Part shown: piece after piece, positions 1 to 33,715 of the stretch | How the letters are laid out: each line of letters begins with the position of its first letter | How positions within the stretch are numbered: position 1 is the stretch's first letter | Source: an archaeon | Lineage (GTDB): Archaea; Thermoplasmatota; Thermoplasmata; Methanomassiliicoccales; Methanomethylophilaceae | Assembly: GCA_024399195.1 (NCBI GenBank) | Contig: JAKSHW010000005.1 | Coordinates: 1 to 33,715 of the forward strand | Reading direction: 5' to 3' | DNA: 33,715 nucleotides | Notes under the pieces: model-generated | What the model saw: the letters and a program-made list of their open reading frames with translations, nothing else | Told to the model about the DNA's origin: nothing | Databases searched by the model: none | Made by a program: the position numbers and the translations under genes

Positions 1-281
1 GTGCCCCCCACCACGTCCTTCGCGAGGACGATCATTCCCGCACAGGTGCCGAAGGCGGGAAGACCTTCCGAGACCATTTTCTGTAACCTCTCAAGGAGAC
101 CGAGCTCCCTGAGGAGCTTCCCCATGACGGTACTTTCCCCTCCGGGGACGATAAGGGCGTCGAAGGGCCTGTCGAGGTCCTCCGAGTTCCTTATCTCGAA
201 ATGGTCGACGCCGAGCCTGGAAAGGACCTTCTCGTGTTCGAGGAACGCCCCCTGCAGTGCAAGCACGGCGACGGTGACCAT
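1..281 (-). CDS. pdxT: Pyridoxal 5'-phosphate synthase glutaminase subunit PdxT (partial, 3' end outside window)
   Basis: This is the glutaminase half of the DXP-independent vitamin B6 synthase: it hydrolyses glutamine and channels ammonia to PdxS in the cytoplasm. Only the first 93 codons are in the window; the gene runs off the left edge. The start (M-V-T-V-A-V-L-A-L-Q-G) is typical of the family. The PGGEST motif that binds glutamine is at residues 46-51, and the GTCAG nucleophile elbow at 78-82 places the catalytic cysteine at residue 80. The later His/Glu of the triad would lie outside the window. The start codon is one base downstream of the pdxS stop, so the two are translationally coupled. 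Assignment is secure; only the missing C-terminus is unknown. Confidence 0.95.
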   Translation of the reverse strand, partial: MVTVAVLALQGAFLEHEKVLSRLGVDHFEIRNSEDLDRPFDALIVPGGESTVMGKLLRELGLLERLQKMVSEGLPAFGTCAGMIVLAKDVVGG

Positions 282-282
282 C

Positions 283-1158
283 TCACTGACCCCTTTCTGC
301 CATGATGGTCTTGATCTCCTCGGCGTTGATACCGACCATGGCGGGTCCGAGGTCGGTGGAGAGCTCGGCGAGGAGCTTGGGGTTGTTGTAGTTGGTGACG
401 GCCTTGACGATGGCCTGGGCCCTCTTCTCGGGGTTTCCGGAGGCGAAGATACCGGAACCGACGAAGACTCCCTCCGCACCTAGCTGCATCATGAGAGCTG
501 CGTCGGCGGGGGTGGCCACTCCACCGGCGGCGAAGTTGACGACGGGGAGCTTTCCGTTGTCGTGGACGTACCTCACGAGGTCGACGGGGACCTGGAGCTG
601 TTTGGCGGTCTCGTAGAGCTCGTCGGCACGCTGGTTCTGGATCCTCCTGATCTCGGCGTTCATGGCCCTCATGTGGGAGACGGCCTGTACGACGTCACCG
701 GTTCCGGGCTCTCCCTTGGTCCTGATCATGGAAGCACCTTCGGAGATCCTCCTGAGGGCCTCTCCGAGGTTCCTCGCACCGCAGACGAAAGGCACTTTGA
801 ACTGGGTCTTGTCGATGTGGTAGATGTCGTCGGCGGGGGTGAGCACCTCGCTCTCGTCGATGTAGTCGATCTCGAGGGCCTCGAGGATCTGGGCCTCCAC
901 GAAGTGTCCGATACGCACCTTCGCCATCACGGGGATGGAGACGGTCTCCTGGATACCTTTGATCATCTTGGGGTCGCTCATACGGGAGACCCCTCCGGCG
1001 GCACGGATGTCCGCGGGGATGCGTTCCAATGCCATCACCGCGGCCGCACCGGCCTTCTCGGCGATACGGGCCTGTTCGGGGGTGGTGACGTCCATGATTA
1101 CGCCGCCTTTGAGCATCTCTGCAAGGTCTTTGTTTAGCTGGTACCTGTCGTTTGCCAT
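283..1158 (-). CDS. pdxS: Pyridoxal 5'-phosphate synthase lyase subunit PdxS
   Basis: PdxS condenses ribose 5-phosphate, glyceraldehyde 3-phosphate and ammonia into pyridoxal 5'-phosphate, working as a dodecamer with PdxT. The 291-residue length and sequence are full family standard. Asp23 (GGVIMDV), Lys80 ([10 protein letters not shown]) and Lys148 ([11 protein letters not shown]) match the catalytic residues known from the bacterial enzymes. The phosphate-binding glycine motifs follow at about 212-237 ([12 protein letters not shown] and GVFVGSGIF). The start is preceded by GAGGT eight bases upstream. It is first in a pdxS-pdxT operon. The 265 bases upstream are strongly AT-rich and hold three similar palindromes, so regulation at that promoter is plausible but unproven. 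Confidence 0.97.
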
Positions 1159-1188
1159 AGGTGAACCTCTGTTTTAGTAGCCCCCTTC

Positions 1189-1205
1189 TATAATATTCTA
1201 TTATA
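1189..1205. repeat. AT palindrome 1 upstream of pdxS
   Basis: TATAATA-TTC-TATTATA is a perfect inverted repeat with 7-base arms, 31-47 bases before the pdxS start. It overlaps the likely TATA box, so it could be a promoter element, an operator, or both. Two related copies follow at 1269 and 1312. Confidence 0.5.
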
Positions 1206-1268
1206 ACAATGTTGGTCTGATTTGTATTATTATATGATTAAAAATGAACGGTTATTATGATTGATGTT

Positions 1269-1285
1269 TATAATAGTCTATTATG
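1269..1285. repeat. AT palindrome 2 upstream of pdxS
   Basis: TATAATA-GTC-TATTATG is the same inverted repeat as at 1189 with one mismatch in the outer base and the same 3-base spacer. It lies 80 bases from copy 1. Confidence 0.45.
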
Positions 1286-1311
1286 AATATTTAAATGGAA
1301 GTCGATTTGAA

Positions 1312-1329
1312 TATTATACTATTATAATA
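1312..1329. repeat. AT palindrome 3 upstream of pdxS
   Basis: TATTATA-CTAT-TATAATA is a perfect inverted repeat made of the same two 7-mers in the opposite order. It completes a set of three in the 1159-1423 gap, which otherwise holds no gene. Confidence 0.4.
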
Positions 1330-1392
1330 TGTAATATAGAAATTCACAGAAAAAAACGGCAACGGTCTGGACAGAAAACGGAAAAGAAGGTT

Positions 1393-1414
1393 CCGACCGG
1401 TTTTCCACGGTCGG
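1393..1414 (-). terminator. Hairpin after the binding-protein gene
   Basis: CCGACCG and CGGTCGG form a 7-bp stem with an 8-base loop. It lies 10 bases after the stop of the binding-protein gene and is followed on the minus strand by a pyrimidine/T-rich tract. Confidence 0.6.
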
Positions 1415-1423
1415 TAAATGGGT

Positions 1424-2608
1424 TCAGTTGTCTTTCACACGGAGGGCCGACTTGAGGTCGAAGTCGGGATCGGTGGGTTTCAGATCGGAAACGAAGATGA
1501 TGATGTCGGGTTGGGCCTTGAGGATGACCTCCTCCTTGACCTCCTGGTTACCGGTGTGGGTGACGCAGTTCTTGAATCCGAAAAGCTCGTATAGGTCGTT
1601 TGCAAGGGTGTTGAGTCCGCGGGCCTTGTTCTCTCCGACGTTGATGTAGAGGGCGGTCCTGGTGTAGTCGTACTTGGACTCCTGTTTCTGGGCCTCCTGT
1701 CCGCAGGCGTAGAGGTGGAGCCTGACGTAGTCGACGATCTCCTGTGCCTTGTCGCCGTATCCGAGGAGGTACGCGACGACCTCGATGTTTCCGAGGATCG
1801 CAGGCATGTCGGTGACGTCGAAGGTGACGGAATAGGAGTTGAAAACGGACATCTGTTCGGTGAGCCAGTCGTCGGCCTCGGAACCGATGGTTCCCATTCC
1901 CATGAAGCAGACGGTCTTTCCTGCGTCCTTGATGTCTCCGAAGACGGACATGTACTGCTCCTTGTACTTCATGATACTGGTACAGGAACCCATCTTGATG
2001 GAGGTCTTGTCCTCGGTCACGGGGATACCGTACTGGGTGTCGAGGTACTTGATGAAACCGCTGTCCCCTGCGTAGATCTTGGAGTAGAGCTCCTTGATGA
2101 CGGCGGGGTCGCAGTCCTTGTAGTCGACACCGTGGGCCGCACAGAGGACGGTGTACACGGTGGAGGTGAAGGAAGCGGCACAGATGAAGTAGTCGGGAAG
2201 GTTCTTGATGGTGATCTCCTTGGGGGTGTAGACGGTCTCTCCGTCGTTCCTGATCATCTTGGTGACGGTGAAGGTGCCGTTCCCGTTGTCCTTGACGAGC
2301 TTCTGATAGGGGAGGAAGTCGTCGGGCACGTCGGAGATGGAGTATTTGGAATAGTCCATGTCCTCACCGTAGATGGTGGAGTACCAGTAGTCGGCGACCT
2401 GTGCGATGTACGCACTTCCGGTCATGTTGGACGAGGAGGTGTTGGTGAGAAGGGGGTCCCACGAACCCCATCCTTTGCTAGGGTCGTATTCATGGTCTTC
2501 CTTGGAGATCTTCTCCGGGGTGCTGTCGGTCATTATGATGACCGCGATAGCACCTACGATGACCAATACGGCCGCAATGAGGATCACTGCATAGCCTTTT
2601 GTGTTCAT
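1424..2608 (-). CDS. Membrane-anchored FecB/BtuF-type substrate-binding protein of the nitrogenase-like locus
   Basis: This 394-residue protein is probably the outer-surface receptor of a metal-chelate importer. Residues 7-29 form one hydrophobic segment that would anchor it in the archaeal membrane. There is no lipobox cysteine. The C-terminal half has the class III binding-protein signature, with a helix-strand ending ILKAQPDIIIFVSD typical of FecB/BtuF lobes. The usual N-terminal opening (R-I-V-S-L) is not obvious, so the ligand site may be divergent. The open frame continues about 1 kb upstream across the NifK-like gene, but the ATG at 2608 is the believable start: hydrophobic sequence begins there and a TATA-like box (about 2639-2644) plus a 27-bp palindrome lie directly before it. 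The partner permease and ATPase are at 6164-8093. The ligand is unknown; corrinoid, haem-like or siderophore are candidates. Confidence 0.8.
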   Translation of the reverse strand: MNTKGYAVILIAAVLVIVGAIAVIIMTDSTPEKISKEDHEYDPSKGWGSWDPLLTNTSSSNMTGSAYIAQVADYWYSTIYGEDMDYSKYSISDVPDDFLPYQKLVKDNGNGTFTVTKMIRNDGETVYTPKEITIKNLPDYFICAASFTSTVYTVLCAAHGVDYKDCDPAVIKELYSKIYAGDSGFIKYLDTQYGIPVTEDKTSIKMGSCTSIMKYKEQYMSVFGDIKDAGKTVCFMGMGTIGSEADDWLTEQMSVFNSYSVTFDVTDMPAILGNIEVVAYLLGYGDKAQEIVDYVRLHLYACGQEAQKQESKYDYTRTALYINVGENKARGLNTLANDLYELFGFKNCVTHTGNQEVKEEVILKAQPDIIIFVSDLKPTDPDFDLKSALRVKDN

Positions 2609-2611
2609 TCT

Positions 2612-2638
2612 ATCATTTGGATGCTTTATCCAAACGAT
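2612..2638. promoter_or_regulatory. Operator-like palindrome, site 1 (binding-protein promoter)
   Basis: Two 11-base arms around a GCTTT spacer match at 10 of 11 positions, with core TTTGGAT-N5-ATCCAAA. The site lies between the TATA-like box (about 2639-2644) and the start codon at 2608, where an archaeal repressor would block transcription. The same core occurs at 6148 and, degenerate, at 6094. Confidence 0.75.
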
Positions 2639-2688
2639 ATATCGCATTCCTGTATATTTGGACGATGGTATATTATGTCGGTTTTTGT

Positions 2689-3942
2689 TCATTGAACGTT
2701 GAATATCGAGTCCAATATGTTCAACGTTCCCCTCACCCCGACCACGGTCTTGTTGTTGAACAGAAACTCCCTTCTCGGAGGGAATCCGATATCCACCCCT
2801 TTTCCGAACTTCCCGGACAGTTCCCACATGGCGGAATAGTCTCCTGAGGAGAACAGGTAGTCCCCTTCGGTGGCGGGTTTCCCCACTATGTCGCCCAGAC
2901 CGTTCTCCTCCGCATATTTTTCCAGTTCTTCTTTCAGAGGGTCCGGACCTATGCCGTCCACCGCCACGGGTATCATGGATAGGTATCTGTGGAGCCACCT
3001 GCACAGGGGTACCGCGGTGGAACCTTCGCATTCTATCGCGAAATGTGCACCGGTCACGCGTCTGGCACGGCGTTCGTCGGAAAGGAGGACGCTTCTCACA
3101 CGCTTTCTGGTCGAGCAGAGATGTTCCAGTGCAACGGAAGGGTCGTGTCCCGTCATTTCGGCCACCGAACGTATCCATTCTTCGGTGGCGTCGAACCCTA
3201 TCGGTGCGTAGTCCATGCGGTTGCAGGGGATGCCGAACGTGTCCTCGTAGTATCTGCCCAACTTCTCGCAGCAGTCGGGGTACACGCATATGTTGTACTC
3301 CGCATCGGCGGACCTGCGCACCTCCTCCACAGAGGAACCCGCCCCTATGGCGGTGTGCACCTTCAGGCCCATCATGTCCAAAAGGGAAGTGACCTCTTCG
3401 ACCGTGCCTTCCCAATCCCTGCACAGCAGCGGTATACCTATGAGGTTCACCGTATCCTTCATTTTCGTACGCGGAACGGGTCCGATGAACTTCACTATCT
3501 CGGTGGTGACCGAGTCCGTGCCCTGTGAAAGGGTCTGGGACACGGGGTTGAAATCGATGGTGAAGGCCCTGTCCGACAGTCCGAGGTCGTCTATGGCCTT
3601 CCTGACGTTGTCGCCTATGAGGGCGGTGGCTGGAGAGTCGATGACAACGATCAGAGGGCATCCTCTCGAGGCGATCCTTTCCAAGGCCTCCTTCACCTTG
3701 TCCACTCCGCCGTAGATGTAGTCTTTCTCATCGAGGAACGTACACGGTATACGGGGGTTCCCGTTGAAATAGGGGTCGAGGCTGTCCTCTGCGGAATCGG
3801 TGGGACGTGAATACAGTTCCCTTGACAGGCGCATGTACCTGAACCTGCATCCTCCGGGTCCGTGCAACAATGTACAGACGTCCTTGAACCCCTCGGCGGC
3901 CATGAGGGCCCCTGCGAAACCGTCCGGTCTTATGAAAACCAT
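2689..3942 (-). CDS. NifK-like nitrogenase-superfamily component 1 subunit
   Basis: This 417-residue protein is the likely second subunit of a heteromeric nitrogenase-like reductase, pairing with the NifD domain of the upstream gene. Family marks are GALMAAEGF followed by HGPGGC (residues 27-32), the DEKDYIYGG motif (71-79), IGDNV (109-113), and a late VDYAPIGFDATEEW-type segment. By eye against NifK, the three P-cluster cysteine positions read Asp7, Cys32 and Ser103, so only the middle one is kept. That is the position of Asp36 in the chlorophyll enzyme subunit BchB, which bridges a [4Fe-4S] cluster. The start lies one base after the stop of the H-D fusion gene, so translation is coupled. 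Electron acceptor and substrate cannot be read from sequence. It is shorter than true NifK. Confidence 0.85.
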   Translation of the reverse strand: MVFIRPDGFAGALMAAEGFKDVCTLLHGPGGCRFRYMRLSRELYSRPTDSAEDSLDPYFNGNPRIPCTFLDEKDYIYGGVDKVKEALERIASRGCPLIVVIDSPATALIGDNVRKAIDDLGLSDRAFTIDFNPVSQTLSQGTDSVTTEIVKFIGPVPRTKMKDTVNLIGIPLLCRDWEGTVEEVTSLLDMMGLKVHTAIGAGSSVEEVRRSADAEYNICVYPDCCEKLGRYYEDTFGIPCNRMDYAPIGFDATEEWIRSVAEMTGHDPSVALEHLCSTRKRVRSVLLSDERRARRVTGAHFAIECEGSTAVPLCRWLHRYLSMIPVAVDGIGPDPLKEELEKYAEENGLGDIVGKPATEGDYLFSSGDYSAMWELSGKFGKGVDIGFPPRREFLFNNKTVVGVRGTLNILDSIFNVQ

Positions 3943-3943
3943 C

Positions 3944-6061
3944 TCACATCATCCTCCATCCTTCCATCCTGCCCATCCTCATCGAGTCTTCCAGTCTTCT
4001 GCCGAGCTCTTCCAGTCCCGGTAGGCCCATGAACCCGTCCGTCAGTTCCATGTGGTGGCAGTCGAGGCTTCTGACGGCCTCCGAACGGGATATCATCAGT
4101 TCGGGACGGTCTGTGGGGAAGTCCCTGATGGCATCCTCGGTACGGTAGTCGGTCCTGATCGGTGCGGTGCATCTTCCTACGTCATGGACTCTTTTCCTCT
4201 TCCCTGTGAGAGGTCCGAACCCGATGTACACGATGTCCATTCCCAGGTCCTCCATGAACTCCGTGGCCCAGGAGATGTTCTTGGGCGTGTCGCAGAGGAT
4301 CGCCACACGTACGCCTTTCAGTATGGGCATGAGTCTTTCCACCAGTCTTCCGTATCCGTCACGGACCTTCTCCACCGCCTCGGTCGCGACATCGTTCCTG
4401 TCTAGCTTCTCCCCCAGGGCGGTGATCCAGCTGCATGTCTTCTCAAGACCTATCGGGGCGGGGGCCGAAAGGTATTCCATCCCACAGCAGGTTTTGAGCT
4501 CCTCGGCCATCTCTCTCGCCATGGCGACATCGGTGACCACCACGTTCAAGGAACCCTTCTTCAGGTTCACTATCTCTTCCAGACCGCATCCCCCTATGAA
4601 CCTGCAGTTGATCTTAAGTCCGAACAGGCCGAAGAGGTCGTCCAAGGCCTTCGTCTTGTCCTTGTAGCTGAGCTTCATGAAGGACATGGCTAGGATGTTG
4701 ACGTATCCGGGGTCGGGTCTCACATCGGGGTCGATATACCTGAACATGGCCTTGGTGGCCATCCACAGCCCCTCGCCCATATGGCCGGTCATGTTGCCGT
4801 CGCATCTGACGGAGGTTATCCTGACCCCCTCGTGGGAGTTTTCCACCTCCTTCACGATCTTGTCAACGTCGTCCCCTATGATCCCCGCCATGCAGGTGGT
4901 GATGACCATGATGTCCTTGGAACCCGACGACACCATCTGTTCCAGTTTCGAACGGAGCCTGCGGTCCCCTCCGAATATGGAATCCGAGTCGGTGATCCCC
5001 GTGCAGTGCATCTTGGTGCCCGATGGGACGAATCCGAGACATCTGCGGGAGGCGTCGTTGGAGGACATGCGGTCGTGGAACGACGAGAATATGTACGCAC
5101 AGCTGTCCGGAGAGTGCAGCAGTATGTCGAGACCGTCCACGAAATACCCTATATCGACGGCACCTGCCGCGGAACACGTCTCCAGGACGTCGCCTTTTCG
5201 TAGTTCACATCCCTTTCCACAGGGGACGTCCGTCACGGATCCCGGCATCGGTCTGCGGTTCTTCAGTATGCATTCCATCTGGTCGTCGTCCAAGGGCCTA
5301 GCGATGTGGAGCTCTTCACCGTTCCCCGCCTTGACGACGGCGTCCGCTATCCTGCATATCTCGATGGAGGGTTCGCTTCCCGGGAACATGGCCTCGACCG
5401 GTTCGTTAGCCTTTTCGCATTCGGTTATGATCCTGGTGCGGGGGATCCTCGCTATGACAGGGAGACCCACACTGTCAGCGAAGTTCCCTACTATGGTATC
5501 CTCGTTCTCGACACCGCGGGAGTTCTGCACTATCCCGAGTACACGGGGCGTCTCCCCGTCGAGTCTTCTGATGCCTTTGAGGATGTTGTTCGCCGCGAAC
5601 ACGGACATGTACTCCCCGGAGGTGACCAGGACTATTCCGTCGGACCTGTCGGACCTCATGGGTACGGCGAACCCGCCGCAGACCACGTCCCCGAGGACGT
5701 CGAACACCTTGAAGTCTGGTTGCAGGGACCCTATGCCGAGGTTCTCGAGGATGTCGAAGGTGGTTATTATGCCCCTTCCGGCACATCCGACACCCGGTTC
5801 GGGACCGCCCGATTCCACACACAGGACTCCGCCTTTTCCTTCGACCACTATCTCCCCGAGGTCGGAGGGTTTCCTGCCGTCGACCACCTTCTCGAGGACC
5901 GTGGCCTGTCTGCCCGTGGGGAGCAACAGGCGGGTGGAGTCGTGCTTGGGGTCGCATCCTATGTGGAGCACCTTCCCTTTCGATGAAAGAACGAACGATA
6001 CGTTGGAGGACACGGTGGATTTCCCAATTCCCCCTTTGCCGTAGAATGCGACGCTGAACAT
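3944..6061 (-). CDS. NifH-NifD fusion: nitrogenase-like Fe protein joined to component 1 alpha-type domain
   Basis: This single 705-residue polypeptide joins two proteins that are normally separate. Residues 1 to about 245 are a full Fe protein: P-loop GKGGIGKST at 8-16, DPKHDST at 37-43, and the [4Fe-4S] ligands Cys93 (GVGCAGRG) and Cys128 (DVVCGGFA). It would bind ATP and pass low-potential electrons. Residues about 272-705 are a NifD-type domain with candidate cluster cysteines 281 or 285, 321 (HSPDSC) and 390 (ITTCMAGIIGDD), plus the SIFGGDRRL motif at 361-369. Where NifD has the FeMo-cofactor cysteine (LNLVHC), this protein has Asp511. The reading frame is continuous through the linker, so this is a real fusion in the sequence as given. 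It leads an operon with the NifK-like gene; no nifB, nifE or nifN is present. True nitrogenase is unlikely. A tetrapyrrole, corrinoid or other metal-chelate reductase is possible. Confidence 0.88.
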   Translation of the reverse strand: MFSVAFYGKGGIGKSTVSSNVSFVLSSKGKVLHIGCDPKHDSTRLLLPTGRQATVLEKVVDGRKPSDLGEIVVEGKGGVLCVESGGPEPGVGCAGRGIITTFDILENLGIGSLQPDFKVFDVLGDVVCGGFAVPMRSDRSDGIVLVTSGEYMSVFAANNILKGIRRLDGETPRVLGIVQNSRGVENEDTIVGNFADSVGLPVIARIPRTRIITECEKANEPVEAMFPGSEPSIEICRIADAVVKAGNGEELHIARPLDDDQMECILKNRRPMPGSVTDVPCGKGCELRKGDVLETCSAAGAVDIGYFVDGLDILLHSPDSCAYIFSSFHDRMSSNDASRRCLGFVPSGTKMHCTGITDSDSIFGGDRRLRSKLEQMVSSGSKDIMVITTCMAGIIGDDVDKIVKEVENSHEGVRITSVRCDGNMTGHMGEGLWMATKAMFRYIDPDVRPDPGYVNILAMSFMKLSYKDKTKALDDLFGLFGLKINCRFIGGCGLEEIVNLKKGSLNVVVTDVAMAREMAEELKTCCGMEYLSAPAPIGLEKTCSWITALGEKLDRNDVATEAVEKVRDGYGRLVERLMPILKGVRVAILCDTPKNISWATEFMEDLGMDIVYIGFGPLTGKRKRVHDVGRCTAPIRTDYRTEDAIRDFPTDRPELMISRSEAVRSLDCHHMELTDGFMGLPGLEELGRRLEDSMRMGRMEGWRMM

Positions 6062-6163
6062 GCACAGTGAATCGTGTTTTGTATTATAATGTGATTGGAT
6101 GAATAATCCTTTTGTAAAAACAGTAATGATTATATCAGTTCAAACGGTTTGGATGACATATCC
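6062..6163. promoter_or_regulatory. Divergent promoter between the H-D fusion and the FecC-type permease
   Basis: Two TATA-like elements face outward: one at about 6083-6091 for the minus-strand fusion gene, and TTATATC at about 6130-6136 for the plus-strand permease. Both lie about 25-30 bases from their start codons, with no clear ribosome binding site, consistent with leaderless or very short leaders. Operator-like copies lie between them and over the permease start. Confidence 0.6.
6094..6113. promoter_or_regulatory. Operator-like palindrome, site 2 (degenerate)
   Basis: ATTGGAT-GAATA-ATCCTTT keeps the GGAT-N5-ATCC core and spacing of sites 1 and 3, but the outer bases of the right arm differ. 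It lies between the two divergent TATA elements. Confidence 0.5.
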
Positions 6164-6166
6164 ATG
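6148..6166. promoter_or_regulatory. Operator-like palindrome, site 3 (permease start)
   Basis: TTTGGAT-GACAT-ATCCATG has the same core and 5-base spacer as site 1. It overlaps the ATG at 6164 and lies downstream of the TATA-like box, which argues that the in-frame TTG at 6149 is operator rather than a start codon. Confidence 0.65.
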
Positions 6167-7228
6167 AAAGCCGACGACCTGTTCCCGCCGACATCCCAGA
6201 ACGACCTTGACGAGATCGTCAGGCAGAAACGTTCCAAGTCGATATTCGTCATTATCTTCTTGATAATCATAACGGCCACGATATGTTTCTGCAGCATATT
6301 CGTAGGGTATGCGGACATCTCCCCGCGTGAGGTCATAGAGGTATGGATGGGGAAAGGGAACTGGCAGAACACCTACATCGTCGAACAGATCCGTATGCCC
6401 CGTATAGCCTGTTCAGCGGTCGTGGGTGCGGGCCTTGCGGTGGCGGGTATGGCCATGCAGGCCCTTTTCAAGAACCCCTTGGCATCGCCTTCCGTGTTAG
6501 GTATATCCAGCGGTGCGGCATTCGGTGCCAATCTTGCGATAGCCTTCGGGATAGGGGCCTTTTTCGGTTCGTACTCCGTCTCGGTCATGGCTTTCATATG
6601 CTGTTTCATCACCCTCCTCGTCGTTTTCGCCATAGCCACCACCAGGCACGGTACCACTACCATCCTTCTCCTGTTGGCGGGAGTGGCCGTCGGATCCTTC
6701 TTCGGGGGCATGACCTCGTTCCTGCAGTATTTCGTGGACGACGCCGATGTTCTGCAGAGCATGGTCTACTGGTCCATGGGTAGTTTCGCCAAGTGCGACT
6801 GGTTGGACTTCAAGGTCAGCCTCATCATCGTAGGCGTAGGGGTGGCGGTCATAATGCTCCGTTCCAAGGAGCTCAACCTTCTGACCCTAGGTGACGAACA
6901 GGCCAAGGCCTTAGGTGTGAACATCCCCCTGACCCGTACTTTGGTGCTCCTTGCCGACGCCCTCATCGTCGGAGGATGTGTAGCCATATCCGGTACCATA
7001 GGGTTCGTGGGACTGATAATCCCCCACATCTTCAGGACGTTGGTGGGTCCGAACCACAGCTACCTGGGAATCATCTGTGTGTTCGCAGGTGCGATCTTCA
7101 TGATGGTCATGGACATCATCGCAAGGAACAGTATGGCGACCGAAGTGCCTATAGGTGTCCTGACGTCCCTGTTGGGAGCACCGTTCTTCGTGTACATCAT
7201 GAGGAAGAAGAGAAACGAGATCTGGTGA
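6164..7228 (+). CDS. FecCD/BtuC-family metal-chelate ABC transporter permease
   Basis: This is the integral membrane channel of an importer for iron chelates, haem or corrinoids. After a short charged N-terminus there are about nine to ten hydrophobic segments. Family marks include RMPRIACSAVVGAGLAVAG, the run NPLASPSVLGISSGAAFGA, and the late GTIGFVGLIIPHIFR loop that docks the ATPase. Length from ATG 6164 is 354 residues, normal for the family. I chose ATG 6164 over TTG 6149 because the TTG lies inside the palindrome and the TATA-like box is about 30 bases before the ATG. The ATPase gene follows after 4 bases. It is divergent from the nitrogenase-like operon and shares its operator, so the two probably serve one pathway. 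Confidence 0.93.
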   Translation: MKADDLFPPTSQNDLDEIVRQKRSKSIFVIIFLIIITATICFCSIFVGYADISPREVIEVWMGKGNWQNTYIVEQIRMPRIACSAVVGAGLAVAGMAMQALFKNPLASPSVLGISSGAAFGANLAIAFGIGAFFGSYSVSVMAFICCFITLLVVFAIATTRHGTTTILLLLAGVAVGSFFGGMTSFLQYFVDDADVLQSMVYWSMGSFAKCDWLDFKVSLIIVGVGVAVIMLRSKELNLLTLGDEQAKALGVNIPLTRTLVLLADALIVGGCVAISGTIGFVGLIIPHIFRTLVGPNHSYLGIICVFAGAIFMMVMDIIARNSMATEVPIGVLTSLLGAPFFVYIMRKKRNEIW

Positions 7229-7232
7229 TACG

Positions 7233-8093
7233 ATGGAACTGGAGATCAACGACCTCAGATTTTCCTACGGGTCCAAGGAGACCCTCAAAGGACTCACGTT
7301 CAACGCCAGGCCCGGGGAGGTCTTGGGTATCCTCGGGGAGAACGGATGCGGGAAGACCACTCTGCTCAAGTGCATCAATTCCCTCCTGAAGCCTTCCGAC
7401 GGACGTATCGAGATATTGGACTTCGACCAATCGGTGTTCTCCGAGAAGACCTTGGAGAAGGTGCAGGACGGGCGTCTGAACGTAAGGGATGTGTCCACCA
7501 AGGACCTCGCGAAGACCATGGCTGTCGTATCGCAGTCCGCGATTATCTCGTTCCCGTTCACGGTGCTTGAAGCGGTGATGATGGGGGCCTATTCCAAACC
7601 CAACGAGGTACGTAACGCCCCCAAGGAGAAGAAGGACCACGTCTTCAACTGTCTCCGTGACGCAGGTGCCTTGGAGCTCGTGCATAGGAACGTCAACGAG
7701 CTCAGCGGAGGAGAATTGAGAAGGGTGATGATCGCCCGTGCGTTGGTCCAGAACCCCACGACCCTCCTTTTGGACGAACCTACCCTCCACCTCGATGTCA
7801 TACACCAGATCGAGCTGATGGAACTGGTGACCGAGCTCGCTTCCAAGCATAATATCCTCGTCATAATGGTGACCCATGACATGATGCTTGCGGCCCGTTA
7901 CTGCGACAAGATCATCCTGATGGAAAAGGGACGTATCGTGGAGACCGGCCCCACCGAACAGGTGATGACCGAGAAGAACCTCGACGAGGTGTTCCACGTC
8001 CGTTGCAGGGTGCAGAAGGATGAGGAGATCAAAGGGCTCAACGTGACCATCGTGGGAAGGTCGAAGAACTATCGCGGATTCGGTTCGGAATGA
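7233..8093 (+). CDS. FecE/BtuD-family ABC transporter ATP-binding protein
   Basis: This cytoplasmic ATPase drives the importer encoded by the gene just upstream. Walker A is GENGCGKTT (35-43), the Q-loop glutamine is about 101, the signature is LSGGE (157-161), Walker B is TLLLDEPT (177-184) and the switch histidine is 215. An unusual stretch of about 25 residues (roughly 65-88) sits between the first lobe and the Q-loop, where most family members have a short link. The start is 4 bases after the permease stop, so the two are co-translated. With the binding protein at 1424-2608 this completes a binding protein-permease-ATPase set. Specificity cannot be told from the ATPase. Confidence 0.94.
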   Translation: MELEINDLRFSYGSKETLKGLTFNARPGEVLGILGENGCGKTTLLKCINSLLKPSDGRIEILDFDQSVFSEKTLEKVQDGRLNVRDVSTKDLAKTMAVVSQSAIISFPFTVLEAVMMGAYSKPNEVRNAPKEKKDHVFNCLRDAGALELVHRNVNELSGGELRRVMIARALVQNPTTLLLDEPTLHLDVIHQIELMELVTELASKHNILVIMVTHDMMLAARYCDKIILMEKGRIVETGPTEQVMTEKNLDEVFHVRCRVQKDEEIKGLNVTIVGRSKNYRGFGSE

Positions 8094-8164
8094 TGCATTC
8101 GGACAGGTACGGTAGACAAACCTATACATTCAGTTGATACGTCTAACCTGTGTTGGATGATAGT

Positions 8165-8184
8165 TACACTATATAGTTAGTGTA
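8165..8184. promoter_or_regulatory. Palindrome enclosing the TATA box of the MATE gene
   Basis: TACACTA-TATAGT-TAGTGTA is a perfect inverted repeat with 7-base arms. The TATA-like TATATAG (8170-8176) lies inside it, 25 bases before the GTG at 8198. A protein bound here would exclude TBP, a common archaeal repression arrangement. Confidence 0.65.
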
Positions 8185-8197
8185 CATACCGTGGTCC

Positions 8198-9589
8198 GTG
8201 CAACTATTAAAATCGGATAAAACAGACCTAGACGTCCTCCTCGGCGAACCCCGCAGAGCGATACGTCTGATGTTCCTTCCGTTCCTGATCGCCATGGCGG
8301 TCGTCCAGATCAACCAGTTCGTCGACACGTTCTGGGTGGCCGGACTCGGAAACACCTCCGCGGAGGCCGTTTCCACCGTGGTGCCCATCTATGCCCTGAT
8401 GGTCTGTGCCGGACTTGGTATCAGCGTCGGAGCCACCACCACCATCGCGTTCAGATTGGGACGTAAGGAGCACGAGGCCGCCAACAGTCTGGCAGCCAAT
8501 TCGTTGATCCTCGGTATCATCTTCGGAATACTCGCGGCCGTCATCGTGGCCATCGTCATCAACCCCGCCATCGACTTCCTCGGTGCGCAGTCCGTACGTG
8601 ACGAGAGCATCGCATATCTCATCCCCTACATGGTGATGTGTCCCGTCATGCTCGTCGACTCCATCATCGGAGGTACCCTCCGTGGAGAAGGTGCGGCGAG
8701 GAAATCCACAATCGTTCAGATGTCCGCGGCCATCTTCAACATGGTCATCGACCCCATCCTGATCTACGGACTGAACATGGGCGTCATGGGAGCAGGACTC
8801 TCCACCACCGTGTCCGCACTCCTCTCCGTGATGATCGCCCTGTACTGGTACAGGACCGGAAAGACCGTCATCCGTCTCGATAGAAAATCCTTCAAGGTCG
8901 ACAAGGCCATGATGCGCGAGGTCTTCGCGGTAGGAGGTCCCAGTGCCGGACGTACCGCTATCTCCGACCTCACCGATTTCTTCCAGCGTTTCTTCCTCAT
9001 CATCGCAGGTGGAACCACCTCCGTCATGCTCTACAACTATACCTGGAAATACATCGGTATCGTCAACCTTCCCGGAAGGGCGTTCGATTCCGCTATGGTC
9101 CCCGTGTGTTCCGCCGCCCTCGGTCAGAGCGATGTGGACAAGATGAAGACCGGTTTCCTGTACACCATGAAGCTCGCCATCACCTGCAGCGTGATCTTCA
9201 CGATCGTCCTCTTTGTGTTCGCCGAGCCCCTGATGTCCATCCTCACCTATGAGGAGTCCATGCACAAGCTTCTTTCACAGTTCGTATGGACCCTTCAGGT
9301 CTCCACCCTCCTGATCCCCTTCTCCGCCCTCATGGGAGTATGTTCCTCCCTTCTGCAGGCGATGAAGAAGGCCAAGATCCCCATGTACTTCTACATGCTC
9401 TGGGGATTCGGAAAGCTCGGACTCTACGCCCTCGCCGCCTACGGCTACATGGGCATCGATCCATTCGAGGGGATCATCTACAGCATGGTCCTGATCCACA
9501 TCATCGGTGGGATCTGTCTTCTCAGCCTCGCCCTCTGGCAGTTCAAGAAGGTCAAGGCAAGCGTTGAAGCGTCCAAGGCCGTCGCATAA
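8198..9589 (+). CDS. MATE-family multidrug/cation efflux transporter
   Basis: This is a membrane antiporter that exports organic cations, drugs or metabolites using a Na+ or H+ gradient. It has about twelve hydrophobic segments in two homologous halves. Its start, LGEPRRAIRLMFLPFLIAM then QINQFVDTFWVAGLG, is the usual MATE opening, and the first-half motif LRGEGAARKSTIVQM is present. The frame is open from GTG 8180, but that codon lies in the palindrome and only 4 bases after the TATA-like box. The GTG at 8198 is 25 bases after the box and fits a leaderless start, giving 463 residues. It stands alone, followed by a hairpin terminator. Substrate is unknown, and the operator suggests inducible expression. 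Confidence 0.92.
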   Translation: MQLLKSDKTDLDVLLGEPRRAIRLMFLPFLIAMAVVQINQFVDTFWVAGLGNTSAEAVSTVVPIYALMVCAGLGISVGATTTIAFRLGRKEHEAANSLAANSLILGIIFGILAAVIVAIVINPAIDFLGAQSVRDESIAYLIPYMVMCPVMLVDSIIGGTLRGEGAARKSTIVQMSAAIFNMVIDPILIYGLNMGVMGAGLSTTVSALLSVMIALYWYRTGKTVIRLDRKSFKVDKAMMREVFAVGGPSAGRTAISDLTDFFQRFFLIIAGGTTSVMLYNYTWKYIGIVNLPGRAFDSAMVPVCSAALGQSDVDKMKTGFLYTMKLAITCSVIFTIVLFVFAEPLMSILTYEESMHKLLSQFVWTLQVSTLLIPFSALMGVCSSLLQAMKKAKIPMYFYMLWGFGKLGLYALAAYGYMGIDPFEGIIYSMVLIHIIGGICLLSLALWQFKKVKASVEASKAVA

Positions 9590-9603
9590 ACCTTTCAAAA
9601 TAT

Positions 9604-9622
9604 CCCCGTCATCGGGACGGGG
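9604..9622 (+). terminator. Hairpin after the MATE gene
   Basis: CCCCGTC and GACGGGG form a perfect 7-bp stem with a 5-base loop, 15 bases after the stop. It also lies between two convergent genes and may serve both. Confidence 0.65.
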
Positions 9623-9642
9623 ACACATATCTTCCAGGGAGG

Positions 9643-10950
9643 TCAGAGTCTTCTCCAGGAGTTCAGACGGTTGTTTCCTTCGTTGACGAGATATCCGTTG
9701 GATTTCAGTTTGGAGACGATCTTGCTGACCGCAGGGACACTGAGCCCCAACGCCTCCCCGACCTGACCTATCTTCACGTGCCTGTTCTTGCCGAGGTATT
9801 CGAGGACGCCTATGTCGCTCTTGTTCAGAAGTCCCTTCTCGATCTCCTTGAAAGCATGTTTCCGGGGATGGTCCGGGATGAAGGAGAAAGGCAGCGTCAC
9901 GGTGATGATCCCCTCTCCCATCGAGATCGACTGACGGCCGTAGCTACCGACTATCTTCTGTATCCCATGACCGCTCTGTTCGGAGTAGTCCGCCAGGATG
10001 AACATGTCGAAAAGGGATTTGTTCACAGGCATGCTCTTACCGGAGTAAAATTCCTCCAGGGAGAGCATGAAAGGTATGGAACCGTATGATTGGACCTCGA
10101 TCCTGTCCTCGAACACGAACACGGACGGAGGGACCATGGTCTTCCAATCGTTGTGGACGCATGCGTTTATCCATGCCTCCCTGAACGCTTCCATGTCGAA
10201 CAGGTCCGTTTCCTTCCTCGCACCGTCCTTGAGCAACACCTTGGTGGATTGGTATGATTGCATATGGTCCAGCACGAGTCCTGCACTGATAATCAGGGAC
10301 CTTCTTCCGAAATCGGTTCTATGGGACAGGGATCTTTTGTCGGTACCTTCGAACATCACCACCTGCATAGGCACATTGTTCTGGTCCGAAAGGAGATACG
10401 CCAATACGTTGAACCTGCCGTCCGCATCGGTCATCCCATGGCTTTCGTAGAACCCTTTGTCAGTGCGTACATGGACGTTCCTGGTTTCCAGATAGCGGGC
10501 GAAGGCGGAGAAGGTCATTTCCTGTGTCGGGGCTGTAAGCATTTTAGGGAGGTCCATCCCTTTGGAAAGCAGCATCCTTGTCAGCATCTCCGGTGTCATC
10601 GATACATTGGAGGTTACATTGCGGACGTAGTATCTTCCATTGAAAGAATAAGCGGATGCGTAGCCGCTGCAGGATATGCGGATGTATCCCTTACCCTCTT
10701 CGGTGTGGAGGATGTCGATATCGGGAAGGCATTTTGGAAGGACCATGCTGTCGATGCGGTTGCGGATCTTTTCCAAGGTGTCTTTTCCGATCTGCATCCC
10801 TACGACCTCCCCTTGGTCGTCGACGCCGATGTAGACCGTTCCGTGGTTATGTCTGTTCAACATCGCGGTCAGTCCCAGAAGACCTTTGTCCATCTGTCCC
10901 ATTCCCGATTTGAATTCGACCGTTTCGCTTTCCAGACCGATGTTCGTCAT
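9643..10950 (-). CDS. AlbA_2 (Schlafen-type) ATP-binding transcriptional regulator
   Basis: This 435-residue protein belongs to the family often annotated as putative transcriptional regulator or divergent AAA-4. Residues about 5-120 form the AlbA_2 nucleic-acid-binding domain (ESETVEFKSG, then GTVYIGVDDQGEVVG). About 280-370 resemble the HATPase-like C-terminal domain (ACVHNDW, then a GIQK-type glycine motif). Residues about 385-435 form a winged helix-turn-helix (LSVPAVSKIVSKLKSNGYL). The start has a clear ribosome binding site, GAAGGAG. Directly upstream is an array of 12-bp degenerate repeats, so the protein may bind its own promoter. The orphan gene at 11161 is divergent and could be a target. 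Signal and targets are unknown. Confidence 0.85.
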   Translation of the reverse strand: MTNIGLESETVEFKSGMGQMDKGLLGLTAMLNRHNHGTVYIGVDDQGEVVGMQIGKDTLEKIRNRIDSMVLPKCLPDIDILHTEEGKGYIRISCSGYASAYSFNGRYYVRNVTSNVSMTPEMLTRMLLSKGMDLPKMLTAPTQEMTFSAFARYLETRNVHVRTDKGFYESHGMTDADGRFNVLAYLLSDQNNVPMQVVMFEGTDKRSLSHRTDFGRRSLIISAGLVLDHMQSYQSTKVLLKDGARKETDLFDMEAFREAWINACVHNDWKTMVPPSVFVFEDRIEVQSYGSIPFMLSLEEFYSGKSMPVNKSLFDMFILADYSEQSGHGIQKIVGSYGRQSISMGEGIITVTLPFSFIPDHPRKHAFKEIEKGLLNKSDIGVLEYLGKNRHVKIGQVGEALGLSVPAVSKIVSKLKSNGYLVNEGNNRLNSWRRL

Positions 10951-10972
10951 ACTCCTTCTCCTATACTGTGTT

Positions 10973-11032
10973 ACTCAATAGTATACCTAATAATATACTC
11001 ATCAATATACTAAATGATATATCGAATAGTGT
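10973..11032. repeat. Five 12-bp degenerate tandem repeats at the AlbA_2 regulator promoter
   Basis: Five consecutive 12-mers (ACTCAATAGTAT, ACCTAATAATAT, ACTCATCAATAT, ACTAAATGATAT, ATCGAATAGTGT) share the pattern A-Y-N-N-A-W-N-N-R-T-R-T. The array begins 23 bases upstream of the regulator start. Phased AT steps suggest an operator array for an oligomeric regulator; a fortuitous AT-rich promoter is the alternative. Confidence 0.6.
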
Positions 11033-11160
11033 ATCGATAAGACGACCCAGACCTTAACTTAATGCTATGGACTACATGTAGACCTTATCAACCGACTTCG
11101 GAACGTTATGGTGTTCGTTGTTATGTCTGTAAAGACTTATCTAAACGGATAAGGTGAATC

Positions 11161-11955
11161 TTGACAGAGCAATTACTATATTCCAAAGCATACTTCACAG
11201 ACGTAGGAAAGGGAAATGGTAGGATGATCATCGCTGAATGTACTTTCGATAGGCCTGACATGATCCTCTCCCCCAATGAACACTGGCAGTGCCTATATGC
11301 GATGAAGCTTCAGATCCTCCAGGAGAACGTAGGTCTGACGTTCGGTGAGGCGAAACTATACCTCTATGGGATGGAATGGCATAATCTTTCCGACTTTATT
11401 TCTTTGAAATTGGGCATTCCCGAAAATACCCCGGAACATGAGAGCTTGTATTGGGACCTTACCGACGAATATGAAAGGATCTCCAGAATAGTTGGAGATA
11501 AACCTGAAAGGGTCTTTGGACGTTTCCAGGACGGTTATAATGGTGATCTGTCGGGTGGAGATTTCGACGTCACGAATCCTGAAGAGGGGTTATACGATGT
11601 TTCAAGCGATATCGACCTGTTGAAACACCCCCGTTATAGGCGCACCAACAATTCTGCTTCCAAAAGCAAGGTATGGTATTATGGGGAGTTTCTTACAAAA
11701 GAAGAGTTCAGACAGGTCCGTTATGCCAAGCGTTTATGGTTCCTGCAGGGGGCTGGATTCAGTTATGCAGATGCCCGGTTGTATCTCCATCGGGAGAGGC
11801 CCGAGGCCCTTGAGGATCTGTCCCTTTTGCTGTCAGAGGATTCGGAAATCTTGAAAAACAGATTTGCGGAGATCTGTGCCGAAGTGGAGGCAATGCTCGA
11901 AAAGGAAGATATCTTCCACGGACATACCTCTCTTATTGGCAATAAAACAGTTTGA
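11161..11955 (+). CDS. Orphan protein with an internal duplicated helical motif
   Basis: I do not recognise this 264-residue protein. It carries the same motif twice: residues about 46-82 (YAMKLQILQENVG then FGEAKLYLYG then LSDFISL) and about 191-226 (YAKRLWFLQGAG then YADARLYLHR then LEDLSLL). The shared pattern is Y-A-x-x-L-x-x-L-Q-x-x-x-G-hyd-x-x-x-[ED]-A-[KR]-L-Y-L. The middle section is acidic and glycine-rich, likely a linker. There is no signal peptide or membrane segment. The TTG start is supported by AGGTGA three bases upstream, and an inverted repeat CTTATC-N6-GATAAG (11136-11153) lies just before that. Its neighbour is the divergent AlbA_2 regulator. Function unknown. Confidence 0.7.
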   Translation: MTEQLLYSKAYFTDVGKGNGRMIIAECTFDRPDMILSPNEHWQCLYAMKLQILQENVGLTFGEAKLYLYGMEWHNLSDFISLKLGIPENTPEHESLYWDLTDEYERISRIVGDKPERVFGRFQDGYNGDLSGGDFDVTNPEEGLYDVSSDIDLLKHPRYRRTNNSASKSKVWYYGEFLTKEEFRQVRYAKRLWFLQGAGFSYADARLYLHRERPEALEDLSLLLSEDSEILKNRFAEICAEVEAMLEKEDIFHGHTSLIGNKTV

Positions 11956-11960
11956 CTTCC

Positions 11961-11989
11961 ATCCCGGGCTTTTCCAGAGGCTCCGGGAT
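11961..11989 (+). terminator. Hairpin after the orphan gene
   Basis: ATCCCGG and CCGGGAT form a perfect 7-bp stem shortly after the stop, with a 15-base loop that can pair further (AGAGGCT region). Pyrimidine-rich sequence follows. Confidence 0.55.
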
Positions 11990-12062
11990 TCCTTTTCAAC
12001 GGTCGTAAACGACGAACCCATCTAATAGTCCGTTGATTCATTCCTTGTCTTAATCCGATCGT

Positions 12063-12770
12063 TCATTCTCCAGGCTGCATGTTGTCCTCGAACCTCGAAT
12101 CGATGACATAGGGCATGAGCCAATGGGTGAGCGGCTTAAGGTGCCTCATGAACCAGTGCACGTTCGGACCCACTTCGACCAAGGCGACGATCGTACCGAT
12201 TCCGACGACCTGGAAGATCGCATCCACTCCGAGGCCTACGACGGTTATGATGACCGCGACGAGGACGACGAGTCCGTCGGTGAAGAGCTTGATGTAACCG
12301 TAGTCCCACTTGGTGACGTATTGTATGGCACGGTTCATTCCGTCCGCGGGCAACATGGTGAAGCTGGCGACGATCTCCAGATACACACCGAACGCCATCA
12401 CGATGCATCCGAGGACCATTATGGCGAGCTCCGCGGGAAGTCCCGACACCTGTATCCATCCTGTACAGAAATCGACCGCATCGAGGATGTATCCGAACAG
12501 GAACGAGATAACGAACTGGAGACCTACTTCGGTCCAGCTCATGGCTTTCCTGTACAGTCCCTTCTGGATCACGATCTGTACGATGTTCTTGATGGTGGAC
12601 GTGGTTCCCAACGATATGCCGACGAGCAGTTCGACGGCCACGGGGATGGTCGTGAGAGGGGAAACTCCCAAGGCGGCACGGATCGTAAGCACCATTCCGA
12701 TGGAACGGACCACCATGCTGAGGACGAAAATGATAAACCTTCTCATAGGGTGGTCTACTTTCCAAGCCAT
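12063..12770 (-). CDS. YczE/YitT-like multi-pass membrane protein
   Basis: A 235-residue integral membrane protein with about five to six hydrophobic segments. The opening (RRFIIFVLSMVVRSIGMVL then AALGVSPLTTIPVAVELL) resembles the YczE/YyaS family, whose members are membrane proteins without a well-defined reaction. The frame is open for another 65 residues upstream, but that part is not membrane-like. A TATA-like CTTAAATACC (12794-12803, minus strand) lies 28 bases before ATG 12770, which fits a leaderless start and normal family length. It is divergent from the TetR operon 226 bases away, so it could be one of that regulator's targets, but I see no shared operator. Confidence 0.78.
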   Translation of the reverse strand: MAWKVDHPMRRFIIFVLSMVVRSIGMVLTIRAALGVSPLTTIPVAVELLVGISLGTTSTIKNIVQIVIQKGLYRKAMSWTEVGLQFVISFLFGYILDAVDFCTGWIQVSGLPAELAIMVLGCIVMAFGVYLEIVASFTMLPADGMNRAIQYVTKWDYGYIKLFTDGLVVLVAVIITVVGLGVDAIFQVVGIGTIVALVEVGPNVHWFMRHLKPLTHWLMPYVIDSRFEDNMQPGE

Positions 12771-12793
12771 GTAAGGCAGGTTTATCGTTGTAT

Positions 12794-12803
12794 GGTATTT
12801 AAG
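12794..12803 (-). promoter_or_regulatory. TATA-like box of the YczE-like gene
   Basis: Minus-strand CTTAAATACC is about 28 bases before ATG 12770. The same TTAAATACC occurs before the exchanger gene at 27776. Confidence 0.55.
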
Positions 12804-12879
12804 TTCATTTATGACCATTGTTCCAACATCTTTTGGTGTAAACCTTTGGACAAAAATTATTGGACATATGGGATGGTGT

Positions 12880-12957
12880 ATGACAGAGGGAGTCCGGGCC
12901 CATGGACGTCCGGCTGTCCCGTGTCCCGGGCCTCTCCCGATACATCCCGCCATATGA
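12880..12957 (+). other. Possible 25-codon leaderless small ORF, or structured GC-rich element
   Basis: In the 226-base gap between divergent genes, an ATG lies about 24 bases after an AT-rich TATA-like stretch (AAAATTATTGG, about 12854-12864) and opens a 25-codon frame rich in proline. The same bases are GC-rich and self-complementary (for example GTCCGGGCCC against GTCCCGGGCC). It could be a short peptide, a small RNA or nothing. Weak call. Confidence 0.2.
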
Positions 12958-12968
12958 GGTAACATTTA

Positions 12969-12976
12969 TTATATAA
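12969..12976 (+). promoter_or_regulatory. TATA-like box of the TetR operon
   Basis: TTATATAA is centred 25 bases before ATG 12997, with no ribosome binding site between them: the standard leaderless arrangement in this window. Confidence 0.6.
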
Positions 12977-12996
12977 CATCAGTAATCTGTCCTCAG

Positions 12997-13584
12997 ATGC
13001 CACCGGAAACCAGATACACCCGCGAGGACGTAGTGTCCGCGGCCCTGAAGATCGCCTCCGAGAAGGGGATGGACTCCATCACCGCCAGGGAGGTGGCGAG
13101 GACCATGGGCTGTTCCACCCGTCCCATATTCTCCTACTTCGACACCATGGACCTCCTGAAGGAGGAGGTCATAGGCCGCATCAAGGCCCTCCGCAGGGAA
13201 TACATAGACCGCGGTCTCTCCTCCGAGGTCCCGTTCAAGGGATACGGCAGGGCTATCGTGCGTTTCTCGATGGACCACCCCGTGCTGTTCAGACAGTTCT
13301 TCCTCTACGACGGTGTGGACGGGGACGTCCGCAGCGTGTTCGACGAGGACGGCGACCGTGACCGCGTGGTCGGTGCGATCCTCCGGACCTTCAAGGTGGA
13401 CGAGGCGCAGGCGGAGGAGCTCTTCCGCAGGCTGTCGGTCATATTCTACGGTGTCCAGACCATGTGCGCCATGGGGATGCTGAAGATGGACGACGGGGAA
13501 CTGGAACGTCTTCTTTCCGACGAGTGCTACGGGGCGTTGACGGTCATCCTCAAAGGCAACAACATCAAGGAGATGGTAAGATGA
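12997..13584 (+). CDS. TetR/AcrR-family transcriptional regulator
   Basis: A 195-residue DNA-binding repressor-type protein. The N-terminal helix-turn-helix is clear (EDVVSAALKIASEKG, then ITAREVARTMGCSTRPIFSYF, residues about 9-48). The rest is a helical ligand-binding and dimerisation domain of the usual size. It starts the operon with two PH-domain membrane proteins, and its stop overlaps the next start (ATGA). It probably controls this operon or the divergent YczE-like gene. The inducer is unknown. A leaderless start is supported by the TATA-like box 25 bases upstream. Confidence 0.9.
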   Translation: MPPETRYTREDVVSAALKIASEKGMDSITAREVARTMGCSTRPIFSYFDTMDLLKEEVIGRIKALRREYIDRGLSSEVPFKGYGRAIVRFSMDHPVLFRQFFLYDGVDGDVRSVFDEDGDRDRVVGAILRTFKVDEAQAEELFRRLSVIFYGVQTMCAMGMLKMDDGELERLLSDECYGALTVILKGNNIKEMVR

Positions 13585-14120
13585 AGGATTATTACACAGT
13601 GGGCGAGGACGGGCTCACCCGTGACGGGTATAGAAGGCTCGTCCCCGTGTCCAAAAGGGCGATGTACGTGAAGGAGGCGTTCGTGCTTGTGTTCGCCATA
13701 GCGGTGTTCGGTATTGTGACGTTCTACAGGGAGGGAATATTCGGGGACGCCACGGACATCGCGATGCCGTTCCTGATGGCATCGTACGTGCTGGTGTTCG
13801 TACTCCTCGCATCGAGGCCCACCCTGTTCTACAACCATTACTGCTACAGGATAGACGACGACAAGGTGGAGGTCCGCAAGGGGATCTTCGTCATCGACCA
13901 CACCCTCGTCCCCATCGAGAGGGTGCACCAGGTCAACGTCAGGCGCGGACCCGTGAACAACCTCTACGGTCTCGCGGACGTCGTCATCACCACTGCCGGA
14001 GGTACCGTGGTTCTGGACTACCTGACCTCGGATGAGGCGGACAGCATCGCGACCAGGCTCAACGACTGCGTCGTCAGACTTCTGAAGGAACGTGACCGAT
14101 TTGGAGGAGAGGACCTATAG
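13581..14120 (+). CDS. YdbS-like membrane protein with one bacterial PH domain (bPH2)
   Basis: A 179-residue membrane protein. Two hydrophobic segments (about 28-48 and 60-80) precede one bPH2 domain at about 88-145, with the usual pattern YRIDDDKVEVRKGIF, VPIERVHQVNV and LYGLADVVITTAGG. Families of this kind (YdbS/YdbT in Bacillus) are membrane proteins reported to affect sensitivity to antimicrobial compounds; no enzyme activity is known. The longer open frame upstream is spurious: this ATG overlaps the TetR stop. The next gene overlaps the end by about 29 bases, showing tight coupling. Confidence 0.85.
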   Translation: MKDYYTVGEDGLTRDGYRRLVPVSKRAMYVKEAFVLVFAIAVFGIVTFYREGIFGDATDIAMPFLMASYVLVFVLLASRPTLFYNHYCYRIDDDKVEVRKGIFVIDHTLVPIERVHQVNVRRGPVNNLYGLADVVITTAGGTVVLDYLTSDEADSIATRLNDCVVRLLKERDRFGGEDL

Positions 14121-15552
14121 GAACCATCCTTCGGTGGTCCTGAAGAACATCCTGGTCGTCGTGTTCGTGTTCGGGTTCATGGTGTTCGGTTTCACGGAGG
14201 ACACCGGATACCTGGAGACGGCCCTTGCCGTATACGCGGCCCTGGTCGCAGGCATGTCCGCGCTGTTCGTCCGCTGGTGGATGAAGACCACCTACACCAT
14301 CGGGGAGCAGGGTATAGAGGTCGATGTGGACACCCTGTTCAAGAGACACAAGTTCGTACAGTACTCCAAGATCGCGTCCATCAACGTGTACAGGGGGATT
14401 CTCAACCGCGTCTTCGGCACGACCGTCCTCCTGTTCAACATAAACTCGTCGGTGAACTCCAACCGTGCGGAGGCATCGATATGCCTGAAATCGGATATCG
14501 CGGACGCACTCCGCAACGAGCTCAACTCCCGTCTGTTCGAGAAGGAGGTCACGGTGGAGGAGGACAGGCACATCGAGTCCATGATACGTGTGAGCAACCT
14601 CGACATCATCGTGCACGGTCTGATCGGACAGCCCACCGGTGCGTTCGTATGGGGTATGCTGTTCCTGGCGTATTCGGTGTACATGCTGCGCGAGAACATC
14701 GCCTCCGGGGCAGTGACCTCGATGGTGATGTTCGCCCTGACCACCGGTATCCCGTGGATCAGGACCATCATGCAGTATTACAACTACAGGGTCTACCGTG
14801 TGGGTGACACAATCACCGTGGAGAGCGGTATGCTGAGCACCTTCCGTTTCACCTTCGATGTGGGGAAGCTGAACTCCGTGTACTTCAGCGAGCCCCTGTT
14901 CGCACGCATGGTCGGCAAGACCGCCCTCGTGGCGGAGGTCGTCGGGGTGGCCGGTTCTGACGGAAAACCCCTGCTGTGCCCCCTCAAGAAGAGGTCCGAG
15001 GTGATGGACCTGTTCTCCAGGCTGGTCCCGGAGATGGATATCGGCGGGGGATCCGAACATGAACCCGTGGAGGCTTTCTGGCCTCAGGTGATGAAGGCGT
15101 TCGTCTATTCCGGTATCTCCATCGGTATAGGGGCCTTGGCGGAGGCCGTGATAAGGGCGAACCTGGTGTTGGACGCCATGGACGAGCAGTGGATGCTCCT
15201 CCTCGGGACCGTGTTCTACGTCGTCATACCCGTGCTGCTGATATTCCATGCGGTCCTCGCACACCGCAACCGCGACCTGTGCCTCGGCGACGAGCTCGTC
15301 AGGTTCACCGTAGGGGGATACGACAAGACCACCGAGATCGTCAGGTACGACAAGATCCAGTTCTGCGGGACCGAGGAAGGTCCTCTGCAGAGATGCTTCG
15401 GTCTCGCCACCTGCAGGATGAACCTGGTCTCCGCCATGGGTGTGAAGGAATGCCGTACCGGGATGTTCGGGAAGGAGCTTCTGGAGAGGATCCCGGCGGA
15501 GACGATGGCTAGGATCCAGGACGGCAGGTACGACTACCGCAGATACTTTTGA
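14092..15552 (+). CDS. YdbT-like membrane protein with three bPH2 domains
   Basis: A 486-residue membrane partner of the preceding YdbS-like protein. Paired hydrophobic segments near 20-60, 185-225 and 340-385 alternate with three bPH2 domains at roughly 63-120, 233-290 and 400-460. Domain marks are YTIGEQGIEVDVDTLFKRH, FTFDVGKLNSVYFSEPL and FCGTEEGPLQRCFGL. The order TetR-YdbS-YdbT with overlapping genes suggests a regulated envelope-stress or membrane-protection unit; this is inference. The GTG at 14092 overlaps the previous gene; a TTG at 14101 is an alternative start, with GGAGGAG too close to serve it. Confidence 0.85.
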   Translation: MTDLEERTYRNHPSVVLKNILVVVFVFGFMVFGFTEDTGYLETALAVYAALVAGMSALFVRWWMKTTYTIGEQGIEVDVDTLFKRHKFVQYSKIASINVYRGILNRVFGTTVLLFNINSSVNSNRAEASICLKSDIADALRNELNSRLFEKEVTVEEDRHIESMIRVSNLDIIVHGLIGQPTGAFVWGMLFLAYSVYMLRENIASGAVTSMVMFALTTGIPWIRTIMQYYNYRVYRVGDTITVESGMLSTFRFTFDVGKLNSVYFSEPLFARMVGKTALVAEVVGVAGSDGKPLLCPLKKRSEVMDLFSRLVPEMDIGGGSEHEPVEAFWPQVMKAFVYSGISIGIGALAEAVIRANLVLDAMDEQWMLLLGTVFYVVIPVLLIFHAVLAHRNRDLCLGDELVRFTVGGYDKTTEIVRYDKIQFCGTEEGPLQRCFGLATCRMNLVSAMGVKECRTGMFGKELLERIPAETMARIQDGRYDYRRYF

Positions 15553-15556
15553 AACG

Positions 15557-15589
15557 GACCGGACGGGGGCCGACCGCCTCTGTCCGGTC
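15557..15589 (+). terminator. Hairpin after the TetR-PH operon
   Basis: GACCGGAC and GTCCGGTC form a perfect 8-bp stem 5 bases after the stop. A perfect 12-base palindrome (TCCGTCGACGGA, 15591-15602) follows at once. Confidence 0.65.
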
Positions 15590-15654
15590 ATCCGTCGACG
15601 GAACGCAATTATGTGGATCCGTCGACTGTACGAAAATATTCATTATATTGATTG

Positions 15655-15708
15655 AATTGTACTTATAATATAGATGTTTTGTACAATTATATGCACTATT
15701 TTTTTTTT
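15655..15708. promoter_or_regulatory. Inverted repeat and T-run before the BspA-like gene
   Basis: AATTGTAC (15655-15662) and GTACAATT (15681-15688) form a perfect 8-base inverted repeat with an 18-base spacer, followed by ten T's at 15699-15708. The T-run could end plus-strand transcription from the left. The rest of the 15553-15804 gap is AT-rich with a TATA-like TTTAATAAA near 15742. Confidence 0.4.
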
Positions 15709-15804
15709 GATTGTATAATCGATACATCCAATACTCCTTACTTTAATAAATCCAATCTATGCTGAACTATACAGCCTACTGTAATAATCGTAGGTTGTGA
15801 TAGC

Positions 15805-18800
15805 ATGAGTAACTTATCGAAGTTCGTCATGTCACTGATCATCGTGTTCTGCATGGTCGGTGCATACACTGTATTGAACGATACAGGTGACGTGGACGCG
15901 GACACCAGGGACCAGATCGGCACCCTGGATACCGACGACGGATACACGTTCGTCCTGTATAGCGATAAAACAGCAACGATTAAAAACCTGACAACACAGG
16001 AGAAATCCGTTGTCCTCGCCAAGACCGTCACCTATGAAGGTGAGGAGTACACTGTGACCCATATCGCAGGTGCGGCTTTGAGGGGCTCCACTGTAACTTC
16101 CGTCACGATCCCCAACACCATCGTGGAGATCGAGAAACAGGACGGTATGTTCAGTTACGGTGCCTTCGAGTACAGCAGCATCGAGAACGTGTTCTTCGAG
16201 GAGAACAGCAGTCTCGAGAAGATCGGATACAGGGCTTTCGCAGGTTGTATCCATCTTTCGCAGATCGAGCTTCCATCCTCTCTGAAGGAGATCGACGACC
16301 AGGCGTTCGGACTGTACACTATGACCGCCTTCTTGCCTTCCGGGAGGGTCACCCTCAACTATGCGGACGTAGCATTGACCTCGATTCATATTCCCGCATC
16401 TGTAGAGAAGATTGGACTGAATGTGTTCCCCTACACGATGATGGATATCACCGTCGATCCGGAGAACAAGAACTTCTGTGTCGAGAACGGCATGTTGTTC
16501 GATAAGGGCAAGACGTTCCTTTACCGTGCTTTCGACGTATCCGGCGACGTTTCCCTGCCCGATACCCTCGAGACTGTCGGTGACTACGCGTTCAGGTTCC
16601 TGACAAAAGCGGACTATCCTGAAAGCGCCTTCGAGAAGCTCGGGATAACCGAGAATCCCATCCACTATGAGGTGGATATAACCAAGGTGACCATTCCTGA
16701 TTCGGTGAAGGCCGTCGGAAAATATGCGTTCAACAAGACCACTTTCGAGATCGCAGGTGGCAACGGTATTACCACTTTGGATACCGGTGCGTTCAACGGA
16801 GCCGTCGGAATGACCTCGTTCGTAGTCAATGAAGGATGTACTGTAGCATACGGTGCATTTACCGATTCCGGGCTTAAGGAGCTCATCGTCAAGGACATCA
16901 CTGGAAACTACACCTTCAGTGGAACCAATGTGGAGAGGATCGTCTTCTCCGCGGATACCATTGCCATCGGTAATTTCTCCAGTTCCAGCAATCTTACCAC
17001 CGTCACCTATGATGGTGCGGACGAGGGATGTTCCTTCATTCTTCCCCCAAATGTCAAGACCGTCCCTCAGAGAGCGTTTGACAGTTGTTCTTCTCTGACG
17101 GCTTTGAACCTTTCCAATATCGTTGAGATCGAGGACAACGCGTTTTACAGCTGTACCAACGTGACAGATGTAGTCTTCGGTGATAAACTGACCAAGATAG
17201 GCAGCTACGCCTTCTACCGTTCCGGAATAGATTCCGTCGTGTTCCCCGCATCGTTGGAATACATCGGTCAGAGCGCATTCTACAACTGTTCCGCACTTGC
17301 CAAGGTGGAATATCTCGGTGAGATCGTTTTCAGTACCAATACCTTCTCAGGTTGCAAAAAACTGAACTACACCGACTCTGAGACCGGCGTGGTCAGTATG
17401 CAGCTGTTCAAATACGATTCCGTTCTTTCCGATCAGGTCTGTTACAACTATGCTACGAGTTGGACTGCCACCGAAGACGGCATTGTGAAGTTCCCCTCGA
17501 ACCTTGTAGGGATCAACCCCAATCTTGTCAGTGGAAAGGATGTCAAGGGATTCGTGCTAGGGGACAATTCCGTCGGATTCGTTCTGGACAGGGGGGTAAT
17601 ATATAACGCCGACAAGACCGTCCTGATCCTTGCTTCCAGTGAACAGTCCGAGATCGTCATCCCCGAGTCGATCGTCGAGATAGGAAACTACGCCTTTTCC
17701 GGTGTGAAAGGGGATGTGAAGATAGATTTGGACAAAGCAGTCAACTTGAAGGTCATCGGAGACGATGCGTTCTACCACTGCGATTCGATAAAAACCTTCA
17801 ATGCACCTGCCACTCTGGAAAAGGTAGGTTCATCCGCCTTTTCCTATTCAGGCATCGAGTCTGCATCCTTCAGGGATGTCATGGCGGAAAACTTCGAAAT
17901 CGGCTCGTATGCTTTCAGCAACACGCCCGGTTTGAAAACCGTACTGTTGTCTGATAACACCTATTTCAACCTGGGGATGTACACATTCCAGGTCAGCGGA
18001 ATAGGGTCTTTGCATCTTGAGAAAGGGCATGTATACCACTCTTTTGAAAGTTGTGCCAACCTGAAAGAACTCTACTTCGGAAGAGGTGTGGACTATCTTT
18101 GGCAGAGCTCTATTCAGGCCTGTGACGCCCTCGAGACCGTTTGGATAATGTCTGACAATCTCGAATATGTAAGGTCCGATTCACTTCCCAACAACTATTC
18201 GGGACTTGTGATCACTCCTCTGGGTTCCGAGAACGACTACTCTTCTTTCTCCAAATATGCACGTGCATATGCAGCCCAGTCCGAATCCGGAAAATATCTG
18301 GTGATCCCCATCGATGTCGGAATGACCGTGGAAACGGTGTCCACCGAAGGCGATGATCTCACCGTTTCTTTCACTCTCAACAAGGGTTACACCGATTCCG
18401 TGTTCACCGTGTTCTTCAACGGTGTCGCCGTGGAGCTCGAGGACGGGGTCTTTACATTCACTCTCGTCGAGGGAGACAACGTCCTGTCCTTCGAAGGCAT
18501 CGAGAGGGACCATTACACCGTGACGGTCGAAGAATCCCCCATGTACGACATCGTCGTGTACAAGAACGAGACCCTTTTCGAAGAGTATCTGGTGTTCCAG
18601 ATCGTCGTCAAGGAAGGCTATGCCGTGTCCGGTCTTTCGGCCACTGTAGATGGTCAGACCTATCTTCCTTACAGTGACAACTTCTTCGCCGTCAGAATCC
18701 TCGGAAGCGGTACCGTGCATATAGACGGAGTCTCCCCCGAGACCTACTACGTCACCTTCATCGAGAACGGAAGGCTCGCCTATGTCGGTTCCGTGGAGTA

Positions 18801-21800
18801 CGGACAGACCTTGTCCGTTCCCGGACTCACCGATAAGGCATGGTATGTCTTCGGTTCCGATGAGGCATACGACTTCACCGAGCCCATCGTGTCCGATACC
18901 GAGTTCTACAACGTGCCTGTAGCGGACGACACGGTCTACTATCTTCTCGATTACACCCAGGTCCGTGGCGACCTTACCGTCACCGTGGACGGAAAACCGG
19001 TCACGTCCGGTTCCAAGGTAGCAGCAGGTTCTGAAGTGGACTTCGTCTTCGACGGAGGAAACAGCTTCGAGATCACCGGATGGTATGTCAACGGGGAATT
19101 CATCGGAACTTCTTCGAAGACCTTGGCTGTTGTCATGGACTCCAATATCTCCGTGATGTATTCCGTCAGGTACTTCCAGGGCGGATACGAGTACATCATC
19201 GACTCCCCCATACCCACGACCACCGAGGAGATCAAGGAGATGCTTTGGATCGGATCCTACAATGACCCCCTCACCCCCTCCTATAACTCCAACATGCCCA
19301 AGGGATATGTCGCCGTCGACGACTATCTGTTCATGGTCATCGACCACACCCTGTACAAGCTCGATCTCAACGGAGAGCTTTCCGAAGAGTCCATCAAGGC
19401 CTCTCTGCAGGTGGACCTCGGTGCCAACGGCGGCAACCTCTGCTATGCCAACGGTTACCTCTTCGAGCTCGGGACCAAGAAGGTCTTCGATACCGATCTC
19501 AACCTTGTCACGACCTTCACTTCGGCATATACCTCCGTGAAGGCGTACGGAGATTCCTTCGTCGCGTCCATGAGCCGTTACTTCTACAGGTTCGACATCG
19601 TCGATTCCGTGGATGCAGATGGAGAACCTACCAAGACCATCCAGAACAAATGGTCCAGGATCCTTCCCAGCGCATCACCCAACTACGGTATCTTCCAGCT
19701 CTATGACGGATACCTGTACTATATCGTCGCCTCCACTTCCTCCACCAGTCTTGACCGTGCACTCAGCAGCATCGATCTCGAGACCGGTGTGACCGTGGAC
19801 ACCTTCGACCTCAACCCCTACCACTACGGACACTATTACGACGACGGATGGCTCACCCTTTACGACGGCTATCTCTATCTCGCATCCTACACCTCCGGTC
19901 TCTTCGGTGAGACCAACAATGGTGTGGACGGAATACCCAAGCTCGTGCGTATTGCGGTCGACAAGGGTAACTTCGTCGACGAGTCCGTACAGTACATGGT
20001 CCTCCAGCAGGGACAGAAGTCCGGAGTCGTGGTATACAACGACCGCGGATACGTCAACGGCCGTAACGGGGAGTTCGTCTGTTTTGACGCCAAGACCTTC
20101 GAGGTCATCTATACGATGCGTGGAGCCGACACCCATGGAGGTATCGTGGTCGATACCGCCTACTCGACCCCCGAGAACAACTACAAGGTTCTGATCTATA
20201 TCGTCCCCTACACTCCTACCAAAGACCTGATAATCTTCGAGGATTCCCAGGGACAGACCGAAGGAAAGATGTACAGGATCGAGAACGTCGGTTATGCCCA
20301 GTACGCCACCACCGCCATCAGGGCGTCCGCCAGCGGAAACGTGTTCTGGTTCAACGATTCCTCCATCTTCTTCATCTACGGACACAAGGACATGACCGTC
20401 GAGTTCTTCGACGGAAAGGACAGGATCTCCGTCCAGACCGGGCTGCAGAACGGCGATTCGTTCGCCGTTCCCGATGCACCTTCCAAGGCCGGGTTCGAGT
20501 TCGTCGGATGGGTCGACGCCTACGGGAACACCATAACCTCCGACAGCAAGGTCAACGGAATGATGTCCGTCTACGCGATGTGGGCCCCCGCCGTTCTCGA
20601 TGTGACCTTCGTCGTGGACGGTGAGGTCTATGCGGAGGAATCCGTCGCCTACGGCGGTACCGTCACCCTGCCCAAGGATCCCGTCAAGGCGTCCGACGAC
20701 AAGTCCGACTACGTGTTCGCATACTGGTCCGTCGACGGCAAGGTCTTCGACGGAAAGGTCACCGCAGACACCGTCGCCATCGCCGTCTTCGACGCCATGC
20801 CCCGTACCTTTACGGTGACCGTCGTCTACAACGACGGAACCACCGAGAACGTCCCCGTGGTGTACGGTGACATGATCGACGGTCCCAGGGCCGTGTACAA
20901 ATACTACAGGGACTCCGAGATGACCAAAGTCTGGGCGCCCACTACCAAGATCTACCGCGACATCACTGTGTACGCGGTGGTCGGTATGTCCGGCTCCGCA
21001 GGTGCCGACACCGTATGGGAGATGGACTTCGCCACTGGAACCCTCACCATATCCGGAACCGGGGCGACCGATGACTGGACGGCCACCAAGACCCCCTGGT
21101 ACGCATACAGGAACCTGGTCACCACCTTCGTTGTGGATGAAGGTGTCACCTATCTCGGTGCATACGCCTGCTACAAGTACGCCAACCTCTCCGAGGTCGT
21201 CCTCTCCGATACCCTCGAAGGTACCGGAAAGTACGCCGTCGTCACCTACGTTGCCGACCATGTCAGGATCGGTTCCGGTCTCAAGGACCTCGGAATGCGC
21301 GGACTGTTCGGCATGACCTTCTATGAGAACGGATCCGTCGTCTCCGCGACCTCCTCCAACCTCAGGTCCAAGGAGTTCTTCGGAACCGACGGTGAGCTGT
21401 ATCTCGACAGTATCCACGGCACCGTGGGTGACGTGGAATGGACCATCGACTGTTCCGACAGGACCTTGACCGTATGCGGACAGGGTTCCACCGGTGACTG
21501 GACCGCCCTCACCGCCCCCTGGTATGCTTACAGGGCATACTTCGAGAACGTGGTCGTCGAGGACGGGGTCACCGAGGTCGGAGACTTCGCATTCTACAGC
21601 TATAGTGGAATCAAGAGCATCGTACTCTCCGACACCGTTGTCAAGGTAGGGAAGAACTCTCTCAGGGGCTGTGGTGCCCTCGAGGAGATCGTGTTCGGCG
21701 GATCCCTCGCCACCGTCGGTTCCAATGCCTTGTACGGATACACCTTCCTCGATATGGACGGAAAGGCGATCAAGCCTGTCGCATCCAAGCTTGCGGGACA

Positions 21801-21846
21801 CACATTCGTCGGAAACGGCGACAAGGTTCTCGCAATGACCGTCTGA
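15805..21846 (+). CDS. Giant BspA-like leucine-rich-repeat surface protein (2013 residues)
   Basis: A probable secreted or membrane-tethered adhesin. Residues about 6-25 are a hydrophobic signal or anchor. Residues about 60-830 are BspA-type LRR_5 repeats, with recurrent units such as IPDSVKAVGKYAFNKT and LEYIGQSAFYNCS. About 840-1120 hold beta-rich repeats. About 1146-1530 resemble a beta-propeller, with Y-rich strands ending in aspartate. About 1531-1720 contain two or three Listeria/Bacteroides (Flg_new, InlB B-like) repeats (GFEFVGWVDAYGN). Residues 1737-1870 and 1877-2013 are two copies of a domain starting [VE]W-x-[MI]-D and containing DWTA-x-x-x-PWYAYR. No C-terminal anchor is visible. 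BspA-type proteins in other microbes mediate attachment to host or other cells. The gene is alone, with a weak ribosome binding site and a strong terminator. Confidence 0.88.
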   Translation: MSNLSKFVMSLIIVFCMVGAYTVLNDTGDVDADTRDQIGTLDTDDGYTFVLYSDKTATIKNLTTQEKSVVLAKTVTYEGEEYTVTHIAGAALRGSTVTSVTIPNTIVEIEKQDGMFSYGAFEYSSIENVFFEENSSLEKIGYRAFAGCIHLSQIELPSSLKEIDDQAFGLYTMTAFLPSGRVTLNYADVALTSIHIPASVEKIGLNVFPYTMMDITVDPENKNFCVENGMLFDKGKTFLYRAFDVSGDVSLPDTLETVGDYAFRFLTKADYPESAFEKLGITENPIHYEVDITKVTIPDSVKAVGKYAFNKTTFEIAGGNGITTLDTGAFNGAVGMTSFVVNEGCTVAYGAFTDSGLKELIVKDITGNYTFSGTNVERIVFSADTIAIGNFSSSSNLTTVTYDGADEGCSFILPPNVKTVPQRAFDSCSSLTALNLSNIVEIEDNAFYSCTNVTDVVFGDKLTKIGSYAFYRSGIDSVVFPASLEYIGQSAFYNCSALAKVEYLGEIVFSTNTFSGCKKLNYTDSETGVVSMQLFKYDSVLSDQVCYNYATSWTATEDGIVKFPSNLVGINPNLVSGKDVKGFVLGDNSVGFVLDRGVIYNADKTVLILASSEQSEIVIPESIVEIGNYAFSGVKGDVKIDLDKAVNLKVIGDDAFYHCDSIKTFNAPATLEKVGSSAFSYSGIESASFRDVMAENFEIGSYAFSNTPGLKTVLLSDNTYFNLGMYTFQVSGIGSLHLEKGHVYHSFESCANLKELYFGRGVDYLWQSSIQACDALETVWIMSDNLEYVRSDSLPNNYSGLVITPLGSENDYSSFSKYARAYAAQSESGKYLVIPIDVGMTVETVSTEGDDLTVSFTLNKGYTDSVFTVFFNGVAVELEDGVFTFTLVEGDNVLSFEGIERDHYTVTVEESPMYDIVVYKNETLFEEYLVFQIVVKEGYAVSGLSATVDGQTYLPYSDNFFAVRILGSGTVHIDGVSPETYYVTFIENGRLAYVGSVEYGQTLSVPGLTDKAWYVFGSDEAYDFTEPIVSDTEFYNVPVADDTVYYLLDYTQVRGDLTVTVDGKPVTSGSKVAAGSEVDFVFDGGNSFEITGWYVNGEFIGTSSKTLAVVMDSNISVMYSVRYFQGGYEYIIDSPIPTTTEEIKEMLWIGSYNDPLTPSYNSNMPKGYVAVDDYLFMVIDHTLYKLDLNGELSEESIKASLQVDLGANGGNLCYANGYLFELGTKKVFDTDLNLVTTFTSAYTSVKAYGDSFVASMSRYFYRFDIVDSVDADGEPTKTIQNKWSRILPSASPNYGIFQLYDGYLYYIVASTSSTSLDRALSSIDLETGVTVDTFDLNPYHYGHYYDDGWLTLYDGYLYLASYTSGLFGETNNGVDGIPKLVRIAVDKGNFVDESVQYMVLQQGQKSGVVVYNDRGYVNGRNGEFVCFDAKTFEVIYTMRGADTHGGIVVDTAYSTPENNYKVLIYIVPYTPTKDLIIFEDSQGQTEGKMYRIENVGYAQYATTAIRASASGNVFWFNDSSIFFIYGHKDMTVEFFDGKDRISVQTGLQNGDSFAVPDAPSKAGFEFVGWVDAYGNTITSDSKVNGMMSVYAMWAPAVLDVTFVVDGEVYAEESVAYGGTVTLPKDPVKASDDKSDYVFAYWSVDGKVFDGKVTADTVAIAVFDAMPRTFTVTVVYNDGTTENVPVVYGDMIDGPRAVYKYYRDSEMTKVWAPTTKIYRDITVYAVVGMSGSAGADTVWEMDFATGTLTISGTGATDDWTATKTPWYAYRNLVTTFVVDEGVTYLGAYACYKYANLSEVVLSDTLEGTGKYAVVTYVADHVRIGSGLKDLGMRGLFGMTFYENGSVVSATSSNLRSKEFFGTDGELYLDSIHGTVGDVEWTIDCSDRTLTVCGQGSTGDWTALTAPWYAYRAYFENVVVEDGVTEVGDFAFYSYSGIKSIVLSDTVVKVGKNSLRGCGALEEIVFGGSLATVGSNALYGYTFLDMDGKAIKPVASKLAGHTFVGNGDKVLAMTV

Positions 21847-21855
21847 AACAATTTA

Positions 21856-21873
21856 ACCGGGCTTCGGCCCGGT
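21856..21873 (+). terminator. Hairpin with TTCG tetraloop after the BspA-like gene
   Basis: ACCGGGC-TTCG-GCCCGGT is a perfect 7-bp stem with a stable tetraloop, 9 bases after the stop, followed by CCTTTT. Confidence 0.8.
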
Positions 21874-21911
21874 AACCTTTTGAACGGTCCGATCCATGCA
21901 GTGGGTCCAAA

Positions 21912-21934
21912 CGACCGTTTTCAGGGAACGGTCG
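21912..21934. repeat. Inverted repeat in the BspA-parvulin gap
   Basis: CGACCGTT and AACGGTCG form a perfect 8-bp stem with a 7-base loop in the 243-base gap between convergent genes. It is probably a second terminator; I see no gene in this gap. Confidence 0.45.
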
Positions 21935-22033
21935 GCCATCTGGGAATTCGAACATCAAAAATCCGGATTTTCGGACAAATGCGGTCATAGATGATCTACA
22001 GGCACATTCGGTAAATCGTTTGGTATGTCCGAC

Positions 22034-22070
22034 CGGGGACGTCGGAAGGTTCGGAACCTCCCGGCCCCCG
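22034..22070 (-). terminator. Hairpin after the parvulin gene
   Basis: AGGTTC-G-GAACCT (22047-22059) is capped by CGG/CCG and CGGGG/CCCCG pairings with small mismatches. It lies 20 bases after the minus-strand parvulin stop. Confidence 0.55.
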
Positions 22071-22089
22071 ATCGATCAACAGTATCCGT

Positions 22090-22368
22090 TTATCTCTGGG
22101 CGACGACGTAGATGACGTGCCATCCGAACTGGGTCTGGCAGACAGCGACGTCTCCGGGGTTGTAACCGAAGCAGATGTCCTCGAAGGGTTTTACCATCTG
22201 TCCGCGTCCGAACCATCCGAGGTCTCCGCCTTTCCTTCCGGAGGGGCATTTGGACCTGGTCATGGCGATCTGGGCGAAGTTGGCTCCGTTCATCACCTGG
22301 TTGTAGATGTCGTAGGCTTCCTGCTGGGAATCCACGAGGATGTGGGATGCTCTGACTGAGTTAACCAT
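22090..22368 (-). CDS. Parvulin-type peptidyl-prolyl isomerase (stand-alone PpiC domain)
   Basis: A 92-residue cytoplasmic cis-trans prolyl isomerase consisting of one parvulin domain. Visible family marks are SVRASHILVDSQQEA, RSKCPSGRKGGDLGWFGRGQMV and TQFGWHVIYV, with the conserved histidines near both ends. The open frame extends 56 codons upstream, but the ATG at 22368 gives exact single-domain parvulin length. An AT-rich TATA-like TAATTAAG (minus strand, about 22388-22395) lies about 24 bases before it. It stands alone and is followed by a hairpin. ATG 22410 is a possible longer start. Confidence 0.88.
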   Translation of the reverse strand: MVNSVRASHILVDSQQEAYDIYNQVMNGANFAQIAMTRSKCPSGRKGGDLGWFGRGQMVKPFEDICFGYNPGDVAVCQTQFGWHVIYVVAQR

Positions 22369-22607
22369 ACGGCGGGGTATGTGTTCCTTAATTAGAGTTT
22401 TTGCGGACATCGGATGTATCGTTCCACATGTCACGGACCGTATCCGTTTCCCCGACACGCCCCCGTGGAAAAGGCAGGACATGTCCCGTCCGGTGTCCGA
22501 CTGTATCTTGGATTTATTCTTTCCACATGGGTACACTATGTAAGGTTTTGGTGGAACGGTTTTCCTTTCAAAGATTTTTATAGACTTTTAGGATAACCCC
22601 AAAGGCA

Positions 22608-23171
22608 ATGGATTCTGACGAACGTTTCGGTAAAGAGCTTGCAGAATGCAGGGACATCCTCGAAAGGATGTCCAAGGAATCTGTGGAGCTGTCTGAAAGG
22701 CTTTGTGACCTGATCGAGGAACACGACGGAGATCTTGACGGTATGCAACGTTACTGCCGCAGTATGAAAAGGTCCCTCGCTGATGTGTTCGAAAAAGTCG
22801 ACCTGAGGCTCAGACGTTATGAGACCGGAGACCGTCCCGCCCTTCCGAGCGTCCTCGTACTGTCCATCGACTGTTGCAAGAACCTTTTCCGCTGTATCGG
22901 CACCTGTGAGGGCCTGGAGCTCCATGCACGTCTGACGTCGAACATCGGGCACCTTCTGTACTACATTCGTTCCATGCCCGAAGAGGGCGAGGAGTTCTCC
23001 GGGATAGACCTTTCCGACCTGGAGGCCATCGTACCCAGGATCGAGGCCGGTTCCGTCCAGGACAACGAGCTCATCGCGTTCGTCAACGCACACGTCCCCG
23101 CGATACAGGCGTACGCGGAGTCGTTGAGACGCGACATGTATTGGGAACCGAGTACAGTTGGAGACAATTAA
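22608..23171 (+). CDS. Hypothetical helical protein, 187 residues
   Basis: I do not recognise this protein. It is acidic, soluble and predicted mostly helical by eye, with an N-terminal coiled-coil-like stretch (residues about 5-45) and a second helical bundle region at about 85-125 containing a C-C pair (SIDCCKNLFRC). There is no signal peptide or membrane segment. A TATA-like TTTTTATAG lies about 27 bases before the ATG, so a leaderless start is likely. The next gene begins 31 bases downstream with its own TATA-like sequence and ribosome binding site, so the two may or may not be co-transcribed. Confidence 0.7.
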   Translation: MDSDERFGKELAECRDILERMSKESVELSERLCDLIEEHDGDLDGMQRYCRSMKRSLADVFEKVDLRLRRYETGDRPALPSVLVLSIDCCKNLFRCIGTCEGLELHARLTSNIGHLLYYIRSMPEEGEEFSGIDLSDLEAIVPRIEAGSVQDNELIAFVNAHVPAIQAYAESLRRDMYWEPSTVGDN

Positions 23172-23202
23172 CCTATATATCCTACAGAGGAGATTCACAC
23201 AC

Positions 23203-23700
23203 ATGGTAACCAAGTGCAAATGGGCGGATCCTAAATTCCGCGGAAGCGAAGAAATCCCCAAGGGTCTCGTCGTCGAGGATTTCCTCGAGGGGATAGGCAT
23301 GCTCCATATGCATCTGCAGTACGCCCTGGGTACGTTGGTCGTCTGGCAGTTCAGTTGTAGGGACAAACTGATAAAGGACGGGGTTCCGGAGGAGACCCTT
23401 CATTCTGAGGCGGAGATCCGTATGGGGTTCACCGACCATCAGGCGTTCTTCATAACCTACAACGATATTACGGAGATGATGGCGCAGATGTACGGTAAAG
23501 ACTACACCGCCGATTTCGAGATCCTCAAGAGCATCGTCCTGACCCAGGAGTATTTCTCGCACGAGTTCTTCCTCAACCATCTCAACTGCAGCAAACCGTT
23601 CAACGAAGACCTCAACAATCTCCGTATCGCCATCAACATGTCGATGGGTGTCAACAACAAGTACGAGATGGAGATCGAGGACCTCGTCGGCAACCAATGA
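23203..23700 (+). CDS. Hypothetical protein, 165 residues
   Basis: Not recognised. The protein is soluble and acidic with methionine- and histidine-rich stretches (FLEGIGMLHMHLQYALGTL near residues 30-48, and NDITEMMAQMYGKDY later). Several His/Asp/Glu residues (HMH, DHQAFF, SHEFFLNH) could bind a metal, but the pattern fits no family I can name. The start at 23203 is chosen over an earlier in-frame ATG because GAGGAGA lies 9 bases upstream and the earlier codons overlap the previous gene. A TATA-like CTATATAT is at about 23173-23180. A GC-rich hairpin follows the stop. Confidence 0.7.
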   Translation: MVTKCKWADPKFRGSEEIPKGLVVEDFLEGIGMLHMHLQYALGTLVVWQFSCRDKLIKDGVPEETLHSEAEIRMGFTDHQAFFITYNDITEMMAQMYGKDYTADFEILKSIVLTQEYFSHEFFLNHLNCSKPFNEDLNNLRIAINMSMGVNNKYEMEIEDLVGNQ

Positions 23701-23716
23701 AAAGAAGTTTTACGGT

Positions 23717-23747
23717 CCGGGGAGGACGGGAATGCTCCCGCCCCCGG
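23717..23747. terminator. Bidirectional hairpin between convergent genes
   Basis: CGGGA-ATGC-TCCCG is extended by CCGGGG and CCCCGG arms. It fills the gap between the stops of the 23203 and 23748 genes. Confidence 0.6.
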
Positions 23748-24422
23748 TCATTCCTCCTGTCCGTCCCCTTCGAGGAGCGTCATGATCTCCTCGTACTTCA
23801 GGACGGCATCCTCGTCGTCCTGTTCCGCGGCGGCACCGTACCATTCCGCGGCAGTTTCCAAGGATTTCTCGACACCCTCTCCCTTCTCGTATTTCTCGGC
23901 AAGGTTGAACTGTGCATCGATGTGGCCCTGTTCGGCGGCCTTCGTGAACCATTCCACCGCTTTTTCAAAGGACTGTTCTACTCCGTCGCCCTCGTCGTAC
24001 ATGATACCTAGAAGGTTCTGTGCCTCGGGATCCCCCGTCTCGGCCGCCTTCACCATGTACTTGTGTGCGAGCATGTGTTTCTCGGCGGGTTGGGACAGAT
24101 AGAGCACCGCGAGGTTGAAACAGGCGTCGGTGTTGTCCTGGTCTGCGGCCTTGGTGTACCATCTGATAGCCTCGGGGATGGACTTCAGGACGCCTTTCCC
24201 CTCCTCGTACATGGACGCAAGGTTGTTCTGTGCCTCGGCATACCCTTTCTCGGCGGACATCTTGTACCATTTAGCGGCCTCCCTGTCGCTCTGTTTGACG
24301 AAGTATCCCGCGTAATAGAAGAAACCGAGATCGCACATGCCTTTGGGATCCCCGTTTTTAGCGGATGCCATGCTGGTGACGTAGTCGTTGTAGTCCGGGG
24401 TGTATTCGCCCTCGTTGGTCAT
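23748..24422 (-). CDS. Sel1-repeat (SEL1-like TPR) protein, 224 residues
   Basis: A solenoid scaffold protein of about five Sel1 repeats of 36 residues, each with the pattern A-x-x-x-L-[GA]-x-x-Y-x-x-G-x-G-V-x-x-[SD] and A-x-x-W-[YF]-x-x-A-A. Examples are AQNNLASMYEEGKGV with EAIRWYTKAADQ, and AQFNLAEKYEKGEGV. There is no signal peptide. Such proteins hold other proteins together; the partner is unknown. It ends with a glutamate-rich tail. A second Sel1 protein lies at 26040 and Sel1-like repeats recur at 31562. The zinc-ribbon gene lies 73 bases upstream on the same strand, so a joint transcript is possible. Confidence 0.88.
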   Translation of the reverse strand: MTNEGEYTPDYNDYVTSMASAKNGDPKGMCDLGFFYYAGYFVKQSDREAAKWYKMSAEKGYAEAQNNLASMYEEGKGVLKSIPEAIRWYTKAADQDNTDACFNLAVLYLSQPAEKHMLAHKYMVKAAETGDPEAQNLLGIMYDEGDGVEQSFEKAVEWFTKAAEQGHIDAQFNLAEKYEKGEGVEKSLETAAEWYGAAAEQDDEDAVLKYEEIMTLLEGDGQEE

Positions 24423-24495
24423 GGCGGATGCCAGAGCGATACGGGTTATAACTGTGTCGGAGAAAGGAAAGATAGGGGCTTACGCCCCTGTGGTT

Positions 24496-25410
24496 TCAAT
24501 ATCTGTTTCTAGGTCTGGATGACCTGTCGTCGCGGTTGCTGGGATATCTTCTGGGAGGTCTTTCGTCCCTGTCGCGTCCGTATCCGCCTCTGGGACGGTC
24601 TCCGTAGTCGCGGCGGGGCCTGTCGTCGCGCCTGTCGGACCTGTATCCGCGGTCCCTTCCGCCGTATCCGCGGTCGTCGCTCCTTCCGCGTCCGAAGTCC
24701 CTCCTGGGGCGGTCTCCGCCCCTTCCGTGGCGTCCCTCGTCGGAGTGGTTCCTGAAGCACTCCCTGCAGTAGACGGGCCTGCCCTCGGTGGGTTCGAAGG
24801 GAAGGTCGAACTCTACACCGCAGTCGTCGCAGGTGGCCATGAAGACGGGTTTGTCGTTGTTCCATCCGGAATCCCTGTCGGCCCTGCGGGGCATCTCGTT
24901 CTTAGGGTGGTTCTTGAAGCAGTCGTCGCAGTAGACGGGCCTTCCCTCGTCGGGCTGGAAGGGGAGCTGGAACTCTGCACCGCAGTCGTCGCAGACGACA
25001 TCGAACATCTCCCTGTCGGACCTTTCCCTCCTGGGGCGTTTCTCGACCATGTCGGCCCTGCGGGGCATCTCTTCCTTGGGGTGGTTCTTGAAACAATCGT
25101 TGCAGTAGACGGGCCTTCCCTCGTCGGGCTGGAAGGGGAGCTGGAACTCTGCACCGCAGTCGTCGCAGACGACATCGAACATCTCCCTCTCCCTTCTGTC
25201 ACGCCTGTCGGACCTGTATCCGCGGTCCCTTCCGCCGTATCCGCGGTCGTCGCTCCTTCCGCGTCCGAAGTCCCTCCTGGGGCGGTCTCCGTAGTCGCGG
25301 CGGGGCCTCTCGTCCCTGTCGCGCCTGTCGGACCTGAAGCTACCCCTGTCGGAGCGTCCTCTGCTCCTGTATCCGCCGTCGTCTCCTCTGTAATCTCTGT
25401 CGTATGCCAT
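24496..25410 (-). CDS. RG-rich protein with three CxxC-x17-CxxC zinc-ribbon domains
   Basis: A 304-residue mosaic. Residues 1-74 and about 228-304 are low-complexity, rich in R, G, D, Y and S, with repeated RDRGYRSDRRD and RPRRDYGDRPR units. Between them lie three zinc-ribbon-like domains, each CDDC-x17-C-x-x-C with the core FQLPFQPDEGRPVY (third copy FDLPFEPTEGRPVY). The spacing fits the CxxC-x17-CxxC domain family known from Methanosarcina and others. RG/RGG-rich tails usually bind RNA and can drive condensate formation, so an RNA-associated role is the best inference. At DNA level it holds two exact direct repeats. A ribosome-binding-like AGAAGG precedes the ATG. No partner is evident. Confidence 0.82.
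   Translation of the reverse strand: MAYDRDYRGDDGGYRSRGRSDRGSFRSDRRDRDERPRRDYGDRPRRDFGRGRSDDRGYGGRDRGYRSDRRDRREREMFDVVCDDCGAEFQLPFQPDEGRPVYCNDCFKNHPKEEMPRRADMVEKRPRRERSDREMFDVVCDDCGAEFQLPFQPDEGRPVYCDDCFKNHPKNEMPRRADRDSGWNNDKPVFMATCDDCGVEFDLPFEPTEGRPVYCRECFRNHSDEGRHGRGGDRPRRDFGRGRSDDRGYGGRDRGYRSDRRDDRPRRDYGDRPRGGYGRDRDERPPRRYPSNRDDRSSRPRNRY
24629..24718 (-). repeat. Exact 90-bp repeat, copy A (RDRGY coding segment)
   Basis: Identical to 25202-25291, 573 bp away. It encodes the arginine-rich RPRRDFGRGRSDDRGYGG segment in both low-complexity ends of the same gene. No synonymous difference is seen, pointing to recent duplication or gene conversion. Confidence 0.85.
24928..25014 (-). repeat. Exact 87-bp repeat, copy A (zinc-ribbon coding segment)
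   Basis: Identical to 25102-25188, offset 174 bp. It covers most of one CxxC-x17-CxxC domain. Just beyond it the copies differ by a few bases. Confidence 0.85.
25102..25188 (-). repeat. Exact 87-bp repeat, copy B
   Basis: Second copy of the 24928-25014 segment, encoding the first zinc-ribbon domain of the protein. Confidence 0.85.
25202..25291 (-). repeat. Exact 90-bp repeat, copy B
   Basis: Second copy of the 24629-24718 segment, in the N-terminal low-complexity region. Confidence 0.85.
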
Positions 25411-25490
25411 TTGTTAACCTTCTCATTCGGCGGGAGTACCCTCTTGGTCCGTCCCATGTCCCCCGGTTCTCTACGGGTCTACTCGAATTA

Positions 25491-25506
25491 AACGGTGTCA
25501 ACCGTT
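25491..25506. promoter_or_regulatory. Inverted repeat upstream of the zinc-ribbon gene
   Basis: AACGGT-GTCA-ACCGTT is a perfect 6-base-arm palindrome beside a TATA-like TTTAATTCG (minus strand). It would leave a leader of roughly 50 bases before ATG 25410. Candidate operator. Confidence 0.4.
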
Positions 25507-25576
25507 CATCCTATTATATGTATCGGTATAACGGCGGGTTTCCGTCACTCGGGGTGCACGGGGTCATCCGACAGGG

Positions 25577-25978
25577 TCACTTGAACCTGATGCAAAGGGG
25601 CACCTGTCTGCAACCCAATGAGCCTATCAGCACATCGGCCCCTTTTCCCATGAAGGCGGTCTGCCATTCCGGTATGTGGAGCTCCTCCTTGATCAGATAG
25701 GTGGTCCGGACGTCGTCGCGGAACATCCTGTCGGAGAACGCCTTCAGGTCCTTCAGCAGGATTATCCTCTCTTCGGAAAGCACCTCGCGGTCCACCACTA
25801 CCACGTTCTCGTCCTTCCTCTGTCTGAAGACCTCCTCCTCGACGATGTCCATGAGGGTCTTGAGGCCTTCCGGTCTGAGCCCGGGAATGACCTTTACGGA
25901 GGTGTCCGACACGAACATCCCCACCTTGGGGCGGGGGTCGGCTTCGTTAGGGCATATTGCACACATGGGGAAGTCCAT
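25577..25978 (-). CDS. Hypothetical small soluble protein, about 133 residues
   Basis: Not recognised. From ATG 25978 the protein is M-D-F-P-M-C-A-I-C and continues with alternating strand and helix (KVIPGLRPEGL, then VVVVDREVLSEERIILLKDL). The N-terminal C-x-x-C could be part of a metal site, with C-x(9)-C-like residues near the end (GSLGCRQVPLC). The open frame runs further upstream into the Sel1 gene on the other strand, so I shortened it. ATG 25966 is an alternative leaderless start given a TATA-like AAATATCC. It is divergent from the Sel1 gene, with about 60 bases between starts. Confidence 0.6.
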   Translation of the reverse strand: MDFPMCAICPNEADPRPKVGMFVSDTSVKVIPGLRPEGLKTLMDIVEEEVFRQRKDENVVVVDREVLSEERIILLKDLKAFSDRMFRDDVRTTYLIKEELHIPEWQTAFMGKGADVLIGSLGCRQVPLCIRFK

Positions 25979-26009
25979 GTATCGCGGATATTTCCTTCTG
26001 AGGGCAAGG

Positions 26010-26018
26010 GCTATATTA
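26010..26018. promoter_or_regulatory. TATA-like element in the divergent gap
   Basis: GCTATATTA lies 26 bases before ATG 26040 on the plus strand and reads as TAATATAGC on the minus strand, so it might serve both divergent genes. Confidence 0.45.
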
Positions 26019-26039
26019 CGAACCCCTATGTCCGACCCT

Positions 26040-27173
26040 ATGGATATATCGGAGGAGATGCAGAAGGCCTGCGACCTTTGTTCCAAAGGCGAATGGGCGG
26101 GAGCTTTCAGGATTTTCAATCGTTTGGCCAAGAAAGGCGTCAAGGAGGCCCAGTTCGACCTGGCCCTGATGTACTCCGATGCATGCGGTGTGGAACGCGA
26201 CTATAAGAAGGCGGTCAAATGGTATACCAAATCCGCCGACCAGGGTATGCCCGAGGCCATGCTGAACCTCGGTGTGCTCACCCTCGACGGATGCGGCGTG
26301 GAGAAAGACCCCGTGAAGGCGTTCTCCCTGTTCGAAAAGGCCGCCGAGTGCGGAAGTGCCATGGCACAGCTCCGTCTCGGTTCCATGTACGAGACCGGCA
26401 CCGGCGTCGCCAAGGACCTCTCGTCGGCGGTCTCGTGGTACCGCACCGCCGCCGACCAGGACCTTCCCGAAGCGTATGTGGCGTTGGCCATGATGTACTT
26501 CGACGGCAGGGGCGTCAACCGTTCCGGCACCACCGCGGTGAAATACCTCGAGAAGTCCGCTTCGAAGAACTTCGCCCCCGCCATAGAGATCCTCGGGGAC
26601 CTGTACTTCTATGGGGAGGAGCTTCCCCAGTCGTACACCAAGGCGGCCGAGATGTACAGGAAGGCCTCGGAAAGCAAATCCCCCAGCGCCCTGTTCAAGC
26701 TGGGCATCCTCTACGCCGACGGGAAGGGTGTGGAACAGTCCGACGAGAACGCCTACGCCCTGTTCCTCGGAGCCTCCATCTCGGGGGACGTCGACGCCAT
26801 GTTCAACCTCGCGGTGGCGTACGATTTCGGTACAGGTACCGACCAGAACTACGGGGAGGCCCGCAAGTGGTACGAGATCGCCGCCGAGAACGGCAACTCC
26901 GACGCCATGTGCAACCTCGCCGACATGTACGAGAACGGCAGAGGTGTCGAAAAGGACTATGCCAAGGCCTTCGACTACTACACCAGATCGGCCGAACTGG
27001 GAAGTGACCTCGCCGTGTGCAGCCTCGGTGACATGTATTTGAAAGGGGAGGGAAGGCCTGCGGACCGTGAGAAAGCCATAGAGCTCTACAAGAAGTCTGC
27101 GGATGCGGGTTGCGAGGAGGCCTTCGAGGAGCTTTCCAACCTCGGTATAGACTACAGACCGGGCAAGGTTTGA
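26040..27173 (+). CDS. Sel1-repeat protein, about nine repeats (377 residues)
   Basis: An all-helical Sel1/TPR-like solenoid with about nine 36-residue repeats, for example AQFDLALMYSDACGV with KAVKWYTKSADQG, and AMCNLADMYENGRGV with KAFDYYTRSAELG. It has no signal peptide and starts M-D-I-S-E-E-M-Q. The open frame extends about 110 codons upstream through the opposite-strand gene. I chose ATG 26040 because a TATA-like box lies 26 bases before it; ATG 26028 is in frame and also possible. The role is probably protein scaffolding; the partner is unknown. The neighbouring flavodoxin-like gene is 49 bases downstream with its own promoter-like sequence. Confidence 0.86.
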   Translation: MDISEEMQKACDLCSKGEWAGAFRIFNRLAKKGVKEAQFDLALMYSDACGVERDYKKAVKWYTKSADQGMPEAMLNLGVLTLDGCGVEKDPVKAFSLFEKAAECGSAMAQLRLGSMYETGTGVAKDLSSAVSWYRTAADQDLPEAYVALAMMYFDGRGVNRSGTTAVKYLEKSASKNFAPAIEILGDLYFYGEELPQSYTKAAEMYRKASESKSPSALFKLGILYADGKGVEQSDENAYALFLGASISGDVDAMFNLAVAYDFGTGTDQNYGEARKWYEIAAENGNSDAMCNLADMYENGRGVEKDYAKAFDYYTRSAELGSDLAVCSLGDMYLKGEGRPADREKAIELYKKSADAGCEEAFEELSNLGIDYRPGKV

Positions 27174-27221
27174 ATAGTCCGCATACGATATACCTCCGAT
27201 TCCTATCAGAAAGGCGATACC

Positions 27222-27761
27222 ATGTCCGATGTTGCATTAGTCTCAGTGACCGGTTACGACCAGTGTGCGATCACCGACCTCGTGGATTCCATCCTAGATA
27301 AGGCGGTCTCCGAGGGACATATGGTGGAGCATGTCAACACCGTCTACGACAAGGCCTGCAAATGCGGAGGCCATTGCTGTTCCGCAGGCGGAGAGGGTTG
27401 CGGCGACGAGGACTGTCTGTGCAGTTTCGCACCTAAGGTGGCGGAGTCCGACGTCCTGGTGTTCGTCCTCCCCTTCGGATGCGACGTGTCCCCCAAACAG
27501 GCGGACCGTATCATCAGTAAGGTGGTCTCCAAGTCCATCAGGTATCCCAGCAGGCCGAAGAAGGTGTTCCTTGTCGCCTGCTCCGACATAATGGAGGAAT
27601 CGGTCTTCGAACCTGTGGTCCTTATGGTCGATATGGCATGCACCAAGCTCGACACGTGGTCCTTCGCCGGAAAGGTGCTTCTCCCCGGTCTCCCGGAGGC
27701 ATGTTTCGAAGCAGACCCCCGTAGCTGCAGGCAGGCTTCGTCGATCGTCGATATGTTCTGA
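27222..27761 (+). CDS. Cysteine-rich flavodoxin-like (NADPH-dependent FMN reductase/iron-sulfur flavoprotein-like) protein
   Basis: A 179-residue protein with a flavodoxin-like alpha/beta pattern: strand VALVSVTG, helix, then a cysteine-dense loop, then ESDVLVFVLPFG and a later KKVFLVACSD strand. The loop at 46-67 holds seven cysteines (C46, C48, C52, C53, C60, C65, C67), where iron-sulfur flavoproteins carry a compact CX2CX2CX4-7C motif. The usual N-terminal phosphate loop (G-S-x-R) is lacking and PFGCDVS replaces the usual P-x-Y flavin loop, so FMN binding is uncertain. It could be an iron-sulfur redox protein that has lost flavin. The start has GGCGAT upstream and a TATA-like GATATACC near 27186. 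The exchanger gene follows with its own promoter. Confidence 0.62.
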   Translation: MSDVALVSVTGYDQCAITDLVDSILDKAVSEGHMVEHVNTVYDKACKCGGHCCSAGGEGCGDEDCLCSFAPKVAESDVLVFVLPFGCDVSPKQADRIISKVVSKSIRYPSRPKKVFLVACSDIMEESVFEPVVLMVDMACTKLDTWSFAGKVLLPGLPEACFEADPRSCRQASSIVDMF

Positions 27762-27775
27762 CCTCCCATATCCCC

Positions 27776-27784
27776 TTAAATACC
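27776..27784 (+). promoter_or_regulatory. TATA-like box of the exchanger gene
   Basis: TTAAATACC lies 24 bases before ATG 27803 with no ribosome binding site: a leaderless arrangement. Confidence 0.6.
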
Positions 27785-27802
27785 GTATGCGGTTTAACAG
27801 GC

Positions 27803-28762
27803 ATGTCTTGGGTATTGTTAGGGATCCCCCTCGGGATAGTCCTGTTGTACTTTGCCTCGGACTGGCTCGTCAAAGGGGCCAAAGGCCTGGCGTTCCGCCT
27901 CGGTATATCCCCGTTCATAGTGGGGCTCACCGTAGTCGCTTTCGGTTCCTCTGCACCCGAATGTATAACCTCGGTGGTCAGTTCCGATACGCCTTCGTTG
28001 ATCTTGGGTAACGTCATAGGCAGCAACATAGCCAATGTGGGTCTGGCCATCGGTCTTTCCGCACTGATATGTCCGTTAGTGGCCAAATACGACACCATGA
28101 GGTTGGAGATAACCACGATGGTGGCCGCGGCGTGTCTTCTCTTCGCCCTGGCCCTTTTCGGGAACATAGTGTTCCTGGAGGCTGTGGCCCTTATAGCCCT
28201 CCTGATGATCTTCCTGTTCGTCGTCTACCGTACCAAGAAGGACGATGCGGAGGGGCAGGCCGCATATGCCGAGAACGACGATGACGGCTGTTCCCAGAAA
28301 GGATATCCTCTTCTCATCGCAATGGTCGTCGTGGGCCTGGTGCTCCTTTATTATGGAGCTACGTTCTTCATAGACGGGGCCACCGAACTCGCCAAGATGG
28401 TGGGTATTTCCGACCTTATGGTAGGTCTTATCGTTGTCGCCATCGGAACCTCTCTCCCCGAGATATGTATATGCCTTATGGCCGCCAGCAAAGGGGAGAA
28501 CGAGCTCGCTGTCAGCAACATCGTCGGTAGCTGCATATTCAACGTGTTCTTCGTTCTCGGTGTCGGTGCACTTCTCACGGACATCCCCATCGCGGACAAC
28601 GTCGTCTATTTCCACCTCCCCGTGATGATCCTTTTGGCGGTTTTGATGTACGCCTTGGTGCGTTTCAAAAACGGAATAGGAAGGGCCCCTGCGGCGGTGT
28701 TGATAGGTATCTATGTCGTGTATGTCGCCATCATGGCGATAGAGCCTTCGTTGACCATCTGA
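27803..28762 (+). CDS. CaCA-family calcium/sodium antiporter (YrbG-like)
   Basis: A 319-residue membrane exchanger of cations, probably Ca2+ against Na+ or H+. It has about ten hydrophobic segments and both inverted alpha-repeats that form the ion site. Repeat 1 is GLTVVAFGSSAPECITSV with GNVIGSNIANVG; repeat 2 is GLIVVAIGTSLPEICICL with NIVGSCIFNVFFVLG. An acidic cytoplasmic loop (KKDDAEGQ to ENDDDG, about 147-168) joins the halves. Length and motifs match the YrbG group found in archaea and bacteria. The start is supported by the TATA-like box 24 bases upstream. It stands alone with a terminator after it. Confidence 0.94.
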   Translation: MSWVLLGIPLGIVLLYFASDWLVKGAKGLAFRLGISPFIVGLTVVAFGSSAPECITSVVSSDTPSLILGNVIGSNIANVGLAIGLSALICPLVAKYDTMRLEITTMVAAACLLFALALFGNIVFLEAVALIALLMIFLFVVYRTKKDDAEGQAAYAENDDDGCSQKGYPLLIAMVVVGLVLLYYGATFFIDGATELAKMVGISDLMVGLIVVAIGTSLPEICICLMAASKGENELAVSNIVGSCIFNVFFVLGVGALLTDIPIADNVVYFHLPVMILLAVLMYALVRFKNGIGRAPAAVLIGIYVVYVAIMAIEPSLTI

Positions 28763-28771
28763 GAATAAAGC

Positions 28772-28802
28772 CGGTCCGTCGGGAAAACTTTCCGACGGAC
28801 CG
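28772..28802 (+). terminator. Strong hairpin after the exchanger gene
   Basis: CGGTCCGTCGG and CCGACGGACCG form a perfect 11-bp stem with a 9-base loop, 10 bases after the stop. Confidence 0.8.
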
Positions 28803-28806
28803 TACA

Positions 28807-28845
28807 CCTATGTTTTCCATGCGTTTCCGAAAAGAAAAACATAGG
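28807..28845. terminator. Second inverted repeat between convergent genes
   Basis: CCTATGTTTT and AAAACATAGG are perfect 10-base arms with a 19-base loop. The U-rich arm suits a terminator on either strand. Confidence 0.6.
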
Positions 28846-28861
28846 CGATAAGGTCAATGGC

Positions 28862-28885
28862 GACCTCTCCGGTCCAGGGGAGGTC
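28862..28885 (-). terminator. Hairpin after the acyl-CoA ligase gene
   Basis: GACCTC and GAGGTC close a stem that continues with mispaired C/G bases. It lies about 24 bases past the minus-strand stop. Confidence 0.5.
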
Positions 28886-28908
28886 TGCACATGGCCGACC
28901 GTATGGGT

Positions 28909-30600
28909 TTAGAGTTTTCCGAGGGATTTCAGCCTGTCCGTCTCTTCTTTCTCGAGATCGCGGTATGCGATTTTCGCGACCTTGGTCTGGGGGAAGGAAT
29001 CACGGAACTCGATATCGTAGGGTTTTGCGTATTTCGCAACGTTCTGCCTGATGTAATCCATTATCTCGGTCTTGGTGGATTCGGATCTCTCCACTCCGCC
29101 CTCCAGAATGGCGAACACCTTGATGGCCTGTCCTTTTTCCGGATGGGGTACGCCGACGACGCAGCTGTTCCTGATCTTGGGATGTCTGTCGAGGATCTCC
29201 TCCATCTGTGAGGGGTACACGTTGTATCCGTTGGTGATGATCATCCTTTTCAGACGCTGGACGTAGGTGATGAACCCGTTCTCGTCCATGGTTCCGAGGT
29301 CACCTGTGTGGACCCATTTCCTTCCGTCGGGATGCTCTTTGAGGGTCCTTTCGGTCTCATCGGGGTTGTTGAGGTAACCGAGCATGTTGGTGGGTCCGTT
29401 GATGCATATCTCACCGAGCTCTCCTCTGGGAAGTTCGTTGGTGCCGCCTACTTCGGTGATGATGATGTCCTCTCCGACGAGAGCGGTACCGATGGTCCCG
29501 TATCTGTCGCTGCCTTCGGGCAGAAGGCATACCGCCGCTATGCATTCCGCGAGACCGTATCCCTGTCTCGGACGGGGGGCGCCCCTCTCCACGAACGCCT
29601 TGCAGATGATCCTCTCACGTTCGGGACTGATGGAATCGCTTCCGATGAACGAACCCTTTATGCCGCTGAGGTCGGACTTGGCGAACTTTTCGTTCTTGAC
29701 AAGGGCTTCGAAGAGGGAGGGGGGCCCGGCGAAGAAGTTGTCCCTGTACTTCACAATCTTCTTTATGAACGGTTCGGGGGAGAACCTGGGCTCGAGAATG
29801 CTGGTCATGCCGTAGTAGAACACGGTGTGGATCGATACTCCGACCCCGAATCCGTGGAACATCGGGAGGACCGAGATCATGATGTTGTCCTTCCTTATGT
29901 CCGCCACATGGCCCAGTTGTTCGGCGAGTGCATTGAATGCGTCGCTACAGTGGATGACCCCTTTGGTGGAACCGGTGGTGCCTCCGGAATACAGGATCAC
30001 GGCGGGATCCATGGGGCCCACATCCGCCTTCACGGTACCGGTGTGACTTTTTCCGTCCGAGAGGAAGGTCTTCCACATACAGGTGCCTTCGTCATAGGGT
30101 TTTTTGACGGCACATTCGTTCTTAAGGGAATACAACGCTCCCTTTATCGCACCCAGGCCGTCCTGCACGGTGGTGACCACGATCTCTTCGAGCGACGTGG
30201 TTCCACGGAGGTTCCTCATTTTGGAATAGAAAGTATCCAGTATGAACGCAATCTTGGATCCGGACAGGTCGATATACTCTTTGAACTCCATCTCTCCGGA
30301 CAGGGGATGAACCATGTTGGCGACCGCACCGATCATGTTGACCGCATAGAATACGGTGACCGCCTGGGGGCAGTTAGGGAGGGCGAGGGTGACCTTGTCC
30401 CCTTTTTCGACACCGTGGGCCTTGAGGGCCTTCGCGCATTCGGTTATGTCTTCCACCATACGGGCATAGCTCACCTTCTTTCCGAAGAACTCGTATGCTA
30501 TGGCTTGGGGGAACTTCTCGGAACATTCCTCTACTATCTCGAACAAGGTACCTTTCCGATATTCCAATTCCCTTTCTCCAGTCGATTCGTCAATATACAT
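28909..30600 (-). CDS. AMP-forming acyl-CoA ligase (FadD-like)
   Basis: A 563-residue enzyme that activates a carboxylic acid to acyl-AMP and then acyl-CoA in the cytoplasm. Core motifs are all present: P-loop YSGGTTGSTKG (204-214), GYGLAE near 350, the TGDLGTMDENGF hinge region near 457, and the C-terminal catalytic-lysine segment PQTKVAKIAYRDL near 540-552. The pattern is nearest to medium/long-chain fatty acyl or aryl-CoA ligases; substrate is not readable. Methanogens do not oxidise fatty acids, so detoxification, lipid or amino-acid side-chain acid activation are possible roles. The ATG at 30600 follows a TATA-like AAAATACC at about 30648-30655, giving a leader of some 25 bases. Confidence 0.92.
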   Translation of the reverse strand: MYIDESTGERELEYRKGTLFEIVEECSEKFPQAIAYEFFGKKVSYARMVEDITECAKALKAHGVEKGDKVTLALPNCPQAVTVFYAVNMIGAVANMVHPLSGEMEFKEYIDLSGSKIAFILDTFYSKMRNLRGTTSLEEIVVTTVQDGLGAIKGALYSLKNECAVKKPYDEGTCMWKTFLSDGKSHTGTVKADVGPMDPAVILYSGGTTGSTKGVIHCSDAFNALAEQLGHVADIRKDNIMISVLPMFHGFGVGVSIHTVFYYGMTSILEPRFSPEPFIKKIVKYRDNFFAGPPSLFEALVKNEKFAKSDLSGIKGSFIGSDSISPERERIICKAFVERGAPRPRQGYGLAECIAAVCLLPEGSDRYGTIGTALVGEDIIITEVGGTNELPRGELGEICINGPTNMLGYLNNPDETERTLKEHPDGRKWVHTGDLGTMDENGFITYVQRLKRMIITNGYNVYPSQMEEILDRHPKIRNSCVVGVPHPEKGQAIKVFAILEGGVERSESTKTEIMDYIRQNVAKYAKPYDIEFRDSFPQTKVAKIAYRDLEKEETDRLKSLGKL

Positions 30601-30911
30601 TTGTACAGCCCGCCGTACGGCATTGAATAGGATACCGTAATCAGTAGGGGTATTTTACTATCACAGGGGGTTTAGGTGTGTTTTTTGTCTGTTTTAGGAC
30701 ATGTAATGATTGTTTCATTGTCATGGGTACTTAAAACTGTACATTTTTTGAGGGCATTCTATCATAAACAGGATAGATGTTGGACGGTTGTCAACCATTG
30801 TCCGACATATAGGGGTGCAATGGTCGGCATCTGCATTTTATGGATGTATTACAGTAATATTTTGCTATATCTATACATTATATATTTATTGTCAGTCGAA
30901 CATGACCGTCC
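30601..30911. other. 311-base intergenic region with two outward promoters
   Basis: An AT-rich gap between divergent genes. It holds the minus-strand ligase TATA-like box (about 30648-30655), a short palindrome GGTTGTCAACC (30786-30796), and the plus-strand TATA-like box of the TPR gene (30878-30887). The stretch 30660-30780 is T-rich and I see no gene or RNA structure in it. Confidence 0.5.
30878..30887 (+). promoter_or_regulatory. TATA-like box of the TPR gene
   Basis: TTATATATTT is centred about 28 bases before ATG 30912, the strongest TATA-like match in the window, and there is no ribosome binding site. Confidence 0.6.
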
Positions 30912-31514
30912 ATGACCGGAACAGAGTCCCCCGCCAATATCCTCGAGAACGTCGAAAAAAAGTTCTCTCCCGAACTGGAAGCCATGTTGGAAGAGCTGAA
31001 GACGATCGAGACCGAAAAGGCAGGAACGACCGAACTCGCCGTTTTCCGTAACAAGGTCGCCAGGAAATACCTCTCCGAGGGAAGGCTCAAGGAGTCCATG
31101 GAACAGTTCTCCAATGCCCTCGACATCAACAAGGCCACGGAGAACCCGGACCTCGGTTCCATGATCGAGTCACTCAGGGGTATCGGAGACGTCCATTTCC
31201 TTGCAGGCGATATCGTCGAAGCCCTGAAAGCAAAGGTATGCGCATGTGAGATCCTCGACGATGTGCTCCCCCTCGATCCCCTCACCGCAGACGTGTACAG
31301 GGAGATCGGACTGCTTTACACGGTGGTCAGCAGGAACAACGAGGCCCTCGGACATTTCATCAGGGCCGCTACCATCCTCGAGGACAACGGATGCAAGACC
31401 GAGCCTCTCGGATCCATCTACGAGTCCATGTCCACCCTGTACGGCAAGCTCGGAGACCGTAAGAATAAGACGGTCTACCACATCAGGGCGGGACGCATGA
31501 AGAAATCCCAGTGA
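30912..31514 (+). CDS. TPR-repeat protein, 200 residues
   Basis: A soluble all-helical protein with about three to four tetratricopeptide-like helix pairs: AVFRNKVARKYLSEGRLKE with SMEQFSNALDI, then SLRGIGDVHFLAGDIVEAL, YREIGLLYTVVSRNNEALG and IYESMSTLYGKLGDRKN. An acidic N-terminal extension (residues 1-45) looks coiled-coil-like. It probably mediates protein-protein contact; no partner is encoded beside it. A leaderless start fits the TATA-like box upstream. It converges on the DUF6270 gene and is separated from it by a near-perfect palindrome. Confidence 0.82.
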   Translation: MTGTESPANILENVEKKFSPELEAMLEELKTIETEKAGTTELAVFRNKVARKYLSEGRLKESMEQFSNALDINKATENPDLGSMIESLRGIGDVHFLAGDIVEALKAKVCACEILDDVLPLDPLTADVYREIGLLYTVVSRNNEALGHFIRAATILEDNGCKTEPLGSIYESMSTLYGKLGDRKNKTVYHIRAGRMKKSQ

Positions 31515-31528
31515 GCCTGGGACAGGGT

Positions 31529-31550
31529 CGATGGACCGTACGGTCCGTCG
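31529..31550. terminator. Palindromic terminator between convergent genes
   Basis: A 22-base palindrome with a single G/T mismatch and central GGACCGTACGGTCC lies between the stops of the TPR and DUF6270 genes. Confidence 0.55.
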
Positions 31551-31561
31551 GCTCCTTTCCC

Positions 31562-33019
31562 TCATCGGCGTCTGGCCTTCCATTCCTTCAGTTTTTCGGC
31601 ATCGGCGGGAAGTTTTCTGGAACCGCCGTATATCCTGATCAGACGTTCCACCGTCCATTTGTTCCCTTTCATGGCGTATCTTTCCCCATATTCGATGAAC
31701 AGTCTCAGGCTGTCGACGCTGTTCTCCGCCCATAATGCGTTCAACAGGGTCGGGATGTAACCTTTTTGACCTTTATCGACGGCCCTTTTCAACAGCCTCG
31801 ATGCGAGAACCGGGTCCTTGGGGACTGATCTCCCGAGGAGGAACATCTTACCCAGTCTTCCGCATTTTCCGATGTCCACCTTGTCGGGGTCGCGACGGAC
31901 GACCGTGACGAGACGGTCGGGACGTCTTCCGGACGCCAGCAGGCCGTCCAACACGTCGAAGACCATTCCTCTGTCAGGGGACCTTTCCAGAAGGGTTTCG
32001 AACCTCTCTTTGTCTTTCTCGACACCGAATCCTTCCAGATACATCATGGAAAGCGGTATGTTGGCCTCGGAGCAGCCGTCCCTGACGAGCATCTCACAGA
32101 GTTCCAACGCCCTTCCATAGTCCTTTCCCCTGTCCAACAGCGACCTTATCCTGCAGAGGGTGTTGTTCCATGACGGTCTCCTGCACTCCCGGACGTCCTC
32201 GAACCTTTCCGCATAGGAACGGTACAGTTCCTCCAGACCTCTTTCCACACGGTCGCGGTCTCCCCCGTCGGTGATGAGGTCTATGCACTCTTTCAGGTAT
32301 AGTTCGACCTCCGAGATGTAATGGACGGGGGACGACCTGTAATCGTTGTGTTCGTCTCCCAATACCGGCCCGGGGATATCGATACGGTAACAACCCAACC
32401 GGTCCGTCATCAGGTCGGTGAAATGCGATGCCGCCCTGTTGGAGGAAGAATACTTCTCCCCCGTTTCCTTCACAGTGCCGTCGTATGCGACATAGGTACC
32501 TGTGCGCTGTACGTCGACCACGATGACCCTGTCACCCCAGTTCTCCTTTATGAGTCCGACGACGTCGTCCATGCGGATGTCGAAGTTCTCCCTCGCCTTC
32601 ACGGACCTGTATCCGAAGTCCTTGTACCGTGGGTTCTTTCCGAATATCTTCTTCAGGATGTGGACGAAGTCCGTCTGCAGGTATTTCACACGGCCGTCGG
32701 GGAAGACGACCTCCGAGCATTCCGCACCTGCATAGAACGAGTCGATGAGGAGCCACTCCCCTTTGTGGGAAAGGATGTGGTCCAGCCCGTTCCCGTTCAC
32801 GAGGAAACGGATGTTCCTGAGGTTGAACCTGTGGGGATCGTATTCCGATACCTCGCCATCGGTTATCCTGAACTCCTCGGGCATAGGTTCGAAAAGGTCC
32901 AGGATGAAGTTCCTCTGCAGATACCCCGTGACCTTGAGATCCTTTCCGGATGCCACGTTGAAGGCGTTCCTCGATACACATGACCCTATGATGTTGAATG
33001 TGGTCTGGTGGTCTAACAT
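31562..33019 (-). CDS. DUF6270-type SGNH-like protein fused to Sel1-like repeats
   Basis: A 485-residue protein. Residues 1 to about 250 match the DUF6270 pattern: the opening N-I-I-G-S-C-V-S-R (8-16) resembles the block I serine/cysteine motif of SGNH-fold enzymes, and PVHYISEVELYLKECIDLI ends the domain. Such domains are often found in polysaccharide or capsule loci, where acyl-transfer or esterase roles are suspected but not shown. Residues about 300-485 are degenerate Sel1-like helix pairs (ANIPLSMMYLEGFGV and CGRLGKMFLLGRSVPKD). No sugar-polymer gene is nearby. The palindrome upstream of the start may be an operator. The catalytic triad is not certain by eye. Confidence 0.7.
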   Translation of the reverse strand: MLDHQTTFNIIGSCVSRNAFNVASGKDLKVTGYLQRNFILDLFEPMPEEFRITDGEVSEYDPHRFNLRNIRFLVNGNGLDHILSHKGEWLLIDSFYAGAECSEVVFPDGRVKYLQTDFVHILKKIFGKNPRYKDFGYRSVKARENFDIRMDDVVGLIKENWGDRVIVVDVQRTGTYVAYDGTVKETGEKYSSSNRAASHFTDLMTDRLGCYRIDIPGPVLGDEHNDYRSSPVHYISEVELYLKECIDLITDGGDRDRVERGLEELYRSYAERFEDVRECRRPSWNNTLCRIRSLLDRGKDYGRALELCEMLVRDGCSEANIPLSMMYLEGFGVEKDKERFETLLERSPDRGMVFDVLDGLLASGRRPDRLVTVVRRDPDKVDIGKCGRLGKMFLLGRSVPKDPVLASRLLKRAVDKGQKGYIPTLLNALWAENSVDSLRLFIEYGERYAMKGNKWTVERLIRIYGGSRKLPADAEKLKEWKARRR

Positions 33020-33023
33020 CCTT

Positions 33024-33040
33024 ACCTGAGAATTTCAGGT
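33024..33040. promoter_or_regulatory. Palindrome at the DUF6270 gene start
   Basis: ACCTGA-GAATT-TCAGGT is a perfect inverted repeat just 4 bases upstream of the start codon, between it and a TATA-like TAATAATAA (minus strand, about 33041-33049). The geometry is the same as at the nitrogenase-like locus but the sequence differs. Confidence 0.55.
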
Positions 33041-33062
33041 TATTATTAGGGCTGTGGATTAC

Positions 33063-33076
33063 AGTTAGTACTAACT
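33063..33076. promoter_or_regulatory. Perfect 14-base palindrome AGTTAGTACTAACT
   Basis: A perfect self-complementary site in the gap between the DUF6270 and DoxX genes, 44 bases upstream of the DUF6270 start. Candidate second operator or activator site. Confidence 0.4.
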
Positions 33077-33103
33077 CGACCGAAGGGAGGGATATGGGTC
33101 TTG

Positions 33104-33118
33104 TAAAAAAGAAAAACG
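33104..33118 (-). terminator. T-rich tract downstream of the DoxX-family gene
   Basis: On the minus strand the run TTTTTCTTTTTT follows GC-rich partly self-complementary sequence. U-rich tracts terminate archaeal RNA polymerase. Confidence 0.45.
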
Positions 33119-33227
33119 GTCATTTTACGACGGTTCGGGCCCTGTCGTTTCCGAGGGTTGCCGGGTCCGTGACGATAGGTATACCCACAGGAACGGTCGG
33201 TCCGGCCACCCCTGCGGGAGATCGGGT

Positions 33228-33715
33228 TTATGCGAGCACCGAAGGGAACCTCTTCACGATGGAAAGTCCCTTCCATACGGGTCCGAGGGACCAACGGTCG
33301 TATCCGCCCATGAAGTAGACCGCGAGAATCGCGAACGCCTGGATCAGATGGGCCTCCACGAAGGGATTGTCGGAAGGGGGCAGCATCATGGAATAGAACA
33401 CGATCATGATCGCGAACCCTCCTATGGCGGACAGTCTGCTCGCGATGCCTAGCATCATGGACACCCCGAGGGCGAGAAGTCCGAGCATGAGGACCACGTC
33501 CACGAATTCGTTTCCTGCGAGGGAGGACCAGAACTCCTTGAGATATCCTTTGGCAACGAATACGACGAACGAGCTCGGGGATCCGCCGTCGATCATCCCC
33601 TGTCCCGCAGGGGTCTCGAGACCCAGTCCCAAGAGTTTGTCGAAGAACCCCCATAGGAATTCGAATCCGATAAGTACACGTATAACAGCTAGGGACAGGT
33701 ATCCGTATTTTCTGT
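33228..33715 (-). CDS. DoxX/DoxD-family membrane protein (partial, 5' end outside window)
   Basis: The frame is open to the right edge of the window, so the start is outside. The visible end begins YGYLSLAVIRVLIGFEFLWGFFDKLLGLG, typical for the first segment of DoxX-family four-helix membrane proteins. Three further hydrophobic segments follow (VVLMLGLLALGVSMMLGIAS, FAIMIVFYSMMLPP and LIQAFAILAVYFMGG). DoxX/DoxD proteins include the small subunit of archaeal thiosulfate:quinone oxidoreductase and many of unknown role; nothing here shows which. The internal ATG at 33632 is not the start, because conserved family sequence lies before it. Confidence 0.82.
   Translation of the reverse strand, partial: RKYGYLSLAVIRVLIGFEFLWGFFDKLLGLGLETPAGQGMIDGGSPSSFVVFVAKGYLKEFWSSLAGNEFVDVVLMLGLLALGVSMMLGIASRLSAIGGFAIMIVFYSMMLPPSDNPFVEAHLIQAFAILAVYFMGGYDRWSLGPVWKGLSIVKRFPSVLA

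Follow-up and report, generated by a model that had tools for sequence, protein, structure and literature searches.

A NifH-NifD/E fusion and its NifK-like partner, probably a tetrapyrrole-type reductase within a putative cobalt/corrinoid uptake regulon of Methanomassiliicoccales

Among the known systems nearest to the locus examined here are the nitrogenase-like enzymes DPOR, COR, and CfbCD, all of which are biosynthetic. DPOR (BchL-BchN-BchB) pairs an Fe protein with an NB-type heterotetramer holding one [4Fe-4S] cluster and no FeMoco, and uses Asp36 as the fourth cluster ligand; in Roseobacter, bchH, a member of the CobN family, adjoins bchNB/bchL. The cluster of COR (BchX-BchY-BchZ) draws three cysteine ligands from one subunit and the fourth from its partner subunit. 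CfbCD is an archaeal tetrapyrrole reductase in which CfbD is a single-subunit homodimer lacking a NifK partner and CfbC is a separate protein. Fusions of nifH to nifE followed by nifN were mentioned, without data, in Archaea, Firmicutes, and Deltaproteobacteria in 2012, and the co-location of NFL genes with ABC transporters was noted in the same work (Dos Santos 2012, PMC3464626). Fused nifH/nifE has also been listed in Methanomassiliicoccales (PMC4153887) and reported there as cluster 443 (PMC11237513). Among chelatases, the CobN-family protein HmuS of gut anaerobes strips the metal from an imported tetrapyrrole with the aid of a reductant; it belongs to an hmu operon and uses NADH, without a nitrogenase-like reductase, and the role of its archaeal HmuS/CobN homologues was termed unclear in 2025 (PMC12583661). 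The BtuC-like importers of these methanogens have so far been interpreted only as plain B12 uptake (PMC10804542).

The window, by which we mean the whole 33,715-nucleotide stretch analyzed (contig JAKSHW010000005.1 of a Methanomethylophilaceae archaeon), contains such a fusion. As the original prediction held, a single frame of 705 codons (3944–6061, minus strand) encodes a complete Fe protein (aa 1–268; Pfam Fer4_NifH at aa 4–268, E 9.7e-77), a linker (about aa 269–295), and a NifD-type component-1 alpha domain (aa 296–705; Oxidored_nitro at aa 296–663, E 2.3e-57); the probability of that many open codons arising by chance at the local GC content is about 5e-13. The predicted structure has two well-folded domains joined by a disordered linker at aa 275–293, and the sharing of one continuous frame by both domains supports, at the level of sequence, a covalent tether between Fe protein and component 1. 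One base after the fusion's stop begins the expected NifK/BchB-like subunit of 417 aa (2689–3942, minus strand), a second Oxidored_nitro protein (E 1.9e-45); we refer to the pair as HD-K. The downstream binding protein and divergent permease-ATPase pair were likewise found. The former, a membrane-anchored substrate-binding protein (1424–2608, minus strand; 394 aa from a corrected start, likely ATG 2608 in place of 2695), matches Peripla_BP_2 weakly (E 7e-4). The latter are strong matches: a FecCD/BtuC-type permease (6164–7228, plus strand; frame open from 6149, start likely ATG 6164; FecCD E 6e-91, 305 bits against a cut-off of 26.5) and a 286-aa FecE/BtuD/HmuV-type ABC ATPase (7233–8093, plus strand; ABC_tran, 101 bits). 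With the binding protein admitted on its weak match, the three genes have the family-level layout of FecBCD/BtuCDF. An Rfam scan of the window gave no RNA switch match.

The fusions of 2012 have the same layout, with H and D/E in one frame and a K/N-like gene next, and very probably belong to the same family. The layout itself is not new, contrary to the original prediction, because the fused arrangement and the ABC-transporter link were both mentioned in 2012 and the fused form recurs in two other reports (PMC3464626, PMC4153887, PMC11237513). Unlike the family described here, the 2012 fusions were published without a function, an operator, a CobN link, or an expansion. The original prediction, for its part, did not include CobN-type chelatases, the multiplied fusion copies, or the operator-like box. 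What is new, as far as we found, is a candidate 3+1 cysteine ligand set without the FeMoco cysteine, a CobN/ChlI/ChlD/CbiZ context, and a common palindrome; the literature search, from which subscription journals were mostly absent, returned no description of the fusion with a CobN/ChlID/CbiZ link or with the palindrome.

The fusion is not an assembly artefact, since five are present in the window's genome and between one and seven in most genomes of Methanomassiliicoccales; lengths of about 700–735 aa recur across most genomes of the order and beyond it, which rules that explanation out. Separate H and D genes were not seen in the closest relatives. Close relatives differ in fusion number, from none up to seven, and the fusion-plus-K family extends to Methanosarcinales, Methanomicrobiales, Firmicutes, Treponema, and Myxococcota. 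In trees, the fusion D domains form one clade, separate from Nif, Cfb, and DPOR, and the separate Cfb cluster of the window's own genome (contig C190) groups apart from HD-K. The clade is also separate from the cysK/radical-SAM-linked Nfl of Treponema, which served as a proxy for Mar in a tree without true MarHDK sequences, so that the family lies outside Mar by proxy only. Its placement relative to COR rests on model scores, true BchXYZ sequences not being among those compared.

The cysteines of HD-K point to a single cluster. Fe-protein Cys93 and Cys128 are invariant in 79 fusions, as are D Cys321 and Cys390, while Cys296 is present in 97%. Cys32 of K (in the motif LHGPGGC) is found in every one of 80 K proteins; it falls at residue 36 of BchB, which helps to ligate the DPOR cluster, so that the Asp of DPOR is replaced by Cys throughout. 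D thus has three candidate ligand cysteines and K only the C95 equivalent, K Cys67 (79%) lying elsewhere than the P-cluster ligand positions; with a single ligand-position cysteine in K where three would be needed, there is no P-cluster pair. Against nitrogenase alpha chains, a residue other than Cys aligns with the FeMoco ligand Cys275, and no cysteine is conserved at that site; the region around His442 does not align. We infer that D Cys296/321/390 and K Cys32 are retained as four candidate ligands for one [4Fe-4S] cluster, as in tetrapyrrole reductases and in the 3+1 pattern of COR. That HD-K is instead a nitrogenase, as its PF00142 and PF00148 domains might suggest, can be given practically no credence: it lacks the FeMoco cysteine and the P-cluster ligand set, all NCBIfam nif cut-offs are far from reached, and the genome has no NifE or NifN, its 12 PF00148 matches all being the five D, the K proteins, and CfbD. 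Nitrogen fixation is ruled out by the ligands and the missing NifEN.

Comparisons of structure and family models place HD-K near the tetrapyrrole reductases and within none of them. The nearest folds of K are DPOR BchB in all of the top 11 matches (TM up to 0.82), and HD-K would resemble DPOR in combining an Fe protein with an NB-type heterotetramer and one [4Fe-4S]. However, H and D are fused, there is no chlorophyll pathway, and DPOR models score far under their cut-offs (BchL 153/345, BchB 87/490, BchN 25/420 bits). COR has no fusion, and its models are missed as widely (BchX 162/331, BchY 22/425, BchZ 39/529 bits). The H domain matches CfbC best (281.6 of 402 bits, below cut-off), and HD-K would share with CfbCD an archaeal host and a tetrapyrrole substrate, while differing in its fusion and its K subunit. 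The D domain scores highest against the NifD and NifE models (87 and 83 bits), which, with the presence of NifB in the genome, would suit a metallocluster maturase of the NifEN scaffold kind or, in the manner of Mar or Isr, a small-substrate reductase with an L-type cluster. We consider this highly improbable in view of the single ligand-position cysteine of K, the absence of a radical-SAM NifB-like gene beside the fusion loci, the tree position apart from the Treponema Nfl, and the role in MCR activation to which NifB in methanogens is attributed (PMC12176620). HD-K differs from the group IV reductases Mar/Isr/Nfa, which are marked by a P-cluster, an L-type cofactor, a radical SAM partner, and a setting in sulfur metabolism, in its K ligand set and in having no radical SAM partner seen, the Treponema group again standing as proxy.

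Importers are the most frequent neighbours of the fusion loci. FecCD lies within 6 kb of 28 of 42 loci, against 6.6 expected, in varied gene orders and with related genomes as non-independent samples; loci such as L060, L077, and L078 have no importer at that distance. The link holds for each of the three members of the clade to which the window's fusion belongs and, together with the operator-like boxes described below, bears out the dedicated importer that had been proposed. The best NCBIfam match of the permease is BtuC (271.6 of 461 bits), and that of the ATPase is the HmuV haem importer (219.7 bits, cut-off 261), with 196 of 537 bits against the corrinoid ATPase model; these equivalog scores fall short of specific membership in BtuCDF, the vitamin B12 importer. 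FecCD is hugely expanded (47 copies in the window's genome), and some importers therefore need not carry corrinoid.

Fusion, importer, and CobN genes share an upstream palindrome, TTTGGAT-N5-ATCCAAA. Two copies, given without strand, are in the window: TTTGGATGCTTTATCCAAA (2616–2634, 0 mismatches) just 5' of the binding-protein start, and TTTGGATGACATATCCATG (6148–6166, 2 mismatches) overlapping the permease start; a degenerate box, ATTGGATGAATAATCCTTT (6094–6112, 4 mismatches), lies 33 bp 5' of the fusion start. Among exact-core palindromes, 36 of 45 lie at HD, SBP, FecCD, FecE, or CobN starts, as opposed to 7.7% of random positions (P 3e-32). This box also lies 5' of CbiMNQO, CbiD/CbiX, CbiZ, HemA/Met8, and CobN genes; it was traced to cobalt genes in relatives (G034, G071, G072) and not in the genome of the window itself. 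Some copies stand ahead of genes with no such connection (Mntp, PhoU-like, LRR proteins), and no iron genes followed the box among the flanks examined. The palindrome is a putative cobalt/corrinoid-responsive operator. That B12-type importers adjoin the fusion and that the control site is apparently common with cobalt/B12 genes points to the handling of imported ring cofactors that carry cobalt or another metal, not to N2 fixation. The HemA/Met8 and CbiD/CbiX boxes, the CfbC match of the H domain, and the biosynthetic nature of DPOR, COR, and CfbCD would also accommodate the making or altering of a tetrapyrrole cofactor de novo (an F430 variant or other reduced ring), with importers supplying metal or precursor. 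This seems distinctly unlikely given that importers are the commonest neighbours and that copy number varies among close relatives, unlike that of a core pathway; F430 synthesis by the locus ranks low, since a separate Cfb cluster is already present in the genome.

Partner genes extend the corrinoid connection. HD-K occurs together with CobN, ChlI/ChlD, and CbiZ in three genomes of a sister family, ChlI/ChlD and CobN stand at fusion loci in Methanococcoides and Methanoregula, and CobN adjoins HD in two genomes (G034 and G090), as bchH adjoins its reductase genes. Phascolarctobacterium has a sister form with split H-D-K, positioned between FecBCD sets and CobN. Co-occurrence of fusion and CobN is 79/10/5/53 by genome, related genomes being non-independent samples, and 18/1/0/11 by genus (p=2e-7); CobN was undetected in ten fusion genomes, and neither the window nor the loci of its two clade relatives have a CobN gene adjacent to the fusion. 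HmuS, a CobN relative of gut bacteria that needs a reductant to extract iron from haem, is a possible model for these partners (PMC12583661). Together with the HmuV match of the ATPase, it raises the alternative that FecBCD imports an iron chelate and HD-K supplies low-potential electrons, reduction of ferric siderophore or haem freeing the iron and the CobN-like proteins acting as HmuS-type haem de-chelatases. We regard this as unlikely: BtuC is the permease's best match, genes for cobalt transport and corrin synthesis follow the box, with no iron gene among the flanks examined, and the clusters contain the corrinoid enzyme CbiZ.

The reading we favour, with somewhat better than even confidence, is of a nitrogenase-like enzyme that uses ATP to drive reduction in the manner of the tetrapyrrole reductases; HD-K would belong to a cobalt/corrinoid uptake regulon and act on a corrinoid or related metallotetrapyrrole taken up by the cell. 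Import would be the task of the binding protein and FecCD-FecE, and the imported compound would occupy the site at the interface of the D domain and K that corresponds to the FeMoco site of nitrogenase. Tethered to D, the Fe protein would form an H2 dimer that bridges two HD-K halves. Each ATP cycle would deliver a single electron to one [4Fe-4S] ligated by three cysteines of D and one of K, from which it would move on to the substrate, and a CobN-type chelatase and CbiZ would then remodel what has been reduced. We infer the cluster type, the tetrapyrrole substrate, the electron path, and the purpose of reduction (at the metal centre or the ring) from sequence. The original prediction that the complex reduces what is imported is supported as far as the class of substrate, tetrapyrrole or corrinoid. 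More tentatively, and with the odds well against it, HD-K and CobN-type chelatases might together strip imported corrinoids reductively (cobalt mining) or swap their metal: once the corrinoid or other metallotetrapyrrole is reduced, the chelatase could extract or exchange its metal, on the pattern of HmuS with haem. If HD-K is a reductase of the favoured kind, it would be a new ATP-driven tetrapyrrole or corrinoid reductase, would account for the abundance of BtuC-like importers in corrinoid-methyltransferase-dependent methanogens, and may bear on the competition of gut and rumen methanogens for cobalt. It would also join nitrogenase-like enzymes listed without a substrate since 2012 and archaeal CobN/HmuS homologues in one regulon of methane-producing gut archaea, the regulon giving a testable substrate class for the nitrogenase-like family.

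Some fusions have an in-frame TAG; its position varies between fusions and includes the linker, so the codon marks no conserved pyrrolysine site, and pyrrolysine as an active-site residue is ruled out. Phascolarctobacterium has a sister form with split H-D-K, positioned between FecBCD sets and CobN.

In the window, the gene for the fused protein (HD) lies at 3944-6061 on the reverse strand as one uninterrupted frame of 705 codons, whose Fe protein domain (H) and component-1 alpha domain (D) are recognized by Pfam as Fer4_NifH (residues 4-268) and Oxidored_nitro (residues 296-663). The gene for the partner subunit K, a second Oxidored_nitro protein, begins one base past the fusion stop (2689-3942, reverse strand) and is followed by that of a substrate-binding protein (SBP). 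Divergent from the fusion, on the forward strand, are a FecCD permease (6164-7228) and an ABC ATPase (7233-8093). The original prediction had read all of this arrangement correctly from the DNA. AlphaFold models show two good domains in the fusion, with residues 275-293 between them disordered, and a very confident K (pLDDT 94.5). A MATE-family exporter gene (8180-9589, forward strand) lies directly 3' of the ATPase, and MATE also neighbours HD at locus L072; the window additionally encodes a BspA-type leucine-rich-repeat surface protein of 2013 residues with the List_Bact repeat (15805-21846, forward strand).

Fusions of nifH and nifE followed by nifN, as well as NFL genes beside ABC transporters, were mentioned without data by Dos Santos and colleagues (2012; PMC3464626). 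A fused nifH/nifE was later listed (Borrel 2014; PMC4153887), and a Methanomassiliicoccales fusion was reported in a 2024 survey (PMC11237513). HD-K, the fusion together with K, is a genuine branch of the nitrogenase superfamily that is uncharacterised, occurs widely and comes with a good functional lead that can be tested. Five H-D fusions and one separate Fe protein are encoded in the window's genome (2.27 Mb, 322 contigs, 89% complete); the four fusions outside the window share just about 30-36% identity with the one inside it. Counted from best E-values <1e-120, about 89 of 147 genomes of the order carry a fusion that is full or nearly so (maximum seven per genome), and fusion plus K is also present in Methanococcoides, Methanoregula, Methanosarcina, Clostridium, Lachnospiraceae, Treponema and Myxococcota. 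Because it recurs within the window's genome, across the order and outside it, the H-D fusion is a family, not an accident. In quick trees with support by SH-aLRT only, fusion D domains cluster in a single clade, and the K proteins that go with them in a second, whose sisters are split H-D-K sets from Phascolarctobacterium, Negativicutes and a Bacillota MAG. This phylogeny, a check proposed with the original prediction, places Nif, CfbD, BchN/B and a cysK-linked Treponema group elsewhere than the fusion clades. The window's genome has no nitrogenase but does encode a NifB homologue that scores above the curated cut-off (contig C82, 1591-2784, reverse strand), which is consistent with a role for this NifB in MCR activation (PMC12176620).

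Cys93 and Cys128 of the Fe protein are invariant among 79 fusions. In the D domains of these fusions, Cys321 and Cys390, the alignment partners of nitrogenase alpha Cys88 and Cys154, are likewise invariant, and Cys296 is present in 97%. Cys32 of K, invariant in 80 K proteins, aligns with BchB residue 36, which in DPOR is an Asp ligand but here a cysteine. D Cys296, Cys321 and Cys390 and K Cys32 thus make four cysteines available for one predicted [4Fe-4S] cluster between D and K. Alignment to nitrogenase alpha found no FeMoco cysteine in the fusion D domain; a four-ligand [4Fe-4S] without that cysteine is the arrangement of the tetrapyrrole reductases DPOR and COR. The 11 solved folds nearest to K are all DPOR BchB (TM <=0.82). 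The curated scores for Bch models, and for Nif and Cfb models, are all far under cut-off, so the system belongs to none of the three.

FecCD is hugely expanded in these archaea (47 genes in the window's genome and 43 in genome G090, both about 2 Mb, but 3 in G071), so that its proximity to the fusion needs a statistical test. The order's BtuC expansion was already known and interpreted as B12 uptake (PMC10804542). FecCD lies within 6 kb of the fusion at 28 of 42 loci (19 genomes), against 6.6 expected from copy number, and 0 of 200,000 simulations reached 28. The divergent HD/FecCD-FecE layout is kept in 3/3 loci of the window's clade (the window, G090:C23 and G088:C90); the predicted transporter linkage is thus conserved. 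Gene orders vary by locus, from K-FecE operons to divergent SBP-FecCD and FecE-FecCD-SBP up- or downstream, which suggests repeated selection. A dockerin-type repeat (PF00404) sits at the N terminus of one FecCD-adjacent SBP (L021:2743-4056) and, as judged by eye, of many others (e.g., L024:3562-5022, L228, L230, L245), which is unusual for part of a transporter. Several fusion clades retain, next to K, an ABC-2-type exporter pair made up of an ATPase and a membrane protein (L063, L065, L069, L071, L075, L083, L085, L087, L092, L095), sometimes accompanied by an isochorismatase-like gene.

A second linkage is to CobN-type chelatases. CobN directly adjoins HD in genome G034 and at two G090 loci, and in a sister family HD-K is grouped with FecCD-FecE, CbiZ, ChlI, ChlD and a CobN of 1247 residues. 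Methanococcoides and Methanoregula show the order ChlI/ChlD-FecCD-FecE-HD-K with CobN nearby, and Phascolarctobacterium has SBP-FecCD-FecE-H-D-K-SBP-FecCD-CobN. Among the 147 genomes, 79 have both fusion and CobN, 10 the fusion without CobN, 5 CobN without the fusion and 53 neither (Fisher p 9e-24); the corresponding genera number 18, 1, 0 and 11 (p 2e-7), both p-values overstating the strength of association as related genomes are not independent. Archaeal use of CobN/HmuS homologues has been called unclear (PMC12583661).

Comparison of three divergent promoters in the window's clade yielded the palindrome TTTGGAT-N5-ATCCAAA. Its loose form has 45 matches in 1.03 Mb of loci versus 1 in a simple shuffle, and 36 of 45 exact-core sites fall at starts of fusion, SBP, permease, ATPase or CobN genes, where 7.7% of random positions lie (P 3e-32). 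A genome-wide scan of seven genomes gave 88 sites versus 9 for a reversed control pattern. In the window a perfect box stands immediately ahead of the likely SBP start (ATG 2608), a second site is found where the permease begins, and the fusion is preceded by a degenerate copy. In related genomes the box precedes CbiM-N-Q-O, CbiD/CbiX, CbiZ, Met8-HemA and CobN (genes confirmed by Pfam), and a few boxes precede genes of no evident relation, such as Mntp. The palindrome is a candidate shared operator of the fusion, importer, CobN and cobalt/corrin/haem-pathway genes. One copy (L252; G072:C1:945517), with an Mntp manganese exporter on one side and a zinc-ribbon-like protein on the other, is unexplained by the cobalt reading. 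A literature search, with most subscription journals outside its reach, found no text describing the palindrome or linking the fusion, the BtuC expansion and CobN/HmuS homologues.

From the observed parts of the HD-K locus, their conservation and their linkage, we infer an electron path and a substrate. Two fusion chains would form an Fe-protein dimer that docks on the D-K pair to which it is tethered; ATP hydrolysis would then drive electrons to the single [4Fe-4S], which would hand them on to a bulky substrate held in what would be the FeMoco cavity. Because cobalt/corrin/haem-pathway genes share the box and CobN and CbiZ adjoin, the likeliest substrate is a corrinoid or related metallotetrapyrrole brought in by import, and reduction could fall on its metal or its ring. 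As a guess, the tether may make the rate independent of Fe-protein concentration, or it may stop cross-reaction among five paralogous Fe proteins.

In L144 (Lachnospiraceae RUG13087, 5300-5600), H and D are in different frames and the linker between them has a repeated TGMTDRTG-like unit; this may be a frameshift, a sequencing error or a slippery repeat. Pyrrolysine use is known for the order, and one in-frame TAG, at differing positions with no conserved site, occurs in the fusions of L030/L057 (G037), L033 (G090), L037 (G088), L066 (G072), L107 (G090:C84) and L116 (G067), twice in the H-D linker. These TAGs are probably read through. Several CobN genes also contain TAGs.
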